Source of the DNA: Dysosmobacter acutus
GTDB lineage: Bacteria > Bacillota > Clostridia > Oscillospirales > Oscillospiraceae
DNA length: 64,000 nucleotides
NCBI RefSeq assembly: GCF_018919205.1
Contig: NZ_JAHLQN010000001.1
Coordinates: forward strand, 682,001 to 746,000
Direction: 5' to 3'
How positions within the stretch are numbered: position 1 is the stretch's first letter; every line of letters starts with the position of its first letter. Below are positions 1 through 64,000 of this stretch, piece by piece. A model generated the notes under the pieces. The model did not search any database. It was given only the letters and a program-made list of their open reading frames with translations, and was not told the origin of the DNA. A program made the translations under genes and the position numbers.

Positions 1-1067
1 TGCTTTTCAAAATATCCGCCGGCGATGAATTTGGCCAGGGCGAACTGTTCAAAACTGGGCACGGTACAGGCGTAAAACCCTAACTCCCGACGGTAGCGCT
101 CCACCAGCAGGGGGGGCAGCACCATGTAGCTGATGCGCATGGAGGGGGCGATGGTCTGGGAAAAGGTATTCAGGTAGATCACCCTGCCCTGGCGGTCAAT
201 GCTCTGGAGAGTCTGGACAGGGCGGCCGGTGAAGCGGAACTCGCTGTCGTAGTCGTCCTCCAGGATGTAGCGCTCCGCGCCGGCCCAGCGCAGCAGCTCC
301 TGGCGGCGTCCGATGGGCATGGAGATGCCGGTGGGGTAATGGTGGGACGGGGAGACATGAGCCACCTGCGCTCCGGAGCGGCTCAGGTCTGAGACGCTCA
401 TCCCCCATTCGTCCAGGGGCACGCTGACGCAGTCCACGCCGTTGCTGCGGTAGATGCGCTCCGGCTTGGAGTAGCCCGGGTCCTCCACGGCAAAGCGGCG
501 GTCCCTGCCCAGCAGGAGGGTGATCATCTGATAGAGGTATTCCGTACCGGCGCCCACGATGATCTGCTCCGGTGAGACCTCCATGCCCCGGAAGCTGCGA
601 AGGTAGGCGGCGATGGCGCCGCGCAGCTCCTCCACGCCCTGGCTGGGAATGGGGAGAAGCAGCTTTTTGTCCTGCTCCGAGAGCACCTGGCGCATCAGCC
701 GGGACCAGGTGGCAAAGGGGAAGCGGGAGGGATCCACCCGGCCCCGGCCCAGGTCCAGCCGGTATTCCGCCGCCGGCTGAGGTGCAACGCCGGGCGGGGA
801 GGAGTGGGGGTCCTCCGGCGGATGCTCCACCCGGGAGACAAAAAAGCCCTTCCGGGGCATGGCGTAGATCCAGCCCTCCGACGAGAGCTGGGCGTAGGCG
901 TTTTCCACCGTGATGACGCTGATGTGCAGGTGGCGGGCCAGGCCGCGCTTGGAGGGCAGCCGCTGGTCGGGGGAGAGGCGCCGGCTGCGGATGTCCTCCC
1001 GGATGCAGCGGTAGAGATGGTTTTGCAGCGTCTCCGTCCCCCGGCTGTCCATGTCATATGTCAGCAT
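1..1067 (-). CDS. MocR/PdxR-family transcriptional regulator (GntR HTH fused to aminotransferase fold), partial
   Basis: About 355 codons are open to the window edge, so the C-terminus is missing. Residues 1-80 form a GntR winged helix, and residues from about 100 onward match a fold-type I aminotransferase. The EDDYDSEFRF segment with its conserved Asp and Tyr is visible. The segment that normally carries the PLP-binding lysine reads NTFSQTIAPSMRISY, with Gln (codon 156-158, residue 304) where the family has Lys. Family members sense PLP or amino compounds. The gene is divergent from an ECF S component, so it probably controls vitamin uptake, with B6 a guess from the family. Start ATG at 1067. 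Confidence 0.9.
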   Translation of the reverse strand, partial: MLTYDMDSRGTETLQNHLYRCIREDIRSRRLSPDQRLPSKRGLARHLHISVITVENAYAQLSSEGWIYAMPRKGFFVSRVEHPPEDPHSSPPGVAPQPAAEYRLDLGRGRVDPSRFPFATWSRLMRQVLSEQDKKLLLPIPSQGVEELRGAIAAYLRSFRGMEVSPEQIIVGAGTEYLYQMITLLLGRDRRFAVEDPGYSKPERIYRSNGVDCVSVPLDEWGMSVSDLSRSGAQVAHVSPSHHYPTGISMPIGRRQELLRWAGAERYILEDDYDSEFRFTGRPVQTLQSIDRQGRVIYLNTFSQTIAPSMRISYMVLPPLLVERYRRELGFYACTVPSFEQFALAKFIAGGYFEK

Positions 1068-1122
1068 CTGCCGCGCCTCCTTATCTGACCTTATAAAATA
1101 TTTGCAAAGTGGGCATTTCAAT

Positions 1123-1154
1123 CATACCACATCTGGGCTAAAATAGCCATACCA
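1123..1154. promoter_or_regulatory. Candidate MocR operator: direct repeat CATACCA x2
   Basis: The 128-bp divergent gap between the MocR gene and the ECF gene contains CATACCA at 1123-1129 and again at 1148-1154, 25 bp apart. Between them lies the inverted repeat GGCTA-AAA-TAGCC (1136-1148). MocR regulators commonly bind spaced direct repeats, so this is a reasonable operator candidate. The assignment is inference. Confidence 0.45.
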
Positions 1155-1195
1155 AAATGATCCAGCCCCGATTAAACGCCGGGGCAGGGAAAGGA

Positions 1196-1723
1196 ATGAG
1201 CGCTGCAATGGAAGAGAACAAGACAAGAAAAATCGTGATGACCGCGCTGCTGGCGGCCCTGACCATGGTGGCCACCTATGTGATCCGGATTCCCACGCCG
1301 ACCGGCGGGTATGTGAATCTGGGGGACACCATTGTGCTGCTGTCGGCCTTTTTGCTTGGGCCTGTGTACGGCATGATAGCCGGGGGCGTCGGCTCCGCGC
1401 TGGCGGACTTCTGGGCCGGCTATATGGCCTGGGTGCCGGCCACGCTGATTATCAAGGGCTGCATGGGTCTGGCGGCTGGACTGATGTACCGCGCCGTGGG
1501 CCACAAAAAGGCGGGGCTGATCCTCTCCGGACTGCCCTCCGAGCTCATCATGGTGTTCGGCTATTTCCTCTTTGAGGCGGCGCTCCTGGGCCAGGGACTG
1601 GGCGCGGCAGTGGGCATCCCGGCCAATCTTCTTCAGGGGGCCTTCGGTCTGGTGGCCGCCACGCTGCTCACCGGTGTGCTGCGCCGCAACAGCTATGTGC
1701 GCAGGGCATACCCCGCCCTGTAA
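1196..1723 (+). CDS. ECF transporter S component (vitamin-specificity subunit)
   Basis: A hydrophobic protein of 175 residues with about six membrane segments. The N-terminal stretch TRKIVMTALLAALTMVATY is typical of ECF S components, which bind a vitamin and dock on the shared EcfT/EcfA module. No EcfT or EcfA gene is next to it, so it probably uses a module encoded elsewhere (group II ECF). The ATG at 1196 sits behind GGGAAAGGA; an ATG at 1208 is an alternative. The divergent MocR regulator makes a pyridoxine-type substrate (PdxU-like) plausible but unproven. Confidence 0.82.
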   Translation: MSAAMEENKTRKIVMTALLAALTMVATYVIRIPTPTGGYVNLGDTIVLLSAFLLGPVYGMIAGGVGSALADFWAGYMAWVPATLIIKGCMGLAAGLMYRAVGHKKAGLILSGLPSELIMVFGYFLFEAALLGQGLGAAVGIPANLLQGAFGLVAATLLTGVLRRNSYVRRAYPAL

Positions 1724-1751
1724 AGTGCGTTTTGAAAAAAGACCCGCTCAG

Positions 1752-1790
1752 AAAAGAGCCGCCGTGAAACAACTCACGGCGGCTCTTTTT
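1752..1790. terminator. Bidirectional rho-independent terminator
   Basis: A perfect stem (arms 1752-1767 and 1774-1789, AAAAGAGCCGCCGTGA and its complement) with A-rich and T-rich flanks serves the convergent ECF and metallo-hydrolase genes. Confidence 0.9.
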
Positions 1791-2493
1791 ATGTCAGGTC
1801 CCAGCTTTGGCCCCGGTGGGTGATGGAGGCCACCGGAGCGCTCAATTGGGGATAGTCGGCGCGGAAGGTCTCGATCAGGCCGTAGTCATCCCAGAGATGC
1901 ATGGGAAAAACGCGGTCGGCCTGGGCTATCTCCAGAAGGTAGACAAGGCCAAGGGCGTAGTCCCCCTCCTGCCGGGGGTCCAGCGGGGCGAAGCACAGAT
2001 CAAGATGAGTCCCCCGAAGCGGCTCGATGAAGCGCTTGAAGTTGGCCTCCATATTGTGGTTGTAAGCTTCGCTCTCCCCGGCCCAGGCCCACCAGTTGAG
2101 ATCGCCGGCATGGTAGACCCGGCGGCCGTTGTAGGTGAGCAAAAAAGCCGCGCCTTCGTCGGTGGAGGGGAGGGTCCGGACGCTCAGGGGGCCCAGGTTC
2201 ACCGTCTCCCTTCGGCCTACAAATAAAATCTCCGCGTGTTCCGGCACGCTGTACTCCTCCCGCTTCCGCTCCGTCAGGCGGATGTCTTTGGACAGGATAT
2301 AGCGCACATCCGGGTGGGGCAGCCGGAAGATGGCCGGGTTAAAATGATCGGCGTGGCGGTGGCTGACAAAGACCAGCAGGGGCTTATCAGGCAAAAGGGG
2401 CGGGAGCGTGCCGTTGTAGTAATCAAAGAGCCAGTACTGCTCCGGCCATTCCACCAGAAAGCCGGAGTGGCCGATGTAGGTGACGCGGATCAT
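1789..2493 (-). CDS. MBL-fold metallo-hydrolase
   Basis: A 234-residue protein of the metallo-beta-lactamase fold. The metal-binding motif SHRHADH is at residues 44-50 (HxHxDH), with further His/Asp ligands in the GGD-like HAGDLNW region. It resembles the short UlaG-like hydrolases, and the substrate cannot be read from sequence. It is the last of four overlapping genes: its ATG overlaps the stop of the YbjQ-like gene by 4 bp, so translation is probably coupled. The operon is led by a MerR regulator. Confidence 0.85.
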   Translation of the reverse strand: MIRVTYIGHSGFLVEWPEQYWLFDYYNGTLPPLLPDKPLLVFVSHRHADHFNPAIFRLPHPDVRYILSKDIRLTERKREEYSVPEHAEILFVGRRETVNLGPLSVRTLPSTDEGAAFLLTYNGRRVYHAGDLNWWAWAGESEAYNHNMEANFKRFIEPLRGTHLDLCFAPLDPRQEGDYALGLVYLLEIAQADRVFPMHLWDDYGLIETFRADYPQLSAPVASITHRGQSWDLT

Positions 2494-2801
2494 TTGAATC
2501 TGACGGCCGTGCCGTAGGCCACCACCTCGGCGGCGCCCTGCATCACCGAGGAGGAGGCATAGCGGACATTGACCACGGCGTCGGCGCCCAGGGCCTCGGC
2601 CGCGTCGGCCATGCGCTTGGTGGCAATCTGGCGGGCCTCATTGAGCATCTCCGTATAGCCCACGATTTCACCGCCCACCAGAGTCTTCATGCCGGCCATA
2701 AAGTCCCGGCCGAAGTTTTTGCTGTAGACCACGGTGCCTTTCACAATGTCCATGGCCTCAAAGTCCTGGCCGGGAATGTAATCAATAGTGACAAGCTTCA
2801 T
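2490..2801 (-). CDS. YbjQ/UPF0145 family protein
   Basis: A 103-residue protein with the family hallmarks: an N-terminal strand, a central GYTEMLNEARQIA helix, and the GADAVVNVRY segment. The family forms small homo-oligomers, has been called heavy-metal-binding-like, and has no settled function. It overlaps the upstream membrane-protein gene by 20 bp and the downstream hydrolase gene by 4 bp. Third gene of the MerR operon. Confidence 0.87.
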   Translation of the reverse strand: MKLVTIDYIPGQDFEAMDIVKGTVVYSKNFGRDFMAGMKTLVGGEIVGYTEMLNEARQIATKRMADAAEALGADAVVNVRYASSSVMQGAAEVVAYGTAVRFK

Positions 2802-3045
2802 CTTCTTCTCCTCCTTGAATTTCCTGTAATCTCTCCCGCAGGCTGTACGCCAGCGGAAGGATGCAGATTGTGTTGACGGCCGCGAAAAATACCAGCAGGC
2901 CGGATAAAAAGCCGCCTAAGTCAAACCTGCCGCGCACTATGAGCAGCACAAACGCGGAAAAAAGCAGCAAAAAGCCGTTGATGAGAGTGGACAAAACGGC
3001 CTGACGGCGGCGGTGGCGTTTCGCGGACTCAATAGTTTCTGGCAT
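2782..3045 (-). CDS. Small two-helix membrane protein
   Basis: An 87-residue protein with a basic N-terminus (KRHRRR) and two predicted membrane helices at about 15-37 and 43-67, followed by an acidic tail. I do not recognise a family. It overlaps the MerR gene by 17 bp and the YbjQ-like gene by 20 bp. Its membrane character matches the C-terminal anchor of the MerR regulator, so the two may interact in the membrane; that is inference. Confidence 0.75.
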   Translation of the reverse strand: MPETIESAKRHRRRQAVLSTLINGFLLLFSAFVLLIVRGRFDLGGFLSGLLVFFAAVNTICILPLAYSLRERLQEIQGGEEDEACHY

Positions 3046-3682
3046 CGTCTTCCTCCCCCTTTCCGATCTCGCGAATGCGCAGAATCATGGCCAGCACCAC
3101 GCCTAAGATCACCGCCACGGGGATGGCGATAAACAGCACAAGCAGGGGCATGGGCGGCGCGCCCTGGGGATCGGTTTCCGCGGCCCAGACGAAGAGCCAG
3201 ACCAGGGCGCCCATCAGGACGGTCATCAAAATCGTAATGACCACCGGCGCCACGTAGCGGATGCGTTTGGTATCGTTTTTCTGCTTATCCATAAAGGTGG
3301 TTCCCTCCCGTTCCATCTGCTCCAGCCGGACCAGCAGCGCTCCGGCGTCCAGACTGCTCAGAGGCTGGTCCTGTTCCTGCAATGAGGCGCACAGCCCCAT
3401 AGCCTGTTCCAGATTTTTGGTCTCCCGCTCCAGCGTCACAAGGTGGCGGCGCATGCCGTCGCTCAGGGTGTGGGCGCCGCTCTGCATCTTCCGGATTTCT
3501 TCCAGGGGCAGGCCTAACTTCCGCAGCAGCTTAATCCGCTGCAACGCTTCCACATCCTCTTCCTGATAGTCCCGGTACCCGTTTTCACTGTTGCGCCGGG
3601 GGGTCAGCAGGCCCTCCTGTTCGTAAAAGCGGATATTTTTCTTTGTGACGCCCACCAGCGCCTCCACTTCGTTGATCTTCAG
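3029..3682 (-). CDS. MerR-family regulator with C-terminal membrane anchor
   Basis: A 217-residue protein. Residues 1-70 are a MerR winged helix (KKNIRFYEQEGLLTPRR), 80-135 a coiled-coil dimerisation segment, and two membrane helices lie at about 143-167 and 178-202. No ATG fits. The best start is a CTG at 3682, placed after a perfect AAGGAGGTGA site and giving the usual MKINEV N-terminus; GTG at 3691 would lie inside that site. The longer frame reaching back to 3883 runs through the promoter and is not credible. It heads a four-gene overlapping operon and probably regulates itself. Confidence 0.85.
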   Translation of the reverse strand: MKINEVEALVGVTKKNIRFYEQEGLLTPRRNSENGYRDYQEEDVEALQRIKLLRKLGLPLEEIRKMQSGAHTLSDGMRRHLVTLERETKNLEQAMGLCASLQEQDQPLSSLDAGALLVRLEQMEREGTTFMDKQKNDTKRIRYVAPVVITILMTVLMGALVWLFVWAAETDPQGAPPMPLLVLFIAIPVAVILGVVLAMILRIREIGKGEEDDARNY

Positions 3683-3707
3683 CTTCTTCACCTCCTTGGC
3701 TGACCTA

Positions 3708-3738
3708 ACTATATACCTTCCAGAAGGGGGAAGGTCAA
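3708..3738 (-). promoter_or_regulatory. MerR-type promoter with 19-bp spacer and operator dyad
   Basis: On the minus strand the -35 TTGACC (3733-3738) and -10 TATAGT (3708-3713) are 19 bp apart. The spacer region holds a perfect 7-bp dyad: ACCTTCC at 3715-3721 and GGAAGGT at 3729-3735. The long spacer with a dyad between the boxes is the hallmark of promoters that MerR proteins untwist. Confidence 0.85.
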
Positions 3739-3859
3739 GAGAAATTTTATAAATTGAGAAAAAACCGACCCAAGGCGGCGGATTGCCGGATTTTGGCCCT
3801 TCAACGCACCGGCGGGAAAGAGAAAAGGGAAAATGCGAATGGAAAAAGACTTCAGGATT

Positions 3860-3868
3860 TGATATAAT
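3860..3868 (+). promoter_or_regulatory. Extended -10 promoter element for the radical SAM-mutY operon
   Basis: TGATATAAT forms an extended -10 (TG plus TATAAT at 3863-3868), 50 bp before the first gene. No convincing -35 is visible. Confidence 0.5.
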
Positions 3869-3918
3869 CAAAAACAGCATCAAAAAGGTTCCAGCTGCTG
3901 GAGCCGGGAAGGAGCGGC

Positions 3919-4752
3919 ATGTTCAAACGGATTTATGTGGAGATCACCAACCGCTGCAACCTCCGCTGCGCGTTTTGCCCCGGCACGGCGCGGCCCCTCC
4001 GGGACATGGAGGAGGGGGAGTTTTCCACGGTGCTCTCCCGCCTGAGGGGAAAGACGCGCTATCTCTATTTCCACGTGATGGGCGAGCCGCTGCTCCATCC
4101 CCGGCTGGGACGGTTCCTTGCCCTGGCGGACCAGGAGGGCTTTCGGGTCTGCCTGACCACCAACGGTACGCTGCTCTCCCGCCGGGAGGGAGAGCTGCTG
4201 GACGCGCCGGCGCTTCACAAGGTGTCCGTCTCCCTCCACAGCTTTGAGGGCAACGGCGGCGCGGATATGGTCCCCTACCTCAAGCAGTGCTGGGCGTTTT
4301 GCCGCGAGGCGTCGGACCGGGGCGTCCTCTGTGTGCTGCGGCTTTGGAACGAGGGAGGAGAGGAACTCCGCAACGAGGAGATTCTCCGCTTTCTTGAGGC
4401 GGAGGCTGGACCCCGGGAGAGCTGGGCCAGGCCCCGTCCCAACACCTGGCGGTTAAGGGAACGGATTTATCTTGAGAGGGACAGCAAGTTTGACTGGCCG
4501 GATCTGGAGGCGGAGGAGAAGGATACGCAGTTTTGCTACGCTCTGCGCCGCCAGGCGGCGGTGCTGTGCGACGGCACGGTGGTGCCCTGCTGCCTGGATC
4601 ACGAGGGGGACCTGGCAATAGGAAACCTGCTGTACCAGGAGTTAGACGAGATTTTGAGCTCCCACAGAGCCCGGGCCATATACGACGGGTTTTCCCATCG
4701 CCGTCCGGCGGAGGAGCTGTGCCGCCGCTGCGGCTACGCCAACCGATTTTGA
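3919..4752 (+). CDS. Radical SAM/SPASM-domain protein
   Basis: A 277-residue protein. CNLRCAFC at residues 13-20 binds the 4Fe-4S cluster used to cleave S-adenosylmethionine, and MGEPLLHP and TTNGTLL are typical of the barrel. C-terminal cysteines (FCYALR, CDGTVVPCCLD, LCRRCGY) form a SPASM-like auxiliary cluster site. The substrate is unknown. It is the first gene of a five-gene operon with mutY, a DUF6487 protein, tdk and a PflX-like enzyme. The ATG follows AAGGAGCGGC. Confidence 0.85.
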   Translation: MFKRIYVEITNRCNLRCAFCPGTARPLRDMEEGEFSTVLSRLRGKTRYLYFHVMGEPLLHPRLGRFLALADQEGFRVCLTTNGTLLSRREGELLDAPALHKVSVSLHSFEGNGGADMVPYLKQCWAFCREASDRGVLCVLRLWNEGGEELRNEEILRFLEAEAGPRESWARPRPNTWRLRERIYLERDSKFDWPDLEAEEKDTQFCYALRRQAAVLCDGTVVPCCLDHEGDLAIGNLLYQELDEILSSHRARAIYDGFSHRRPAEELCRRCGYANRF

Positions 4753-4760
4753 GAGGATTT

Positions 4761-5840
4761 ATGAATCAGGAAAGACTGAGACAACTCACCGTGCCGCTCC
4801 TTGGGTGGTATGAGCGAAACGCCCGGGAGCTTCCCTGGCGAGAGACGCCGGCCAACGCCTACCACGTGTGGATTTCGGAGATCATGCTCCAACAGACCCG
4901 GGTGGCGGCGGTACGGGAGTATTATGCCCGCTTCCTCAGGGAATTTCCCACCATAGAGGCCTTGGCCCAGGGAGAGGAAGAGCGGCTGATGAAGTGCTGG
5001 GAGGGGCTGGGCTACTACAGCCGTGCAAGGAACCTGCAAAAAGCCGCCCGCCAGACCATGGAGCGCTTCGGCGGCGAGCTGCCCCGGACCTATGAGGAGC
5101 TGACGGGCCTGCCCGGCATCGGGGACTATACCGCAGGGGCCATCCTGTCCATCGCCCAGGGCCAGCGCGTCCCGGCGGTGGACGGCAATGTGCTGCGCCT
5201 GGCGGCGCGGATCATGGACTGCGATGAGGACATCGCCGACGTAAAGGTCCGCAGGCGCTTTCGCGCTTGGGTGGAGGAGGCGCTGCCTCCGGCGGAGCGC
5301 TGCGGGGACTACAACCAGGCCATGATGGACCTGGGGGCCACGGTGTGCCTGCCCAACGCCGAGCCCATGTGCCTGCTGTGCCCGGGACGGGACTTGTGCG
5401 CCGGCCGGGAGGCGGGCCGTCAGTCGTCGCTTCCCGTAAAGGCGCCGAAAAAGAAGAGGCGTGTGGAGGAGCGCACCGTGTTTGTCCTTCTCTCCGGCCG
5501 GGGCGCCGCGCTGCGCCGGAGGCCGGAGACCGGACTTCTGGCCGGCCTGTGGGAGTTTCCCAATGTGGAAGGGGCGCTTGGCGAAGAGGAGGCGGCCCGG
5601 GTTTTGGAGCGCTGGGGCGTTGAGACGCTCCGGTGGGAAAAACGAATCGCCGCCAAGCACATCTTCACCCATGTGGAGTGGCACATGACCGGCTATGTGC
5701 TGCTCTGCCGGCCCTCCGGCCCTGCGGATTTCTGCTGGGCAGAGGGACGGGACTTTGCCGATAAGACAGTGCCCACGGCCTTTGCCCGGTTCCGGGACGA
5801 GGCGCTGGAACATTTAGAGAGACAGGGGAGGATCAAGTGA
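4761..5840 (+). CDS. mutY: A/G-specific adenine DNA glycosylase MutY
   Basis: A 359-residue protein that removes adenine mispaired with 8-oxoguanine. It has the catalytic Glu40 in the SEIMLQQTRV helix, a helix-hairpin-helix LPGIGDYTA (117-125), catalytic Asp141 in VDGNVLR, and four iron-sulfur cysteines (196, 204, 207, 213). The C-terminal NUDIX-like domain that reads 8-oxoguanine is present. The ATG at 4761 follows GAGAGGATTT, 9 bp after the radical SAM stop; the longer upstream frame lies inside that gene. The next gene overlaps its stop. Confidence 0.96.
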   Translation: MNQERLRQLTVPLLGWYERNARELPWRETPANAYHVWISEIMLQQTRVAAVREYYARFLREFPTIEALAQGEEERLMKCWEGLGYYSRARNLQKAARQTMERFGGELPRTYEELTGLPGIGDYTAGAILSIAQGQRVPAVDGNVLRLAARIMDCDEDIADVKVRRRFRAWVEEALPPAERCGDYNQAMMDLGATVCLPNAEPMCLLCPGRDLCAGREAGRQSSLPVKAPKKKRRVEERTVFVLLSGRGAALRRRPETGLLAGLWEFPNVEGALGEEEAARVLERWGVETLRWEKRIAAKHIFTHVEWHMTGYVLLCRPSGPADFCWAEGRDFADKTVPTAFARFRDEALEHLERQGRIK

Positions 5841-6187
5841 GTATGGCGGTTTGGGAAAAAGAGCGGGAGCCCTGGGACGAGCCCCGTAGAAGTCCGCCCA
5901 AAGAGGAAAAATTACCCCAGTGCTGCCCCTGGTGCGGCGGCGAAATGAGCCTGGGCCATCTTCTGGCCAAGGGCGGCGGCGCCGTCTGGTGGGTGCGGGG
6001 GGAGATCGAGTGGAAGAGCAAGCTGATCGGACCGGACCCCAATCAATCGCTGCGGGTGGATGACGAGGGAGTACTCTTTACGTACAAGACCGCCTGGTAC
6101 TGCCCCAAGTGCGAGAAGATGACCATCGACGCCGTCGGGATGAGCCCGCCCTACGGCTCCGGAGAGTATAGCCGAAAAGAGGATTGA
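5837..6187 (+). CDS. DUF6487 (PF20097) zinc-ribbon-like protein
   Basis: A 116-residue protein with two cysteine pairs (CPWCGG near residue 30 and CPKC near residue 92) separated by a hydrophobic WWVRGEIEWK segment. This is the layout of the PF20097 family, whose function is unknown. The GTG start at 5837 overlaps the mutY stop (GTGA); an in-frame ATG at 5843 is an alternative. It sits between mutY and tdk. Confidence 0.8.
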   Translation: MSMAVWEKEREPWDEPRRSPPKEEKLPQCCPWCGGEMSLGHLLAKGGGAVWWVRGEIEWKSKLIGPDPNQSLRVDDEGVLFTYKTAWYCPKCEKMTIDAVGMSPPYGSGEYSRKED

Positions 6188-6189
6188 GC

Positions 6190-6783
6190 ATGGCGCAGCT
6201 TTACTTCAAATACGGGGCCATGGGGTCCAGCAAGACCGCCAACGCCCTGATGGTACATTACAATTACGACGAGCGGGGGCAGAAGGCCCTGCTGGTGAAG
6301 CCCCGGCTGGACAGCAGGGGCGGAGATCATATGGTGGTCTCCCGCATCGGTCTGAGCCATCCCTGCGTCTACTTTGACGAGCTGGAGGCCATGGGGGAGG
6401 CGGAGCTGGAGGAGTTTGCCTGCATCATCGTGGACGAGGCCCAGTTCCTCAGCCGGGAGGAGGTCCGCCATCTGGTGCACCTTGTGGACGATCTGGACAT
6501 CCCGGTGATCTGCTATGGGCTGCGCTCGGACTTCAAGGGAGAGCTTTTTCCCGGCAGCTATGAGCTGCTGGTGATGGCCGACAAGATTGAAGAGGTGAAG
6601 ACCATCTGCTGGTGCGGCCGGAAGGCCACCTTCAACGCCCGCTTTGACGCGCAGGGCCATGTGCTCAAGGAAGGGGAACAGGTGGTGATAGGCGCGGGAG
6701 AGAAGTACACCAGCCTCTGCCGCCGCCACTGGAGGGAAGGCAATCTGGGCCCGGGATTTCAGGTGAAGAGAGATGATCTGTGA
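6190..6783 (+). CDS. tdk: Thymidine kinase
   Basis: A 197-residue type II thymidine kinase of nucleotide salvage. The P-loop is GAMGSSKT (9-16), the catalytic DEAQF motif follows, and the structural zinc site is formed by CWC and CRRH. I chose the ATG at 6190 behind AAGAGGATTGAGC; a TTG at 6184 is the upstream option. The coding end overlaps the next gene by 11 bp. Confidence 0.95.
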   Translation: MAQLYFKYGAMGSSKTANALMVHYNYDERGQKALLVKPRLDSRGGDHMVVSRIGLSHPCVYFDELEAMGEAELEEFACIIVDEAQFLSREEVRHLVHLVDDLDIPVICYGLRSDFKGELFPGSYELLVMADKIEEVKTICWCGRKATFNARFDAQGHVLKEGEQVVIGAGEKYTSLCRRHWREGNLGPGFQVKRDDL

Positions 6784-7642
6784 CATTTGCCCCCGCCGCT
6801 GCGCCGCGGAGCGGACGGTACATTCCGGGACCGGGGTGTGCGCCATGCCCGCGACAGTGCGGATCGCCCGGGCCGGCCTCCACTTCTGGGAGGAGCCCTG
6901 CATCAGCGGGGAGCGGGGCTCAGGAGCCATCTTCTTCTCCGGATGTAACCTGCGCTGCTGCTTTTGCCAGAACGGAGCCATCAGCGCCGGCGGATTCGGA
7001 AAGGCCGTTTCCACGGACCGGCTGCGCCGGATTATGGAGGAGCTGGTGTCCCAGGGAGCCCACAACATCAATCTGGTGACGCCCACCCACTTTACCCCCT
7101 GGATTTTGGAGGCGCTTCGAAAGCCCCTTGGTGTGCCTGTGGTGTGGAACTGCGGGGGCTACGAGACGGTGGAGACGCTGCGCACGCTGGAGGGAAAGGT
7201 GCAGGTCTACCTGCCGGATTTGAAGTATGCTATGGCGGAGATCGCACTGCGCTACTCCCGGGCGGCGGACTATTTCGACTATGCCTCCTCCGCCATCCTT
7301 GAGATGTTCCGCCAGACGGGCCCCTATCAGATGGAGGACGGTCTGCTGCGCCGGGGCGTGGTCATCCGCCATCTGGTGCTGCCGGGCCAGCTGGAGAACA
7401 CCCGCCGGTGCATCGACTGGGTGGCGGAGCAGTTCCGCCCCGGAGACGTGCTCTTTTCCCTCATGGCGCAGTATACGCCCCAGCCGGACGGCCCCCGGGA
7501 GCTTGGCCGCCACGTGACGGCGGCGGAATACCGCGCCGCGGTGGAATACATGGAAAACTGCGGCATTGTGGACGGATTTACCCAGGAGCGCACCTCGGCC
7601 AGAGAGGAGTACACCCCGCCCTTTGACCTGACCGGCGTGTGA
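6773..7642 (+). CDS. PflX-like radical SAM protein (COG1313)
   Basis: A 289-residue protein related to pyruvate formate-lyase activating enzymes. An N-terminal cysteine cluster (CDICPRRC) precedes the radical SAM motif CNLRCCFC (58-65). The length and N-terminal extension match the COG1313/PflX group, whose true substrate is unknown. No pyruvate formate-lyase gene is nearby. It is the last gene of the operon and is followed by a strong terminator. Confidence 0.85.
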   Translation: MICDICPRRCAAERTVHSGTGVCAMPATVRIARAGLHFWEEPCISGERGSGAIFFSGCNLRCCFCQNGAISAGGFGKAVSTDRLRRIMEELVSQGAHNINLVTPTHFTPWILEALRKPLGVPVVWNCGGYETVETLRTLEGKVQVYLPDLKYAMAEIALRYSRAADYFDYASSAILEMFRQTGPYQMEDGLLRRGVVIRHLVLPGQLENTRRCIDWVAEQFRPGDVLFSLMAQYTPQPDGPRELGRHVTAAEYRAAVEYMENCGIVDGFTQERTSAREEYTPPFDLTGV

Positions 7643-7672
7643 GCCGCCGTGGGAATAGAGGGGGAAAGAAGG

Positions 7673-7707
7673 ACCGGCCCCGCGGCAAAGCCGCGGGGCC
7701 GGTTTTT
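7673..7707 (+). terminator. Rho-independent terminator
   Basis: A 14-bp perfect GC-rich stem (7673-7686 and 7690-7703) with an AAA loop is followed by TTTTT. It overlaps the last codon of the convergent flavin reductase gene. Confidence 0.92.
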
Positions 7708-8209
7708 AAGCTTCCCGGGCGCATGCCGCCCGGCGATAGCCGTCCCAAGCAAAGAGAGCGTCCTTCTCCTCATCTCCGTAAATCTTGTCGATGCTGCAGA
7801 TATGGAGGAAGTGATTGCCGACCTCTACCGTCTGGGAAAGAGAGACAACAAGGGCGATCCTGGTGTCTGCGGGAATCTGGATGCTTGTGCCGGGGAGGGT
7901 GGTCATGGGGATTTGAAACTTTTGCACCTTGTCCGTGTCGCTTCCGCTGACGGAGCCGCAGCCGATGGACGCGCTGCGGAGACTGGCGCCGGGGACGGCA
8001 AGGACCGCCCTACCGGTTTCCCGGGTCCGCTTTCCGGTGTAGGACCCCTTGCCCATGGCAAAGCCCAGCATGGGAGGATTGGAGGAGAGATAGCTCACAT
8101 AGGATACCGGGGCCAGGTTCACAGAGCCGTCCGGCTTCTCCGTGCAGACCAGGACCAGGGGATTGGGGGAGGTGAATTCAGCCGCCTTGCGAAACTCCAG
8201 TTCTTTCAT
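7706..8209 (-). CDS. Flavin reductase family protein
   Basis: A 167-residue FMN-binding split-barrel protein. The N-terminal block AAEFTSPNPLVLVCT and the middle ASIGCGS region are typical of the flavin-reductase-like family, which binds FMN and uses NAD(P)H. I chose the ATG at 8209, 11 bp after GGAAAGGA; the ATG at 8221 has no room for a ribosome site. It is divergent from an HxlR regulator, and the shared gap holds a palindrome over its promoter. Confidence 0.85.
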   Translation of the reverse strand: MKELEFRKAAEFTSPNPLVLVCTEKPDGSVNLAPVSYVSYLSSNPPMLGFAMGKGSYTGKRTRETGRAVLAVPGASLRSASIGCGSVSGSDTDKVQKFQIPMTTLPGTSIQIPADTRIALVVSLSQTVEVGNHFLHICSIDKIYGDEEKDALFAWDGYRRAACAREA

Positions 8210-8268
8210 GGTGTTGATCATCCTTTCCAGTTGTAAAGGCCGTCCGGCCCCGCTTGCCTTTTGCTGAT

Positions 8269-8302
8269 ATGTTTATTATACTAAGGCCATATAAACATGC
8301 AA
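8269..8302 (-). promoter_or_regulatory. Flavin reductase promoter overlapped by a perfect palindrome (candidate HxlR operator)
   Basis: Perfect 8-bp arms ATGTTTAT (8269-8276) and ATAAACAT (8291-8298) flank a 14-bp spacer. On the minus strand a -35 TTGCAT (8297-8302) and -10 TATAAT (8275-8280), 16 bp apart, fall inside the palindrome. A dimer bound there would block the flavin reductase promoter. Confidence 0.6.
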
Positions 8303-8369
8303 GTACGCAGATTATTCTTACATAGTATGGCGCGGCATACCATCCGGGCCAGCTGGAAGGGGAGAGCAT

Positions 8370-8735
8370 ATGGATCAGGACATGAGCTATGAGGAGTATG
8401 TGGAGCAGGTGCGCAAGGGGATTCTCACAAGCTCCGGAAACTGCCCGGTGACGCCTCTGCTGGTGATGCTGCAGGGGAAATGGAAGTTTCAAATCATTTA
8501 CGAGCTGTGCGTCAAGGGCCAGATTCGCTTCGGAGAACTGAAGAAAAGCCTTGCGGGAATCACCAACACCATGCTGACCAGCTCCTTGCGGGAGCTGGAG
8601 CGGGACGGGCTGGTGTCCCGGGTCCAGTTCAACGAGATCCCTCCCCATGTGGAGTATTTGCTGACCAAGAGGGGGGAGGCGCTGCTTCCCGTCTTTTATG
8701 CCATGACCAAATGGGGCTTTGAGTATATTCCGTAG
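8370..8735 (+). CDS. HxlR-family winged-helix regulator
   Basis: A 121-residue HxlR/DUF24 protein with the block GKWKFQIIYELCVKGQIRFGEL and the wing PPHVEYLLTKRG. Cys25, in GNCPVTPLL, occupies the conserved N-terminal position that serves as thiol redox sensor in characterised relatives such as YodB and HypR. A divergent flavin reductase target fits a redox or electrophile response; this is inference from family and context. The ATG follows GGGGAGAGCAT. Confidence 0.9.
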   Translation: MDQDMSYEEYVEQVRKGILTSSGNCPVTPLLVMLQGKWKFQIIYELCVKGQIRFGELKKSLAGITNTMLTSSLRELERDGLVSRVQFNEIPPHVEYLLTKRGEALLPVFYAMTKWGFEYIP

Positions 8736-8758
8736 GAGCGGATTTCGCATTTGATGGA

Positions 8759-8791
8759 AAAAGAGCGCGGCCGGAAGGGCCGCGCTCTTTT
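8759..8791. terminator. Bidirectional terminator
   Basis: AAAAGAGCGCGGCC (8759-8772) pairs with 8778-8791 around a five-base loop, between convergent genes. Confidence 0.92.
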
Positions 8792-8808
8792 GCTTGCAGT
8801 GCATGGAA

Positions 8809-9831
8809 TCATTTTTTGGAGGACAGCCTGCGCAGCTCCTCCAGCGCCTCCTCCAGACCCTTGGACCTGGCGGAGGGATTGCCCCGCAGAATCCGGGCGG
8901 CCCGGGCATAGGCCTTGTCGGAGGTGGAGCGGATCCGCTCCCGCTGGCGCTGGAGCTTTTCCAGGGCCTCGGCGATCTCGGAGCGCTTCTCGTCCAGATA
9001 CTCGGCGGAGAGGTCGGTGGCGGAGTCCAACTTCTCCCTGTACTGCTCCAGACCTTCGGCAAGGGTCTGTACCACGCTGAGCTTCCAGGCCCGGCGGCGC
9101 TGGACGTTCTCCTGCATCTGGGAGCGCAGGCTGGCCCTGCGGAGGGCTTTTTCCATGGCCCGCTCCTGCCGCAGGCCCTCCAGGCGGAAACGGCCCTCGT
9201 CCAACTTGTCGCGGAAGCGCTGCAGGTCCTCCTCCGCAAAGGCGGAGTACACCTCAAGCCGCTTCTGGATGCGCTGGAGGTCTTCGTTGTTCTGGGCCAG
9301 AGTTTCCAGCATCTCCCGCAGGTTCATGGCCGCGTTGAAGGACTGGACGGCGTCCACTGTGGTGGCCACGGCCAGCAAAAAGGCGGCAGGCTGGGCGATT
9401 CCCTCCGGAATCTTCAAAACAAGCCGCTGGATGGGCGGATGGACAACCTCCACCAAAAAGATGGAGAAGGCGCCCCAGCCAAGGGAACAGAACAGGCAGA
9501 TGTGGCCGTTGAGGTTCAGGGGCTTGTCGCTGTAGTCCCAGTACCGCACGCGGAAGAGCCGTTCCATGGCGGCGCCCGTAAAGTATTCCAGAATGGTGGC
9601 GGCGATCATGCCCAGCAAAAAGACCAGGAAGAGGTTGTCCTGAACCGAGAGCGTTGCCAGCAGGATGATCAGCGCCCCGGAGCCGTAGATGGGAAGCAGG
9701 GGGCCGTGGAGAAAGCCCCGGTTGACCCATGTCTTCTTCCGCACTGAGACCAGGCAGGACTCCCAGATCCAGCCGCAAAAGCAGTAGAAGAAAAAGAACA
9801 GAATCCACTGGGACAGGGTGTAGTGGGACAT
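8809..9831 (-). CDS. COG4905-type membrane protein (putative ABC transporter permease) with coiled-coil tail
   Basis: A 340-residue protein. Residues 1-180 carry about five membrane helices with the family motifs CGWIWES and FLHGPLLPIYG (PF06541 type). Residues 180-335 are a long, charged, probably coiled-coil cytoplasmic tail. The transporter label is historical, and the real function is unknown. The start follows AAAGGAGAGGTTTC. No partner gene is adjacent. Confidence 0.8.
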   Translation of the reverse strand: MSHYTLSQWILFFFFYCFCGWIWESCLVSVRKKTWVNRGFLHGPLLPIYGSGALIILLATLSVQDNLFLVFLLGMIAATILEYFTGAAMERLFRVRYWDYSDKPLNLNGHICLFCSLGWGAFSIFLVEVVHPPIQRLVLKIPEGIAQPAAFLLAVATTVDAVQSFNAAMNLREMLETLAQNNEDLQRIQKRLEVYSAFAEEDLQRFRDKLDEGRFRLEGLRQERAMEKALRRASLRSQMQENVQRRRAWKLSVVQTLAEGLEQYREKLDSATDLSAEYLDEKRSEIAEALEKLQRQRERIRSTSDKAYARAARILRGNPSARSKGLEEALEELRRLSSKK

Positions 9832-9899
9832 GAAACCTCTCCTTTTTCAATGGGATTGTATCAGTGTAGCACAAATGCAGGCGGGATTCAACCAAAGAA

Positions 9900-9924
9900 G
9901 CGGCGCCGCCTCAGGCGGCGCCGC
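9900..9924 (-). terminator. Hairpin after the CorC-type gene
   Basis: GCGGCGCCGCC (9900-9910) pairs with 9914-9924 around TCA. The minus-strand tail is CTTCTTTGG, only moderately U-rich. Confidence 0.6.
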
Positions 9925-9927
9925 GTA

Positions 9928-11175
9928 TCACCGGGCTTCTTCCGAAATGGGCCTTACCAGAACCTCCAGCACCCGGCGGTGATCCACCTCTTTGACGGTG
10001 ACGTCCAGACCCTCCCATCGGAATCGGTCGCCGGATTGAGGCAGCCGGCGGAGCTGCTCCACCACCCAGCCCGAGACCGTGCTTGCGTCACACTGGCCGC
10101 GGATGGAGAAGAGGTCATAGAGGTCTGAAAGGTCAGCGCTGCCGGAGATGAGATAGCTGCCGTCGCCCTGGGAACGGAAATACTCCGAGACCTCATCGTG
10201 TTCATCCCAGATCTCACCCACCAGCTCCTCCATGATGTCCTCCATGGTCACAAGGCCCTCGGTGCCGCCGTACTCATCCACCACCACGGCCATATGCAGC
10301 TTCTTTGTCTGAAGCGTCCGCAGCAGCTGGTCCACCCGGGTGTTGGGCGCGGTATAGTGGATGGGGCTGATGCAGGCGGAGATGTCGCCCTGGCCCCGGT
10401 AGCGGGCGGAGTAAAAGTCCTTTTCGTGGATCACGCCGATGATATCGTCAATGCCCTCGTGATAGACCGGGAGCCGGGAGTAGCCGCTTTCGGCAAAGGA
10501 GGCGGCGATCTCCTCTATGGTGGCCTGGTCTGAGATGGCGGCAATGTCCACCCGGGGCGTCAGAATATCGCCGGCCTCCAGATCGCCGAAGGTGATGGCC
10601 GAGCGGATCAGCTCACTTTCGTGCTGATCCAACCCGCCTTCGTTCTCCGCCTCGGAAACCATGGTGATCAGCTCTTCCTCCGTGATGCCCTGGCTCTCCC
10701 CCGTGCGGAAGATGGCGCTGAGCAGCCGCTTCCACTGGGCAAAGAGGAAGTTCAGCGGCCGCAGAATCACAAGGAAGACGCGCAGCACCGGCGCAGAGGC
10801 CATGGCAAATTTCTCCGGGTTCTCCTTGGCCAGGCTCTTGGGGGAGATTTCACCGAAGATCAGGATGACCACGGTGAGTAACACTGTGGAGACCGTGGGA
10901 CCGTATACGCCCGCCAGGCGGGTGAACAGCACCGTGCCCACGGTGGTGGCGGTGATGTTCACGATGTTGTTGCCGATGAGGATGGTGGAGAGCAGCCGGT
11001 CATATTCCTCCGACAGGGAGAGGGCCAGCGCCGCCCGGCGGTCGCCGCCGTCGGCTTTGCTTTTCAGCCGGATTCGGTTCAGGCTGGAAAAGGCAGTTTC
11101 TGTGGCGGAAAAATAGGCGGAGAGGCATACAAGGGCAAGAATTGCAATGGTCATTGTGATACTGGGACTGTCCAT
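9928..11175 (-). CDS. CorC/HlyC family protein (DUF21, CBS pair, transporter-associated domain)
   Basis: A 415-residue protein. A DUF21/CNNM membrane domain (residues 1-190) is followed by two CBS domains (about 205-330) and a C-terminal CorC_HlyC domain (about 340-410). Relatives take part in magnesium or cobalt efflux. A promoter and a 240-bp leader with a strong hairpin lie upstream, hinting at control within the leader. The start codon is weakly placed after AAAAGGAGTGATGAG. Confidence 0.9.
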   Translation of the reverse strand: MDSPSITMTIAILALVCLSAYFSATETAFSSLNRIRLKSKADGGDRRAALALSLSEEYDRLLSTILIGNNIVNITATTVGTVLFTRLAGVYGPTVSTVLLTVVILIFGEISPKSLAKENPEKFAMASAPVLRVFLVILRPLNFLFAQWKRLLSAIFRTGESQGITEEELITMVSEAENEGGLDQHESELIRSAITFGDLEAGDILTPRVDIAAISDQATIEEIAASFAESGYSRLPVYHEGIDDIIGVIHEKDFYSARYRGQGDISACISPIHYTAPNTRVDQLLRTLQTKKLHMAVVVDEYGGTEGLVTMEDIMEELVGEIWDEHDEVSEYFRSQGDGSYLISGSADLSDLYDLFSIRGQCDASTVSGWVVEQLRRLPQSGDRFRWEGLDVTVKEVDHRRVLEVLVRPISEEAR

Positions 11176-11279
11176 GAGGACTCATCACTCCTTTTCAATC
11201 ATCAAAACGAAGGTTTAATGGCGCTGCCGCCGGGTCTGTTCGCCGCCCTCTGTCCCCGCGCGTATGGATAAAAAATACA

Positions 11280-11324
11280 GACAGGAACCGTCCCATTACA
11301 AAAGAGAATGGGACCGTCCCTGTC
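11280..11324. repeat. REP-like long hairpin in the leader of the CorC-type gene
   Basis: Arms 11280-11297 (GACAGGAACCGTCCCATT) and 11307-11324 pair at 16 of 18 positions. On the minus strand, the direction of the CorC-type gene, the stem is followed by TGTATTTTTTATCC, so it would act as a terminator inside the leader. The GGGACGGTTCC core resembles repeats that I recall as common in clostridial genomes, so an inserted repetitive element is the main alternative. Confidence 0.65.
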
Positions 11325-11418
11325 GGCAATGTTCTATGTATATGGCGGGTAACGGCGGTTCGTCCACTGAGATGACTCCTTTTCCAAAGTAGGGCGAAAG
11401 AGATGCACAAGTGCTGTC

Positions 11419-11447
11419 AGTATACCATGGCACAGGGAAAAAGGCAA
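11419..11447 (-). promoter_or_regulatory. Promoter of the CorC-type gene
   Basis: -35 TTGCCT (11442-11447) and -10 TATACT (11419-11424) are 17 bp apart. The transcript would carry about 240 nt of leader, including the hairpin at 11280-11324. Confidence 0.75.
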
Positions 11448-11463
11448 TTAACGTTTTGTTAAG

Positions 11464-11492
11464 AAAGCTCCCGCCAGGGCGGCGGGAGCTTT
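11464..11492 (-). terminator. Terminator of the SLH glycosidase gene
   Basis: A 12-bp stem, AAAGCTCCCGCC (11464-11475) with 11481-11492, lies just after the stop codon and is followed on the minus strand by CTTAAC. Confidence 0.8.
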
Positions 11493-11496
11493 CCTC

Positions 11497-14475
11497 TTAC
11501 AGCAGGTTGTAGAGAATCTTTGCCATTTGTCCCCGGGAGATGGGGGAGTTGGGTTTGAAGGAACCGTCCTCATAGCCGCTGATGACGCCCTGGGAGACCA
11601 TGGTGGAGACATAGTAGGAGGCATAGGCGGGAATGGCGGCCGTGTCGGTGAAGGACAGGGCGGATTCCGTGTAGCCCTTGGGCTGGGTGCGGCCCATCAT
11701 GGCCGCCGCCTGGGCCCGGGTGATGGAGGAGGCGGGATTGAAGTACAGCCGGCCGTCGGAACCCATGGTGCCGTTGAGGATGCCCTCGGTATACAACGCC
11801 TTCACCGCAGTGAGGGCGAAGTCTCCGATTTGACCCAGGTCCGCAAAGGGGAGCTCCACAGACTCGTACTGGCTGGCGCTGAGCCCCAGGTAGCGGTACA
11901 GCATCACGGCGAACTCCTGGCGGGAGATGTTGCGGGAGGGGCGGAAGGTGCCGTCGGCATAGCCGGTGGTGATGCCGGAGGTGTAGAGGTAATCCACATA
12001 GGCGGAGGCCCAGTAATTGGCGGTGTCGCTGAAGTGGGGAGCCTGGGCGGTGGAGGCCGCGTCCGCCGAGGCGCGCCTGACATTGCCGGAGGCGTCAGTG
12101 GCAATGATGCTCACCCGATGGCCATTGCCGTCGCCCACCGCCACGGTGGCGGAGACAGCGCCGGTGGATTCGTTGTAGTTGAAGGAAACCGCCTTGCCGT
12201 CCACTGTGACGGAGATGTTCGCCTTGGGCAGCAGGCCGTCCACCTCGTCGGACACGGCGCCGCTCAGAGCCGTGCCGGCGAGGGAGGCTGTGACGGCGGG
12301 AGCGGTCTGATCCACAATGTCGTTGTAGGAGCACACGATCTGATCCAGATAGATGGTACCGGAGGGCGTTGTGCCGGAGACGGTCAGGTCGGTGACGGAC
12401 GCGGCGCCCTCGGGCAGCTTGACGCTGAGCTGCTTCCAGCCGGTGAAGTCCAGAGTGCTCAGCGTCACCGAGCCGTAGTTGACGCCGTCAAAGGTGGTGG
12501 CGGAGAGGGTGTTGCCGGAGCCGTCGCCGTAGACCCAGAGGTTCAGCCGGTTGTAGTTGGCCTTGAAGTGAAGGGAAGTGAGGAACAGCGAGGCGCTGGA
12601 GGTGGCCTCGTCCAGGGCATAGCTCAGCGCGCCGGAGGCCTTGCCGAAGCGGACGGTCTCCACGTTGGTGTTGCGCTCCAGCGCGGTGCCGGAGGTGGAG
12701 GCGCTCCAGTCGGGCAGGCCCTCCTCAAAGTCCTCCAGGGTGTTCAGGGACAAAGAGGTCACGCGGATGGGCACTGAGACGCTCTTTCCGCCGCCGGAGA
12801 CGGTGAGGGTGCCGGTGGCGGGCTGGAGGGAGGCGGTGAACTTGCCGTCGGCATCCACCGTGCCCACGTCACCGGAGATGCTCCAGGTGTAGGCGCTGGC
12901 AGAGGAGAAGAGGGAGAGGTGGTTATACGTGGCCTTGGGAATCAACTGGACGCTCTCCCCCGGGGCGATGGTCACCGCCGAAAGGGCTCCGGCGGGGCCG
13001 GAGATGCTGAGGCTGTCCACCGTGTCCACCGTGTGAATGACCGCGCTGCCGCTGCGGCCATCTCCGGAGGCGGTGACGGTGACGTCGCCGCTGTAGGCGG
13101 GCAGGACCACGGCGCCGTTTTCAACGGTGCCGTCGGTGGAGGACAGGTCATAGCCCGCGTCCATGGGGATATAATTGGTGTCCACGCCGGAAGCGGACAC
13201 CTTGACCGTGCTGCCGGTGAGGGCGTAGGAGCTTTCGGGCTTGACATAATAGTGGCTCAGAATGCCAGTGGAGGAGCTGGAGGCCACCAGGAACACATGG
13301 TTGGACACGGACCGCTCCGACCCCTCGGAAGGGGAGTTGATGGTGGAGGCGGAGGTGGTGTCCGGAGAGGTGACGGAGAGCGTGGTGGAGCCGCCGCCGT
13401 CCAGGCCAAGGGCGGTGACGCAGCCCAATTCCACCATCCGCTGACCCACCTGGGACAGCGTGGCGCCGATGCTGTGGCCGCTCTTGCGGCCGTCCACGGT
13501 GTAGAATACCAGCGTACCGTCGGCCTTCTGGCCGATGGCGGTGCGGGGCGCCTGTCCGCTGGGAAGGCTGGAGGCAACCACGCCGCCTGAAACAAGGGAG
13601 TAGAGGGCTCCCACGGCGTACTCCACATCATTCCAGCGGGTGTCGGAGGCGGTGACGGACAATGTCAGCGTCTGGCCCGGCATCAGATTTTTCAGTGCGT
13701 CTGTGTAGTAGGCGCCGGTCTTGTTGTTGGCGGAGAGCACCACACTGTCGGCGCCCACAGCGGTGGCCGAGGCGTCGGTGAGCACCTGCTCCACCTGGAG
13801 GGTCATCTCCGTGCCGATGGACAAAGAGCCCTCCACAATGGAGCAGACCACGTCCACGCCCGGCTCAGTGGTGCCGTTGGTGTGCCTGGCGTTGAAATCG
13901 TATGTATAGAGGTAGATGCCGCCCTCGGAGAGACGGGCCTTGTTCACGTCGGCAATGGAGCGGACGACGGTCTGGCCGGAGGCGTTCTGCCCCAGGTCGA
14001 CGGAGTACTTGATACCCGGCTTTCCAAGCACCGCGGTGCCGTCGGCGCAAAAGCCGATGGCATGATAGGCGGAGGCGCCGGTGCGGATCTGCCCCTCTGT
14101 GATCACGAGGCCGATGGGAACGCCGTTTCCTGTGTTGTAAAAATCGCCGTTGATCCCGGCGACCACCCGGTAGCCCTGGGCTTCCAGCGCTTTTGCGGTG
14201 GCGGAGACGGTGGAGCGCTGGGTGATCGCGCCGCCGTAGGTGACGATGGGCGTGACGGATTCGCTGGGAACGTAGGTCACCACGTTCTCCGTCCGCAGAT
14301 CGGAGTACGCGCTGCTCCAGAACACGCTGGTGTTCAGCTGCGTCTGCTCATGCAGACCGGTGGAGACGCTGGTCAGGTCGTCACCCATGGCGTAGGATGC
14401 CGCTGCGGACAGCGATGCGCTGGCCAGCACCGCCGCCAGGATCAGGGATGTTGCTCTGCACAGGAACTTTCTCAT
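11497..14475 (-). CDS. SLH-anchored phosphodiester glycosidase (NAGPA/DUF2233) surface protein
   Basis: A 992-residue secreted protein. The signal peptide (residues 1-28) is followed by a NAGPA domain (about 60-340) with GINGDFY and LGLDGGGS, then Ig-like or carbohydrate-binding beta domains (about 340-820), and three SLH repeats (about 820-992: SDTANYW, ADLGQIGDF, TDTAAIPAY). NAGPA relatives cleave phosphodiester-linked N-acetylglucosamine, and the SLH repeats would hold it to secondary cell-wall polymer. The ATG at 14475 follows GGAGGCAACGC; the frame extends to 14823, but without a signal or ribosome site. Confidence 0.88.
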   Translation of the reverse strand: MRKFLCRATSLILAAVLASASLSAAASYAMGDDLTSVSTGLHEQTQLNTSVFWSSAYSDLRTENVVTYVPSESVTPIVTYGGAITQRSTVSATAKALEAQGYRVVAGINGDFYNTGNGVPIGLVITEGQIRTGASAYHAIGFCADGTAVLGKPGIKYSVDLGQNASGQTVVRSIADVNKARLSEGGIYLYTYDFNARHTNGTTEPGVDVVCSIVEGSLSIGTEMTLQVEQVLTDASATAVGADSVVLSANNKTGAYYTDALKNLMPGQTLTLSVTASDTRWNDVEYAVGALYSLVSGGVVASSLPSGQAPRTAIGQKADGTLVFYTVDGRKSGHSIGATLSQVGQRMVELGCVTALGLDGGGSTTLSVTSPDTTSASTINSPSEGSERSVSNHVFLVASSSSTGILSHYYVKPESSYALTGSTVKVSASGVDTNYIPMDAGYDLSSTDGTVENGAVVLPAYSGDVTVTASGDGRSGSAVIHTVDTVDSLSISGPAGALSAVTIAPGESVQLIPKATYNHLSLFSSASAYTWSISGDVGTVDADGKFTASLQPATGTLTVSGGGKSVSVPIRVTSLSLNTLEDFEEGLPDWSASTSGTALERNTNVETVRFGKASGALSYALDEATSSASLFLTSLHFKANYNRLNLWVYGDGSGNTLSATTFDGVNYGSVTLSTLDFTGWKQLSVKLPEGAASVTDLTVSGTTPSGTIYLDQIVCSYNDIVDQTAPAVTASLAGTALSGAVSDEVDGLLPKANISVTVDGKAVSFNYNESTGAVSATVAVGDGNGHRVSIIATDASGNVRRASADAASTAQAPHFSDTANYWASAYVDYLYTSGITTGYADGTFRPSRNISRQEFAVMLYRYLGLSASQYESVELPFADLGQIGDFALTAVKALYTEGILNGTMGSDGRLYFNPASSITRAQAAAMMGRTQPKGYTESALSFTDTAAIPAYASYYVSTMVSQGVISGYEDGSFKPNSPISRGQMAKILYNLL

Positions 14476-14673
14476 GCGTTGCCTCCATTTTGTACGTTTC
14501 TTGTGGTATACATAATACCGGTACAGTCCCACATAGCATAGCACGCTCCGGGAAAAATGTAAACCGTAAAATCTTTGGGAATCCCTGTGAGACAGGTTTT
14601 CCTTTAGACGAAGCGGGAGAGGAAAAAGTTGCACACTGTGCATAAAGTTAGCGCAGAGGTAAACAGGAAGGGG

Positions 14674-14708
14674 AAAAAGCATAGCCGGAAGCATCGGCTT
14701 CCAGCTAT
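14674..14708 (-). terminator. Terminator of hemW
   Basis: ATAGCCGGAAGC (14681-14692) pairs with 14697-14708 (one wobble pair), and the minus-strand tail is GCTTTTT. Confidence 0.85.
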
Positions 14709-14719
14709 ACGGCGCTTGA

Positions 14720-15928
14720 TCAGCACTCCACCCGAAAATCACCCTGTTCCCGGGCGCTGGCGCGGCGGGCCTTGTCCGCCGAAAGAGCCTCCAGCAGCGC
14801 GCCAATGATCTGGTTGGAGACAAGAAAGCCCGTGGCCGTCAGGTGCCACCGGCCGTCCTCCTCAAGGGCGTAGCCGGCCTGGGCAAAGCGGTGCATCAGC
14901 GGTTCCAGCGGATCAAAGCGCCGGCGGAAGGTCCGCTCGAACTCCCTCACATCCAGCCCAAGGGATGTCCGCAGCCGCAGCATGATGTACTCTGTGTCCC
15001 GCTCCGTAAGCGGGATGCGCTCCGATTCGCTGACCATGGGCGAACCGGTCAGAACGCCCCGGATGTAGCCCTCCAGGTCCCGGCCGTAGGCGTAGCGGAC
15101 GCCGCCGAAATCCGAGTGGGCTCCGGGGCCGAAGCCCGCGTACTCCTGCAGCGTCCAGTACTTCAGGTTGTGGCGTGAGGCATGGCCCGGGCGGGCAAAG
15201 TTGGAAATCTCGTACTGCCGGTATCCCATGTGCTGCAAAAACTCCACCGTGTAGAGGTACATGTCCGCCTGCAGGTCGTCCCCGGGCATGAGAAGGCTGT
15301 CTTTGGCCTGATAGAGGGGCGTGCCCTCCTCCACCTTCAGCCCATAGCAGCTCAGGTGGTCCGGGTCCAGGGCCACGGCGGCGGAGAGGTTCTCCTGCCA
15401 GCGCTCCATGGTCTGCCCCGGCAGGCCGTAGATCAGGTCCAGCGACACATCGGGGAAACGGGCCTTCCGGGCGGTTTCCACGGCGGTGCGGACCTGGTCC
15501 ATGGTGTGGATGCGGCCGATGGCGCGCAGTTCCGCGTCGTCTGCGGACTGCATCCCAAGGGAGACGCGGTTGAAGCCGCAGCGCCGCAGGGCGCGCAGGT
15601 CCTTGAAGCTGCCGGCGGAGTCGGGGTTGGCCTCCAAGGTGATCTCGGCGTCTTTCGCCACGGCGTAGTGCTTCCGGACGACCTTTAAAATAGCGCACAG
15701 CCGGGATGCTCCCAAACAGGAGGGGGTTCCCCCGCCGAAATAGACGCTGTCCACGCTGTGGCCCCGGGCACGGGGAGCGGCCTCCCTCAGATGGGAGCAG
15801 AGGGCCTTGGCGTACGCATCCATCCGCTCTTCCCGCCCCGGCAGGGAGTAGAAGTCACAGTAGATGCACTTGCTTTTGCAAAAGGGGATGTGAATGTAAA
15901 GCCCCAGGGGGCGTTTTGCCTCTTTCAT
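14720..15928 (-). CDS. hemW: HemW-like radical SAM protein
   Basis: A 402-residue protein. The N-terminal cluster motif CKSKCIYCDFY has cysteines at 17, 21 and 24, followed by VYFGGGTPS, ANPDS and GLPGQT. The extra Cys-rich loop of true coproporphyrinogen oxidase is absent, so this is HemW, thought to be a heme chaperone. I chose the ATG at 15928; the open frame continues to 16492 but runs antisense to spoVAC. Confidence 0.9.
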   Translation of the reverse strand: MKEAKRPLGLYIHIPFCKSKCIYCDFYSLPGREERMDAYAKALCSHLREAAPRARGHSVDSVYFGGGTPSCLGASRLCAILKVVRKHYAVAKDAEITLEANPDSAGSFKDLRALRRCGFNRVSLGMQSADDAELRAIGRIHTMDQVRTAVETARKARFPDVSLDLIYGLPGQTMERWQENLSAAVALDPDHLSCYGLKVEEGTPLYQAKDSLLMPGDDLQADMYLYTVEFLQHMGYRQYEISNFARPGHASRHNLKYWTLQEYAGFGPGAHSDFGGVRYAYGRDLEGYIRGVLTGSPMVSESERIPLTERDTEYIMLRLRTSLGLDVREFERTFRRRFDPLEPLMHRFAQAGYALEEDGRWHLTATGFLVSNQIIGALLEALSADKARRASAREQGDFRVEC

Positions 15929-16054
15929 GCGGAATCTCTCCCATCCAATCGTTGAATCCGCACATAGTGTAGCGCCTTTGGCCGGCTTTGGCAAGGAAAA
16001 GGGGATAGTTTTCTCAAAAAAGGGAGAAACTACAAAGCGGAAGGAGGCAGCGAT

Positions 16055-16489
16055 ATGACACCTAAGGAGTACCAGTCCTATGTCAAGCAAAAGCAAAAAA
16101 AATCCCCCCTGGCCAAGAACATGCTTCTGGCCTTTGTCATCGGCGGAGCCATCTGCGTGCTGGGGCAGCTGATTATGAACGGCTTCAGCGCGCTGGGCCT
16201 GGGGAAGGAGGACGCGGGGACCGCCACGTCCGTGTCCCTGGTGTTTCTCTCCGCGCTGGCCACTGGAGTGAACCTTTACAACAAGTTGGCGCGGTTCGGT
16301 GGGGCGGGCACGCTGGTGCCTATCACCGGCTTTGCCAACGCGGTGGTCTCGCCGGCCATTGACTTCAAAAGCGAGGGCATCATTACCGGCATGGCCACCA
16401 AGATGTTCCTCATCGCCGGACCGGTGATCGTTTTCGGCGTTACAGCCAGCGTGATTTACGGCGTGATTTTGTGTCTGATGGGGGCATAG
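16055..16489 (+). CDS. spoVAC: Stage V sporulation protein AC
   Basis: A 144-residue membrane protein with the SpoVAC pattern: a basic N-terminus (YVKQKQKK) followed by helices with GGAICVLGQ, the GFGAALVSP-like GFANAVVSP, and the closing GPVIVFG segment. SpoVAC forms the channel that moves dipicolinic acid in spores. The usual partners spoVAD and spoVAE are not adjacent; the gene stands alone before a terminator. AAGGAGGCAGCGAT precedes the ATG. Confidence 0.9.
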   Translation: MTPKEYQSYVKQKQKKSPLAKNMLLAFVIGGAICVLGQLIMNGFSALGLGKEDAGTATSVSLVFLSALATGVNLYNKLARFGGAGTLVPITGFANAVVSPAIDFKSEGIITGMATKMFLIAGPVIVFGVTASVIYGVILCLMGA

Positions 16490-16522
16490 CAAAAGGCGGG
16501 GGAATTTTCCCCCGCCTTTTGC
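16489..16522. terminator. Bidirectional terminator
   Basis: GCAAAAGGCGGGGGAA (16489-16504) and its exact complement (16507-16522) lie between spoVAC and the convergent phage-tail-like pair, overlapping the stop codon of each. Confidence 0.93.
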
Positions 16523-16632
16523 TATTGGCCCTCCTCCGTCTGGGGAGTGGATTCAAAGTAGTCCTCCGGGACCTCCCGGCGGACCAGCTCCTGGGTGCCG
16601 TCGGCACGGCAGATCAGAACGTCGATGGACAT
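16522..16632 (-). CDS. Small 36-residue protein of a phage-tail-like pair
   Basis: The frame encodes a 36-residue acidic protein starting MSIDVLICRADGTQELVRR and ending in PEDYFESTPQTEEGQ. Its ATG follows the stop of the tail-like gene directly (TAA ATG), so translation is probably coupled. Small proteins of this style follow tail-fibre genes in Firmicutes phages; that comparison is from memory, and I do not know a function. Confidence 0.65.
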   Translation of the reverse strand: MSIDVLICRADGTQELVRREVPEDYFESTPQTEEGQ

Positions 16633-17193
16633 TTACTTCACCCCCCACAGCTCAATTTTTGCCCCGGCCCCGATATGGTCGGAGTCGCTGGTGCCGGAGA
16701 GCACCAGGACGCTGAGGTCTTCGTAGGTGTAGGTTGTGCTTTTTCCATAGACAAAAGTGCCTCCAAAAGTGATGCCGCGCAGGTACTGGGCGGGGTTGTG
16801 GAGGATGAGCGCGATCATATAGACGGAGTTCAGGCTGGAGCTTGATGAGTAAAACCTGCCCAGGCCCACGAAATCAGAGCCCAGGTTGCCCATGGAGTTG
16901 CAGGAGCATTTGGAGGCGGTTCCGCCGGAAGGGGAGTACCACCAGCTGCAGGTTCCGACACTGGTGGGCGTCAGTACGCCCACCAGATACTTCCAGTCGG
17001 CAAAATGGATGTCGGAGACGTCCACCTCCACCCGGGTGGCCGTCTCCTGAGTGACCACCTCTTTCAGCTTGTGGTACTGGAGCTTGGCCCCCAGCGCACT
17101 CTCCAGTTTCTGGTTGTCGGCGTTGAAATCCGTGCGGAGGATGCGGTCGTTGTCCTCCCACTGGTTGAGCCCATAGGTTTGGGTGTGGTTCAT
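16633..17193 (-). CDS. Phage tail-fibre-like protein, stand-alone
   Basis: A 186-residue protein. The N-terminus (MNHTQTYGLNQWEDNDRILR, then DFNADNQKLE) is the conserved opening of tail or fibre proteins in Firmicutes prophages. Residues 90-186 are a beta-rich, Ser/Gly/Tyr-rich C-terminal domain with three close cysteines (CSW, KCSCN). No other phage gene is visible within several kilobases, so this is a remnant or a domesticated module. AAAGGAGCGCTT precedes the ATG. Confidence 0.7.
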   Translation of the reverse strand: MNHTQTYGLNQWEDNDRILRTDFNADNQKLESALGAKLQYHKLKEVVTQETATRVEVDVSDIHFADWKYLVGVLTPTSVGTCSWWYSPSGGTASKCSCNSMGNLGSDFVGLGRFYSSSSSLNSVYMIALILHNPAQYLRGITFGGTFVYGKSTTYTYEDLSVLVLSGTSDSDHIGAGAKIELWGVK

Positions 17194-17283
17194 AAGCGCT
17201 CCTTTCATTGTGAAACATACAGGAAATCAACCTTCCACCCGTTTTTGCGTAAATTTGTACAGCCGCGTGCAACCGGAAAAATC

Positions 17284-17312
17284 TTGTGGGACAGAGAAGA
17301 ATGTGGTATAAC
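17284..17312 (+). promoter_or_regulatory. ridA promoter
   Basis: -35 TTGTGG (17284-17289) and -10 TATAAC (17307-17312) with a 17-bp spacer, 32 bp upstream of the ridA start. Confidence 0.7.
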
Positions 17313-17344
17313 GGAGGAAGAACATAAAATAAGGAGTGTTGCAG

Positions 17345-17716
17345 ATGAAGACCATCCACACCGACCTGGCCCCCGCGGCAGTGGGCCCCTACTCCCAGGC
17401 AAAAGCCACCGAACAGTTCGTGTTCACCTCCGGCCAGATCCCCTTGGACCCTGTCACGGGCGCCCTGGTGGGCGATGACATCGCGGCTCAGAGCGAGCAG
17501 GCGCTGACCAATCTGAAGGCGGTTCTGGAAGAGGCGGGATCCGACTGCTCCAAGGTGCTGAAGACCACCTGCTTCCTCACCGACATGGGGAACTTTGCCG
17601 CATTCAACGAGGTGTATGCCAAGTATTTCCCCGACCGGCCCGCCCGCTCCTGCTTTGCCGTCGTCGCTCTGCCAAAGGGCGCGCTGGTGGAAGTGGAGGC
17701 AGTCGCGGAGCTGTAA
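17345..17716 (+). CDS. ridA: RidA family enamine/imine deaminase
   Basis: A 123-residue RidA/YjgF protein, which hydrolyses reactive 2-aminoacrylate-type enamines. GPYSQA, the FTSGQIPLDP strand, the SEQALTNLKAVL helix and the active-site Arg in the PARSCFAV motif are all present. The ATG at 17345 follows AAGGAG with 8-bp spacing. It has its own promoter and terminator, so it is monocistronic. Confidence 0.95.
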   Translation: MKTIHTDLAPAAVGPYSQAKATEQFVFTSGQIPLDPVTGALVGDDIAAQSEQALTNLKAVLEEAGSDCSKVLKTTCFLTDMGNFAAFNEVYAKYFPDRPARSCFAVVALPKGALVEVEAVAEL

Positions 17717-17769
17717 AAAAGAAGGAGCAAATGCTCAATGTCATTAAATTAATCGTTTAGGCACACAGA

Positions 17770-17809
17770 AAAAATACCCGCCCAGTTTCAAACGGAGGCG
17801 GGTATTTTT
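17770..17809. terminator. Bidirectional terminator
   Basis: AAAAATACCCGCC (17770-17782) pairs with 17797-17809, between ridA and the convergent LysM gene. Confidence 0.9.
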
Positions 17810-17825
17810 ATCACTTTTTGCGCTT

Positions 17826-18692
17826 TTACTTGGCGGGGAGGACAATGACCTGGCCTTCATAGATAGTGTTGGCGTTCTTCAGGCGGTCGGAATTGCGCTC
17901 AAAGATGGCCTTGTACTTCATCATATCACCATAGGCGGCCTTGGCGATGGAGCCCAAGCTGTCGCCGTACTTAATTGTGTACAGGGTCTCGCCCTCACCG
18001 GCCACGGGGGCGGGGATGAGAACGGCCTTACCCAGCTTCTCGGGCAGGGTGATTACGGTGCCGGCGGTCAGCTTGACATATTTGTTGGCCTTCTGCAGGG
18101 CGCAGCGCTGAGCGTTACTGCCGTAGAAGTTGATGCAGATGGTTCCCCAGGTGTCGCCCTTTTTCACGGTGTAGCTGCTGGGGGCGTCAGGGACGGCGGG
18201 AGCGGTGGACTCAGTGGGAGTTGTGGATTCGGTGGGGGCGGTGGACCGCACAGGGACATAGATGCCTCCCTCCTCCTCGATCACCGGCTTCTCACTTTGT
18301 GATACCAACTTCCCGGTTTGGGCATCGGAGCTGTCCAAGACAGTCAGAGTATAGCCGTTCTGCACCGTGAAGATCGGACCGCTCTCCGGCCCGGTTAGAG
18401 CAAAGCCATTCAGGTCAATGGCAATGTCGTGGGAGGGCACAGTTATGACTATGCCGCCGAACAGTCCGTCATAATCGCTGGATCCGATCACCACAGGGGC
18501 TGTCATCAATATGTCGCTCTCCAGCCGCAGGGAGACAGGCTGATCCTCGGTCTGAGACAGAATCGCTTGAAGCACACGCTCATAGGTCTGATCACCCACG
18601 GCAATCTTCTGGTCCGTTTCCGCGGCAAGGGCGGGGACGGCCAAACCCATGGACAGGGCGAGGGCCAGAAAAAGAGTTATAAATTTTTTCAT
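17826..18692 (-). CDS. Secreted protein with two LysM domains
   Basis: A 288-residue protein. The signal peptide (1-23, ending ALAAE) is followed by a unique domain (about 24-150), a Thr/Pro/Ser-rich linker with repeated TESTTP units, and two LysM domains (about 172-215 and 236-286: YTVKKGDTWGTI and YTIKYGDSLGSI). LysM binds peptidoglycan or chitin-like glycans. The N-terminal domain resembles nothing I can name. AGAAAGGAAG lies upstream. Confidence 0.85.
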   Translation of the reverse strand: MKKFITLFLALALSMGLAVPALAAETDQKIAVGDQTYERVLQAILSQTEDQPVSLRLESDILMTAPVVIGSSDYDGLFGGIVITVPSHDIAIDLNGFALTGPESGPIFTVQNGYTLTVLDSSDAQTGKLVSQSEKPVIEEEGGIYVPVRSTAPTESTTPTESTAPAVPDAPSSYTVKKGDTWGTICINFYGSNAQRCALQKANKYVKLTAGTVITLPEKLGKAVLIPAPVAGEGETLYTIKYGDSLGSIAKAAYGDMMKYKAIFERNSDRLKNANTIYEGQVIVLPAK

Positions 18693-18804
18693 GTTACGGA
18701 CTTCCTTTCTCCTGTTTTATCGTGCCGATTTATGTGCGCCTTCTCCTTCCTCTCCGGGCCTAAATCCCACGGCACAGTAAACATAATCAAGGTCAGCCCG
18801 TATA

Positions 18805-18863
18805 TTTCCGACGGACAGGCCCGGCGGGCGGGGAAACTCCCCGCTCCGGGCCATCGTCGGAAA
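18805..18863. other. Nested near-perfect hairpin, candidate structured RNA or palindromic element
   Basis: Three concentric stems stack in 59 bp: TTTCCGACG with CGTCGGAAA, then GGCCCGG with CCGGGCC, then GCGGGGA with TCCCCGC. Neither side has a T-run, so this is not an ordinary terminator. It lies upstream of the LysM gene. Confidence 0.6.
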
Positions 18864-18870
18864 CATAAAA

Positions 18871-18899
18871 AGCGGTGTTGAGCGTATAACTCAACACCG
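18871..18899 (-). terminator. Terminator-like hairpin
   Basis: GCGGTGTTGAG (18871-18881) pairs perfectly with 18889-18899. On the minus strand the stem is followed by TTTTTATG, so it would end a minus-strand transcript coming from the gap. Confidence 0.75.
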
Positions 18900-19146
18900 C
18901 CTGACTGTAGTCAATCAAAGCGTAACACCAATCCCATTTTGACGGATAATGCTTGCAATAGAAACACTCCATCGGTATAATGGGAGGTACGGTGCAGTCT
19001 ATCTGACTGTGGTGTTGAGTGGTGCTATCACTCTCCATCGGAGCATGGCGGGTTGCCGCCCGTCATGCTCTGCCGCTATTTATGTTTCCGCTCCAATTTT
19101 AACCGATTGCGCAAGGAATTGCAATAGCTTTCCACCAAGATATTGC

Positions 19147-19190
19147 AAAAATCCCCCTGTCCTGTTCAAGAGACGGACAGGGGGATTTTT
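19147..19190. terminator. Strong terminator
   Basis: AAAAATCCCCCTGTCC (19147-19162) pairs with 19175-19190 and is followed by more T on the plus strand. No obvious gene precedes it on the plus strand. Confidence 0.88.
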
Positions 19191-19442
19191 TTGCTCAGCG
19201 ATAAAACTATAGACCGGAACAATACAAAACCACCATATTTTTTGCGGCATTGCACAGGCTTGTTGTGAGGACAGCAAGAGCGTTAACTGTTCAGCTCAAT
19301 TTTCTGCCCCATTCAGTTATGCGGACATTTTTCTGAAAAGCCTGTTTCGGGCCTCAAAAATGGACTTTTTCAAAGAGCAAATGCTTCTTTTTTATACCCC
19401 TCGGCAAAACCCTTGCATTTCCCGCGGAACGGCATGGCGGCC

Positions 19443-20489
19443 TTACGTCCGGATGATGAGGTTCGCCTGAGAGCGGGTCTGGTTGGCTGCAAAGTACTGG
19501 TTCTCCAGCGGAATCCACAGTGTGCGGAACTGCTCATAGCAGTCCTCCCCACCCCGCAGGCGGATGCGCCGGGCCTGTTCCTCCGGCGAGGTTTCCACAA
19601 ATACCCGCAGATCATAGGCCCCGGGCCCAAAATAGGGGTGGCAGCTGTAGGTCCCCTCTATGATGGTGACGGGCCTTGCCTCCGCGCGGACGCTGCCACA
19701 GTAGCCGCCCTTGCGGCAGGAAAACCGCCGGTACTCAAAGGCTTCCCCCCGAATAAGGGGCGTGAGCACCTCCTCCCCAAACCGTTCGTAGTGGACGTTG
19801 CCCCGCTCCCGCCGCTCAGGGGTGCGCAGCTCCGGCGGCAGGAAGAAGTCGTCCATATGGATCAGCGTGCTGTCGTAGAGGGGGGCCAGCAGCTCCGACA
19901 GGGTGGTCTTTCCGCCGCCGCAGTTGCCGTCTAAGGCCACGACCACCCGCCCTTTCTTCCGCAGCAGGTCTTCCATGGCGCAAAGAAGGGGAAGCAGCTG
20001 CTCATACCGGACGGAGATCAGACGGTAGGCCGGGCGGTACAGCCGCCGGTAGGACTCGCTGTGGCGCAGCGGTGGAAGGGCGGAGAAGTCGTAGCCTGCC
20101 AAAAACCGGTCCAAAGTCTGAAGGTCAAAAGGGAACGCGTCTATGCTCTCCTTCAAATCGGACAGCCGCTGCAAAAAGCCGCCTACGCTGCCTCCACGCT
20201 CCTGGGCGGAGCGGAAGAAGAGACGGGCGACGGTCTCCGCCGGCAGCCCCGCCTCCCGGGCGGGCCCCAGATACAGCCGGGAGACCCGCTCACCGCAGGG
20301 CTCGCTGAGCGCCGCATCCGCCGGGGCGGAGGAGTATTCCTCCCGGATGAGCGGCAGGGCGGCCTCCGCATGGCGCAGCAGGTGTTCGCCGCCGAACTCC
20401 GCCTGATAGCAAAGCTTAACGGCGTCGGCGCACTCCATGGCGCCGTAGGCTTCGGCGTGGCGGAGGAGAATGGATGTAAACTCACTCAT
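19443..20489 (-). CDS. Uridine-kinase-like P-loop kinase
   Basis: A 348-residue protein. An N-terminal helical domain (1-175) precedes a P-loop kinase domain with Walker A GNCGGGKT (188-195), a DDFFLPP motif and a downstream IIEGTYS strand, the pattern of the uridine kinase/phosphoribulokinase/pantothenate kinase superfamily. Its ATG overlaps the stop of the ECF S component gene by 8 bp. That coupling suggests that it phosphorylates, and so traps, whatever the S component brings in. The substrate is unknown. Confidence 0.82.
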   Translation of the reverse strand: MSEFTSILLRHAEAYGAMECADAVKLCYQAEFGGEHLLRHAEAALPLIREEYSSAPADAALSEPCGERVSRLYLGPAREAGLPAETVARLFFRSAQERGGSVGGFLQRLSDLKESIDAFPFDLQTLDRFLAGYDFSALPPLRHSESYRRLYRPAYRLISVRYEQLLPLLCAMEDLLRKKGRVVVALDGNCGGGKTTLSELLAPLYDSTLIHMDDFFLPPELRTPERRERGNVHYERFGEEVLTPLIRGEAFEYRRFSCRKGGYCGSVRAEARPVTIIEGTYSCHPYFGPGAYDLRVFVETSPEEQARRIRLRGGEDCYEQFRTLWIPLENQYFAANQTRSQANLIIRT

Positions 20490-21000
20490 CAAGCATCAGA
20501 TTTCCTTTCCGCAGGGCAATCAGGATGGCGGGAATCAGGACAAGCTGCAAGATGATGCCCGGGATGGCGTTGAGAAAGGCGCCGGAGACAAAGGCGGCCC
20601 AGGTGAAGCCGCCCAGCCCCAGGAGGAAGCACTCCGCGATGCCCCAGACCACACGGCCCGCCGCCATGGCCAGAATCAGCGAAACAAAGAGCATGCCGGT
20701 CTTCTTGGGCAGCAGGCGGTAAAAGATGCCGGTGAAGGCGCCATAGGCCGCCAGCTCAAAGGCCATGGCCATACCGGTGGGAAAGATCGGCGGCATGCCA
20801 AACATGGCAAAGCGCAGCAGCGGGGCGATGAACCCCACCGCCAGGCCGTAGGGCCAGCCGCACAGGAAGCCGCACAGCAGCACGGGCAGGTGCATGGGCA
20901 GCAGCATGCTGCCTATCTGAGGAATCTGGCCGGTGAGGAAGGGGAGCACCATGCAAAGGGCCAGCATCAGGGCGGATACCGTAAGTTTTTTCAGATTCAT
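20482..21000 (-). CDS. ECF transporter S component coupled to a kinase
   Basis: A 172-residue protein with about six membrane helices. The opening MNLKKLTVSALMLALCMVLP and the GFLCGWPYGLAVGF loop are typical of ECF S components. No EcfA or EcfT is adjacent, so it probably shares the general ECF module. I chose the ATG at 21000 behind AAAGGAGAGAAAATCCAT; the frame reaching back to 21171 is leader sequence. It is preceded by a promoter and an attenuator-like leader, and is translationally coupled to a P-loop kinase. The substrate is unknown. Confidence 0.85.
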   Translation of the reverse strand: MNLKKLTVSALMLALCMVLPFLTGQIPQIGSMLLPMHLPVLLCGFLCGWPYGLAVGFIAPLLRFAMFGMPPIFPTGMAMAFELAAYGAFTGIFYRLLPKKTGMLFVSLILAMAAGRVVWGIAECFLLGLGGFTWAAFVSGAFLNAIPGIILQLVLIPAILIALRKGNLMLDE

Positions 21001-21036
21001 ATGGATTTTCTCTCCTTTTATAATACGCGCGGCATC

Positions 21037-21161
21037 GCAAAAAACAAAAGGAAGGTATCTGTTTTCTGCTGAAAACAGATACCTTCCTGGTATCATGCGT
21101 GTAGGGCGACGCGAAAAACCGGCTGGGCCGGCGATGACCGGCTTCCTGCCGGTTCCAAAGT
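21037..21161 (-). promoter_or_regulatory. Structured leader with terminator: candidate riboswitch or attenuator
   Basis: Between the promoter and the ECF gene, the minus-strand RNA forms a hairpin ACCGGC-AGGAA-GCCGGU (21137-21153), GC-rich stems (21100-21136), then a hairpin GAUACC-AGGAA-GGUAUC (21078-21094). The GGUAUC arm is also the base of a 16-bp terminator stem (21051-21086) followed by CTTTTGTTTTTT. The last two structures exclude each other, the layout of an antiterminator/terminator switch. I do not recognise the upstream fold as a known riboswitch class. Confidence 0.75.
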
Positions 21162-21190
21162 ATTTTACCATAGGAAAGAGGCCATGTCAA
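21162..21190 (-). promoter_or_regulatory. Promoter of the ECF S component-kinase operon
   Basis: -35 TTGACA (21185-21190) and -10 TAAAAT (21162-21167) with a 17-bp spacer, starting 12 bp after the stop of the upstream lipoprotein gene. Confidence 0.85.
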
Positions 21191-21201
21191 CCAAGTTTCG
21201 C

Positions 21202-21738
21202 TCAGAAAAACAACAGAAAGAACCCGATGACTGCGGCAAGCACGCCGCCGCAGCGGCCAAGAACCAGCGCGGCGTCGCTGGGCTCGGCGTCTTTGAACCG
21301 CCAGCCATAGCTGAGGTACCAGGAGGTTTGTGGCGAAATGGCGTTGAAGCCGCCTATGGCCAAAAGAAGCAGGCCGATGAAAGGCGAGTTGCCGGAGCTT
21401 TTTTCCGGCTGCTCTGCGCCGCCGGAGATCAGTTCCACCAGCGTGTCGCCGGGGATGTACCGGTCCTCTGAGTAGCCGTCGCTCCAGCCGCCGTGCCAGC
21501 CCATGTTGTCGTAGGTCCGAAAGTAGGTGGAGCCGTCGGGATAGGTGATCTCCACTGAACGGCCGTCCGCAGTGTACTGAAACACATCGCCGCCGCAGGT
21601 GATGGTCTGCTGCTCAGTGTCCACCACAAAGTCCCAGCCGTCCCGGCTGACCTCATAGGTGGTTGAGGGAGTCAGACTCCCGCAGGCGCACAGCAGGGCC
21701 AGCAGCAGGGCCAGCAGCGGAAAAAGACGAATTCGCAT
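21202..21738 (-). CDS. DUF6199-like lipoprotein
   Basis: A 178-residue protein. The signal peptide ends in a lipobox (LLCAC, Cys19). A beta-rich extracellular part (25-110) with TYPDGSTYFRTYDN is followed by two C-terminal membrane helices with FNAISPQTSWYLSYGW, the DUF6199 signature as I remember it. The function is unknown. The start follows AAGGAGGTGCAGG. The next promoter begins just beyond its stop. Confidence 0.78.
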   Translation of the reverse strand: MRIRLFPLLALLLALLCACGSLTPSTTYEVSRDGWDFVVDTEQQTITCGGDVFQYTADGRSVEITYPDGSTYFRTYDNMGWHGGWSDGYSEDRYIPGDTLVELISGGAEQPEKSSGNSPFIGLLLLAIGGFNAISPQTSWYLSYGWRFKDAEPSDAALVLGRCGGVLAAVIGFFLLFF

Positions 21739-21924
21739 CCTGCACCTCCTTGGATGAATTCACAGCATAAACTTTTTTCTATTTTACCACAGGCCTTCGC
21801 CCGGGGGAAGAAAAAAGTTCTCCTCCCGCGCTCAGGCGGCGATTGCTGTTGACTTCCACCCATCGGTCGGATATCATAAATGCAGCCGCCGAAAGACGGC
21901 AAGGAACAAGCAAGGAGGCATACT

Positions 21925-22638
21925 ATGGAGCGAGGCGCATGTCTTGTATGCGGGAAACCCCTGCGGTATTTTGACACGGCCCGGGAGATGGAGTGCGTGT
22001 TCTGCCATAAAAAGTTTCCATCCAACGCCAGCTGCGAGGACGGTCATTTTGTCTGTGATGACTGCCACGCGTCAAAGGGGCTGGCTGCCATCCGCTGGGT
22101 CTGCCTGCACAGCAGGCAGACCGATCCGGTGAAGATAGCACAGGAGATCATGGAGAACCCCTATGTCTACATGCATGGGCCGGAGCACCACGTGCTGGTG
22201 GGCAGCGCGCTGCTGACCGCGTATCACAACGCCGGAGGAGAGCTGGACTGGCCCGCCGCCCTCTATGAGATGGAGCGCCGGGGACGCCAGGTGCCCGGAG
22301 GAGCCTGCGGATTCTGGGGCTGCTGCGGCGCCGCGGCCAGCGCCGGCATGTTCGTCAGCATTGCCACCGGCGCCACGCCGCTGGAGCGGGAGAGCTGGGC
22401 GCTTTCCAACCGGATGACCTCCCTGGTGCTGGAGCAGATCGGCCGCCTGGGCGGTCCAAGGTGCTGTAAGCGCAATTCCTTCACCGCGCTGGTGATAGCC
22501 GTCCGCTTTGTCCGGGAGCATCTGGGTGTGGAGATGGATTTGGAAGGTCCCGTTGTGTGCGGCTTTTCCCCGGAAAACCAGCAGTGCCTGGGCCGGCGCT
22601 GTCCTTACCACCGGCTGGGCACGGGGGATATGATATAG
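21925..22638 (+). CDS. DUF5714 cysteine-rich protein
   Basis: A 237-residue protein rich in cysteines. N-terminal CLVCG and CVFC with CDDCH look like zinc-ribbon or metal-binding pairs. The central block HHVLVGSALLTAYHNAGG, the GACGFWGCCGAA segment and the closing CLGRRCPYH are characteristic of the DUF5714 family. The function is unknown; the GFWGCCG cluster could hold a metal or an iron-sulfur centre. The ATG at 21925 follows AAGGAGGCATACT. It is monocistronic before the purA promoter. Confidence 0.82.
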   Translation: MERGACLVCGKPLRYFDTAREMECVFCHKKFPSNASCEDGHFVCDDCHASKGLAAIRWVCLHSRQTDPVKIAQEIMENPYVYMHGPEHHVLVGSALLTAYHNAGGELDWPAALYEMERRGRQVPGGACGFWGCCGAAASAGMFVSIATGATPLERESWALSNRMTSLVLEQIGRLGGPRCCKRNSFTALVIAVRFVREHLGVEMDLEGPVVCGFSPENQQCLGRRCPYHRLGTGDMI

Positions 22639-22677
22639 GCATTAACGAAATTTATAGTTAAGATATCAAATTGTGTC

Positions 22678-22707
22678 TTTACTGATGGGGGGTTTCCCCT
22701 GTATAAT
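22678..22707 (+). promoter_or_regulatory. purA promoter
   Basis: -35 TTTACT (22678-22683) and -10 TATAAT (22702-22707) with an 18-bp spacer. The -35 is weak. Confidence 0.6.
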
Positions 22708-22769
22708 TAATAAGGTTTGGGGTCTTTTGCGGCCCCTACAGAAGAAAACAAGAACCGGGAGGGCTTTTT

Positions 22770-24044
22770 ATGGGACATTGCGCGATTGTTGGCATCAACT
22801 GGGGCGATGAGGGAAAGGGCCGGATGGTGGATCTCATCACCTCTGACTACGACGTGGTGGTCCGCTATCAGGGCGGCGGAAACGCGGGGCACACCGTGGT
22901 GAACGAGTTCGGCAAGTTTGCGCTGCACCTGCTGCCCTCCGGGATTTTCCGCAAGGACGTAGTCAACGTGCTGGGCAACGGCGTGGCGCTTGACTGCGAA
23001 AACCTGTGGATTGAGATGCAGGATGTGATGGACAAGGGCGTGGCGCTGACGCCGGAAAACCTGAAGGTCAGCGACCGGGCCTCTTTGCTGCTGCCCTGGC
23101 ACCGGGATTTGGACGGATTGGAGGAGGCCCGGCTGAAGGACAAGAAGTACGGCTCCACCAAGCAGGGCATCGCTCCATTTTACAGCGACAAGTACCAGAA
23201 GAAGACGGTGATGGCCGGCGAGCTCCTCTATCCGGAGCACCTGCGCCGCCATCTGGCCGACCTTTTGGAGTGGAAAAACCTGACCCTTGAGAAGGTATAT
23301 GGGGCCAAGCCCTATACCATGGAGGATCTGGAGCGGTGGATCGCTGAGTACGGCGAGAAGATCCGCCCCTATGTCTGCGACACAGGCGCGTTTTTGCGCA
23401 AGGCCCAGGAAGAGGGGAAGAAGGTCCTCTTTGAGGCCCAGTTAGGCGCCCTGCGGGACCTGGACTACGGCATCTACCCCTATACCACCTCCTCCAACGC
23501 CATCGCGGCCTATGCCCCCGTGGGGTCCGGACTGCCCTCGGCAAGGATTGAGGAGGTCATCGGTGTGGTGAAGGCCTATTCCACCTGCGTGGGAGAGGGC
23601 CCCTTCACCGCCGAGTGGTTCGGCGACGAGGCGGAGGAGCTGCGCAAGGCCGGCGGCGAGTACGGCGCCAAGACTGGCCGGCCCCGCCGTGTGGGCCCCA
23701 TCGACCTGGTGGCCACCCGTTACGGCGTGATGATGCAGGGGGCCACCAACATCGCCCTGACCAAGTTGGACGTACTCAGCTATATGAAGAAAATCCCCGT
23801 CTGCACCCACTATGTGGTGGACGGAAGAGAGACCGACGAGTTCCCCTTCCCGGCGCTGTTGGATGCGGCCAAGCCTGTGGTCGAGTATGTGGATGGCTGG
23901 CAGTGCGACATCTCCGGCGCCCGGAAGTGGGAGGACCTGCCGGAGGCCGCCCGGAAGTATGTGGAGTTCATTGAGTCCCGCATCGGGTGCCGCATCGGCT
24001 ATGTGTCCGTGGGCCCGGAGCGGGAGTCCATCGTCATCCGCTGA
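22770..24044 (+). CDS. purA: Adenylosuccinate synthetase
   Basis: A 424-residue enzyme that joins IMP and aspartate with GTP, the first step from IMP to AMP. The phosphate-binding loop GDEGKG is at residues 12-17. QGGGNAGHT, the GTP-site TKLD segment and the YTTSSN motif are visible. The length is normal. GGGAGGGCTTTTT precedes the ATG. A terminator separates it from purB, which does the next step, so purB may depend on read-through or its own promoter. Confidence 0.96.
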   Translation: MGHCAIVGINWGDEGKGRMVDLITSDYDVVVRYQGGGNAGHTVVNEFGKFALHLLPSGIFRKDVVNVLGNGVALDCENLWIEMQDVMDKGVALTPENLKVSDRASLLLPWHRDLDGLEEARLKDKKYGSTKQGIAPFYSDKYQKKTVMAGELLYPEHLRRHLADLLEWKNLTLEKVYGAKPYTMEDLERWIAEYGEKIRPYVCDTGAFLRKAQEEGKKVLFEAQLGALRDLDYGIYPYTTSSNAIAAYAPVGSGLPSARIEEVIGVVKAYSTCVGEGPFTAEWFGDEAEELRKAGGEYGAKTGRPRRVGPIDLVATRYGVMMQGATNIALTKLDVLSYMKKIPVCTHYVVDGRETDEFPFPALLDAAKPVVEYVDGWQCDISGARKWEDLPEAARKYVEFIESRIGCRIGYVSVGPERESIVIR

Positions 24045-24051
24045 GCTGAGT

Positions 24052-24081
24052 CCCTCCCGCGCCTGGCGCGGGAGGGCTTTT
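24052..24081 (+). terminator. Terminator between purA and purB
   Basis: CCCTCCCGCGCC (24052-24063) pairs with 24065-24076 and is followed by CTTTT. Confidence 0.85.
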
Positions 24082-24121
24082 AAAAGTCCACCGCTCCGAT
24101 TATCTGACAGGAGGTTTGACC

Positions 24122-25540
24122 ATGCGCAAAGACCGCTACGAATCGCCCCTGGCGTCCCGGTACGCCTCAGAGTATATGCTGCATCTCTTTTCACCGGACA
24201 TGCGCTTTTCCACCTGGCGCCGGCTGTGGGTGGCTCTGGCCCGGGCGGAGCACACGTTGGGCCTGCCGGTCTCCGCGGAGCAGGTGGAGGAGCTGGCCGC
24301 CCATACGGAGGACGTCGATTACGACGTGGTGGCCGCCCGGGAGAAGGAAATCCGCCACGATGTCATGGCCCACATCTACGCCTACGGCCAGGTGTGCCCC
24401 AAGGCCGCCGGCATCATCCACTTGGGCGCCACGTCCTGCTATGTCACCGACAACGCGGACCTGATCCTCTACCGGGAGGCCCTGCGCCATCTGCGCGGCC
24501 AGCTGCTGGCGGCCATGAGTAACCTCTGTGACTTTGCAGAGCGCTACCGGGCCATGCCCACCCTGGGCTACACCCATTACCAGCCCGCCCAGCCGGTGAC
24601 CGTTGGCAAGCGGGCCACCCTCTGGCTGCAGGATCTGGAGAGCGACCTTGCAGAGCTGGATTTTGTCATCGGCTCCATGAAGTTCCTGGGATGCCGGGGC
24701 ACCACCGGTACGGAGGCCAGCTTTCTGGACCTCTTTGAGGGGGACACGGACAGGATCGACGAGATGAACCGGCTGATCGCCAGGGAGTTCGGCTTTGCCC
24801 AGTGCTTCCCGGTCTGCGGCCAGACCTATCCCCGCAAGACCGACAGCCGGATTTTAAACGTGCTCTCCTCCATTGCCCAAAGCTGCTACCGCTTTGCAAA
24901 CGACCTGCGGCTGCTGCAGCACGACCGGCAGGTTGAAGAGCCCTTTGAGGACAAGCAGGTGGGCTCCTCCGCCATGGCCTACAAGAGAAATCCCATGCGC
25001 TGTGAGCGCATCTGCTCGCTGAGCCGCTATCTGATGGCCGACGCCATGAACGCCCCCATGACCGCCTCCGTCCAGTGGATGGAGCGGACGCTGGACGACT
25101 CGGCCAACCGGCGCATCTCCCTGCCTGAGGGATTCCTCTGCGCCGACGCCATACTGCGTCTCATGCAGAACGTCACCCGCGGCCTCCATGTCAATGAAAA
25201 GATTGTGGACCGTACGGTGCGGGAGTATCTCCCCTTCCTTGCCACGGAAAACCTGCTGATGGAGGCGGTGAAGCGCGGCGGCGACCGCCAGCAGCTCCAT
25301 GAGATCATTCGCCGCTGCTCCATGGAGGCCACCGGGTGCATGAAGGAGGGGGAGCGGTGCGACCTTCTGGAGCGGCTGGCCGCCGAAAGCGCCTTTGCCA
25401 TGACCGAAGAGGAGATGCAGGCGCTGCTGGACCCCGCCCTCTACACCGGCCGCTGTGCCCAGCAGGTGGAGCGCTACGTGGCCTCCATCCGTCCGCTGCT
25501 TTTGGAAAAAGAGGAGAACTGCCAGGAGATCAGCCTGTAA
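24122..25540 (+). CDS. purB: Adenylosuccinate lyase
   Basis: A 472-residue member of the fumarase/aspartase superfamily. It cleaves adenylosuccinate to AMP, and SAICAR to AICAR. The signature loop SSAMAYKRNP and the substrate motif HYQPAQPVTVGKR are intact, as is the N-terminal SPLASRYAS. The ATG at 24122 follows AGGAGG with 7-bp spacing; an in-frame TTG six bases upstream is less likely. A strong terminator follows. Confidence 0.96.
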   Translation: MRKDRYESPLASRYASEYMLHLFSPDMRFSTWRRLWVALARAEHTLGLPVSAEQVEELAAHTEDVDYDVVAAREKEIRHDVMAHIYAYGQVCPKAAGIIHLGATSCYVTDNADLILYREALRHLRGQLLAAMSNLCDFAERYRAMPTLGYTHYQPAQPVTVGKRATLWLQDLESDLAELDFVIGSMKFLGCRGTTGTEASFLDLFEGDTDRIDEMNRLIAREFGFAQCFPVCGQTYPRKTDSRILNVLSSIAQSCYRFANDLRLLQHDRQVEEPFEDKQVGSSAMAYKRNPMRCERICSLSRYLMADAMNAPMTASVQWMERTLDDSANRRISLPEGFLCADAILRLMQNVTRGLHVNEKIVDRTVREYLPFLATENLLMEAVKRGGDRQQLHEIIRRCSMEATGCMKEGERCDLLERLAAESAFAMTEEEMQALLDPALYTGRCAQQVERYVASIRPLLLEKEENCQEISL

Positions 25541-25549
25541 AAGCGAAAT

Positions 25550-25580
25550 GCGCCGGAGAACAGAGGTTCTCCGGCGCTTT
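25550..25580 (+). terminator. Terminator of purB
   Basis: GCGCCGGAGAAC (25550-25561), loop AGAG, complement 25566-25577, then TTTCATTT. Confidence 0.9.
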
Positions 25581-25715
25581 CATTTGCCCTATGGTCGGAC
25601 AATAAAGTCTGCTGTCTGATTGCAACAAGGAACAGACAGAAAAAGGAATTTTTTTGTATTTTTTTACAGACAAAAATTACAGCCAACTTTTTTTGCAATT
25701 TTGTGGAAATTAACA

Positions 25716-25744
25716 TTGACAGCGGACCGCTGTGGTGATAAACT
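25716..25744 (+). promoter_or_regulatory. Promoter of the asnB-glutamine synthetase operon
   Basis: -35 TTGACA (25716-25721) and -10 TAAACT (25739-25744), 17-bp spacer. It drives a leader of more than 300 nt. Confidence 0.85.
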
Positions 25745-26082
25745 GCGAAACATAAATTTTGCAGCGCACCGGAAGGGAACTTGCAAAAACAACGGAATAC
25801 AGCAAAAGCGACGATGGAGAGAAGTACCTTGGGAGATCGGTTCCAGTGAGCGGGAGAGAGTGGGAACCCCGTACGCAGAGCCTGAGGGAATAACACTCCG
25901 GAGCGGCGAACCGAACGCACTGCAAGTAGGGGAGACGGGCTGCGGCCGTTATACCGCACGGGTTTAATGGAACCTTGAAAGGGGCTGCCTCATGGGCAGC
26001 AAGTTAGGTGGCACCGCGGATCGCAGCATTCGTCCTAAGGAGAAGGAGGAATGCTGCAAATTTGATTCGGAGGTGCCTTTTT
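25745..26082 (+). promoter_or_regulatory. T-box leader, predicted asparagine-specific
   Basis: The T-box core AGGTGGCACCGCGG (26006-26019) is unmistakable, with the antiterminator closed by TTAGG (26004-26008) and CCTAA. The stem I region (about 25810-25900) ends in GGGAATAACACTCC; AAC at 25892-25894 is the likely specifier and codes for Asn. The bulge reads UGGC, whose C would pair with discriminator G73 as in tRNA-Asn. GGCACC (26010-26015) is complementary to GGTGCC (26072-26077), which covers the ribosome site and is followed by TTTTT before the ATG. Confidence 0.9.
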
Positions 26083-27660
26083 ATGTGTTCAATCATGGGA
26101 TTCAGCAAAAAGACCGTCGGCCGGGAGGAAATCCGGGAGTATTTCGACCGGACGAAATCCCGGGGACCGGACATGTCCCGTGTGGTGGAGACCAAATCCG
26201 GGTATCTGTGCTTCCACCGCCTGGCCATCATGGGCCTGGAGGAAACCGGCATGCAGCCCTTTGAGCTGGAGGGCGACATGGTGGTGTGCAACGGCGAGCT
26301 GTACAACTGGCGGGGGCAGAAAGAGAAACTGGAGGAGCACTACCAATTCTGGAGCGGGAGCGACTGCGAGCTGCTGCTGCCCATGTACCGGGAGTATGGC
26401 CTGTCCATGTTCTCCCGGCTGGACGCGGAGTTTGCGCTGATCCTCTACGACAGCATGACCGACACGCTGGTGGCCGCCCGGGACCCCATCGGCATCCGGC
26501 CCCTTTTCTACGGCTATGACAGCGGGGACGCCATTGTCTTTGCCAGCGAGGCAAAGAACCTTGTGGGCCTGTGCCGGGAGATTCGTCCCTTCCCGCCGGG
26601 ACACTACTACGCCTTTGGACGGTTTGTCCGCTATATGGACCTGACCACGGTGCGGGAGTACTGTGAGGATGATCTGGAAACCGTCTGCGCCAATATCCGG
26701 GAGAAGCTTGTGGCCGGCGTAAAGAAGCGGCTGGACGCCGACGCGCCCCTTGGGTTTTTGCTCAGCGGCGGGCTGGACTCCAGCCTGGTGTGCGCCATCT
26801 CCGCAAAGCTTTTGCATAAGCCCATCCGCACCTTTGCCATCGGCATGGATAAAGACGCCATTGATCTCAAGTACGCAAGAGAGGTGGCCGATTACATCGG
26901 CGCCGACCACACGGAGGTCTATATGACCCGGGACCAGGTCATCTCCTCTTTGGAAGAGGTGATCGCCATGCTGGGCACCTACGATATCACCACCATCCGG
27001 GCCAGCATGGGCATGTACCTCTGCTGCAAGGCCATCCACGAGCGGAGTGACATCCGGGTGCTGATGACCGGCGAGATATCCGATGAGCTGTTTGGGTATA
27101 AGTACACCGATTTTGCACCGTCGCCGGAGGCCTTCCAGCAGGAGGCCAAAAAGCGGATCGATGAGATTTACATGTATGATGTGCTCCGGGCGGACCGCTG
27201 CATCAGCGTCAACTCCCTGGAGGCCAGGGTACCCTTTGGCGACCTGGAGTTTGTGCGCTATGTCATGAGCGTGGACCCGGCTAAGAAGATGAACGTCTAC
27301 CACAAGGGGAAGTACCTGCTGCGCCGCGCCTTTGAGGGCGACCTGCTGCCCCGCGACATCCTCTACCGGGAGAAGGCAGCTTTCTCCGACGCCGTGGGCC
27401 ACTCCATGGTGGACGATCTGAAAGAGTACGCCGAGGCGGTCTACTCCGATGAAGACTACGAAAAGAAGCGGAAAAAGTACGGCTTCGCCATCCCCTTCAC
27501 CAAGGAGAGCCTGCTCTACCGGGAGATTTTTGAACGATACTACCCCGGTCAGGCGCGCATGGTCAAGGACTTCTGGATGCCCAACAGGTCCTGGAAGGGC
27601 TGCGATGTCAACGACCCCTCCGCCCGGGTGCTGGCCAACTACGGCGGCAGCGGCGAATAA
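26083..27660 (+). CDS. asnB: Asparagine synthetase B (glutamine-hydrolysing)
   Basis: A 525-residue enzyme that makes asparagine from aspartate, ATP and glutamine. Cys2 is the glutaminase nucleophile (MCSIMGF), and the ATP-pyrophosphatase loop is SGGLDSSL. The glutaminase domain spans about 1-200 and the synthetase domain 210-510. The length matches the family. GGAGGTG lies 6 bp before the ATG, inside the sequence that can pair with the T-box. The next gene, 39 bp on, supplies glutamine. Confidence 0.94.
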   Translation: MCSIMGFSKKTVGREEIREYFDRTKSRGPDMSRVVETKSGYLCFHRLAIMGLEETGMQPFELEGDMVVCNGELYNWRGQKEKLEEHYQFWSGSDCELLLPMYREYGLSMFSRLDAEFALILYDSMTDTLVAARDPIGIRPLFYGYDSGDAIVFASEAKNLVGLCREIRPFPPGHYYAFGRFVRYMDLTTVREYCEDDLETVCANIREKLVAGVKKRLDADAPLGFLLSGGLDSSLVCAISAKLLHKPIRTFAIGMDKDAIDLKYAREVADYIGADHTEVYMTRDQVISSLEEVIAMLGTYDITTIRASMGMYLCCKAIHERSDIRVLMTGEISDELFGYKYTDFAPSPEAFQQEAKKRIDEIYMYDVLRADRCISVNSLEARVPFGDLEFVRYVMSVDPAKKMNVYHKGKYLLRRAFEGDLLPRDILYREKAAFSDAVGHSMVDDLKEYAEAVYSDEDYEKKRKKYGFAIPFTKESLLYREIFERYYPGQARMVKDFWMPNRSWKGCDVNDPSARVLANYGGSGE

Positions 27661-27699
27661 GAGCGCATCAGTCAAGATTCATATAAAGGAGGAATCACT

Positions 27700-29793
27700 A
27701 TGTCCAAAACCACCCAGATCCCCGAGCTCTTCGGCAGCATGGTATTCAATGAGGAGGTTATGCGGCAGCGCCTGTCCCCGGCGTCCTACAAAGCATGGCG
27801 CAAGTGCATCGATGAGGGCACCGCGCTGGACCTGACCATTGCCAACGACATTGCGGAGGCCATGAAGCAGTGGGCCACCGAAAAGGGCGCCACCCACTTC
27901 ACCCACTGGTTCCAGCCCATGACCGGCTATACCGCGGAAAAACACGACAGCTTCATCACCCCGGTGGAGGGGGGCGGCAAGGTGGTCATGGAGTTTTCCG
28001 GCAAGGAGCTGGTCCGGGGCGAGCCCGACGCCTCAAGCTTCCCCTCCGGCGGATTGCGGGCCACCTTTGAGGCCAGAGGCTACACCGCCTGGGACCCCAC
28101 CTCCTTTGCCTTCATCAAGGGCACCAGCCTGTACATCCCCACGGTGTTCTGCTCCTACTCCGGGGAGGTGCTGGACAAGAAGGCGCCGCTGCTGCGCTCC
28201 ATGGATGAGGTCAGCCGCCAGGCCATCCGCATTCTGCGCCTCTTCGGCGACACGGAGACCCGCCGGGTCACGCCCCAGGTGGGTCCGGAGCAGGAGTACT
28301 TCCTGCTGGATAAGCAGGCGTTTTTAAAGCGGGAGGACCTGAGGCTCTGCGGCCGGACGCTCTTCGGCGCAAAGCCGCCCAAGGGCCAGGAACTTGACGA
28401 TCACTACTTCGGCGCCATCCGCCCCCGGGTCGCCGCCTATATGCGGGACCTGGACGAGGAACTTTGGAAGGTGGGGGTGCTCAGCAAGACCAAGCACAAC
28501 GAGGTGGCCCCCTCCCAGCATGAGATGGCGCCCATCTATTCCGACGCCAACACGGCCTGCGACCACAACCAGCTGGCCATGGACCTGATGAAAGAGGTGG
28601 CTGACCGCCACGACCTGGTGTGTCTGCTCCATGAAAAGCCCTTTGCCGGCGTCAACGGTTCCGGCAAGCACGACAACTGGTCCCTGGCCACCGACACGGG
28701 CAAGAACCTATTCAAGCCCGGCAAGACGCCCAGCCAGAACGCCCAGTTCCTGCTGTTTTTGGCCGCCTTCATCAAGGGCGTGGATGAGTATCAGAAGCTG
28801 CTGCGCTGTACGGTGGCCTTTGCCGGAAACGACCACCGCCTGGGCGCCCAGGAGGCGCCGCCCGCCGTCATCTCCATCTTCTTGGGCGACGAATTGGGCG
28901 CCGTGGTGGACGCCATCATTTCCGGCCGGGAGTATACCGACGCCGGAAAGAAGACGCTGGAAATCGGCGTGGATGTGCTGCCGTCCATCCCCATGGACAA
29001 CACCGACCGCAACCGCACTTCCCCCCTGGCCTTCACCGGCAACAAGTTTGAGTTCCGCATGTTGGGTTCCACCCAGTCCATCGCCGGGCCGAACATTGCC
29101 CTGAACACGATTATGGCCGAGGAGCTGAGCCAGTTTGCCGACCGTCTGGAATCCTCCGACGACTTTCAGGGCGACCTTCAGAAGCTGATCCGCGAGACGC
29201 TGACCGACCACCGCAGGATCATCTTCAACGGCAACGGCTATGAGGACGCCTGGATTGAGGAGGCGGAGCGCCGGGGCCTTGCCAATCTGAAGACCACCGC
29301 CGAGGCGCTGCCTCACTATACCGATCCCGAAAATGTGGCGCTGTTTACAAGACACGGCGTGTTTACCGCCCAGGAGATGGCCGCCCGCCAGGAAATCCAT
29401 ATGGAGAACTACTGCACCGTGCTCTCCATCGAGGCCACCACCATGGTCGACATGCTGCGCCATGAGATTCTGCCCTCTGTGTCCGACTATGGCGCCGTGC
29501 TGTGCAACCGGCTCCACACGCTGAAGGAAGCGGGACTCCCCTGCCGCTATGAGCAGTCCATTGCCGTGCGGGTGACGGAGAAGACCGACGCCCTGGCCGA
29601 CATCACCGAGGAGCTGGAGGCGGCCCTGGCCCAGGCGCCCTCCGGCAGCACGGAAGAGCAGATGCACTATTACCACGATGTGATCTTTGGGTTGATGGGC
29701 AGGGCCCGGGCGCTGGCCGATGAGATGGAGCAGATCACCGACCGGGACTACTGGCCCTTCCCGACCTACAGCACCCTTTTGTTTTCCGTCTGA
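27700..29793 (+). CDS. glnN: Glutamine synthetase type III
   Basis: A 697-residue protein of the large type III class, not the usual 440-470-residue type I. It has the N-terminal type III domain (FGSMVFNEEVMRQRL), the catalytic region VGPEQEYFLLD, NEVAPSQHE, the ATP-site KPFAGVNGSGKHDNWS, and NRTSPLAFTGNKFEFR. It makes glutamine from glutamate and ammonia. It sits 39 bp after asnB and ends in a terminator, so it should follow asparagine supply through the T-box. AAAGGAGG precedes the ATG. Confidence 0.95.
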   Translation: MSKTTQIPELFGSMVFNEEVMRQRLSPASYKAWRKCIDEGTALDLTIANDIAEAMKQWATEKGATHFTHWFQPMTGYTAEKHDSFITPVEGGGKVVMEFSGKELVRGEPDASSFPSGGLRATFEARGYTAWDPTSFAFIKGTSLYIPTVFCSYSGEVLDKKAPLLRSMDEVSRQAIRILRLFGDTETRRVTPQVGPEQEYFLLDKQAFLKREDLRLCGRTLFGAKPPKGQELDDHYFGAIRPRVAAYMRDLDEELWKVGVLSKTKHNEVAPSQHEMAPIYSDANTACDHNQLAMDLMKEVADRHDLVCLLHEKPFAGVNGSGKHDNWSLATDTGKNLFKPGKTPSQNAQFLLFLAAFIKGVDEYQKLLRCTVAFAGNDHRLGAQEAPPAVISIFLGDELGAVVDAIISGREYTDAGKKTLEIGVDVLPSIPMDNTDRNRTSPLAFTGNKFEFRMLGSTQSIAGPNIALNTIMAEELSQFADRLESSDDFQGDLQKLIRETLTDHRRIIFNGNGYEDAWIEEAERRGLANLKTTAEALPHYTDPENVALFTRHGVFTAQEMAARQEIHMENYCTVLSIEATTMVDMLRHEILPSVSDYGAVLCNRLHTLKEAGLPCRYEQSIAVRVTEKTDALADITEELEAALAQAPSGSTEEQMHYYHDVIFGLMGRARALADEMEQITDRDYWPFPTYSTLLFSV

Positions 29794-29858
29794 TGAAAAA
29801 AGGAGCCGGAGCGGCTGCTATAAAAGCACTGAACCGCCTGGCGGCTGTTCTTCCATAT

Positions 29859-29897
29859 AAGAGGGGCCCGGAGCGCATCGCGCTCCGGGCCCCTCTT
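29859..29897. terminator. Bidirectional terminator
   Basis: An 18-bp perfect stem, AAGAGGGGCCCGGAGCGC (29859-29876) with 29880-29897, between convergent genes. Confidence 0.92.
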
Positions 29898-29916
29898 AAA
29901 ATATAGCATAACGTAC

Positions 29917-30846
29917 TCAGTAGCTCAGCAGAATGGAGCGGACGATCTCCACAAACCGGGGCCGGTCCACGCCCAACACCACAAAGGCGTTGTGCTGGGC
30001 AGACCGCTTGCTGCTCCAAAGGTCGGTGATGGTCTTCCCCATGGCGGCAGAGTCCCCGGTCTCCACATAGACCCCGGCCTCCTTGCCGGAGAAAAGCTTG
30101 GGGTGGGTGAGGTACAGCACGGGGCACACATCGTGGAGGCAGAGCCCCGGCTTGCTGACCCGCTCGTTGAAGGCCATGGCCAGCCGGGTGCTCTGCTGGA
30201 AGAAACGGCACACCGGCGTTCCAGCCCGGCCTAACTCCTCCACCTCCTCAGGGGAGAGGTAGGCCTCCAGCGTCACATCCAGGCCGCACATCACGATGGG
30301 AATGCCGGACTGGAAGACCGTCTGGGCCGCGTGGGGGTCCACAAAGATGTTGAATTCCGCGCAGGGGGTGACGTTGCCGCCCTGGGCCGCGCCGCCCATA
30401 ATGGCGATCCGCTCCACCAGATCCTTCAGGTCCGGGTGCCGCTTCAGCGCAATGGCCAGGTTGGTCAGAGGCCCGATGGCGATCACCTGCAGACGTCCGC
30501 CTTCCGCCCGGGCCGCGTCATAAAGGGCGTCCCAGGCCGGAAGCGTCTCCTCCGGCAGCGGTGAGGGGGGCAGCTCCACGCCGCCCAACCCGTTTTCCCC
30601 GTGGACATAGGGCGCTGTGGAGAGCGGCCGCAGCAGCGGACCCTCCGCGCCCCGGTACACCGGGCAGTCCGAGCCCATCAGGCGGCATACCCGGCGGGCG
30701 TTTTCAAAGGTGTGGTGCAGCTCCACGTTGCCGGCCACGGCGGAAATGCCCGCGATCCTCAGCTGCGGCAGCCGGTTGGCCATCAGCAGGGCCGCCGCGT
30801 CGTCCACTCCTGCGTCACAGTCAATCCAGACGGGAATACGCTCCAT
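29917..30846 (-). CDS. Nucleoside hydrolase (IunH-like)
   Basis: A 309-residue protein that would cleave ribonucleosides to base and ribose. The calcium-site motif DCDAGVDDA (canonical DTDPGxDD) is near residue 11. VYRGA, the GPLTNLA helix, IMGGA, the AEFNIFVDP motif and the C-terminal HDVCPV with its His-Asp pair all fit. The preferred nucleoside cannot be told. The ATG at 30846 follows GGAGG with 10-bp spacing; an upstream in-frame start at 30870 lies before the ribosome site. Confidence 0.92.
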   Translation of the reverse strand: MERIPVWIDCDAGVDDAAALLMANRLPQLRIAGISAVAGNVELHHTFENARRVCRLMGSDCPVYRGAEGPLLRPLSTAPYVHGENGLGGVELPPSPLPEETLPAWDALYDAARAEGGRLQVIAIGPLTNLAIALKRHPDLKDLVERIAIMGGAAQGGNVTPCAEFNIFVDPHAAQTVFQSGIPIVMCGLDVTLEAYLSPEEVEELGRAGTPVCRFFQQSTRLAMAFNERVSKPGLCLHDVCPVLYLTHPKLFSGKEAGVYVETGDSAAMGKTITDLWSSKRSAQHNAFVVLGVDRPRFVEIVRSILLSY

Positions 30847-31206
30847 CCTGCCCGTACCTCCTTGAATCAATCAGATGGGAATGCCGCGGCCGCACAGGCC
30901 CTGGAGCCCGAATCCGGGACGGCGATACGCATTTAGTATATCCTGCTTTTGAATCGGTGTCAATTTCAGCGCCGGCGATCTATTTCGGCAAAACCGGTTT
31001 CACGCCTTCCCGCCGGGGAAGAAAGGGCGGCCCGCAATGCTCCCGCTTGACGGCTGCGGCAAAAAAGCGGTATCATGGGAAAAAGGCCTCCGGCGCTCCG
31101 CCGGTGGCCCCCTGAGCGCGCTTTGGGAGCATCCGGAGAAAGAGGGGGCGGCGGGAGAGCGCCGCGGGCCGGACGGGCGCGGACGCGAAAAAGAAAGGAA
31201 GCAATC
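30847..31206. other. 360-bp divergent gap
   Basis: The gap lies between the nucleoside hydrolase and the cysteine hydrolase genes. It should hold promoters in both directions, but I see no strong boxes, no long inverted repeat and no credible short gene; the frames here lack ribosome sites. Confidence 0.4.
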
Positions 31207-31740
31207 ATGGAAGAGTATCTTTTTGTCATCGACTATCAGAACGACTTTGTGGACGGCGCTTTGGGCTTCCCCGGCGCTGAGACGCTGGACGGTCCCATTG
31301 CCCGGCGGGTGCGCCAGTATGGCCCGGGCCGTGTCTTTTTCACACGGGACACCCATGGACCGGACTACCTCTCCACGCGGGAGGGCCGCCATCTGCCTGC
31401 CGTGCACTGTGTGAAGGGCACCGCCGGCTGGGAACTGTTCGGCGAAACTGCCGTTGCCATAGATGAGGTGGGCGCCAGGGGGATTGACAAGGCCGCTTTC
31501 GGCATCGACGTCACGGACCCGGCTGTGGCGGCCGTGCTGCCGGAACGGGCCGACCGGATCGAGCTGTGCGGCCTGGTGTCCAATATCTGCGTCATCAGCA
31601 ATGCCGCGGTGCTGCAAAGCCGCTACCCCCAGGCCCAGATCGTGGTGGATGCCAGGCTGACGGGCAGCTTTGACCCGGCGCTGAATGAAAAGACGCTGGA
31701 TGTGCTCCGGGGGCTTCAGGTGGAGATTTTGGGCCGCTGA
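31207..31740 (+). CDS. Isochorismatase-family cysteine hydrolase (nicotinamidase-related)
   Basis: A 177-residue hydrolase with the family triad: Asp9 (VIDYQNDF), Lys95 (GIDKAAF) and Cys128 (GLVSNICVISNA). The HxxxxHC-like PAVHCVKGT segment matches the nicotinamidase/pyrazinamidase side of the family, so nicotinamide is a reasonable substrate guess. The ATG at 31207 follows GAAAGGAAGC; the frame reaching to 31075 lacks family similarity. An oxidoreductase follows after 112 bp. Confidence 0.88.
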   Translation: MEEYLFVIDYQNDFVDGALGFPGAETLDGPIARRVRQYGPGRVFFTRDTHGPDYLSTREGRHLPAVHCVKGTAGWELFGETAVAIDEVGARGIDKAAFGIDVTDPAVAAVLPERADRIELCGLVSNICVISNAAVLQSRYPQAQIVVDARLTGSFDPALNEKTLDVLRGLQVEILGR

Positions 31741-31852
31741 GCGGGACAAAAGAGCGCCCGACTCAAAAAAACAGGGCCTCCCCGTCCGGCGGGAGAAGCG
31801 ATGTGAAATCCGCCGCCATGGAGGCGGGCTGGTAAATAGAGGAGGAAACGAG

Positions 31853-32440
31853 ATGAAGCAGGCTCTTTTTGTGGATTGCTGCGTCCGGGAGGAGCAGTCC
31901 AGGACCCGGAAGATGGCAGACGCCTTTTTTGCCGCGCTGCCGGATACGTATGAGGTGACGCGGCTGGATTTGATGCATGAGGGGCTTGGACCCCTTGTCG
32001 GCGAGTACTTTTGGGAGCGGGAGCGGCTGATCCGGTCCGGAGAGCTGTCCCACGACCGGTTCCGCTATGCCCGCCAGCTGGCTCAGGCGAACCTGGTGGT
32101 GTTTGCCGCGCCCTTTTGGGATCTGGGATTTCCCGCGCTGCTGAAGATTTACATTGAACAGGTCTGCGTGGACGGCATCACCTTTGGCTACGACGCCCAG
32201 GGGCTCCACGGGCTGTGCCGGGCGGAGCACTGTGTGTTCCTCACCACCCGGGGCGGGTGCTACGACGCCCAGCCGGAGCTGGAGCAGGGCAGCCGGTACC
32301 TGGACGCGCTGCACACATTTTTTGGATTCGGCGGCTACACCTGCGTGGCGGCGGACGGGCTGGATATCGAGGGCGCGGACGCGTCCGCGGTGCTGGAGAG
32401 GGCCTGCCGCCAGGCAAAGGAGCTGGCAATGACGCTGTAG
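31853..32440 (+). CDS. Flavodoxin-fold NAD(P)H oxidoreductase
   Basis: A 195-residue protein of the flavodoxin-like/AzoR fold. The N-terminal phosphate loop region CVREEQSRTRK replaces the usual RxxSxS, followed by FAAPFWDLGFPALLKIYIEQV, the FMN-binding helix of this group, and LTTRGG. It probably reduces quinones, azo dyes or similar acceptors; the true substrate is unknown. GGAGGAAACGAG precedes the ATG. Confidence 0.85.
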   Translation: MKQALFVDCCVREEQSRTRKMADAFFAALPDTYEVTRLDLMHEGLGPLVGEYFWERERLIRSGELSHDRFRYARQLAQANLVVFAAPFWDLGFPALLKIYIEQVCVDGITFGYDAQGLHGLCRAEHCVFLTTRGGCYDAQPELEQGSRYLDALHTFFGFGGYTCVAADGLDIEGADASAVLERACRQAKELAMTL

Positions 32441-32468
32441 ATTCCCTGTGGAATCAGGATGACTGTGT

Positions 32469-32498
32469 GGAAAGGAGGCTTTCAGAAGCCTCCTTTCC
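32469..32498. terminator. Hairpin after the oxidoreductase gene
   Basis: GGAAAGGAGGCTT (32469-32481) pairs with 32486-32498. There is no T-run, so termination efficiency is doubtful. Confidence 0.55.
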
Positions 32499-32568
32499 GC
32501 ATATCCCGGCCGGTTGACGCATAGATATGAGCAACACCAGTCGGGGAGTGTTGTCATTGAAGGGAAAC

Positions 32569-32805
32569 ATGGAGGAGCGGGCCGAGCGCCTCGCTCAATA
32601 CATCATAGAGAATCGGGCGACGGTCCGCGCCGCCGCCCAGAAATTCGGTATTTCCAAGTCCACTGTACATAAGGACATCAGCGAACGGCTCCCGCTCTAT
32701 AACCGGAGCCTGTTCCTTCAGGTCAAGGAGGTTCTGGAGGTCAATAAGGCCCAGCGCCACATCCGGGGCGGAATGGCAACCCGAAAAAAATACAAAGGAG
32801 CCTGA
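32569..32805 (+). CDS. spoIIID: Sporulation transcriptional regulator SpoIIID
   Basis: A 78-residue DNA-binding protein of the mother cell. RATVRAAAQKFGISKSTVHKD is the SpoIIID helix-turn-helix (cited here across its ends only), and the C-terminal basic segment RHIRGGMATRKKYK is the second DNA contact. The ATG at 32569 gives the normal length; earlier in-frame starts at 32527 and 32554 add residues that the family lacks. The ribosome site is weak (AAGGGAA). Confidence 0.92.
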   Translation: MEERAERLAQYIIENRATVRAAAQKFGISKSTVHKDISERLPLYNRSLFLQVKEVLEVNKAQRHIRGGMATRKKYKGA

Positions 32806-32863
32806 ACCGACCTCCGCTTGGCTGCATAAGCTGAGAACAGAATCAGAAAACGGAGGGATTGCC

Positions 32864-33112
32864 ATGCAAAACCGCTGCCACCGCCAACGCCAGGCCGCCG
32901 AGCCCCCGGCTGCTCCGCCTCCTGCGCCCATTGTCCCCCTTCGGGCGGAGGAGCCGCCTGTCCGCCGCTGGCCCCATCCGATCCAGCCGGACCTGCCGCA
33001 GCCGGATCTCCACTACGTATGCTGTACCCTGGCCTATCAGAACCAGCTGCTGGCCGACATCAAGGCGCTGCTGGAAACCATTGCCCAGGATACATCGGAA
33101 AACTGTAAATAG
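32864..33112 (+). CDS. Small proline-rich protein of unknown function
   Basis: An 82-residue protein with a basic start (MQNRCHRQRQ), a Pro-rich middle (residues 13-48) and an amphipathic C-terminal helix (YQNQLLADIKALLETIAQ). GGAGGGATTGCC precedes the ATG, and a terminator follows. I do not recognise a family. Its place right after spoIIID allows a sporulation role, but nothing in the sequence proves it. Confidence 0.7.
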   Translation: MQNRCHRQRQAAEPPAAPPPAPIVPLRAEEPPVRRWPHPIQPDLPQPDLHYVCCTLAYQNQLLADIKALLETIAQDTSENCK

Positions 33113-33120
33113 CGGAAAAA

Positions 33121-33150
33121 GAAACAAGGAGTCCTCCTTGTTTCTTTTTT
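33121..33150 (+). terminator. Rho-independent terminator
   Basis: GAAACAAGGA (33121-33130), loop GTCC, complement 33135-33144, then TTTTTT. Confidence 0.93.
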
Positions 33151-33175
33151 GTAATGATTTATTACACTTTTTCTC

Positions 33176-33204
33176 TTGTGCTTTGGCGGAGAAGTTTGTA
33201 TAAT
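33176..33204 (+). promoter_or_regulatory. Promoter of the LCP operon
   Basis: -35 TTGTGC (33176-33181) and -10 TATAAT (33199-33204), 17-bp spacer. Confidence 0.8.
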
Positions 33205-33275
33205 AAATTGTATTATGTAAATCTTTGGGCCGGGCTGTCCCGGCGCCGGAAGTTCGCAAAAAAGAGGACAAGAGT

Positions 33276-34265
33276 ATGGCAAAGAGAGTAAAGAAAAAAA
33301 GACATCCCGGCCGGGTGCTGCTGATTTTGATTTTTGTGGCCGCCGGGCTGGTGGCGGCGGCCAAGTGCCTCATCCGTCCGCCGGAGCTGAACCCTGTGGG
33401 CCCCGATGGGTCGGCGTCCTCCGGCTCCGCCCAGACCTCCGCATCCTCCGGCTCCGCCGGCGGGGCGGACACCCTGGCCAGAAAACCCAACTTTTATACC
33501 ATCCTGGTCAGCGGCGAGGACGATGAAAACGGCGGCAGCGATACCAACATTCTGGTGGCGGTGGACGCGGAAAACGGTGCGATCCAGTGCGTCAGCATCC
33601 CCCGGGACAGCGGCGCCTACATCAAGGGCAAGACCCGCAAAATCAACTACGCCTATAATGCCGGCGGAACGGAGCTGCTGCGGGAGACGGTGAGCGACCT
33701 GCTGGGCATCCCGGTGGACTTCTATGTGGCTGTGGATCTGCGGGGCTTTGTCAAGCTTGTGGATGCCATCGGCGGCGTGGACTTTGAGGTGCCCATCAAC
33801 ATGAACTACGACGATCCTCTCCAGGACCTCCATATCCATCTGAACAAGGGCATGCAGCATCTGGATGGGAAAAAGGCCATGGGTGTGGTGCGCTTCCGCC
33901 ACAACAACGACGGCACCGGCTACGGGACCGAGGACCTGGGCCGCATTGGAACCCAGCAGGCCTTTTTGAAGGCGGTGGCCAAGCAGGTGCTCCAGCCGGC
34001 CAACCTCGCCAAGATCGGCACCATGGCGCAGATTTTCCAGGATTATGTCGACACCGATCTTTCAGTGGGAAACCTGGCCTGGCTGGGCCAGGAGGCCTTT
34101 GACATCGGAACGGACAACATCGGCTTTTCCACCCTGGAGGGCGTCTGGAACGACCGACGCGCGCTCTATCTGGTGGACCCGGAGGCTGCCCTCACCCTGG
34201 TGAACGAACACTTTAACCCCTATGTGGAGCCCCGCACGGCCGCGGATCTGAACATCCCCACCTGA
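33276..34265 (+). CDS. LytR-CpsA-Psr (LCP) family protein
   Basis: A 329-residue membrane-anchored protein that would attach anionic polymers to peptidoglycan. A basic start (MAKRVKKKRH) and one membrane helix (about 12-32) precede a Ser/Gly linker, then the LCP domain with GSDTNILVAVD, SIPRDS, KINYAYNAGG, GGVDFEVP and RFRHNNDGT. Since several window proteins carry SLH repeats, which bind secondary cell-wall polymer, this ligase may provide their anchor; that link is inference. AGAGGACAAGAGT precedes the ATG. Confidence 0.92.
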   Translation: MAKRVKKKRHPGRVLLILIFVAAGLVAAAKCLIRPPELNPVGPDGSASSGSAQTSASSGSAGGADTLARKPNFYTILVSGEDDENGGSDTNILVAVDAENGAIQCVSIPRDSGAYIKGKTRKINYAYNAGGTELLRETVSDLLGIPVDFYVAVDLRGFVKLVDAIGGVDFEVPINMNYDDPLQDLHIHLNKGMQHLDGKKAMGVVRFRHNNDGTGYGTEDLGRIGTQQAFLKAVAKQVLQPANLAKIGTMAQIFQDYVDTDLSVGNLAWLGQEAFDIGTDNIGFSTLEGVWNDRRALYLVDPEAALTLVNEHFNPYVEPRTAADLNIPT

Positions 34266-34291
34266 GGGACCAAAAAAGAAGGAGGAGCTGA

Positions 34292-35755
34292 ATGAAACGG
34301 CGTCTTTTGGCCCTGCTGCTCTGCGCCGCGCTGCTTTGTACCGGTACGGCGCTGGCCGCGGAGGACAGCATGGAGAACTTCACCCGGGTGAAGACCTATA
34401 CCCGCCAGTTCTCCGATCTTGCCCCCGCCTCGGCCCACTATAAAAGCGTGGCGGCCCTCTATGAGTACGGCCTGACGGTGGGCAAAGGGAACGGAACCTT
34501 CGGCGTGCAGGACTCCCTGAGCGTCGGGGAGGCCGTGGTCTTTGCCGGACGCATCCGGAGCCTCTACCGCACCGGAGACGCGGAAGCCGGGGCGAATGGG
34601 TACCGCTCCGCTGCGGGGACCCTTGAAGAGCCCTACCGGACCTACGTGCCCTATCTTTCATATCTCCAGGCGGAGGCGGTTCTGGGCTCGGAGCTGGAAG
34701 GCGTGTTGGACAAGGCCGCCACCCGGGCGCAGATGGCCCATGTGCTGGCCCATGTGCTGCCGGACTCCGCCCTGCCGTCCATCAACGACCAGGCGGTGAC
34801 GGAAGGGTATGCCACCGGCCGCTACATCACCGATGTGACGGAGTATACCCCTTATCAGCCCGATATCCTCAAGCTCTATAAGTGCGGAATCCTCCAGGGC
34901 AGCGGAAGCACCGGAACGTTCCGGCCGGCGTCTAACATCACCCGGGGTGAGGCCGCCTCCATGCTCAGCCGTATGGTGGACGAGTCGCTGCGGCTCCAAT
35001 TGGATTGGTCGGCGGCCCCGGACTACAGCGCCGTGGGCACCACCATGGCGGACCTGGTGCCCACGGCCCAGTTCGTGGCCAATCCAGCCTCCGCCGCCGA
35101 AATCCGGGGCAACGTCCGCTCCATGCTTGCAAGCGGGCAGCGCACCATGAGCCTCCAGTATCCCGGCAACTCCCTGACCGCCTCCTTTGTCAACAACCTG
35201 CTCAACTCCGCCCTGACCAATGTGAAGTCCTACTGCGAGCAGATGTACAACACGGTCAGCTGCACCTATGACCTGGCCAAAGGCACGGTCAAGCTGAACT
35301 TTTCCGCGGCCAGCTCTACGGCGTCCCAGCTGAGCTCCTACCGGAGCTTTTCCATGGACCGGGCCATCGAGGTTCACGACCAGCTGTGGGAGTCCGGAGA
35401 GATCACGGCGGACATGACGGAGTATGACAAGGCCAGGGTATACTATGCTTGGGTCTGCGAAAACTGCTATTATGACCAGGGAGCCTCGGACCTCTCCCTC
35501 AGCCACCTGGCCTACAGCGTGTTTGCTTATGGCAAGGCGGTCTGCGACGGCTATACAGGGGCCTACAACCTGCTTTTGAAGCTGGAGGGCATCCAGTGCT
35601 ACGGCCTTTCCAACGCCGACCACATCTGGACGGTGGCGAATCTGGACGGCACGGACTATCACATTGACACCACCTGGGGCGACAGCGGAGCAAAAACGGA
35701 CTATGCGTATTTCGGCATGACCTCCGCCCAGTCCTGGGCCGCCCACCCGTGGTAA
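34292..35755 (+). CDS. SLH-anchored transglutaminase-like protein
   Basis: A 487-residue secreted protein. The signal peptide (1-22) is followed by SLH-like repeats (about 35-230: YKSVAALYEYGLTVGKGNGTF, PDILKLYKCGILQGSGSTGTF as fragments), a linker domain, and a transglutaminase/protease-like domain (about 350-487) with Cys418 in AVCDGYTGAY, His444 in ADHIW and Asp459 in YHIDTTWGD, a complete catalytic triad. It lies 26 bp after the LCP gene. It may cross-link or trim surface proteins; the substrate is unknown. Confidence 0.86.
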   Translation: MKRRLLALLLCAALLCTGTALAAEDSMENFTRVKTYTRQFSDLAPASAHYKSVAALYEYGLTVGKGNGTFGVQDSLSVGEAVVFAGRIRSLYRTGDAEAGANGYRSAAGTLEEPYRTYVPYLSYLQAEAVLGSELEGVLDKAATRAQMAHVLAHVLPDSALPSINDQAVTEGYATGRYITDVTEYTPYQPDILKLYKCGILQGSGSTGTFRPASNITRGEAASMLSRMVDESLRLQLDWSAAPDYSAVGTTMADLVPTAQFVANPASAAEIRGNVRSMLASGQRTMSLQYPGNSLTASFVNNLLNSALTNVKSYCEQMYNTVSCTYDLAKGTVKLNFSAASSTASQLSSYRSFSMDRAIEVHDQLWESGEITADMTEYDKARVYYAWVCENCYYDQGASDLSLSHLAYSVFAYGKAVCDGYTGAYNLLLKLEGIQCYGLSNADHIWTVANLDGTDYHIDTTWGDSGAKTDYAYFGMTSAQSWAAHPW

Positions 35756-35775
35756 GAGTAAATTGAGGTGAACCA

Positions 35776-36927
35776 ATGGATAAACAGCACTCCTTTTCCT
35801 TTCGGAATGTGACGCTTCTGGTGTTGGGGACCGTGGCGCTCTACTGGGGACTCAATCACCTGGAGGTGATCGGCAAGGCCCTTGGCACGCTGATCGGCTT
35901 TGCCTCGCCGTTTCTCATCGGCTGCGGCCTGGCGTTTTTGATGAACATTCCCATGCGGGCCGTGGAGCGGGGCCTGAGCAAGGCGGGCAGCGGGGCGTGG
36001 GTACGGCCTGTGTCCATCGTAGTGACGCTGATCCTGGTTCTGGGCGTCATCAGCGCCGTGGTCTTTGTGGTGGCGCCCCAGATTGGGACCACCGTCGCCT
36101 CCATCCGCGACCGCTTCCCCGGCTTCATTAGGGAGTGCGAGGCATTGGCGGCGGAGCTTTCCAAGCGGCTGCCGGAGATCACCGTGGCGGTGAACAACAT
36201 CGGGCTGGACCTGAATAAACTGACATCGGAGCTTTCCAACTGGCTTTCCTCCCTGGGGAAGGACGTGCTCTCCTCGTCACTGAATCTGGCCACCTCCGTC
36301 TTCTCCGGAGTGGTGACGTTCAGCATTGCCTTTGTTTTCGCGCTCTATATCCTGGCGGGGAAGGAGAAGTTGGGCCGTCAGATGGTCCATCTGATGCGTG
36401 CCTACCTCCCCGGACACCTGGTGGACGAGGTGCTCCGGGTCTGCCGGCTGACCGGCGACACCTTCTCCAGCTTTTTCACCGGCCAGTGCCTGGAGGCCTG
36501 CATCCTGGGCTTTATGTTCTTTGTGGCCATGAGCATCTTCCGCTTCCCCTTTGCGCTGTTGGTTGCGGTGCTGGTGGGCTTTACCGCCCTGATCCCCGTG
36601 TTCGGCGCCTTCATCGGCTGTGTGGTGGGTGCTTTCCTGATCCTGGTGGAAAACCCCATCCAGGCGCTGTGGTTCATTGTGCTCTTCCTGGTGCTCCAGC
36701 AGGTGGAGGGGAACCTGATCTATCCCAGGGTGGTGGGCTCCTCCGTGGGGCTTCCCCCCATTTGGGTGCTGGTGGCCGTCACCATCGGCGGCAGCACCTC
36801 CGGCGTGGTGGGAATGCTGCTGTTCATTCCCACGGCCTCCGTGCTTTATGCGCTGCTGCGCCAGAACGTCCGGCGCAGGCTGAAGATCCAGGCCGCGCGG
36901 CAGGTGCCGCCCAGGCCGAAGAACTGA
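35776..36927 (+). CDS. AI-2E family (PF01594) transporter
   Basis: A 383-residue protein with about eight membrane helices and a soluble loop after the third (about 110-165), as in the AI-2E/TqsA family. The conserved C-terminal block QQVEGNLIYPRVVGSSVGL is present. Members export signals or act as sodium/proton antiporters, so the substrate is open. GAGGTGAACCA precedes the ATG. A second family member lies at 61629-62864. Confidence 0.9.
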   Translation: MDKQHSFSFRNVTLLVLGTVALYWGLNHLEVIGKALGTLIGFASPFLIGCGLAFLMNIPMRAVERGLSKAGSGAWVRPVSIVVTLILVLGVISAVVFVVAPQIGTTVASIRDRFPGFIRECEALAAELSKRLPEITVAVNNIGLDLNKLTSELSNWLSSLGKDVLSSSLNLATSVFSGVVTFSIAFVFALYILAGKEKLGRQMVHLMRAYLPGHLVDEVLRVCRLTGDTFSSFFTGQCLEACILGFMFFVAMSIFRFPFALLVAVLVGFTALIPVFGAFIGCVVGAFLILVENPIQALWFIVLFLVLQQVEGNLIYPRVVGSSVGLPPIWVLVAVTIGGSTSGVVGMLLFIPTASVLYALLRQNVRRRLKIQAARQVPPRPKN

Positions 36928-37091
36928 GGCGGGACCATGCGGGCGGCGGCTATCTCTTTGCCGCGAAGGGACCGGATTTGGGAGCGAGGCGGGAGCGGGA
37001 CAGCGTCTCCAAAAGCGCCATACAATGGAATGGAGCGGCCGCTCCGGCTGGATGAGAGCTGCGGCGACTATACTTGAAAGGGTTTGTTAAC

Positions 37092-37709
37092 TTGCAAATC
37101 AAGTGCAGGAACTGTGTTGTTGCATTGATCGGAAGCGGAATTCTGGCCTTCGGGCTTTATCATGTGCACTCCTTTGCCGGGGTGACGGAGGGCGGCGTGC
37201 TGGGCATGACGCTGCTTCTGCACCACTGGCTGCATCTCTCCCCGGCTGTGTCGGGCCTGGTGATGAACCTGACCTGTTACCTATTGGGCTGGCGGCTGCT
37301 GGGCAGGACGTTCATTCTGTACTCCCTGGTGGCCGGCGGCGGATTTTCCCTGTTTTATGCCGTCTTTGAGCGGTTTCCGCCCCTTTGGCCGGGGCTGGCG
37401 GAGATGCCGCTGGCAGCGGCGGTGGTGGGCGCGCTGTTTGTCGGCGTGGGCGTGGGTCTGAGCGTCCGGGCCGGCGGAGCGCCCGGCGGGGACGACGCCC
37501 TGGCCATGAGCATCTCCCACCTCACCGGCTGGAGCATCCAGCGGGTGTATCTCATCAGCGATCTGGTGGTTTTGGCGCTGTCCCTCAGCTATATCCCCTT
37601 TGCCCGGCTGTCCTATTCTCTTTTGACCGTGGTGCTCTCCGGCCAGCTGATCGGCCTGGTGCAGCGTGTCCGGCTGCCGGGACTTGCCCCGGAGGCCCAG
37701 CAGGAGTAA
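37092..37709 (+). CDS. YitT/DUF161 family membrane protein
   Basis: A 205-residue protein with five membrane helices and the family blocks SGILAFGLYHVHSFAGVTEGG (ends only) and GGAPGGDDALAM. It lacks the C-terminal DUF2179 domain found in longer YitT proteins. No ATG fits; I chose the TTG at 37092 behind GAAAGGG, and TTG at 37074 is possible. The 164 bp upstream hold no gene. Confidence 0.82.
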   Translation: MQIKCRNCVVALIGSGILAFGLYHVHSFAGVTEGGVLGMTLLLHHWLHLSPAVSGLVMNLTCYLLGWRLLGRTFILYSLVAGGGFSLFYAVFERFPPLWPGLAEMPLAAAVVGALFVGVGVGLSVRAGGAPGGDDALAMSISHLTGWSIQRVYLISDLVVLALSLSYIPFARLSYSLLTVVLSGQLIGLVQRVRLPGLAPEAQQE

Positions 37710-37779
37710 AAAGTTTTTGCGCTGCTTTTAGCCCCGCTGACTGTTCTGCCAAGGCAGCGCGGGCCGGCCTGTAGAATAA

Positions 37780-37811
37780 AAGCGCCCTGTACGATTTTGT
37801 ACAGGGCGCTT
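37780..37811. terminator. Bidirectional terminator
   Basis: AAGCGCCCTGTAC (37780-37792) pairs with 37799-37811, between yitT-like and tex. Confidence 0.9.
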
Positions 37812-37818
37812 GTTTTCA

Positions 37819-39981
37819 TCATTTGGCCTGCTTCATGGAAAGGGAGATGCGCTTTTTCTTCTCGTCCACCTCCAGTACAGTCACCTTTACCACGTCGCCC
37901 ACGCTGACCACCTCGGAAGGGTGGCGGATGAATTTGCCGGAGACCTGGGAAATGTGAACCAGACCGTCCTGGTGGACGCCGATGTCCACAAAGACGCCGA
38001 AGTCGATCACATTGCGCACCGTGCCGGAGAGCACCATGCCGGGCTTTAAATCCTTCAGCTCCATTACATCCGTGCGGAGGATGGGCTTGGACAGCTCGTC
38101 CCGGGGGTCCCGGCCGGGCTTCAAAAGCTCCGCCGCCACATCCAGCAGCGTGGGAACGCCCACGCCGCACTGCTCCGCCGCCTTCTCCTCTCCGTAGGCT
38201 CTGAGCCGCTGGGGAAGCTCCCCAATGGTCCCGTCTTTCACATCGGAGAGGGTGTAGCCGGTGAGTTCCAACAGCTTTTTTGCCGCCCCATAGGACTCCG
38301 GGTGCACGGCGGTGTTGTCCAGCACGGAATCGCTCTCCGGAACCCGCAGAAAGCCGGCGCACTGCTCAAAGGCCTTGGGCCCTAACTTGGGTACTTTCAA
38401 AAGCTGCTTTCGGGAGGTGAAGGGCCCGTTCTCCTCCCGGTACTTCACCACGTTTTTGGCCGTGGAGGCGGTGAGGCCGGACACCTGCTCCAACAAGGAG
38501 GCCGAGGCGGTGTTGGCGTCCACGCCCACGGAGTTGACGCAGTCCTCCACCACGCCGGAGAGGGCCTCACTGAGCCGCTTCTGAGGACAGTCGTGCTGGT
38601 ACTGGCCCACGCCGATGGATTTTGGGTCGATCTTCACCAGCTCCGCCAGGGGGTCCTGGAGCCGCCGGGCAATGGACACGGCGCTGCGCAGATTCACGTC
38701 GAACTGCGGGAATTCCTCGGCCGCCAGGGGGCTGGCGGAGTAGACCGACGCGCCCGCCTCGCTGACGATTATATAGGAAACCTGCATCTCTTCCCCGGCA
38801 CACTGGCGGATCAGCTCCACCGCCATCTGCTCCGTCTCCCGGGAGGCGGTGCCGTTGCCGATGGCGATGTGCTCCACGCCGTGGCGGCGGACCATGGTTT
38901 TCAGCTTTGCAATGGCCTCGTTTTTCTGCCGCTCCCCATAGGTGGGGTAGACCACGGCCGTGTCCAGCACCTTGCCGGTGCCGTCCACCACCGCCACCTT
39001 GCAGCCGTTGCGGTAGCCGGGGTCCAGCCCCATGGTGACCCTGCCCTTCACCGGCGGCTGCATCAAAAGGGGCTTTAAGTTCAGGGCGAACTGGCCGATG
39101 GCGCCCTCACCGGCCTCCTCGGTCAGCGCGGAGCGGATCTCCCGCTCCATGGAGGGCTGAATGAGCCGGTCGTAGGCGTCCTCCGCGGTGGCCTTCACAA
39201 AGTCCATGGCGGCGGAGCCGGGCACCACCGCCGCTCGCCGGACAGTGCGCAGGGCCACCTCCCGGTCCACCTCTACAGATACCTTCAGCTTTTCCTCCCG
39301 CTCGCCCCGGTTGATCGCCAGAATCTGGTGGCCCTGAAGCTTGGGGATGGCCTGGGAGAAGTCGTAGTAGAGCCGGTAGACCGTGTCCTCCTCCGTGGCG
39401 GCGCGGGAGACAAGCTGTCCGTGGCGCAGCATCAGCTCCCGCAGGGCTTTGCGCAGCGCGTCGTCGTCGCTGATCTGTTCGGCTATGATATCGCCGGCGC
39501 CGGCCAGGGCCTCCTCCACCGTTTCCACGCCCTTTCCCGAATCCACATAGGCCGCGGCCTCCTCCCGGAGGTCATGGAGGTCGCCGCCCTGGGCAAAAAT
39601 CCGTTCTGCCAGCGGCCCAAGGCCTTTTTCCCGGGCCATGGTGGCCCGGGTGCGGCGCTTTTGCTTGTAGGGCCGGTACAGGTCCTCCACCTCCGCCAGC
39701 GTGGCGGCGCTGTCAATGGCGGCGGAGAGCTCCTCCGTCAGCTTACCCTGGGATTCGATGGAGGACTTGACTTCCTCCCGCCGCTGGGAAAGGCTGCGCA
39801 GATAGGCAAGCCGGTCGTTGAGCGCGCGCAGGGCCGTGTCGTCCATGGAGCCGTGAAGCTCCTTGCGGTAGCGGGCGATGAAGGGAATGGTGTTGCCCTC
39901 GTCGATGAGACGCACCACATTTTCCACGTACTCGCTCTTTTGGTTCAATTCCCTGGATAAAACCTGGATGATGGATTCCAT
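37819..39981 (-). CDS. tex: Tex-family RNA-binding protein
   Basis: A 720-residue protein: N-terminal helical Tex domain, YqgF/RNase H-like domain (about 325-450: MGLDPGYRNGCKVAVVD), helix-hairpin-helix pair (about 490-560) and a C-terminal S1 RNA-binding domain (about 640-715: PGMVLSGTVRNVIDFGVFVD). It is a transcription accessory factor in its relatives. I chose the ATG at 39981 behind AAAGGACAGACT; the frame open to 40185 runs into the DUF1846 gene. A short GC hairpin lies in the 46-bp gap. Confidence 0.95.
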   Translation of the reverse strand: MESIIQVLSRELNQKSEYVENVVRLIDEGNTIPFIARYRKELHGSMDDTALRALNDRLAYLRSLSQRREEVKSSIESQGKLTEELSAAIDSAATLAEVEDLYRPYKQKRRTRATMAREKGLGPLAERIFAQGGDLHDLREEAAAYVDSGKGVETVEEALAGAGDIIAEQISDDDALRKALRELMLRHGQLVSRAATEEDTVYRLYYDFSQAIPKLQGHQILAINRGEREEKLKVSVEVDREVALRTVRRAAVVPGSAAMDFVKATAEDAYDRLIQPSMEREIRSALTEEAGEGAIGQFALNLKPLLMQPPVKGRVTMGLDPGYRNGCKVAVVDGTGKVLDTAVVYPTYGERQKNEAIAKLKTMVRRHGVEHIAIGNGTASRETEQMAVELIRQCAGEEMQVSYIIVSEAGASVYSASPLAAEEFPQFDVNLRSAVSIARRLQDPLAELVKIDPKSIGVGQYQHDCPQKRLSEALSGVVEDCVNSVGVDANTASASLLEQVSGLTASTAKNVVKYREENGPFTSRKQLLKVPKLGPKAFEQCAGFLRVPESDSVLDNTAVHPESYGAAKKLLELTGYTLSDVKDGTIGELPQRLRAYGEEKAAEQCGVGVPTLLDVAAELLKPGRDPRDELSKPILRTDVMELKDLKPGMVLSGTVRNVIDFGVFVDIGVHQDGLVHISQVSGKFIRHPSEVVSVGDVVKVTVLEVDEKKKRISLSMKQAK

Positions 39982-40027
39982 AGTCTGTCCTTTCAGAGGA
40001 AACGGCCGCGCACCGGCGGCCGCTTCG

Positions 40028-41509
40028 TTACTTGTGGTAGAGCCGCTTGCTCTCGTAGTGGGGCTCGCAGCTGACGTTGATGCCCAGGCGGTGGTAGAGC
40101 TTGGCGTCCACCTCGGAGAGGATGACGGTGAAGTGGGCGTCGCTCCCCCGCAGCTTGCCAAGCTGCTGCTGTGCCAGATCCGCAAGAGGGTTGGTCAGGG
40201 CGGAGATGCACAGCGCCACCAGCACCTCATCGGTGTGGAGGCGGGGGTTGCGGTGGCCTAAGTGCTCCGTTTTCAGGCGGCACACCGGCTCCAATACCTG
40301 GCAGGAGATCAGCTCGAGGGCGTCGTCGATGCCCCCCACGGCTTTCAGCGCGTTGAGCAGCAGCGCCGAAGCCGCCCCCAGGGTAGAGGAGGTCTTGCCG
40401 GTGATCACCCGCCCGTCGGGCAGCACCATGGCCCCAGCCGGCGCCCCGGTGCGCTCCGCCTTCAACAGTGCGGCGGACACCGCCGGGCAGAGCTCCGGCG
40501 TCACGTTGGCCTGGTTCATCAAAAGCTCCAACTTGCCCAGCACCTTTTCGTCGCAGCCGCCCCGGACGTGGTCCACCTGGGCCGCGTAGTACCGGCGCAG
40601 GATCTCCATGCGGGAGGCCTCCCGGCAGGCCTCGTCGTCCACGATGCAGTTGCCCGCCATGTTGACGCCCATATCCGTCGGAGAGCGGTAGGGGGAACTC
40701 CCCTGGATCTTTTCAAAAATGGCGTTGAGGACCGGGAAAATCTCCACGTCCCGGTTGTAGTTGACGGTGGTCTTGCCGTAGGCCTCCAGGTGGAAGGGAT
40801 CGATCATGTTCACGTCGTTCAGATCCGCCGTGGCGGCCTCGTAGGCCAGGTTCACCGGGTGCTTGAGAGGCAGGTTCCAGATGGGGAAGGTCTCAAATTT
40901 GGCATAGCCCGCCTGAATGCCCCGGCGGCTCTCGTGATAGAGCTGGCTGAGGCAGGTGGCCATTTTGCCGCTGCCAGGGCCGGGCGCCGTCACCACGATG
41001 AGGGAGTGGCTGGTCTCGATGTAGTCATTTTTGCCCAGGCCCTCCTCGCTTACGATGTGCTTCACGTCGGAGGGATAGCCGGCGATGGGGTAGTGGCGGT
41101 AGCAGCGGATGCCCAGCGTGGTGAGCCGCTTCAAAAAGGCGTCGGCCGCCGCCTGGCCGGTGTATTGGGTGAGCACCACGCTGCCCACGTAAAACTCCAT
41201 GCCCCGGAAAATGTCGATGAGCCGCAGCACGTCCTCGTCATAGGAGATGCCCAGATCGCCCCGAATTTTGTTCTTCTCAATGTCCCCGGCGCTGATGACA
41301 ATGACAATCTCCACGTCCTCCCGCAGCTTACAGAGCATACGGACCTTGCTGTCCGGCTCAAAGCCGGGAAGAACCCGGGAGGCATGATAGTCGTCAAAGA
41401 GCTTGCCGCCGAATTCCAGATAGAGCTTGCCGCCAAACTGGCTGATGCGCCGCCTGATCTGTTCGGACTGCATGGTCAGGTATTTTTGATTGTCAAATCC
41501 GATCCTCAT
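40028..41509 (-). CDS. DUF1846 (UPF0371) family protein
   Basis: A 493-residue cytoplasmic protein of a family common in Firmicutes. A nucleotide-like loop VTAPGPGSGKMATCLSQ, the CRHYP-like CYRHYPIAGYP and DMGVNMAGNCI are characteristic. The structure is known to be P-loop-like, but the function is unresolved. The ATG at 41509 follows GGAGGAAGCAGT. It lies upstream of tex in the same direction and may be cotranscribed. Confidence 0.92.
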   Translation of the reverse strand: MRIGFDNQKYLTMQSEQIRRRISQFGGKLYLEFGGKLFDDYHASRVLPGFEPDSKVRMLCKLREDVEIVIVISAGDIEKNKIRGDLGISYDEDVLRLIDIFRGMEFYVGSVVLTQYTGQAAADAFLKRLTTLGIRCYRHYPIAGYPSDVKHIVSEEGLGKNDYIETSHSLIVVTAPGPGSGKMATCLSQLYHESRRGIQAGYAKFETFPIWNLPLKHPVNLAYEAATADLNDVNMIDPFHLEAYGKTTVNYNRDVEIFPVLNAIFEKIQGSSPYRSPTDMGVNMAGNCIVDDEACREASRMEILRRYYAAQVDHVRGGCDEKVLGKLELLMNQANVTPELCPAVSAALLKAERTGAPAGAMVLPDGRVITGKTSSTLGAASALLLNALKAVGGIDDALELISCQVLEPVCRLKTEHLGHRNPRLHTDEVLVALCISALTNPLADLAQQQLGKLRGSDAHFTVILSEVDAKLYHRLGINVSCEPHYESKRLYHK

Positions 41510-41741
41510 ACTGCTTCCTCCGTACAACTCACAATAATAGACAGAATACCATATTTTCACTCCTTTGAAAAGTGCGCCGATATGACTTTTCCCGTTAAAA
41601 TTCAAGCCGCCGTGTCAAACTGAGAGAAAGGCGGCAGCGGCGTGCTTTTCCCCGGGTGCAACCAGGGGTTGCCGGATAGTTGGTGGACAAAGCGCTGCTT
41701 TTGTCATAGAATGGGCTCAATTCAACGATAGGAGGAGCGCT

Positions 41742-42209
41742 GTGGACATCGGAACACGCATCAGGGAACTGCGATTGGAGCGGGGGCTTTCACAGGAGGC
41801 GCTGGCGGAGCAGCTGAAGGTCTCCCGGCAGGCGGTCACCAAGTGGGAGAGCGGCGCCTCGGTACCCAGCACGGCCAGGCTGCTGGCCCTTTGCGAGGTC
41901 TTTGGTCTCTCCCCGGTGGAGTTAGCCGGCCCCGGGACAGCGGAGAAGAAGGATCAGCCGTGGAAGCGGGCCGCTCTGGCGGCGGCCAGCCTGGTTCTGA
42001 TCCTGGCCACCGCAGCGGCTATTGCCGCCAATTGGGGGAGCCCCCTGCCGGACAACACCATCGGTTATGCCGACGGCCCCACGGGGATCGGAGTCTACGG
42101 ACTTCCTCTTTGGGTCTATGGGCTGTGCGCCGTGACGGCGATCACCCTGGCGGCGTCGGTGATTTCCTTATGCCGTTCCTTTTTCCGGAAAAGGAGGCGC
42201 GAAACATGA
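41742..42209 (+). CDS. XRE-family regulator with membrane helices
   Basis: A 155-residue protein. Residues 1-60 are a Cro/CI-type helix-turn-helix (LSQEALAEQLKVSRQAVTKW). Membrane helices lie at about 75-95 and 122-145, so the DNA-binding head is tethered to the membrane. The GTG start follows AGGAGGAGCGCT. Its stop overlaps the start of a lipoprotein gene (ATGA), suggesting that the pair works together across the membrane. Confidence 0.86.
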   Translation: MDIGTRIRELRLERGLSQEALAEQLKVSRQAVTKWESGASVPSTARLLALCEVFGLSPVELAGPGTAEKKDQPWKRAALAAASLVLILATAAAIAANWGSPLPDNTIGYADGPTGIGVYGLPLWVYGLCAVTAITLAASVISLCRSFFRKRRRET

Positions 42210-42601
42210 AAAAGCTCTTGCGTTTGACGCTGATACTTCTCCTGCTTGGCGGCTGCGCCGGGCCGGACTCCTCTTCCGGACCTTCCTCCTCCCCCGGTAT
42301 GGAGATGGAGGCAATCGACCAGTGGCCGGACAACGCCTATACCGAACTCCTGCCCGAACCGGAGACGGGAACGCCGGACTATGTGATCGAGGGGGATGGG
42401 ACCTTCGCCGTGTTTTGGAAGGACATCACCAGAGAGCAGGGGGAGGAATACCTTGGGGCGCTGGAAGACAGTGGGTTCAACCAGGCCGCCGGGGAGAGTG
42501 AGGAGGAGTCCGCCGCATTTTTGATGCAAAAGGACGGCGCATCGGTGGCGGTCAGCATCTGTGAGGGCACGCTGGGGCTGGCCATTTGTCTAACGGAATA
42601 G
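42206..42601 (+). CDS. Small lipoprotein coupled to the XRE regulator
   Basis: A 131-residue protein. The lipobox LLGGC places the lipidated Cys at 17, followed by a Ser-rich stretch and a small alpha/beta domain (45-131). I do not recognise a family. The ATG overlaps the regulator stop by 4 bp and follows AAGGAGGCGCGAAAC. It could be the sensor or the regulated partner of the membrane-bound XRE protein. Confidence 0.8.
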   Translation: MKKLLRLTLILLLLGGCAGPDSSSGPSSSPGMEMEAIDQWPDNAYTELLPEPETGTPDYVIEGDGTFAVFWKDITREQGEEYLGALEDSGFNQAAGESEEESAAFLMQKDGASVAVSICEGTLGLAICLTE

Positions 42602-42602
42602 G

Positions 42603-42634
42603 AAAAGACGTCCTGCTGCGGCAGGACGTCTTTT
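42603..42634. terminator. Bidirectional terminator
   Basis: AAAAGACGTCCTGC (42603-42616) pairs with 42621-42634, between convergent genes. Confidence 0.92.
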
Positions 42635-42635
42635 T

Positions 42636-43052
42636 TCAGTTCAGCTTTTCCAGGACTATCTCCGCCGCCTTTTCCACCAGAGCGGAAACCGGCAGGTCCT
42701 CGGCGCCCACTACCAACTTGCTGCACCGGCCTCCCACCGGCAGCAGGAGCTTTTCTCCGGGGCTTTGGCCCACGGCCACAGCCATAGCGGGGGTAATCTC
42801 CCCCAAGAGGGAGTCGGCAATGACAATGCCGATGGGACCGACGATCAGTTCCGCCGTTCGGCAGCATACCATCACTGCGTTTTCTCCGGTGGCAATGTGG
42901 TCCGGCTTTGCCTTGGCCATGGCGGAAGTGGCCAGGCCGTTGGTGCCCACGGCGGTGATCTCCGCGGATTGGCAGCGGGCGCGGATGGCCTCGATGAGAC
43001 TGCGGCCCAGCTTCCCACCCTGGCCGTCGATGACTAAAATCCTACTTCGCAT
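42636..43052 (-). CDS. DUF3842 family protein
   Basis: A 138-residue protein starting MRSRILVIDGQGGKLGR, the conserved opening of DUF3842, with TAVGTNGLATSAM and a GPIGIVIADSLLGEITP core. It looks like a small Rossmann-type domain with unknown ligand and function. The ATG at 43052 follows GGAGGGATTCAAAG. A 59-residue gene lies 51 bp upstream in the same direction. Confidence 0.85.
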   Translation of the reverse strand: MRSRILVIDGQGGKLGRSLIEAIRARCQSAEITAVGTNGLATSAMAKAKPDHIATGENAVMVCCRTAELIVGPIGIVIADSLLGEITPAMAVAVGQSPGEKLLLPVGGRCSKLVVGAEDLPVSALVEKAAEIVLEKLN

Positions 43053-43103
43053 CTTTGAATCCCTCCCGCCCTCAGTATAGCAAAGAGGGGTGGTCAATCG
43101 CAA

Positions 43104-43283
43104 CTACTTTTCCCCGCCCAGGGAGGAAATGATTTGGCGGACCTCCTGAATGGATTCGGACAAGGCGCTGAGGCGGGCCGGGTCCACGCTCTCACCGGCC
43201 TCCGACAAGTGCTGGGCCGCCTGCTCCATCTGGGATAGAAGCGGTGTAACAGCGGACTCAATTTGATCCTGCCAATCGCTCAT
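43104..43283 (-). CDS. Small 59-residue helical protein
   Basis: A 59-residue protein, acidic and probably wholly helical (MSDWQDQIESAVTPLL and ALSESIQEVRQIISSL). It has a strong ribosome site (GGGAGG, 9 bases before the ATG) and the same direction as the DUF3842 gene. I do not recognise a family. The coding start and ribosome site are the main evidence that it is real. Confidence 0.65.
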   Translation of the reverse strand: MSDWQDQIESAVTPLLSQMEQAAQHLSEAGESVDPARLSALSESIQEVRQIISSLGGEK

Positions 43284-43419
43284 AAAATCGACCTCCCATT
43301 CAGAATGTCTGCAACAGGTGAATCCGCCTATTTATACCCAGTATACACGAGCGGAAAAAGTACATTGTGTCGAAACTTGTCGAACTTCCTTCCGAAAGGA
43401 CGAAGCCCGCGTGAAAATC

Positions 43420-43448
43420 TTGTGTTTCTCCGCTTCGCGTGCTACACT
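43420..43448 (+). promoter_or_regulatory. Promoter of the MBL hydrolase gene
   Basis: -35 TTGTGT (43420-43425) and -10 TACACT (43443-43448), 17-bp spacer, only 24 bp before the first start codon. Confidence 0.65.
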
Positions 43449-43471
43449 TGGAAAAACCGGAGGCAGGAGGG

Positions 43472-44362
43472 ATGTACGTGTATGAATTGATTCAGGCCGG
43501 TGAGCGCACCTACTATGTGGACAGCCCATCCAAGGTGGGCATCTGCCGGATGGAGGGGAATGAGGTCTGCCTCATAGACAGCGGCAGCGACAAGGACGGA
43601 GCCAAAAAAGTTCTGCGCCATCTGGAGACCAGGGGCTGGAAGGCATCCAGACTGCTTTGCACCCATTCCCACGCCGACCACACCGGCGGGGCCGCGCTGC
43701 TGCGCCAGCGCACAGGCTGCCGTGTCTTTGTGCCCGGAGTGGACCTGGACTTTACCCGCCACCCGGTGTTAGAGCCCTCCTTCCTCTATGGAGGATATCC
43801 CGCAAAAGCGCTGCGGAACAAGTTCCTGATGGCTCAGCCCTGCGACGCGGAGGAGCTGACGGAGCACGTGCTGCCGGAGGGATTGGAGCTGCTGCGCATA
43901 GACGGCCACTCTTTTTCCATGGTGGCCTTCCGGACAGGGGACGACGTGTGGTTTTTAGCCGACAGCGTGGCAAGCGAAGCGGTGCTCAAAAAATATCACA
44001 TCCCGTTTGTCTATGATGTGGAGGGGTATCTCAGGGGCCTGGACCAGGTGGAGCGCCTCTCCGGACGCCTCTTTGTCCCGTCCCACGCCCCCGCGGCCGG
44101 GGATATCCGCCCCTTGGTTCAGTCCAACCGGGCCAAGGTGGTGGAGATTCTGAAGGCCGTGGAGGAACTGTGCATCCATGGGGCTTCTTTTGAAGAGGTG
44201 CTGAAAGGGCTGTTCGACCGGTACGGCCTGGCCATGGACTGGAACCAGTATGTGCTGGTGGGGAGCACGGTGCGCTCCTGTCTGAGCTTTTTATTGGACC
44301 GGGGCGTGTTGGAGACGCGGTTTGCGGACAACCGGCTGGTGTGGCGGACAGCTGAAAAATAG
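43472..44362 (+). CDS. MBL-fold hydrolase
   Basis: A 296-residue metallo-beta-lactamase-fold protein. The metal motif THSHADH and downstream IDGHSF, LADSV and PSHAP ligands are present. A C-terminal helical extension (about 215-296) is longer than in the small hydrolases. The substrate is unknown. The ATG at 43472 lies very close to AGGAGG; the GTG at 43478 has better spacing (7 bp) and may be the true start. Confidence 0.85.
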   Translation: MYVYELIQAGERTYYVDSPSKVGICRMEGNEVCLIDSGSDKDGAKKVLRHLETRGWKASRLLCTHSHADHTGGAALLRQRTGCRVFVPGVDLDFTRHPVLEPSFLYGGYPAKALRNKFLMAQPCDAEELTEHVLPEGLELLRIDGHSFSMVAFRTGDDVWFLADSVASEAVLKKYHIPFVYDVEGYLRGLDQVERLSGRLFVPSHAPAAGDIRPLVQSNRAKVVEILKAVEELCIHGASFEEVLKGLFDRYGLAMDWNQYVLVGSTVRSCLSFLLDRGVLETRFADNRLVWRTAEK

Positions 44363-44364
44363 GG

Positions 44365-44393
44365 AAGAGGCCGGATGCTCCGGCCTCTTTTTT
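44365..44393. terminator. Bidirectional terminator
   Basis: AAGAGGCCGGA (44365-44375) pairs with 44379-44389 and is flanked by T on both strands. It ends the MBL gene and probably the B12 operon from the other side. Confidence 0.88.
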
Positions 44394-44421
44394 ACGCGGA
44401 AATTGGCGGGGAAACCCACCT

Positions 44422-46782
44422 TTAAGAGGAGAGTATGCCGTATTTCACCTTGACCCGCTCCAGCTTCTCCACCACCGGATCGGCAAAAAAGTAGAGAAAT
44501 AGCGCGGTTGCCCCCGCGTGGAGGAGATTGAAGGGCAGCCCTGTCAGGTAATAGGAGCACAGGGCTCCCCAGCTGGGCTGGGCCAGCCACATCAGCGCCG
44601 AGCCGGTGTCCAGCAGAAGCCCGCAGACCGCCAGGGCGGCAAAGGCGCCGTACACGCACAGCGCCAGACGGTGTTTTGGCCTTCCCCGGAACAGGAGGCC
44701 CGCCAGAAAGCCCGCCAGGCCAAAGGAAAACATCTGCCACGGCGTCCAGGGGCCTTGGCCGAAAAACAGGTTGGAGGCAAACATGGTCAGCGCGCCCACC
44801 AAAAATCCGCTTTCCGGGCCGAAGCAAGCCCCTGCCACCACGCACAGTGCCGCCACCGGCTTCACCTGCGGCAGCATGTACAGCGCCGCCCGGCCGACCA
44901 CGCCAAGGGCGCACAGCACGGAGAGCAGGAGAATCTCCCGGGCCCGGGGCCTGCGGCGTTCCATGGCAAAGAAAAAGGGAAACATGGACTCCAGGATTAC
45001 AGCGAGGCTGATGAAATAGTACTTCCTGTCCTCCAGCAAAAAGACGCCGGCCGCCACAGTGGCGGGGATCAGAAGGAGAAACGTGAGATAGGCGGCCGGA
45101 TGGAGGGGCCGCTTTTTCGCGGCTTTGGGCGGTGGACCCGCCGGCGCTTCCACAGCCTGGGGCGGAAGGGGCGGCGGAAGGGGGGGATCCTCCTTCCCGC
45201 CGCAGACCGCGATCAGCTCCTCCGGCAGCAGCGCTCCGGGGACAATGGACCGGGCCAGCCGCCCGGCCGCCGTGGTATAGGTGGCGTTGGCGGAGAACAG
45301 GCGGCGGGGCGTACCCTCGCTGACCGCGGACCCGTCAAAGAGAAAGACACACCGGTGGGCGCAGCGGACGCAGAAGTCGATGTCGTGGGAGGCAAGCACC
45401 ACTGTGACTCCCTGGCTGCCCAGCCGCTCCAGGATGGCGCGGAGAGACCCGCGGAAAGATTCATCCAGACCATGGGTGGGTTCGTCCAACAGCAGCAGCT
45501 CCGGCCGACGCAGCAGCACCTTGGCCAGGGCGGCGCGCTGCTGCTCCCCGCCAGAGAGGTCGTAGGGGTGGCGGCAAAGCAGATGCCGAAGCCCGCAGAG
45601 TTCCACCACCTCATCAACGCGCGCGTCCGGCTCCGACAGCTCCGCCGCCGCAGCCCGAAGGTCTGCCTCCACGGTTTTGGCGGTAAAGAGGAGCTGGGGG
45701 TCCTGGGGCAGGAGGCCCGCCGAGGCCGGGGCGCAGCGGCGCACCGCGCCCCGCTGGGGCTGGAGCTGGCCGCAGAGCATCCGCAGCAACGTGCTTTTTC
45801 CGCCGCCGTTGCCGCCCACCACGGCAAGGCACTCACCCCGGCCCACGGTGAGGGACAGCCCCCGCAGCACGTCGGCGCTCTCCCGCTCGTAGCGAAACCA
45901 TGCCTCCTCCACCCGGAGGAGAGGCGTCGTTTCCGGCCGGGGGCGCTCAGGCGGAAGCGGAAGGCCGTGGGGCGTCTTCAGAAGAAAGGAGCGGCCCTCG
46001 GCAATGGTGACGGGGCAGGGCAGAGGGGAGTCCAGTCCGGCCCAAAGGCGCATGGGCGCGGGCAGGGCCGCGCATAGGGGATGGCGGAGGGCGCGCAGCG
46101 CCGCTCCCGCCTCCCGTGGCGTCCCGTCGGCGATGACCCGGCCGCCCTCCAGGGCCAGAAGGCGGCCGGACAGAGGCACCGATTCCTCCAAGTGGTGTTC
46201 CGAGAGCAAAATGGCCGTGCCAAGCTCCCGGTTCAGCCGGCTCAGGGCCTCAAGGAAGTGGGCGGAGGCCACAGGGTCCAGCTGGGCGGTGGGCTCATCT
46301 AAGAGCAGCAGCTCCGGCTGCATCACCACGGCGGAGGCCAGGGAAAGCAATTGTTTCTGACCGCCGGAGAGGCTGGCCACCTCCCGGTGGAACCAGTGCT
46401 GGATGCCGAAAAAGGAGGCGGTTTCCGCCACCCGGGAGCGGATTTCCCCGGTGGGAAGGCCCAGGTTCTCCAGTCCGAAGGCCAGCTCATGCCACACCTT
46501 GTCGGTGACGGTTCCATTTTCCGGCGACTGGCCCACAAAGCCGATCAGAGCGCTGTCCTCACGGAGGGAGAGACTGGCCTGCCCCGCCAGAAGCCGCTTT
46601 CCCGTGAGGACACCCGCGGGGGTCAGAGAGGGCTTCAGACAGCGCAGCAGCGTGGTCTTGCCGCTGCCGGAGAGGCCGCAGAGGGTGATGAATTCACCCG
46701 GCGCCACAGTGAGCGACACGTCCCGCAGGGCCGGGGCGGCGGAGCCGGGATAGGTGAAATTCAGATGTTCAAGCGTGACCAG
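44422..46782 (-). CDS. ECF transporter fusion: two ATPase domains plus S component (predicted corrinoid transporter)
   Basis: A 786-residue fusion. ATPase 1 (about 1-270) has Walker A GLSGSGKT (36-43), SLSGGQKQ and LLLLDEPTAQLD. ATPase 2 (about 300-530) has GGNGGGKST, DLSGGEQQR and LLLLDEPTHGLD. A Pro-rich linker leads to an S-component domain with about six helices (about 585-786). No ATG/GTG/TTG fits the domain start; CTG at 46782 stands 7 bp after AAAGGAGG, and the frame beyond it lies inside ecfT. Last gene of the B12-riboswitch operon, overlapping ecfT by 22 bp. Confidence 0.88.
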   Translation of the reverse strand: MVTLEHLNFTYPGSAAPALRDVSLTVAPGEFITLCGLSGSGKTTLLRCLKPSLTPAGVLTGKRLLAGQASLSLREDSALIGFVGQSPENGTVTDKVWHELAFGLENLGLPTGEIRSRVAETASFFGIQHWFHREVASLSGGQKQLLSLASAVVMQPELLLLDEPTAQLDPVASAHFLEALSRLNRELGTAILLSEHHLEESVPLSGRLLALEGGRVIADGTPREAGAALRALRHPLCAALPAPMRLWAGLDSPLPCPVTIAEGRSFLLKTPHGLPLPPERPRPETTPLLRVEEAWFRYERESADVLRGLSLTVGRGECLAVVGGNGGGKSTLLRMLCGQLQPQRGAVRRCAPASAGLLPQDPQLLFTAKTVEADLRAAAAELSEPDARVDEVVELCGLRHLLCRHPYDLSGGEQQRAALAKVLLRRPELLLLDEPTHGLDESFRGSLRAILERLGSQGVTVVLASHDIDFCVRCAHRCVFLFDGSAVSEGTPRRLFSANATYTTAAGRLARSIVPGALLPEELIAVCGGKEDPPLPPPLPPQAVEAPAGPPPKAAKKRPLHPAAYLTFLLLIPATVAAGVFLLEDRKYYFISLAVILESMFPFFFAMERRRPRAREILLLSVLCALGVVGRAALYMLPQVKPVAALCVVAGACFGPESGFLVGALTMFASNLFFGQGPWTPWQMFSFGLAGFLAGLLFRGRPKHRLALCVYGAFAALAVCGLLLDTGSALMWLAQPSWGALCSYYLTGLPFNLLHAGATALFLYFFADPVVEKLERVKVKYGILSS

Positions 46783-47636
46783 ATCCGTTCCTCCTTTCGC
46801 TCCAGACAGACCGGGACGAGGCAAATCGACAGGTAGGCGCAGACGGAAAGGGCGGTGAGCCAGTCCAGTGTTCCGCCCAGGGCGGGATAGTAGGTCCACT
46901 TCAAGCCGCCCCATGCGGCAGTCGCCGCGGTGAGCGCAAGCAGGGCGGAGAGGAGAAGCAGAAGGCTCTTGTCCCGCGTTTCCAGGCGGTAGAGGGAGAA
47001 GGCGGTGCGCTCAGGAAGGCCGTAGCCCCTGGCGCGCATGGAATCCGCCGTCTCCACCGCGTTTTCCAGCGCCCAGGTCAAGAGGATGGAGAGGGTTCCC
47101 GCCCCGGCGCGGACGCGATCCAAGAGACCCCGGGGCGGACCAAATAATCCCCGCTGGGCTTGGGCGATGCGCTGGGCCTGGCGGCGGAACCGGGGAATGA
47201 AGCGCAGCGTCATGGAGAGCAGCAGCGAGAGAGACGGAGCCGCCCGGCCAAAGAGGTAGAGCACCTTGTCCGAGGTCATCACATGGCTGAGGCAGGCGCA
47301 CCAGAGCAAAACCGACGAGAGCATCCACGCGGAGGCCAGGCCGAAGGCCAGCGACTCCAGCGTCAGTGGGTTTCCGGAGGGGAGATACGTCAGAATGGTA
47401 ACGCCCCGGTGGTTGAAGGCCGGGTTGAGAATCAGCGCCATCAGTCCAACCGGCGCGATCCACGCAAGCCGCCGGAGGGTCTCCCGCCTGCCCAACAGCG
47501 TAACGGCGCAGCAGAGGGCGCCAAAAAAGCCGACCGCCAGCAGCGCCGGATGCATCACCACGGCGCCAAAGCCCAGCACGGACCCAAAGTAGAGCAGGCT
47601 GACGGCCGGATGCACGGAGTCAAAGGCCCGGCTCAT
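46761..47636 (-). CDS. ecfT: ECF transporter transmembrane component EcfT
   Basis: A 291-residue membrane protein with about six helices. The EcfT coupling motif is SMRARGYG (the A-R-G signature), preceded by the LRFIPRFRRQAQRIAQAQ segment. It joins the two ATPase domains to the S component. The ATG at 47636 overlaps the stop of the DUF4430 lipoprotein gene (ATGA). Being dedicated to this operon, it makes the system a group I, self-contained ECF transporter. Confidence 0.92.
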   Translation of the reverse strand: MSRAFDSVHPAVSLLYFGSVLGFGAVVMHPALLAVGFFGALCCAVTLLGRRETLRRLAWIAPVGLMALILNPAFNHRGVTILTYLPSGNPLTLESLAFGLASAWMLSSVLLWCACLSHVMTSDKVLYLFGRAAPSLSLLLSMTLRFIPRFRRQAQRIAQAQRGLFGPPRGLLDRVRAGAGTLSILLTWALENAVETADSMRARGYGLPERTAFSLYRLETRDKSLLLLLSALLALTAATAAWGGLKWTYYPALGGTLDWLTALSVCAYLSICLVPVCLERKEERIWSRLNI

Positions 47637-48382
47637 GACCACGCTCCGTTGTCTCCGCCCACATCCGCGCCCAAGTCGCAGGTGTACTGCCAGACCACGC
47701 TGTCCCCGTCCTGAAGCGCATAGCGGGAGGAACCGTAGTTGGGAAACTCCCCGTTGACGGAGTAGACCCAGCCGGAGAGAGGGCCGCCGTCGAATTCATA
47801 GAGGTTACCGATGCCCTCGATGTAGGCAGAGTGGTAGAGGGGCGTGTTGACGTATTCAAGGTGGGTCTTGGAGGAGCGCATCTCGCGGAGCAGCACGTCA
47901 AAGACGCTCTCCCCCTCGGTAAAGGACACGGTCTGCTCGGCCCACAGCACGCCGTCGGAGGGCACCAGGTCCCGCTTGGCCTCCTCCATGTCCTCAAGGT
48001 GATCCAACAGTGTGTCACAGCAGACCACAAGGGTGCAGGTGGGGGAAGCCTCTTCCTCTTGGGGCGTGTCGGCGCCCCCGGAAGAGGCGCCGGGAGAAAT
48101 CGCACCGGGGGAGGGTGCTCCGGAGGCGGGCCTATTAGATGAAACCGACGGCGCGGAGGCTGATGGCGCATCTTCCTTTCCGGATGCGTCGGAGGGCGCG
48201 GAAGGCGCGATCTCCATTTCAGAGGAAGCCTCTTCAGAGAAGGTGGGGGCGGACGCGGACTCTGAGGATGCGGGCGGGACCGCGGAATGAGACAAGAGGC
48301 CGTCATGGGGCTCCGCGCCGCATCCTGTGAGAAGGCTCAGCGCCAGCAGCAGGGCCAGGGAGGCGGAAATCAATCGGTTCAA
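47633..48382 (-). CDS. DUF4430 lipoprotein (predicted membrane-proximal corrinoid binder)
   Basis: A 249-residue protein. The lipobox LLTGC puts the lipidated Cys at 21; a long Ser/Pro/Ala-rich stalk (25-115) leads to a DUF4430 domain (about 117-245) with ESVFDVLLREM, GGPLSGWVYSVNG and DGDSVVWQYT. DUF4430 matches the beta domain of intrinsic factor and transcobalamin. It would hand ligand to the ECF transporter. The start is TTG at 48382, 8 bp after GGAAGG. Confidence 0.85.
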   Translation of the reverse strand: MNRLISASLALLLALSLLTGCGAEPHDGLLSHSAVPPASSESASAPTFSEEASSEMEIAPSAPSDASGKEDAPSASAPSVSSNRPASGAPSPGAISPGASSGGADTPQEEEASPTCTLVVCCDTLLDHLEDMEEAKRDLVPSDGVLWAEQTVSFTEGESVFDVLLREMRSSKTHLEYVNTPLYHSAYIEGIGNLYEFDGGPLSGWVYSVNGEFPNYGSSRYALQDGDSVVWQYTCDLGADVGGDNGAWS

Positions 48383-48400
48383 ATCATTTTCCTTCCTTTT

Positions 48401-50005
48401 CTATTGGACAAACGGACTTTTCAGCAATGCATAGACGCTTTCGGCGATCTCCAGCCGGGTGATGGGATCTCCGGGCCGGATTTCACGCTCCACGCCGCCC
48501 AAAAGACCGTTTTGCAGACACAGCGCCAAAGAGGGCGCGGCCCACTGGCCGCAGCGCCCCGAGTCCTGATACCGGCCCAGAATGGAGCGCTGACAGGAGG
48601 AGCTGAAGCCCACGGCACGCATGGAGGCGAACTGGGCGGCGCGGGCGATCATCACCGCGGCCTCCTGCCGGGTGATGGTGCCGTTGGGCGTGAAGGCGGT
48701 TAAGGAAGTGCCCTTCACGATGCCGCAGTTATAGAGCGGCGCCACATAGGGGGCGCACCAGGCGGGGAGTTCGGTGAACGGGGTCTTCTCCCCGTTGCCG
48801 TCAAGCCCCAGGGCGCGGCAGAGAACGGCGCAGAACTCCGCGCGGGTCATGGAGTCGCCGGGGGCGAAGGAGCCGTCGCCGCGGCCGGTGAACACGCCCC
48901 GCCGGGTCAGCACCTCCACGGCTTCCCGCTGGGTCTTGGTGAGGCTGTCCAAGTCCGGATAGCTCACCAGCAGGTTGGCCTCGGCAGGCAGATGGACCGC
49001 CGGATTGAACTGAAGCGGCCCGCCGTCGCCGCCCACGCCCATGTGGTAAAAGGAGGAGAGACCCGCGTTCTGGCGCATGAGGCCGGAGAGGGCGCACAGG
49101 GCCTGTTCTGTGGCCATCTGGTCGGCGCCACCCCCGGCGGTGTGGGCAAAGGACCCGTCGCCGCGGGCAAAGCGCAGCAGAGCGTCTACCGGAGTTTTGC
49201 CGCTGCGGGTGAGGAGGGACTGCTCCTTTCCCAACGCCGAGAGGGCCATGACCACCTGAGCGCAGGACTCGGCATTGGCGGGGGTTCCGAAGGAGCCGTC
49301 CTCCTGCTGAAGCCCGGCAAGACACTTCAGCCCTGCTTCAATGGCGCTGTCCACTCGGGCCTCCGATCCCTGACTGGGGGAGAGGGCCGTCAGCGCCATG
49401 GCGGTCAGGTCCGCATCGGCCGGCTCCCGTCCGGCAAGCGACCAACCCCCGCTGGGAAGCTGGGCAGCAAGCACCTCCTCTTGATACCAGTCCAGGGCCG
49501 GGACCACGGTTCCATCAGCATCCGCGTCGTAGAGCGCGCACTGGTCCAGGGCCTGGGCGGCGATCAGGGCCCAGACGGCCCCGTTGATGCCCTGACGGGT
49601 GACGGCGGAGCGGTCCGAAATCGGTGTGAGCAGGTCGCAGCCGCCCACAGAGCGCGCATCGGCGCCTATGGCGGCAAGGGCCAGGACCACCCGGCTGTAT
49701 TCGGTGTATTTGGTGGTGCTGAGCACCCCGCCGTTTTCCCGCAAAGCGGCGGCTGCGCGCTGGAGATAGCCGTCATACCAGGACTGGGACGGAGCGGTAT
49801 CCCATCCGCCCCGGCTCAGGGCCAGTACCGCCCACTCGCCGCCGATGGAGCCCACCGTGGGCTCAGGAACTGCTTTCAGGACATAGGAGGCGGTTTTTTC
49901 CGCCGCCGCCTTCACATCAGACGGCTCAGCGGCCGGAACGACCGCTGTGGAGCTGAAGGCCACAATCAGCGCCAGCAGCAGCGCGTGGTGAGAACGGAGT
50001 TTCAT
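48401..50005 (-). CDS. SLH-anchored alpha/alpha-barrel surface protein
   Basis: A 534-residue secreted protein. The signal peptide (1-26) is followed by an alpha/alpha barrel of the prenyltransferase/squalene-cyclase type (about 30-330) with repeated QLPSGGWS, QQEDGSFGTP and ARGDGSFAHT turns, and then SLH repeats (about 360-530: LTRRGVFTGRGDGSF). The same barrel forms the alpha domain of intrinsic factor and transcobalamin. It lies 18 bp before the lipoprotein gene. It probably binds or presents corrinoid on the cell surface; catalysis is unlikely but not excluded. Confidence 0.85.
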   Translation of the reverse strand: MKLRSHHALLLALIVAFSSTAVVPAAEPSDVKAAAEKTASYVLKAVPEPTVGSIGGEWAVLALSRGGWDTAPSQSWYDGYLQRAAAALRENGGVLSTTKYTEYSRVVLALAAIGADARSVGGCDLLTPISDRSAVTRQGINGAVWALIAAQALDQCALYDADADGTVVPALDWYQEEVLAAQLPSGGWSLAGREPADADLTAMALTALSPSQGSEARVDSAIEAGLKCLAGLQQEDGSFGTPANAESCAQVVMALSALGKEQSLLTRSGKTPVDALLRFARGDGSFAHTAGGGADQMATEQALCALSGLMRQNAGLSSFYHMGVGGDGGPLQFNPAVHLPAEANLLVSYPDLDSLTKTQREAVEVLTRRGVFTGRGDGSFAPGDSMTRAEFCAVLCRALGLDGNGEKTPFTELPAWCAPYVAPLYNCGIVKGTSLTAFTPNGTITRQEAAVMIARAAQFASMRAVGFSSSCQRSILGRYQDSGRCGQWAAPSLALCLQNGLLGGVEREIRPGDPITRLEIAESVYALLKSPFVQ

Positions 50006-50018
50006 AAATTTCCTCTTT

Positions 50019-52763
50019 TCACTTTACTTGTGCCGCCAGATCGTCAAAGGCCGCAGCGGCCGCGGCCCGGGTGACCCGGTCCGGAAGAGTGATTTGCCCA
50101 GCCCAGGCCTCCGCCTCGGAAAGAGTCTGGAACCGCCCCTTCCAGACGGCCCAGCGGCAGAGGAAATCCCTCAGCTCCCGGGTGCTGACGGGCCGCCCCC
50201 CGTGGAAACAGCCGTCGCCGTAGCCCAGGGCGATGCGCTGATCGGCGGCCCAGTTCAGGGCGCCGGAATACCAGGCGGCGCTGTCGGAAAAGGTGGATGG
50301 GGCGGTGGAGTCGGGACTGCCCGCCATGCGCCAGAGCACGGCCACGGCCTGGGACCGGGTCAGCTCTTCGTCGGGGGAGAAGGTCTTTTCCCCCGTGCCG
50401 TTCATATAGCCGGCCTCCGCCATGGCCTCAATGGCCTTGGCGTATGCGGAATCCGGGTCCACGTCCTCAAACCGGACGCTGCCGGATACTGAGGTACTTC
50501 CGCCCCCGCTCCACTGCTCAGAGCCGGTTTCCCTGGTGTAGTCGTCGGTGTAGTAAAAGACCACCCGGTCCCCGCCGCGGAGGGTGTAGTTCCTGCACCC
50601 TGTGGCGGGAGACGTGCCGTTGACCAGATACTGCCAGCCGGAGAGAGCCCCGTTGTCCAATTCGGACAGGGTGGTGCCGTCTGTATTGGTGACGGAGGAG
50701 ATATAATTGAAGGAGGGCTCCACATAGGTGAGGCCCGCGTCCGAGAGGGCCTGGTCAAAGGCGGCGAAGGCGGAGCTGCCGGAGGGAAGGGACACCTCCC
50801 GTTCCGAGAGCCAGATCCGGCCCGCGCCCTTGTCGTTTTTGTAGATGTGGGTGGTTCCGCTGCCGTGGAGGCTGTCGCCCACCAGGGTGAAGGACACAGT
50901 GATGTTCCCGCTGCCGCCGGACTGACTGATCAGGGATACGCTGACCCGGAGAGTCTTGTGCTGGTAAGCATCCTGGGCGGAGACGGTCAGCGTGCCGGTC
51001 TTTGGGGCATAGCCGCCGGCACTGACGGAATAGCTGTAGGTGCCTTCGACAAGAGAGTAGCGGCCGGGGGAAAGGGGCTCCACCGGAGCGCCGCCAAGGG
51101 TAAGGGAGACCTCGGCGCCCGCGGGAGTGGTGGAAAAGATCACCGGGCAGCCGGGGACGTTGGACGCGTAGCCGGGCGCTGATGCAAAGGCGGTAAAATC
51201 ATAGACGTTGCAGGGGGCCTCTCCCTTCAAAAACCGGGCGGCGGCGGTCAGGGCCCGGAAGCACTGCTCGGTGGAAAAGTCGTCTGCGGCCTTGTCAGGG
51301 GTGAGGCTGAAGCCATCTTTTTTGGCGCAGGAGAGAAGAGCGGTATAAGGGCTGCCCCCTTCGGTGGTATAGCGGGCGTCGGCGGCGGGGTCCACCCCGG
51401 CGGCGCACAGGCCGATCAGCACCATGGCATCGGTGCAGCTGTTGCCGTAGCTGCCGAACCGATCCTGGAGCGAGTCCTCCGCCAGAGCGTTCAGAATACC
51501 GTCGCGCAGCGCGGCGCAGCGGCCGCGGATACCGTGGGGGTCGGATTCACTGCCGGCGCAGAGGGACACGGCCGCCAGCACGGCCCCGGCGGTATCGGGG
51601 CTGGGATAGGTGACGCCTCCCCAGCTGTAGGAAAAGAGGAAGTCGTCTCCGGCGGCCGCCTCCATCACATCCAATACACCGCTCATCTTTTCCGCGGAAG
51701 CCTTGCCGGACTGCTCCAGGGCCAGCAGCACATAGGGGGCGCTGTAGCAACTGTTGGTGGTGGAGTCCATCAGGGCGTCGGTGACGCTGAGGACCGTTCC
51801 ATCGGCGCAGAGCAGGGCGTCCGGGTCCACTCCAAGGGCCCGCAGGTCCAAAAATGATTTGGCAAGCGCGGCGTCGTCCGGAACCTGGGCGGAGACGGCG
51901 GTGACGGCGTCGTCAATGACGGCCTGGGCGTTTGCGGAAAAAGGGGACGTTCCGGCATAGAGGCCGTAGGAGGCCAGGTCCACCGCCGTCCAGGAGGCGG
52001 AGCGTCCATCATAGCCCCGGGCCAGAGAGGAGAGAAGCTCCGCCTGGGGGCGGATGGAGACGTTGACGTTGTAGTAGACCGTGTCGGGATACACTCCCAC
52101 GCTCACCGCGATCACTCCGCCGTCGGAGAGCGGGATGCGGCCGGGATGGGACAGATCGTAGTCCGCGTAGTTGACCTGGACGCTCTGGTTCGCTCCGCCG
52201 GGCACGCCGGTCAGCACGGCTCCCGTCACACCTTCAGCCGCGCTCAGCGTCAAAAGGGTTCCTCCGGCGGCGGGAGCGGAGGTCAATTCTCCGGCGGAAA
52301 AGGACAGACCCTCGGCGCTTTCACCGCCGGAGCCGGACACGGCGCCGGGAATGGTGAAGTCGGTGGAGTAGTAGAGCAGGATATCCTCTCCGCCGGACAG
52401 GGTGACCAAGGAGATGCCAGTGGCGGGGACCACGCAATCCACGGCGAACATCCATCCGTAATAGGTGGCGTGGTCCGCAGAGGAATACTCCGCCAGGCCG
52501 TTGATGGAGCTGATGTACACGGAGCCATGGGAATCGGAGAATTCATAGGGGACGGCGTTTTCATCCAATGCGGCCTTCACCGCGTCCCAGGCGGACATGC
52601 CCTCGGAATAGGCGGCCTCAAAGGGCCCAAGGGACAGTTCGCTTCCCTCCGCCTCACTGACCACGCGCACTGTAACGCCGCCGCCAACCGCGGCCAGCGC
52701 GGGCGGGACAAGGGAGCAGACCATGGCCATGGCCAGCAGCAGTGACAGAATTTTTCGCTTCAT
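50019..52763 (-). CDS. SLH-anchored DUF4430 / alpha-barrel / PEGA / DUF4430 surface protein (intrinsic-factor-like)
   Basis: A 914-residue secreted protein. Order: signal peptide (1-24), DUF4430 (about 30-135), linker, alpha/alpha barrel (about 240-570), PEGA-like beta domain (about 585-660), second DUF4430 (about 675-795, with NGALSGWQYLVNG), and SLH repeats (about 805-914). The barrel plus DUF4430 pair is the architecture of mammalian B12 carriers. It is the first gene after the cobalamin riboswitch. The ATG at 52763 follows AAAGGAGATCTGT; the open frame to 52985 is riboswitch sequence. Confidence 0.88.
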   Translation of the reverse strand: MKRKILSLLLAMAMVCSLVPPALAAVGGGVTVRVVSEAEGSELSLGPFEAAYSEGMSAWDAVKAALDENAVPYEFSDSHGSVYISSINGLAEYSSADHATYYGWMFAVDCVVPATGISLVTLSGGEDILLYYSTDFTIPGAVSGSGGESAEGLSFSAGELTSAPAAGGTLLTLSAAEGVTGAVLTGVPGGANQSVQVNYADYDLSHPGRIPLSDGGVIAVSVGVYPDTVYYNVNVSIRPQAELLSSLARGYDGRSASWTAVDLASYGLYAGTSPFSANAQAVIDDAVTAVSAQVPDDAALAKSFLDLRALGVDPDALLCADGTVLSVTDALMDSTTNSCYSAPYVLLALEQSGKASAEKMSGVLDVMEAAAGDDFLFSYSWGGVTYPSPDTAGAVLAAVSLCAGSESDPHGIRGRCAALRDGILNALAEDSLQDRFGSYGNSCTDAMVLIGLCAAGVDPAADARYTTEGGSPYTALLSCAKKDGFSLTPDKAADDFSTEQCFRALTAAARFLKGEAPCNVYDFTAFASAPGYASNVPGCPVIFSTTPAGAEVSLTLGGAPVEPLSPGRYSLVEGTYSYSVSAGGYAPKTGTLTVSAQDAYQHKTLRVSVSLISQSGGSGNITVSFTLVGDSLHGSGTTHIYKNDKGAGRIWLSEREVSLPSGSSAFAAFDQALSDAGLTYVEPSFNYISSVTNTDGTTLSELDNGALSGWQYLVNGTSPATGCRNYTLRGGDRVVFYYTDDYTRETGSEQWSGGGSTSVSGSVRFEDVDPDSAYAKAIEAMAEAGYMNGTGEKTFSPDEELTRSQAVAVLWRMAGSPDSTAPSTFSDSAAWYSGALNWAADQRIALGYGDGCFHGGRPVSTRELRDFLCRWAVWKGRFQTLSEAEAWAGQITLPDRVTRAAAAAAFDDLAAQVK

Positions 52764-52785
52764 ACAGATCTCCTTTCTTTTTGGG

Positions 52786-52828
52786 AAAGGACAGAAAAGC
52801 CGCGGCAACCAAGAGCGGTTGCCACGGC
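52786..52828 (-). terminator. Riboswitch expression platform terminator
   Basis: On the minus strand GCCGTGGCAACC pairs with GGTTGCCGCGGC (52799-52828, one wobble pair) and is followed by TTTTCTGTCCTTT, between the riboswitch and the first gene. B12 binding would be expected to favour it. Confidence 0.85.
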
Positions 52829-52880
52829 CGTTTTCCCATGCCAACAAAGCCTGCGGGCCACTGGCCGGCAAGCTGTTCTT

Positions 52881-53080
52881 CTTCCTTGTAGGTCTTCTGA
52901 CTCGCGCGTTTGAAAGAGGTCTTTCGCAGCCGTGCCCTGCCTTCCCAGGCCCTGAGCCCAGTGACCGGCTTTCGCCGACGGACACGGCCTCGGCGCATAC
53001 AGCGGCGGTACCGTCCGGGGTTCACACCCGGTTCCCTTGTCCACCCCCGGCGGTTCCTCGCCGCCGGGGTCACAAAGAAG
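52881..53080 (-). promoter_or_regulatory. Cobalamin (B12) riboswitch
   Basis: The minus-strand RNA shows the class signatures: a closing stem CTTCTTTGT (53072-53080) with ACAAGGAAG (52881-52889), the AAGGGAACCGGGTGTGAA segment, CCGCCGCTGTAT, the GGTCACTGGG B12 box, and GAGTCAGAAGACCTAC. Architecture and order are complete. It controls the surface-protein and ECF operon downstream. Confidence 0.95.
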
Positions 53081-53095
53081 CATTGAATTGCTCCA

Positions 53096-53124
53096 AGAAT
53101 ACCATATTTTATGAATACTGTAAA
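53096..53124 (-). promoter_or_regulatory. Promoter of the B12 uptake operon
   Basis: -35 TTTACA (53119-53124) and -10 TATTCT (53096-53101), 17-bp spacer. The start site would fall just before the riboswitch. Confidence 0.75.
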
Positions 53125-53182
53125 GCGCTTTGCCGGCCTGGATGCTCTGTGGAGATAAAAAAGAATCAAATCAGCAGAAAGA

Positions 53183-53211
53183 TTGCACGCTTTGTCCGGG
53201 TGTGCTACAAT
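53183..53211 (+). promoter_or_regulatory. Promoter of the hybrid histidine kinase gene
   Basis: -35 TTGCAC (53183-53188) and -10 TACAAT (53206-53211), 17-bp spacer. It gives a leader of about 130 nt. Confidence 0.75.
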
Positions 53212-53310
53212 AAATCCTATAAAATGCCTATTTGTGCGCCGGCGGATCACAGCCGCCCGGCGCTGAAGTCAAGCTCTATTTTGCAGTATTTATAACCGGG
53301 GCAGATACCG

Positions 53311-53336
53311 GTGATTTCGCCGCGCGGCGAAATCAC
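53311..53336. repeat. 26-bp perfect palindrome in the kinase leader
   Basis: GTGATTTCGCCGC (53311-53323) is followed directly by its complement (53324-53336), 12 bp before the first start codon. It could fold as an RNA hairpin near the ribosome site or bind a dimeric regulator. There is no T-run. Confidence 0.7.
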
Positions 53337-53347
53337 GATCAATTCCG

Positions 53348-56300
53348 ATGATAGAGGCGATGCTGACCATGGAAAAAACAGAGTGGAACAAAAGTCAATT
53401 GAGCGCGGAACAGACCCTGCGATCCTTTTGCCGCAGCTGGTTTGAGCGGCGCAGCGCGGAGGAGACCGTCGCCTTCTTTTCTCCGGACGTGTGCTTTGTG
53501 GGCACCGGGGAAAAGGAGACCGCCCGGGGGATTGACCAGATGGCCGAATATGTCCGGCAGGATATCCGGGAGATTCCGGAGCCCTTTTCCTGTGAACTGC
53601 AGGTGATTCAGGACGCACACCTGGCCGACGGCCTGCGGGCGCTCTCCATGGAGATGTCTTTGAAAAATACGATTTACACCTGGCACCTGCGGGGATTTTT
53701 CACCCTGCGCTGGGAGGGCGGGGAACTGTGGAAGATCTGCGAACTCCACTTTGCGGAGCCGGGGGGCAGCCAGCGCCCGGGTGAGCACTACCCCCAGACG
53801 CTGGTGGTGGAGCGCATGGCCCAGCAGCGCCAGCAGCTACTGAGCGACTCCATCTCCGGGGGCATGATGGGCGGCTACATAGGGGAGGGCTTCCCCTTTT
53901 ACTTTATCAACCGGCGGATGCTGGACTATCTGGGATATGAGACGGAGGAGGAGTTTGTCGCCGATATCGGCGGCCTGATCTCCAACTGCATGCATCCGGA
54001 GGACCGGAAGATGGTGGATGCCTCGGTGGCGGAGCAGCTGCGGCGGGGAGAGGAATATGTGGTCGAATACCGGATGCGGAAAAAGGACGGCTCCCACATC
54101 TGGGTCCACGACCAGGGGCGGCGGGTCCGGGCCGAGGACGGACGCGATGCCATCGTATCCGTGTGCATCGACATCACGGCACAGCGGAGGGCCCAGGAAG
54201 AGGTGCTGCGGCTTTACAACAACATCCCCGGCGCGGTGTTCCGCTGCCGCTTTGACGAGGACTTCTCCATCATTGACGCCAACGACGGCCTTTTTGAATT
54301 CGTGGGCTACAGCCGGGAGGAGTTTGCGGCCATGGGAAACCGCATGTCCGCTGTGATCCATCCGGAGGATCTGGCGGGGATGGCGGATAAGCTCAATACC
54401 CAGCTGCGCTCCGGAGCCACCATCCACAACGAAAACAGGCTGGTGTGCAAAGACGGCACGGTGAGGTGGATATCCATCAATGCCCAGCTGTTTCTGGAGG
54501 ATGGAGAACCGTATTTTTACTGTGTCTTTGTGGACATCACCGAGGAAAAGGCCCTCCGGAAACGGATGTGGGAGCTCTATGAGAACGAGTGGTCCTATTT
54601 TGCCCGGATGGCCTCGGCGGAGGGCTCTATCCAGGGAACCATCAACGTCACCCGCAACCGGACGGAAAATTACCTGTCCACGGCGGATGTGGCTGTGGCC
54701 CGGATCGGGGACTCCTACGACCAGACCATCGCCAACCTGTCGGATTCCGCCGTGGATCCCGAGCGGAGGGCGGAACTCTATCGGGCGCTGAAGCGGGAGA
54801 AGGTGCTCTCGGACTATGCCTCCGGAAGGACGGAGTACCACTTTGACTTCCTCCGCTGGAAAAACAACGGCACCATGTTCTGGGGCAGCACGAAGATGCG
54901 AACCTATCTCAATCCGGATACCCGGGATGTGCTGCTCTTTTTCTATACCGAGGATGTGACGGAGCGGAAGATTCAGGAGCAGCTTTTGAATCAGCTGACG
55001 GAATTGGACTACGATGTGATCACGGACATCGACATTCCCCGCGACTCCCACTGGGTGGTCTCCGCAGACAGAGGACGCGCCGACACCATTCCCCGCCAGG
55101 GCCGTTTCCAGGAGGAAATCCGAAAAATAGCCGACCGGTTTATGGGCGGGGAGGCCCGGAGGGAATACCTGAGCAAGCTGGATTACGGGTACATGGAAAA
55201 AACGCTGGAGCACCAAAACGCCTATTCGTTTCTTGTGGAGATGAAGGACGAACAGGGCGAGCCTCGGGTCAAGCGGGTCAAGGTATTTTACATCAACAAG
55301 GAGCTGGGCCGGGTCTGCATGGCCCGCTCCGACGTGACGGATGTGGTCCGGCAGGAGCAGCGGCAGAAGGAGGAGCTGGCGGCCGCCCTGGTGGCCGCGG
55401 AACAGGCCAACGCCGCCAAGACGGATTTCCTCTCCCGCATGAGCCACGAGATTCGCACCCCCATGAACGCCATCATCGGCATGAGCACCATCGCGGCCCA
55501 AGCCATCGGAGACGACGAGCAGGTGGCCGACTGCATCTCCAAAATCGGCATCTCCTCCCGCTTTCTCCTGTCCCTTATCAACGACATCCTTGATATGAGC
55601 CGGATTGAGAGCGGGAAGATGCTGCTGAAAAATGAAAAGATTCCCATGGAGGAGTTTCTCAACGGAGTCAACTCCATCTGCTACGGCCAGGCGGCGGCCA
55701 AGGGAGTGGATTATGAGTGCATCGTGGACCCGGTGTTAGACGACTACTACATGGGAGATGCCATGAAGCTTCAGCAGGTGCTGGTCAACATCTTAGGCAA
55801 CGCGGTGAAATTTACGGCCGAGGGCGGGCGGGTTACCTTCTCAGCCGCCCAGCGGAGGAAGACAAAAAACAGCGCCGAGCTGCGCTTTGTGATCAACGAC
55901 ACAGGAACAGGCATGAGCGAGGAATTCCTGCCGCATATTTTTGAGCCCTTCTCCCAGGAGTCCACGGGCACCACCGCGCTGTACGGCGGCACCGGACTGG
56001 GTCTTGCCATCTCCAAGAGCATTGTGGACATGATGGACGGAAAGATCGCGGTGCGCTCTATTAAAGGCGTGGGCACGGAGTTTACGGTGGATGTGAAGCT
56101 TGGCATTACGGAGGAGGAGCTGCGCCGCCACCAGAAAAAACAGACTTATAATTTCTCCCATCTCAAAACCCTGGTGGTGGACGACGATGTGAGCGTCTGT
56201 GAAAGCGCCGTGGTCATCCTCCATCAAATGGGGGTCAAGGCTGAATGGGTGGACAGCGGGCGCAAAGCGGTGGAGCAGGTGAGCGCCCTTTGGGAGCAGG

Positions 56301-56968
56301 GGAAGCACTATGACATGATCCTCATTGACTGGAAGATGCCGGAGATGGATGGGATCGAAACCGCGCGGCGCATCCGCGCCGTGGTGGGCCCGGAGGTCAC
56401 CATCATCATTATGACCGCCTACGATTGGATTCCCATTGAACACGAGGCAAAGATGGCCGGGGTCAATTTGCTGATGAGCAAGCCCATGTTCAAATCCTCC
56501 ATCGTCTCCGCGTTCTCAAAGGCACTGGGCGAAAAGGAAGAGCGGGAGCGTCAGGAGGAAACGGACTTTGACTTTACAGGAAAGCGGATTCTGCTGGCCG
56601 AGGACAATGCCCTCAATACGGAGGTGGCGGTGCTGCTGCTGAAAAATAAAGGCTTTGCCGTGGATACGGCTGAGAACGGGCTGCGGGCGCTGGAGCTGTT
56701 CAGCAAATCGCCGGAGGGGTATTATGACGCGGTGCTGATGGACATCCGGATGCCCCTGATGGACGGGCTGACCGCCGCGTCCAACCTCCGCCACCTGAGC
56801 AATGCCGACGCCAGGACCGTCCCAATCCTTGCAATGACCGCCAACGCCTTTGACGACGACATCGAAAAGAGCAAGGCCGCAGGGATGAACGCCCACCTTG
56901 CCAAGCCCATCGATCCGAAGCGGCTCTATCAGACGCTTTACGATTTTATTTTTGGAGAGGAGGAGTAA
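53348..56968 (+). CDS. Hybrid sensor histidine kinase with two receiver domains
   Basis: A 1206-residue cytoplasmic protein without membrane helices. An N-terminal SnoaL/NTF2-like domain (about 18-145) is followed by PAS-type domains (about 165-560), HisKA with SRMSHEIRTPMNAI, HATPase (NAVKF, DTGTGM, GTGLGLAI), receiver 1 (VVDDDV, DWKMPEMDG) and receiver 2 (LAEDNALN, MDIRMPLMDG). The separate Hpt gene 3 bp downstream completes the relay. Several starts are possible (53348, 53360, 53369). The signal is unknown; the NTF2-like domain may bind a small molecule. Confidence 0.93.
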   Translation: MIEAMLTMEKTEWNKSQLSAEQTLRSFCRSWFERRSAEETVAFFSPDVCFVGTGEKETARGIDQMAEYVRQDIREIPEPFSCELQVIQDAHLADGLRALSMEMSLKNTIYTWHLRGFFTLRWEGGELWKICELHFAEPGGSQRPGEHYPQTLVVERMAQQRQQLLSDSISGGMMGGYIGEGFPFYFINRRMLDYLGYETEEEFVADIGGLISNCMHPEDRKMVDASVAEQLRRGEEYVVEYRMRKKDGSHIWVHDQGRRVRAEDGRDAIVSVCIDITAQRRAQEEVLRLYNNIPGAVFRCRFDEDFSIIDANDGLFEFVGYSREEFAAMGNRMSAVIHPEDLAGMADKLNTQLRSGATIHNENRLVCKDGTVRWISINAQLFLEDGEPYFYCVFVDITEEKALRKRMWELYENEWSYFARMASAEGSIQGTINVTRNRTENYLSTADVAVARIGDSYDQTIANLSDSAVDPERRAELYRALKREKVLSDYASGRTEYHFDFLRWKNNGTMFWGSTKMRTYLNPDTRDVLLFFYTEDVTERKIQEQLLNQLTELDYDVITDIDIPRDSHWVVSADRGRADTIPRQGRFQEEIRKIADRFMGGEARREYLSKLDYGYMEKTLEHQNAYSFLVEMKDEQGEPRVKRVKVFYINKELGRVCMARSDVTDVVRQEQRQKEELAAALVAAEQANAAKTDFLSRMSHEIRTPMNAIIGMSTIAAQAIGDDEQVADCISKIGISSRFLLSLINDILDMSRIESGKMLLKNEKIPMEEFLNGVNSICYGQAAAKGVDYECIVDPVLDDYYMGDAMKLQQVLVNILGNAVKFTAEGGRVTFSAAQRRKTKNSAELRFVINDTGTGMSEEFLPHIFEPFSQESTGTTALYGGTGLGLAISKSIVDMMDGKIAVRSIKGVGTEFTVDVKLGITEEELRRHQKKQTYNFSHLKTLVVDDDVSVCESAVVILHQMGVKAEWVDSGRKAVEQVSALWEQGKHYDMILIDWKMPEMDGIETARRIRAVVGPEVTIIIMTAYDWIPIEHEAKMAGVNLLMSKPMFKSSIVSAFSKALGEKEERERQEETDFDFTGKRILLAEDNALNTEVAVLLLKNKGFAVDTAENGLRALELFSKSPEGYYDAVLMDIRMPLMDGLTAASNLRHLSNADARTVPILAMTANAFDDDIEKSKAAGMNAHLAKPIDPKRLYQTLYDFIFGEEE

Positions 56969-56971
56969 ACG

Positions 56972-57352
56972 GTGCGGAGCGTTCAGGAGATATTTGAGGC
57001 CTATGGCGCGGACTATCAGGTGACCATGAGCCGCTTTTTGGGAAATGAGGAGATGTATCTGAGGTTCCTGCACATGCTCTTCCAGGACGACAACCTGCAG
57101 AAGCTGGGACAGGCGCTGGAGCGCGGCGACCTGACCGCCGCCTTTGAGGCCGCCCACACCCTGAAGGGCGTTACGGGCAACCTGGGCCTGACGCCGCTCT
57201 ATGAGGCAGTGTGCGTCATTGTGGAGCCGCTGCGCGACCGGAAGGAGCAGGACTATGCGCAGATGTATCAGCGCATCCGGGAGGAGTTCCGCCGGGCGGA
57301 CGCCTTTTTGGAGCAGCTGAAAGAGGCCCGGCGGCAGGGCGGGACGCTTTGA
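56972..57352 (+). CDS. Hpt phosphotransfer protein
   Basis: A 126-residue helical protein with the Hpt motif AAHTLKGVTGNLGL, whose His accepts the phosphoryl group. The GTG start lies 3 bp after the kinase stop, and the kinase ends in GGAGAGGAGG-like sequence that serves as ribosome site. It should shuttle phosphate between the receiver domains of the kinase and an output regulator not present in this window. Confidence 0.92.
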   Translation: MRSVQEIFEAYGADYQVTMSRFLGNEEMYLRFLHMLFQDDNLQKLGQALERGDLTAAFEAAHTLKGVTGNLGLTPLYEAVCVIVEPLRDRKEQDYAQMYQRIREEFRRADAFLEQLKEARRQGGTL

Positions 57353-57401
57353 CTCTTCTGCCGAGCGGTCCGGACTGGAGCGGAGGGAAAGGCGCGGCCC
57401 C

Positions 57402-57430
57402 TTGACACAAACACCGTCTCTTTTTATGAT
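57402..57430 (+). promoter_or_regulatory. Promoter of the YcxB-like gene
   Basis: -35 TTGACA (57402-57407) and -10 TATGAT (57425-57430), 17-bp spacer. Confidence 0.82.
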
Positions 57431-57476
57431 GGTATCATGCTCCCTGAATCGGAATGGAACAAAATGGAGGACAGCC

Positions 57477-58025
57477 ATGAAGACATACACCGCATCCATA
57501 CAAAATACAGAGGACTCCATCCAGCGGCTGATGAAGCAGCACTACCTTGCGTTCAACAAGAAGGTGCTGGCCATTCAGATCGTCCTGTGCGTGGGCGGAC
57601 TCACCATCGGCATGATGAGCACATACCACATTGTGCTACGGATGGCCTTTTTGTTTTTGGGCTGCTGGGTCCTGCCCTTTGTGGCCCATCCGGGCAAAGA
57701 GGCCGCAAGACAGCTCATCAAGCAGTTGGACGGCAAGTTTCCGTCCATGAGCTACACCTTCTATGAGACCAGAATGCTCTCCGTCTACGAGGGGAAGGAA
57801 ACCGTCACGCTCTACTCCGACGTGCTGCTCCTCAATGAGGACCCGCTGTATTTCTTTCTCTTCCTGAAGGACAAGTCCGGCTTTGTGGTGGATAAGAGCA
57901 CTATCCGGCCCAGGGAGGAGAAGGACTTCCGCGAGGCGCTGTCCAGGGCCTGCGGCCTGGAGTGGAAGAAGTCCAAGGGCATCCTTTCCCTCACGCTGCC
58001 TGACCTGATGGGAAGGAAAAAATGA
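57477..58025 (+). CDS. YcxB-like membrane protein
   Basis: A 182-residue protein with two adjacent membrane helices (about 30-50 and 53-72) and a C-terminal soluble PH-like domain (YTFYETRMLSVYEGKETVTLYSD across its ends, then FLFLKDKSGFVVDKS). This is the YcxB arrangement. The function is unknown. The ATG at 57477 follows TGGAGGACAGCC. It is monocistronic with its own promoter and terminator. Confidence 0.8.
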   Translation: MKTYTASIQNTEDSIQRLMKQHYLAFNKKVLAIQIVLCVGGLTIGMMSTYHIVLRMAFLFLGCWVLPFVAHPGKEAARQLIKQLDGKFPSMSYTFYETRMLSVYEGKETVTLYSDVLLLNEDPLYFFLFLKDKSGFVVDKSTIRPREEKDFREALSRACGLEWKKSKGILSLTLPDLMGRKK

Positions 58026-58033
58026 TCTGAATG

Positions 58034-58076
58034 AAAAGAGGGAGTCCATACCGGCAGGTATGGACTCCCTCTTTTT
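58034..58076. terminator. Bidirectional terminator
   Basis: A 19-bp stem, AAAAGAGGGAGTCCATACC (58034-58052), pairs with 58057-58075, between convergent genes. Confidence 0.93.
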
Positions 58077-58082
58077 CGCGGC

Positions 58083-58424
58083 TCAGGCCGTGACGATCAT
58101 GGCCAGAAACACAAGGTCGCTCTGGGATCGGTTTTCAATGCTGTGCCCCTGCCCGTTGCCGGTGGACATCACCTGCCCCGGGCGCATGATCAGCTCCGTG
58201 CCGTTGTCGCTGACCACACCTTCCCCCTGGAGGATGTAGTAGAATTCCGTTTCCTGCTCATGGGTGTGGTATCCGATGCTGCATCCCGGGCGCAGCGTAC
58301 AGGTGGAAAACAGACGGACGTGCCCGTAGGTCTCGTCGATGGAGGCCAGGTCTGAAAATTCGATGACGCCCCGGCCGCCCTGGACGCCCTCCTTTTCACG
58401 GCGGGGAAGCTCTTTTTTTACCAT
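58083..58424 (-). CDS. Single-domain cupin protein
   Basis: A 113-residue beta-barrel. The first cupin motif holds GYHTHEQETEFYYILQGEG (two His and a Glu as metal ligands), and the second ends in GQGHSIEN. It may be a sensor or a small metal-dependent enzyme; the ligand is unknown. The ATG at 58424 follows AAAGGAGTTTCACT; the upstream ATG at 58442 precedes that site. It is divergent from the PhnD-like lipoprotein. Confidence 0.88.
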   Translation of the reverse strand: MVKKELPRREKEGVQGGRGVIEFSDLASIDETYGHVRLFSTCTLRPGCSIGYHTHEQETEFYYILQGEGVVSDNGTELIMRPGQVMSTGNGQGHSIENRSQSDLVFLAMIVTA

Positions 58425-58465
58425 AGTGAAACTCCTTTCCATGATCCGGCCTGGGTGGCGCCGCC

Positions 58466-58494
58466 TTGCGGCGTCCGGACGGATGTGCTACAAT
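58466..58494 (+). promoter_or_regulatory. Promoter of the PhnD-like lipoprotein gene
   Basis: -35 TTGCGG (58466-58471) and -10 TACAAT (58489-58494), 17-bp spacer. Confidence 0.65.
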
Positions 58495-58574
58495 ACCAAC
58501 ATAGATTCTCTCCCTATTTTACCAAATGCGGGAGAAATGTCCATAGAAATTGAGAATCGCGCATGGAGGCCGAT

Positions 58575-59597
58575 ATGAAACGATACATTGCCTGGTTTAT
58601 CAGCGCCGCGCTGCTCTGCCCGCTTCTTGCGGGCTGTGGGCAGGGGGGAGCATCCTCCGGCGGCGCGTCCGGTTCCGGAGCGGAGCGGGAGGAGCCACTG
58701 CAAATCAAAGAACTGCGGGTTGAACTGTGTTCCGGTGCCGGCGCCGATGCGCTGCTGGAGGCGGCCGCCTCTTTGCCGGAGCTGCTGAAGGCCGCCCTGA
58801 AGGAGAGCGGCGCGGAGGCGGAGCGGGTCAGAGTCACCATCGGCACCTCCGCCAGCGCCACCGGCGCGGCCCTGAAGGAGGGCGGCGTGGACGCGGCGAT
58901 GATGGGAGCCGCCGACTGTGTGCTTTGGGCCGGTGCGTCCCGGCCCATTCTGGGGGCGCCGGCAGAGGGCGGAAGAACGGAGCTTTGCACCGCGCCCTCA
59001 GATTATGGACGGGCCCTGGCGGACCGTGCGGAGGAGACGGAGCGGTTAGGCTGGTCCGAGCTGACCCACGCCGTCTGGGGGCTTCTTGAGACGGATTCGC
59101 TGTACGGCCGTCGTCTGCCCAATCTGTGGCTGGCGGACACCTACGAGGGCGGCACAGTGGACGATCTGGAGCAGGTGAAGACCTACCGGAGCTATGAGGA
59201 GCTGCTGCGTGGGGCGGCGGAAGAGGAAGTGGACGTCATTGCCCTGCCGGAGGGCTTCCGGGAGGGATATGCCAAGCTCTGGACCATGGAGGCAACTCGT
59301 ACGGGCGAAAGCGGCGCCCACGGCTTTGGCCGGACAGACTCTATCAAGGAGGAGCTCAGGCCCTTTGCCCTGACGGAGCGGATCCCCACCGGCGTGATCG
59401 CCGTCTCGCCGGCCGCAGCGGAGGACGAGCGGCTGACCGACGCCATCCGGGAGGCGTTTCTTGCCCTGGCCCGGACCGGGGAGGGCGGAGCTCTCCTAAA
59501 AACAGTGGGTGGATATGATTCCTATGGGCCGGTTGCGCCGGAGGAGATAGACGCCCTGCGCCGGATGCTGACCACAGAGGGGGAGACATGGGAATAG
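58575..59597 (+). CDS. PhnD-like substrate-binding lipoprotein
   Basis: A 340-residue lipoprotein (LLAGC lipobox, Cys21) with a Gly/Ser-rich linker and a periplasmic-binding fold of the phosphate/phosphonate type: VTIGTSASATG, VDAAMMGAADCVL and TDSLYGRRLPNLWL. No permease or ATPase gene is adjacent; instead a membrane-linked alpha/beta hydrolase gene overlaps its end by 10 bp. The ligand is unknown. The ATG at 58575 follows GGAGGCCGAT. Confidence 0.8.
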   Translation: MKRYIAWFISAALLCPLLAGCGQGGASSGGASGSGAEREEPLQIKELRVELCSGAGADALLEAAASLPELLKAALKESGAEAERVRVTIGTSASATGAALKEGGVDAAMMGAADCVLWAGASRPILGAPAEGGRTELCTAPSDYGRALADRAEETERLGWSELTHAVWGLLETDSLYGRRLPNLWLADTYEGGTVDDLEQVKTYRSYEELLRGAAEEEVDVIALPEGFREGYAKLWTMEATRTGESGAHGFGRTDSIKEELRPFALTERIPTGVIAVSPAAAEDERLTDAIREAFLALARTGEGGALLKTVGGYDSYGPVAPEEIDALRRMLTTEGETWE

Positions 59598-60520
59598 CCG
59601 CCCTTGCCCTGGCCGCGGCGGGACTGGCGGCCTTTGGCTGGGCCCTCTTTCGAAAGGCCGTGATCCGCCGGGAGGATGTCCGCGATCCGGCGGAGACGCT
59701 GTGCCGCCGCGCCCGGCGCTGCGGCGTTGATCCAATGCCCATGCTGCAAGCGGCGCGGTGGCTTCAGAGCCAAAGCGTCCGGACCGTGGCCATGGAGGGC
59801 TTCGACGGGCTGACGCTGACGGCGGACTGCCTGATGGCGGAGGGGCCGTCCCGGGGATGGGTGCTGCTGTTCCACGGCTACCGATCCGGACCAATTCAGG
59901 ACTTCTGCATGATCGCGCCGGAGCTCCACCGCATGGGCTACGACCTGCTGCTGGTGGATCAGCGCTCCCACGGGAGAAGCCAGGGGAGGTATATCGGCTT
60001 CGGCACGCTGGAGCAGCGGGACTGCCGGGACTGGATCGACTGGGTCAACCGCTGTTTTGGGGCGGAACAGCCCATCTATCTGTACGGCGTCTCCATGGGG
60101 GCTACCACCGTACTGATGGCCGCGGGGGCGGAACTGCCAGGGAATGTGAAGGGCGTGGTGGCGGACTGTGGCTTCACCTCCGCCGGGGAGATCCTCCGCC
60201 ATGAGCTGAAGACGCTGATGCACCTGCCGGCCTTTCCCATGCTGTGGGTGGTGAACGGAATCAACCGCCTCTTGGCGGGCTGGAGTTTTTTTGAGCGCTC
60301 CACCCTGGAGGCCATGAAGACTATCCGGGTTCCGGTGCTTTTTGTCCACGGCGGCAGGGATCACTTCGTGCCAAGAGACATGACGCGCAGAAATTTCGAG
60401 GCCTGCCGCAGCGAAAAGCGGCTGCTTTTCGTGGAGGGCGCGGACCACGGCATGAGCTTTGCCGTGGACCCGGAGGGCTATTCAAGGGAACTTGCCCGTT
60501 TTATGAAGAATTGTGAATAA
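59588..60520 (+). CDS. Alpha/beta hydrolase with N-terminal membrane anchor
   Basis: A 310-residue protein. One N-terminal membrane helix (about 3-22) is followed by an alpha/beta hydrolase domain with LLFHGYRSGP (oxyanion region), nucleophile elbow YGVSMGA, a late Asp in HGGRDHFVP and His in GADHGMSF, a complete triad. The fold resembles the Bem46/YqkD-type hydrolases. It overlaps the lipoprotein gene by 10 bp, so translation is coupled. The substrate is unknown. Confidence 0.88.
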   Translation: MGIAALALAAAGLAAFGWALFRKAVIRREDVRDPAETLCRRARRCGVDPMPMLQAARWLQSQSVRTVAMEGFDGLTLTADCLMAEGPSRGWVLLFHGYRSGPIQDFCMIAPELHRMGYDLLLVDQRSHGRSQGRYIGFGTLEQRDCRDWIDWVNRCFGAEQPIYLYGVSMGATTVLMAAGAELPGNVKGVVADCGFTSAGEILRHELKTLMHLPAFPMLWVVNGINRLLAGWSFFERSTLEAMKTIRVPVLFVHGGRDHFVPRDMTRRNFEACRSEKRLLFVEGADHGMSFAVDPEGYSRELARFMKNCE

Positions 60521-60556
60521 AAAGGACGTATCCTATACAGCAGGATACGTCCTTTT
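60520..60556. terminator. Bidirectional terminator
   Basis: AAAAGGACGTATCCT (60520-60534) pairs with 60542-60556, between convergent genes. Confidence 0.92.
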
Positions 60557-60577
60557 GTAAAACGCAATAGGTCCGGA

Positions 60578-61480
60578 TCAGAGCAGGATGTCCAGAGCTC
60601 CCTGGATGTTCATAATCTCCACCGTGGGTTCGCTGGGGGCGTACTCCCCGTCTAACGACCAGGAGAGCTCTTCCTCCGTCACCACGCGGACGTTGGACAC
60701 ATGGCGGAAAACAAGGCCGCCCTGCTCATACTGCTGGGACAAAAGGGCCAGCAGCAGATTTTGCAGCTCGATGGGATTTTTGGGGCTGGGCACCAGCAGA
60801 AGCTCAAATTTGCCGTCGTCCAGGACCACGTTCTCCGGGTCCAGCCGCATCAGGCCGCCGATGGAGGTGGAGTTGCAGACCGCGCCGAAAAGATACTCCC
60901 CGTCAAAGACCTCTCCGTCCGCGTCAATGCGGACCCGATAGGGCCGCAGCGTGTTGAGGTCCTTCATCCCCTCCAGGATATAGGCAAAATGGCCCAGGGC
61001 GTTTTTGGCGCTCTGAGAGGCGGAGTAGGAGCTTTTGGTAAAGGCTCCGAAGGAGGCCACATAGACAAAGCAGCGGTCCTGAAATTTCCCCACGTCCAAC
61101 ACCCGGGAGTTGCCCCGCACAATGGCGCGGGCGGCGGTGACGGGGTTGCCGGAGATGTTCAGGCTGGAGGCGAAGTCATTGGTGCTGCCCTGGGGCAGGT
61201 AGCCCAACAGGGGGCGCTTCTCCCTGTCCAACTGCATCAGGCCCATCATGGTCTCGTTCAAGGTGCCGTCTCCTCCGCTGCAGACCACCACGTCGTAGCC
61301 GGCACCCTCCTCCGCGGCAAAGCGGGTGGCATCGCCCCGGGCGGCGGTACAGCGGACGCAGACCAGAAAGTCCGCATCGGAAAAAAGAGAGACCGCGTCA
61401 AAAAGCGGCGCCCGGGACTTGGTCCGGCCTGCTCTGGGATTGACAATGAACAGCAGCTTTTTCACCATGGGATCGAACAA
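60578..61480 (-). CDS. Diacylglycerol-kinase-family lipid kinase (YegS/DgkB-like)
   Basis: A 300-residue cytoplasmic lipid kinase. FIVNPRAG and the nucleotide loop SGGDGTLNE are canonical, followed by YLPQGSTNDFA and a C-terminal beta domain. It would phosphorylate diacylglycerol or a related lipid for membrane lipid recycling. Start at ATG 61480 (GAGG nine bases upstream) or ATG 61468. It is divergent from the AI-2E family transporter gene. Confidence 0.92.
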   Translation of the reverse strand: MFDPMVKKLLFIVNPRAGRTKSRAPLFDAVSLFSDADFLVCVRCTAARGDATRFAAEEGAGYDVVVCSGGDGTLNETMMGLMQLDREKRPLLGYLPQGSTNDFASSLNISGNPVTAARAIVRGNSRVLDVGKFQDRCFVYVASFGAFTKSSYSASQSAKNALGHFAYILEGMKDLNTLRPYRVRIDADGEVFDGEYLFGAVCNSTSIGGLMRLDPENVVLDDGKFELLLVPSPKNPIELQNLLLALLSQQYEQGGLVFRHVSNVRVVTEEELSWSLDGEYAPSEPTVEIMNIQGALDILL

Positions 61481-61557
61481 GCCTCACTTTCGCAAAAAGC
61501 GGCACGCAGTGCCTGCGGTACAATAAGTTTCTATATTGTAGCACAGGGACCGCGCTA

Positions 61558-61586
61558 TTGCAATTGTTTTGCAAATCGCTTATGAT
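61558..61586 (+). promoter_or_regulatory. Promoter of the second AI-2E family gene
   Basis: -35 TTGCAA (61558-61563) and -10 TATGAT (61581-61586), 17-bp spacer. Confidence 0.72.
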
Positions 61587-61628
61587 AGGATAAAAGCAAA
61601 AAATCTTGGGAAAAGGCGGAGAGAGCCA

Positions 61629-62864
61629 ATGAGACGACGGGACAATGTATATGTGAAATGGGGCCTGACGGCATTTTTAACCGTCTGCGCCATCTTGCTG
61701 CTGTACGACACCTTCTTTTCCACCGGGACGCTGGTCGTCTTTCTGCGCAGGCTGCTGCGGATTCTGGCCCCGGTGCTCTACGGCTTTTTCATCGCCTATC
61801 TGCTCTCGCCGGTGGTGAATTACTTTGAGCGGCTCCTGCCGGAGCGGCTGTGCCGCGCCCGGAAGGGAAAATTCCGTTCCCCCGTGGCCCGGGCCATCAG
61901 TATTTTGCTGACTATGATCCTGGTGTTTTTCCTTGCTTATTTGCTGCTGTCCATCCTTCTGCCCCAGCTGTACAAGAGTATTCTGATCCTGATTAACAAC
62001 GCGGAGACCTACTACAACACCGTGTACAAATGGGTCAACGACCTGCTGGAGAGCAACCCGGATGTGGAGAAGTGGGTCATGGCACAGTTGGACGCCTCCT
62101 ATCAGAACCTGCTGACCTGGCTGACCCAGAAGGTGGTGCCCCAGGCCCAGCAGCTGTTGGGCGCCGTCACCGGCGGCATTGTGTCGGTCCTGACCTTTGC
62201 AAAAAATCTGCTGATCGGGCTGATTGTGTCCATCTACCTGCTGGCCACCAAGGAGGGCTGCGCCGCCAGCAGCCGCAAGATGGTCTACGCCCTGTTTTCC
62301 GAAAAGCAGGCCGGATGGCTGCTCCGGGGCCTGCGCCGGGTGGACCGCATCTTCAGCGGCTTTGTCCGGGGCAAGCTGCTGGATTCGCTGATCATCGGCA
62401 TCATCTGCTTCGTCTTCTCCTCCTGGTTCCAGTTCCCCTATGCCCCGCTGGTCAGCGTGGTGGTGGGCGTCACCAACGTGATCCCCTTCTTTGGGCCGTT
62501 TTTGGGCGCCATCCCCAGCGCATTTCTCATTCTGCTGGTCAGCCCCATCAAGTGCCTTTATTTCATTCTCTTTGTGCTGGTGCTCCAGCAGGTGGACGGC
62601 AACGTCATCGGGCCCCGGATTCTGGGGGACTCCACGGGCCTTTCCAGCTTCTGGGTGATTGTGGCGATCCTGGTGGGCGGCGGCTTTTTCGGGATTCCCG
62701 GCATGTTTTTCGGTGTGCCCATTTTCGCCTGTTTGTATACCGCCGTGGGCGCGTACACCAACTATTGCCTGCGGAAAAGAGATCTTCCGGTGGACACCAC
62801 CTTTTATACCTCCGATCTGCACCGGGAGCCGACTCCCGCTCCGCCTGAGGATGAAAAAAAATAG
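61629..62864 (+). CDS. AI-2E family (PF01594) transporter
   Basis: A 411-residue protein with about eight membrane helices and the family loop after the third (about 115-190). The C-terminal block QQVDGNVIGPRILGDSTGL matches that of the protein at 35776-36927, with the same fold and a longer acidic Pro-rich tail. The substrate is unknown. The ATG at 61629 follows CGGAGAGAGCCA. It is the only gene on its transcript. Confidence 0.9.
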   Translation: MRRRDNVYVKWGLTAFLTVCAILLLYDTFFSTGTLVVFLRRLLRILAPVLYGFFIAYLLSPVVNYFERLLPERLCRARKGKFRSPVARAISILLTMILVFFLAYLLLSILLPQLYKSILILINNAETYYNTVYKWVNDLLESNPDVEKWVMAQLDASYQNLLTWLTQKVVPQAQQLLGAVTGGIVSVLTFAKNLLIGLIVSIYLLATKEGCAASSRKMVYALFSEKQAGWLLRGLRRVDRIFSGFVRGKLLDSLIIGIICFVFSSWFQFPYAPLVSVVVGVTNVIPFFGPFLGAIPSAFLILLVSPIKCLYFILFVLVLQQVDGNVIGPRILGDSTGLSSFWVIVAILVGGGFFGIPGMFFGVPIFACLYTAVGAYTNYCLRKRDLPVDTTFYTSDLHREPTPAPPEDEKK

Positions 62865-62883
62865 GGGAAATTTGCAAACCCTC

Positions 62884-62956
62884 TTGCTTTTTTGAGACCA
62901 CTCGTGTAAAATTCGCGGTGTTGCCGCAGCCGGTCTTGGATCGGACCGGCTGCGGC
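62884..62956 (+). promoter_or_regulatory. Promoter and leader hairpin of the solute-binding protein gene
   Basis: -35 TTGCTT (62884-62889) and -10 TAAAAT (62907-62912), 17-bp spacer. The predicted transcript starts just before a perfect 13-bp stem, GCCGCAGCCGGTC (62923-62935) with 62944-62956. There is no T-run, so it may protect the 5' end or end upstream transcripts weakly. Confidence 0.65.
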
Positions 62957-63014
62957 GGCATACAATTGAATGTAGAGAACGATGTCTCCCGCTGAACGCG
63001 GGGAAAGGAGCAAG

Positions 63015-64000
63015 ATGAAGAATCTGACACGCATCGTGTCCCTTCTTCTGGCTCTTGCCATGTGCGCTGCACTCCTTGGCTGTGGAGGCGGCAGCACGGA
63101 AGCAGGTCCGGAAGCAAGCACGGACATCGGCTCTGCCGAGGATACCCCAAGTGATGAGATCACCGTGGGTATCGCTCAAGATCTGGACGACAGTCTTGAC
63201 CCGCACCTTGCGGTGTATGCAGGAACCAAGGAGATCTTGTTTAACGTATTCGAGGGGTTGGTAAAGCCCACCCCCGACGGAGAACTCGTCCCCGCGGTTG
63301 CTGAAAGCTGTGAGGTGTCCGAGGATGGAACGGTCTATACCTTTACCCTGCGTGAAGGCATCCGGTTCCACGACGGACGGGCAGTAACTGTGGACGATGT
63401 AATCGCATCCATTGAACGCTGCGCCGACGACTCGGAGGGCAAAACGCCCCTGGTCCCGGCGTTTTCTGTTATCCAGTCGGCAGTGGCCGCCGACGACCGC
63501 ACGGTCGTCATCACCATCGATCAACGCAACAATGAGTTTCTGTCCTATCTGACCACGGCAATTTTGCCCAAGGACTACACGGAGCAGGACACCGCCCCCG
63601 TGGGAACCGGCCCCTTCCGCTTTGTCTCCCGAACCGCCCAGGACTCCATTGTGCTGGAGCGCTTTGACGGCTACTGGGGCGACAAGGCGGCCCTCGGCAA
63701 GGTGACCTTTAAGATTATGGAGAGCGCGGACGCGCTGGTGCTGGCCCTGCAGGGCGGCGCCATCGACCTGTGCGCCCATCTGACGGCCAACCAGGCCGCT
63801 CAGCTTGGGGACGGGTTCAATATCCTGGAGGGCACCATGAACCTGGTCCAGGCCCTGTACCTGAACAACGCGGAAAAGCCCTTTGACAACCAGCTGGTAC
63901 GGCAGGCCCTCAGCTATGCCGTGGATCCCCAGCAGGTGATGGATATGATTGCCGACGGCCACGGCAAAGAGGTGGGCAGCTCCATGTACCCGGCATTCGC
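63015..64000 (+). CDS. Family 5 extracellular solute-binding lipoprotein, partial
   Basis: At least 328 residues, cut by the window end. The signal peptide ends in the lipobox LLGC (Cys23). The mature part follows the oligopeptide/nickel-type binding fold: ITVGIAQDLDDSLDPHL, NVFEGLVKP, GTGPFRFVS, YLNNAEKPFDNQLVRQAL (fragments). It would deliver peptides or a similar ligand to an ABC importer, probably encoded beyond the window. GGGAAAGGAGCAAG precedes the ATG. Confidence 0.92.
   Translation, partial: MKNLTRIVSLLLALAMCAALLGCGGGSTEAGPEASTDIGSAEDTPSDEITVGIAQDLDDSLDPHLAVYAGTKEILFNVFEGLVKPTPDGELVPAVAESCEVSEDGTVYTFTLREGIRFHDGRAVTVDDVIASIERCADDSEGKTPLVPAFSVIQSAVAADDRTVVITIDQRNNEFLSYLTTAILPKDYTEQDTAPVGTGPFRFVSRTAQDSIVLERFDGYWGDKAALGKVTFKIMESADALVLALQGGAIDLCAHLTANQAAQLGDGFNILEGTMNLVQALYLNNAEKPFDNQLVRQALSYAVDPQQVMDMIADGHGKEVGSSMYPAF

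What the first reader, a model, noticed from the sequence alone, without database searches (positions are those of the whole stretch)
44422..53124. B12-riboswitch operon that looks like a bacterial intrinsic-factor/transcobalamin uptake system
Seen: promoter, complete cobalamin riboswitch, terminator, then five close or overlapping minus-strand genes. They encode two SLH-anchored proteins with alpha/alpha barrels (one with two DUF4430 domains), a DUF4430 lipoprotein, EcfT, and an ECF ATPase-ATPase-S fusion. Known: intrinsic factor and transcobalamin consist of an alpha/alpha barrel and a beta domain related to DUF4430; ECF CbrT-type transporters import B12. Inference: the cell-wall proteins capture corrinoid, the lipoprotein relays it, and the ECF fusion imports it, all repressed by B12. 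I cannot say whether close relatives have been studied.
Basis: partly seen in the sequence, partly recalled or inferred. Interest (0 to 1): 0.93.

Follow-up and report, generated by a model that had tools for sequence, protein, structure and literature searches.

The report
Bacterial intrinsic-factor-like B12 uptake operon
Behind an RNA element of the vitamin-B12-sensing family, a bacterium carries five genes, one for a surface protein whose predicted fold matches the human B12 carriers and two for a transporter that would likely pump B12 in; similar gene sets recur across many Firmicutes, so how these bacteria may catch scarce B12 can now be tested.

Summary
In detail: a full cobalamin riboswitch (83.3 bits) and a 14-pair terminator-like hairpin precede five minus-strand genes: A (two DUF4430 domains around an alpha/alpha barrel, SLH), B (barrel, SLH), C (DUF4430 lipoprotein), D (EcfT), E (ATPase-ATPase-S fusion). 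The model of A gives transcobalamin, haptocorrin and intrinsic factor as the top 14 Foldseek rows. The only solved structure that E's S domain matches by sequence is from the B12 transporter ECF-CbrT. Similar cassettes occur in Clostridia and Paenibacillus: EcfT in 74 of 80 loci, a riboswitch upstream in 40 of 52 with enough upstream sequence. The general idea is not new: Burroughs et al. 2007 predicted B12 scavenging for bacterial transcobalamin-like proteins in CbiO/CbiQ operons. New here, as far as my searches show, are the riboswitch link, the CbrT-type S component, the SLH/lipid layering, and a likely split carrier: B and C look like the two halves of transcobalamin, and one locus (L115) fuses them in one lipoprotein. 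B12 binding is untested. Against the reading, I found no B12-using enzyme of the kinds tested in this genome.

The parts
53096..53124 (-). promoter-like -35/-10 site (TTTACA-17-TATTCT)
   Evidence: consensus scan, 9 of 12 matches; not evidence of function by itself
52870..53092 (-). cobalamin riboswitch (RF00174), full length
   Evidence: 83.3 bits, E 4.9e-19; the only match found in the genome at E <= 0.001
52798..52829 (-). terminator-like hairpin between riboswitch and gene A
   Evidence: 14 pairs, 9 G-C, T-rich tail; stretch behind the riboswitch folds at z -4.1
50019..52763 (-). gene A: 914-aa secreted SLH protein, DUF4430 - barrel - PEGA-like - DUF4430 - SLH
   Evidence: Pfam (PEGA below its cut-off); model pLDDT 77.9, top 14 Foldseek rows are mammalian B12 carriers
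52365..52598 (-). first DUF4430 domain of A
   Evidence: PF14478, 43 bits
51222..52052 (-). alpha/alpha barrel of A (residues 238-514)
   Evidence: fold comparison, about 240-260 residues aligned in the single-barrel rows
50547..50780 (-). second DUF4430 domain of A
   Evidence: PF14478, 44.9 bits
48401..50005 (-). gene B: 534-aa secreted barrel protein with three SLH stretches
   Evidence: Pfam; model pLDDT 90.1; barrel fold
47633..48382 (-). gene C: DUF4430 lipoprotein (TTG start, lipobox-like LLTGC, Pro/Ser-rich linker)
   Evidence: Pfam; translation; family alignment
46761..47642 (-). gene D: EcfT (CbiQ family) transmembrane component
   Evidence: PF02361 E 2.3e-8
44422..46782 (-). gene E: ATPase-ATPase-S fusion of an ECF transporter (start codon not settled)
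   Evidence: Pfam and NCBIfam
44437..44955 (-). CbrT-like S domain of E
   Evidence: 6fnp_A E 9.8e-13, the only PDB sequence at E <= 1
44365..44389 (-). terminator-like hairpin after gene E
   Evidence: 11 pairs, T-rich tail

Best explanation
These are five closely packed genes behind an RNA of the cobalamin riboswitch family, predicted to catch vitamin B12 or related corrinoids at the cell surface with transcobalamin-like proteins and likely to import them through a CbrT-type ECF transporter. Shown by sequence: the riboswitch match, the gene order, the domains, and the recurrence of the set in other genomes. Predicted by folding: A has the barrel and the beta-grasp domain of intrinsic factor and transcobalamin in the same order. 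Inferred: when B12 is low the leader is read through; A, fixed to the wall by SLH, captures corrinoid; the barrel of B (wall) and the DUF4430 domain of C (membrane lipoprotein) close on the ligand like the alpha and beta halves of transcobalamin and pass it to the S domain; EcfT and the fused ATPases drive import. When B12 is plentiful the riboswitch likely stops transcription at the hairpin.
For: Riboswitch. Top 14 Foldseek rows of A are transcobalamin, haptocorrin and intrinsic factor, E 1.4e-8 to 5.4e-6, followed by the isolated transcobalamin beta domain; 3u7z is row 17. The S domain matches only 6fnp_A at E <= 1; PMC5997447 names 6FNP as ECF-CbrT and reports cobalamin and cobinamide transport (passages). 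In 40 genomes of the family, 20 of the 40 listed DUF4430 rows lie within 8 kb downstream of a cobalamin riboswitch match on the same strand, 0.155 expected; 19 of the 40 if riboswitch matches under Rfam's cut-off are dropped. In 80 loci from other records: EcfT 74, the two ATPase queries 74 and 70, barrel 72, S 64; a riboswitch upstream in 49 of 80, and in 40 of the 52 with at least 8.3 kb upstream; all 53 riboswitch matches are on the gene strand. Barrel frame directly before C in 70 of 80; one fusion of the two (L115). Separate TC-alpha and TC-beta assemble only with Cbl (PMC5599065, abstract and passages).
Against: No consumer of B12 was found in this genome: PF02310, NrdJ (TIGR02504), QueG (TIGR00276), PduO-type adenosyltransferase (PF01923), BtuR, EutB and EutC were all negative. 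The profiles are weak or silent against mammalian carriers by sequence (best 5no0 E 0.033; none for C), so the link is by predicted fold. The Foldseek rows of A have low TM-scores (TMt 0.28-0.42 for the 14 carrier rows), and the A model has pTM 0.50, so the placing of its domains is not reliable. The barrel alone scores as high or higher against terpene cyclases and other barrels. Seven of the 20 first loci have no EcfT within the fetched stretch, and 12 of the 52 long loci have no riboswitch match upstream. Lack of CbiD is not enriched among cassette genomes (2 of 10 have CbiD against 10 of 30; Fisher p 0.69).
Confidence: 0.82

Rival explanations
1. The operon takes up a different ligand (for example cobinamide or other incomplete corrinoids, or a cobalt complex), and the riboswitch only reports the B12 state of the cell.
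For: ECF-CbrT also takes cobinamide, and CbrT binds it with a Kd of 36 nM (PMC5997447, passages). The genome has no B12-using enzyme of the kinds tested.
Against: Cobinamide would need late steps of B12 synthesis, and CobS was not found. The S domain matches ECF-CbrT and no other S component in the PDB at E <= 1.
Confidence: 0.2
2. Protein B is an enzyme of the terpene cyclase type, or another barrel enzyme, and not a part of the B12 carrier.
Against: B looks exported and wall-anchored, its type of frame sits directly before C in 70 of 80 loci, and L115 fuses its barrel to the DUF4430 domain of C behind a B12 riboswitch. Transcobalamin rows are among its Foldseek matches (4zrp E 3.9e-5).
Confidence: 0.12
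3. In this one genome the operon is a relic or a recent arrival without metabolic use, although the system works elsewhere.
For: No B12 consumer found; in the second genome of the genus in the sample neither DUF4430 nor riboswitch was found.
Against: All five frames are open, and a relative named Oscillibacter hominis keeps B at 86% identity.
Confidence: 0.15

Closest known systems
Bacterial transcobalamin-like SLBB proteins in CbiO/CbiQ operons (Burroughs, Balaji, Iyer, Aravind 2007, PMC1796856)
   Same: Exported SLBB (transcobalamin-like) proteins, fused to barrels, in operons with CbiO-like ATPase and CbiQ-like genes, proposed to scavenge B12; [quoted passage not shown] That DUF4430 is this clade is my reading
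   Different: The main text has no occurrence of 'riboswitch' or 'S-layer' and the parts I saw do not treat an S component, an SLH-anchored lone barrel or a split carrier
ECF-CbrT of Lactobacillus delbrueckii (PDB 6FNP, PMC5997447)
   Same: EcfT, two ATPases and an S component related to the 182-residue 6fnp_A chain, which I take to be CbrT (E 9.8e-13)
   Different: There CbrT is one of eight S components predicted to share one module; here both ATPases and S are one polypeptide, with surface proteins in the same gene set
Intrinsic factor, transcobalamin, haptocorrin
   Same: Barrel followed by a beta-grasp domain; A matches all three by predicted fold
   Different: A has an additional DUF4430 in front, a PEGA-like domain between barrel and second DUF4430, and SLH anchors; no significant sequence match
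BtuG of gut Bacteroides (PMC6143338)
   Same: Surface lipoprotein that catches B12 for import in a gut bacterium (abstract and passages)
   Different: Works with the transporter BtuB; sequence relation to DUF4430 was not compared here

Membership tests
Cobalamin riboswitch RF00174 | match over the curated score along the whole model | tested here: met
   83.3 bits against 31.5, positions 1-189 of 189
Cobalamin riboswitch RF00174 | ligand binding and control of transcription | not testable with these tools
   bench test
ECF-CbrT type B12 transporter | S component related to CbrT | tested here: met
   only PDB sequence at E <= 1 is 6fnp_A, E 9.8e-13
ECF-CbrT type B12 transporter | EcfT and two ATPases | tested here: met
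   PF02361 in D and two PF00005 stretches in E
ECF-CbrT type B12 transporter | transport of cobalamin | not testable with these tools
   bench test
Transcobalamin/intrinsic factor fold (protein A) | alpha/alpha barrel followed by a beta-grasp domain in one chain | tested here: met
Transcobalamin/intrinsic factor fold (protein A) | cobalamin bound between the two domains | not testable with these tools
   bench test
Transcobalamin-like SLBB clade (protein C) | DUF4430 domain with conserved aromatic residues in the insert before strand 3 | tested here: met
   PF14478 E 2.1e-17; Y187 and Y195 in 80 of 80, F197 in 74 of 80 relatives; the place of the insert is my reading of the alignment
SLBB-CbiO-CbiQ operon of Burroughs et al. 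2007 | exported SLBB protein beside CbiO-like ATPase and CbiQ-like protein genes | tested here: met
SLBB-CbiO-CbiQ operon of Burroughs et al. 2007 | host lacks key B12 synthesis enzymes (there: usually) | tested here: met
   CbiD and CobS not found in the own genome; across 40 family genomes the trend is not significant
Terpene cyclase (protein B) | barrel related to squalene-hopene cyclase | tested here: met
   profile hit 7xq4_A E 2.7e-12 and further cyclase rows
Terpene cyclase (protein B) | catalytic Asp motif and cyclase activity | not tested
   motif not compared systematically; activity is a bench test

The most novel reading that the evidence does not exclude
A split transcobalamin: many Firmicutes keep the two halves of the B12 carrier on different layers of the envelope, the alpha barrel in the cell wall (B) and the beta domain on the membrane (C), so that B12 itself clamps the halves together and hands the vitamin to a CbrT-type ECF importer; the one-chain animal carriers would be the joined form of such a system.
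Probability: 0.4. Interest if true: 0.82.

Novelty: new variant of a known kind. Interest (0 to 1): 0.64.

Why it matters
Bacteria compete for B12, and PMC6593275 (passage) calls the identification of B12 transport systems in numerous human gut genomes an open problem. If right, this gives a named, testable gene set for Gram-positive bacteria, ties DUF4430 (a domain still named as of unknown function in Pfam) to corrinoid capture, and puts the 2007 proposal of a bacterial origin of intrinsic factor and transcobalamin within reach of direct binding and structure tests.

Tried and rejected
Considered and rejected: a cobalt transporter of the CbiMNQO kind (Pfam put the S part of E in ECF_trnsprt and ECF-ribofla_trS and D in CbiQ; the S part matched only ECF-CbrT in the PDB); chance co-location (20 rows observed, 0.155 expected; rows of one cassette are not independent); a broken gene set (all five frames open).

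Led nowhere: sequence search of A, C and B against the PDB for the mammalian carriers (profiles, of which A's touches transcobalamin at E 0.033 at best); papers with both S-layer homology and cobalamin riboswitch (0); DUF4430 in papers (6 papers, of which PMC4350170 is on B12 carriers); window neighbours (20 proteins scanned, no B12-related family among the matches); CbiD absence is not enriched in cassette genomes. The 50 rows of the VIA list for B hold no transcobalamin, which excludes nothing. Rodionov et al. 2009 could not be read.
Full report
Observation. RF00174 matches 53092-52870 on the minus strand with 83.3 bits over the full model. It is the only match found in the 3.16-Mb genome at E <= 0.001 (150 of 228 candidates scored). 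A promoter-like site precedes it, and a hairpin of 14 pairs with a T-rich tail lies between it and the first gene (the stretch behind the riboswitch folds at z -4.1). The scan found 9 terminator-like sites against a shuffled mean of 7.8, so only the length and place of this one speak for it. A second hairpin lies behind gene E at 44389-44365. The genes A to E are close together or overlap; that they form one transcript is inferred.

Proteins. A: signal peptide, DUF4430, barrel, PEGA-like domain (below cut-off), DUF4430, SLH. B: signal peptide, barrel, SLH. C: lipobox-like LLTGC, Pro/Ser-rich linker, DUF4430. D: EcfT. E: two ABC ATPase stretches and an S domain. The three DUF4430 domains are the only ones found in the genome. 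Signal peptides and lipobox are my reading of the translations.

Transporter. The S part of E matches one PDB sequence at E <= 1: 6fnp_A, 182 residues, E 9.8e-13. PMC5997447 (passages) names 6FNP as ECF-CbrT and reports ATP-dependent uptake of cobalamin and cobinamide. That chain A is CbrT follows from its length and is not stated in the output.

Recurrence within the family. Of 150 genomes drawn from the family, 103 have DUF4430 and 114 have RF00174 at E <= 0.001. From the listed rows alone (150 of each; both lists were cut), 21 DUF4430 rows in 15 genomes lie within 12 kb downstream of a riboswitch on the same strand; 2 close pairs have another arrangement. For genomes G000-G039 the riboswitch list is uncut (75 rows, 7 of them under Rfam's cut-off; at most 48 candidates per genome were scored). 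Of the 40 DUF4430 rows listed for these genomes, in 16 genomes, 20 in 10 genomes lie within 8 kb downstream on the same strand, against 0.155 expected; one of the 20 (G027:C14) depends on a riboswitch match under the cut-off. Weaker DUF4430 rows were not listed and are not counted, and rows from one cassette are not independent. Six of the 16 genomes have no linked row; three of these have no riboswitch match. In 20 loci fetched because of such rows or strong DUF4430 matches, 13 have EcfT and 11 the S part; 7 have no EcfT in the stretch.

Recurrence in named genomes. A scan of genome contigs with the C alignment (A3, 13 sequences) kept the best 80 of 583 relatives, and there were more: Clostridia, 14 records titled Paenibacillus, and for example Papillibacter, Flavonifractor plautii, Lutispora and Pelotomaculum. 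Anywhere on the strand of C within the locus: EcfT in 74 of 80, the two ATPase queries in 74 and 70, barrel of type B in 72, SLH in 62, S in 64; many loci end at a contig end. S is fused to the ATPases in 43 loci and separate in 21. A covariance model built from 15 riboswitches of DUF4430 loci (mostly a sequence model, 15 base pairs) found 53 matches, all on the gene strand. 49 of 80 loci have one upstream of C, and so do 40 of the 52 loci with at least 8.3 kb upstream. Rfam agrees: of 17 loci sent before I saw the model's result, 15 have RF00174 over its cut-off (not L084 and L109), and all 8 sent afterwards, chosen from the positive ones. The other 55 loci were not put to Rfam. The 80 loci were picked for likeness to C, and at least one (L128) shares its contig length with a contig of the first sample (G072:C19), so the two samples are not fully independent.

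Split carrier. The barrel frame ends within 400 bases of the frame of C in 70 of 80 loci; 8 have no barrel hit (some are cut by a contig end), L120 has it elsewhere, and in L115 (Gracilibacteraceae MAG) barrel (67-361) and DUF4430 (420-539) are one open frame. The L115 protein has a lipobox-like LSAC near its start (my reading), DUF4430 at E 6.4e-17, RF00174 in front (52.7 bits), and EcfT and ATPase hits behind it (Pfam confirmed the ATPase but gave no family for the EcfT frame). Fusions of DUF4430, B-like barrel and SLH also exist (P0011, P0015, my reading; 23 of 80 loci hold some frame with barrel plus DUF4430). PMC5599065 (abstract and passages) reports that human TC-alpha and TC-beta, made apart, come together only with cobalamin, and that TC-beta alone binds cobalamin and cobinamide. 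From this I infer that B and C work as the alpha and beta halves. Of the 13 C proteins of A3, 6 show a lipobox-like motif and 7 an N-terminal hydrophobic stretch (my reading), so C likely stays at the membrane either way.

What does not fit. In the genome (97.5% complete, 2 contigs) CbiD and CobS were not found, which fits a scavenger, but neither were PF02310 domains, NrdJ, a PduO-type adenosyltransferase, QueG, or BtuR, EutB and EutC. Controls rang in 6 to 12 of 14 named genomes for the family searches; one search has no such control, but found BtuR-like or Eut matches in 7 of its 13 genomes. So what uses the vitamin here is unknown; enzymes of other kinds were not searched. In one search, BtuR-like matches occur in G013, G032, G037, G039 and G087, EutB and EutC in G022 and G031, and none in G000, G015, G066, G082, G102 and G145. 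In G082, the second genome of the genus in the sample, neither DUF4430 nor a riboswitch was found.

Prior work. Burroughs et al. 2007 (PMC1796856; [quoted passage not shown] Its main text has no occurrence of riboswitch or S-layer. I found no experimental study of these bacterial proteins in my searches, which cover open-licence papers only. The verdict is therefore a new variant of a known, predicted kind, with a strong case for corrinoid uptake and an untested but concrete mechanism.

Noticed in passing
whole genome G000: No B12-dependent enzyme or adenosyltransferase of the kinds searched was found although the genome has a B12 riboswitch and a predicted uptake operon.
   Followed up: partly
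window 47633-48382 (protein C): Three near-invariant cysteines in the C family (C116 in 59 of 80 with 21 gaps, C122 in 73 of 80, C235 in 79 of 80), with no cysteine at the like places in the DUF4430 domains of A (my reading); disulfide or cobalt ligand is open.
   Followed up: partly
window 25802-26040: T-box leader (95 bits) in front of, and slightly overlapping, an asparagine synthase frame 26008-27660.
   Followed up: no
window 34292-35755: Another SLH protein, with a transglutaminase-like domain.
   Followed up: no
window 53348-56968: A 1206-aa hybrid histidine kinase with PAS and receiver domains lies divergently next to the operon.
   Followed up: no
L061:452-539 and L100:15002-16165: c-di-GMP-I riboswitches in stretches that also hold B12-riboswitch DUF4430 loci.
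   Followed up: no
genome G031 (L070, L071): Eleven DUF4430 matches in one genome, with two full cassettes (L070, L071) that have no riboswitch over cut-off in the stretch.
   Followed up: no
L129:4561-5936: Gene order differs: the S part comes before EcfT and the ATPases.
   Followed up: no
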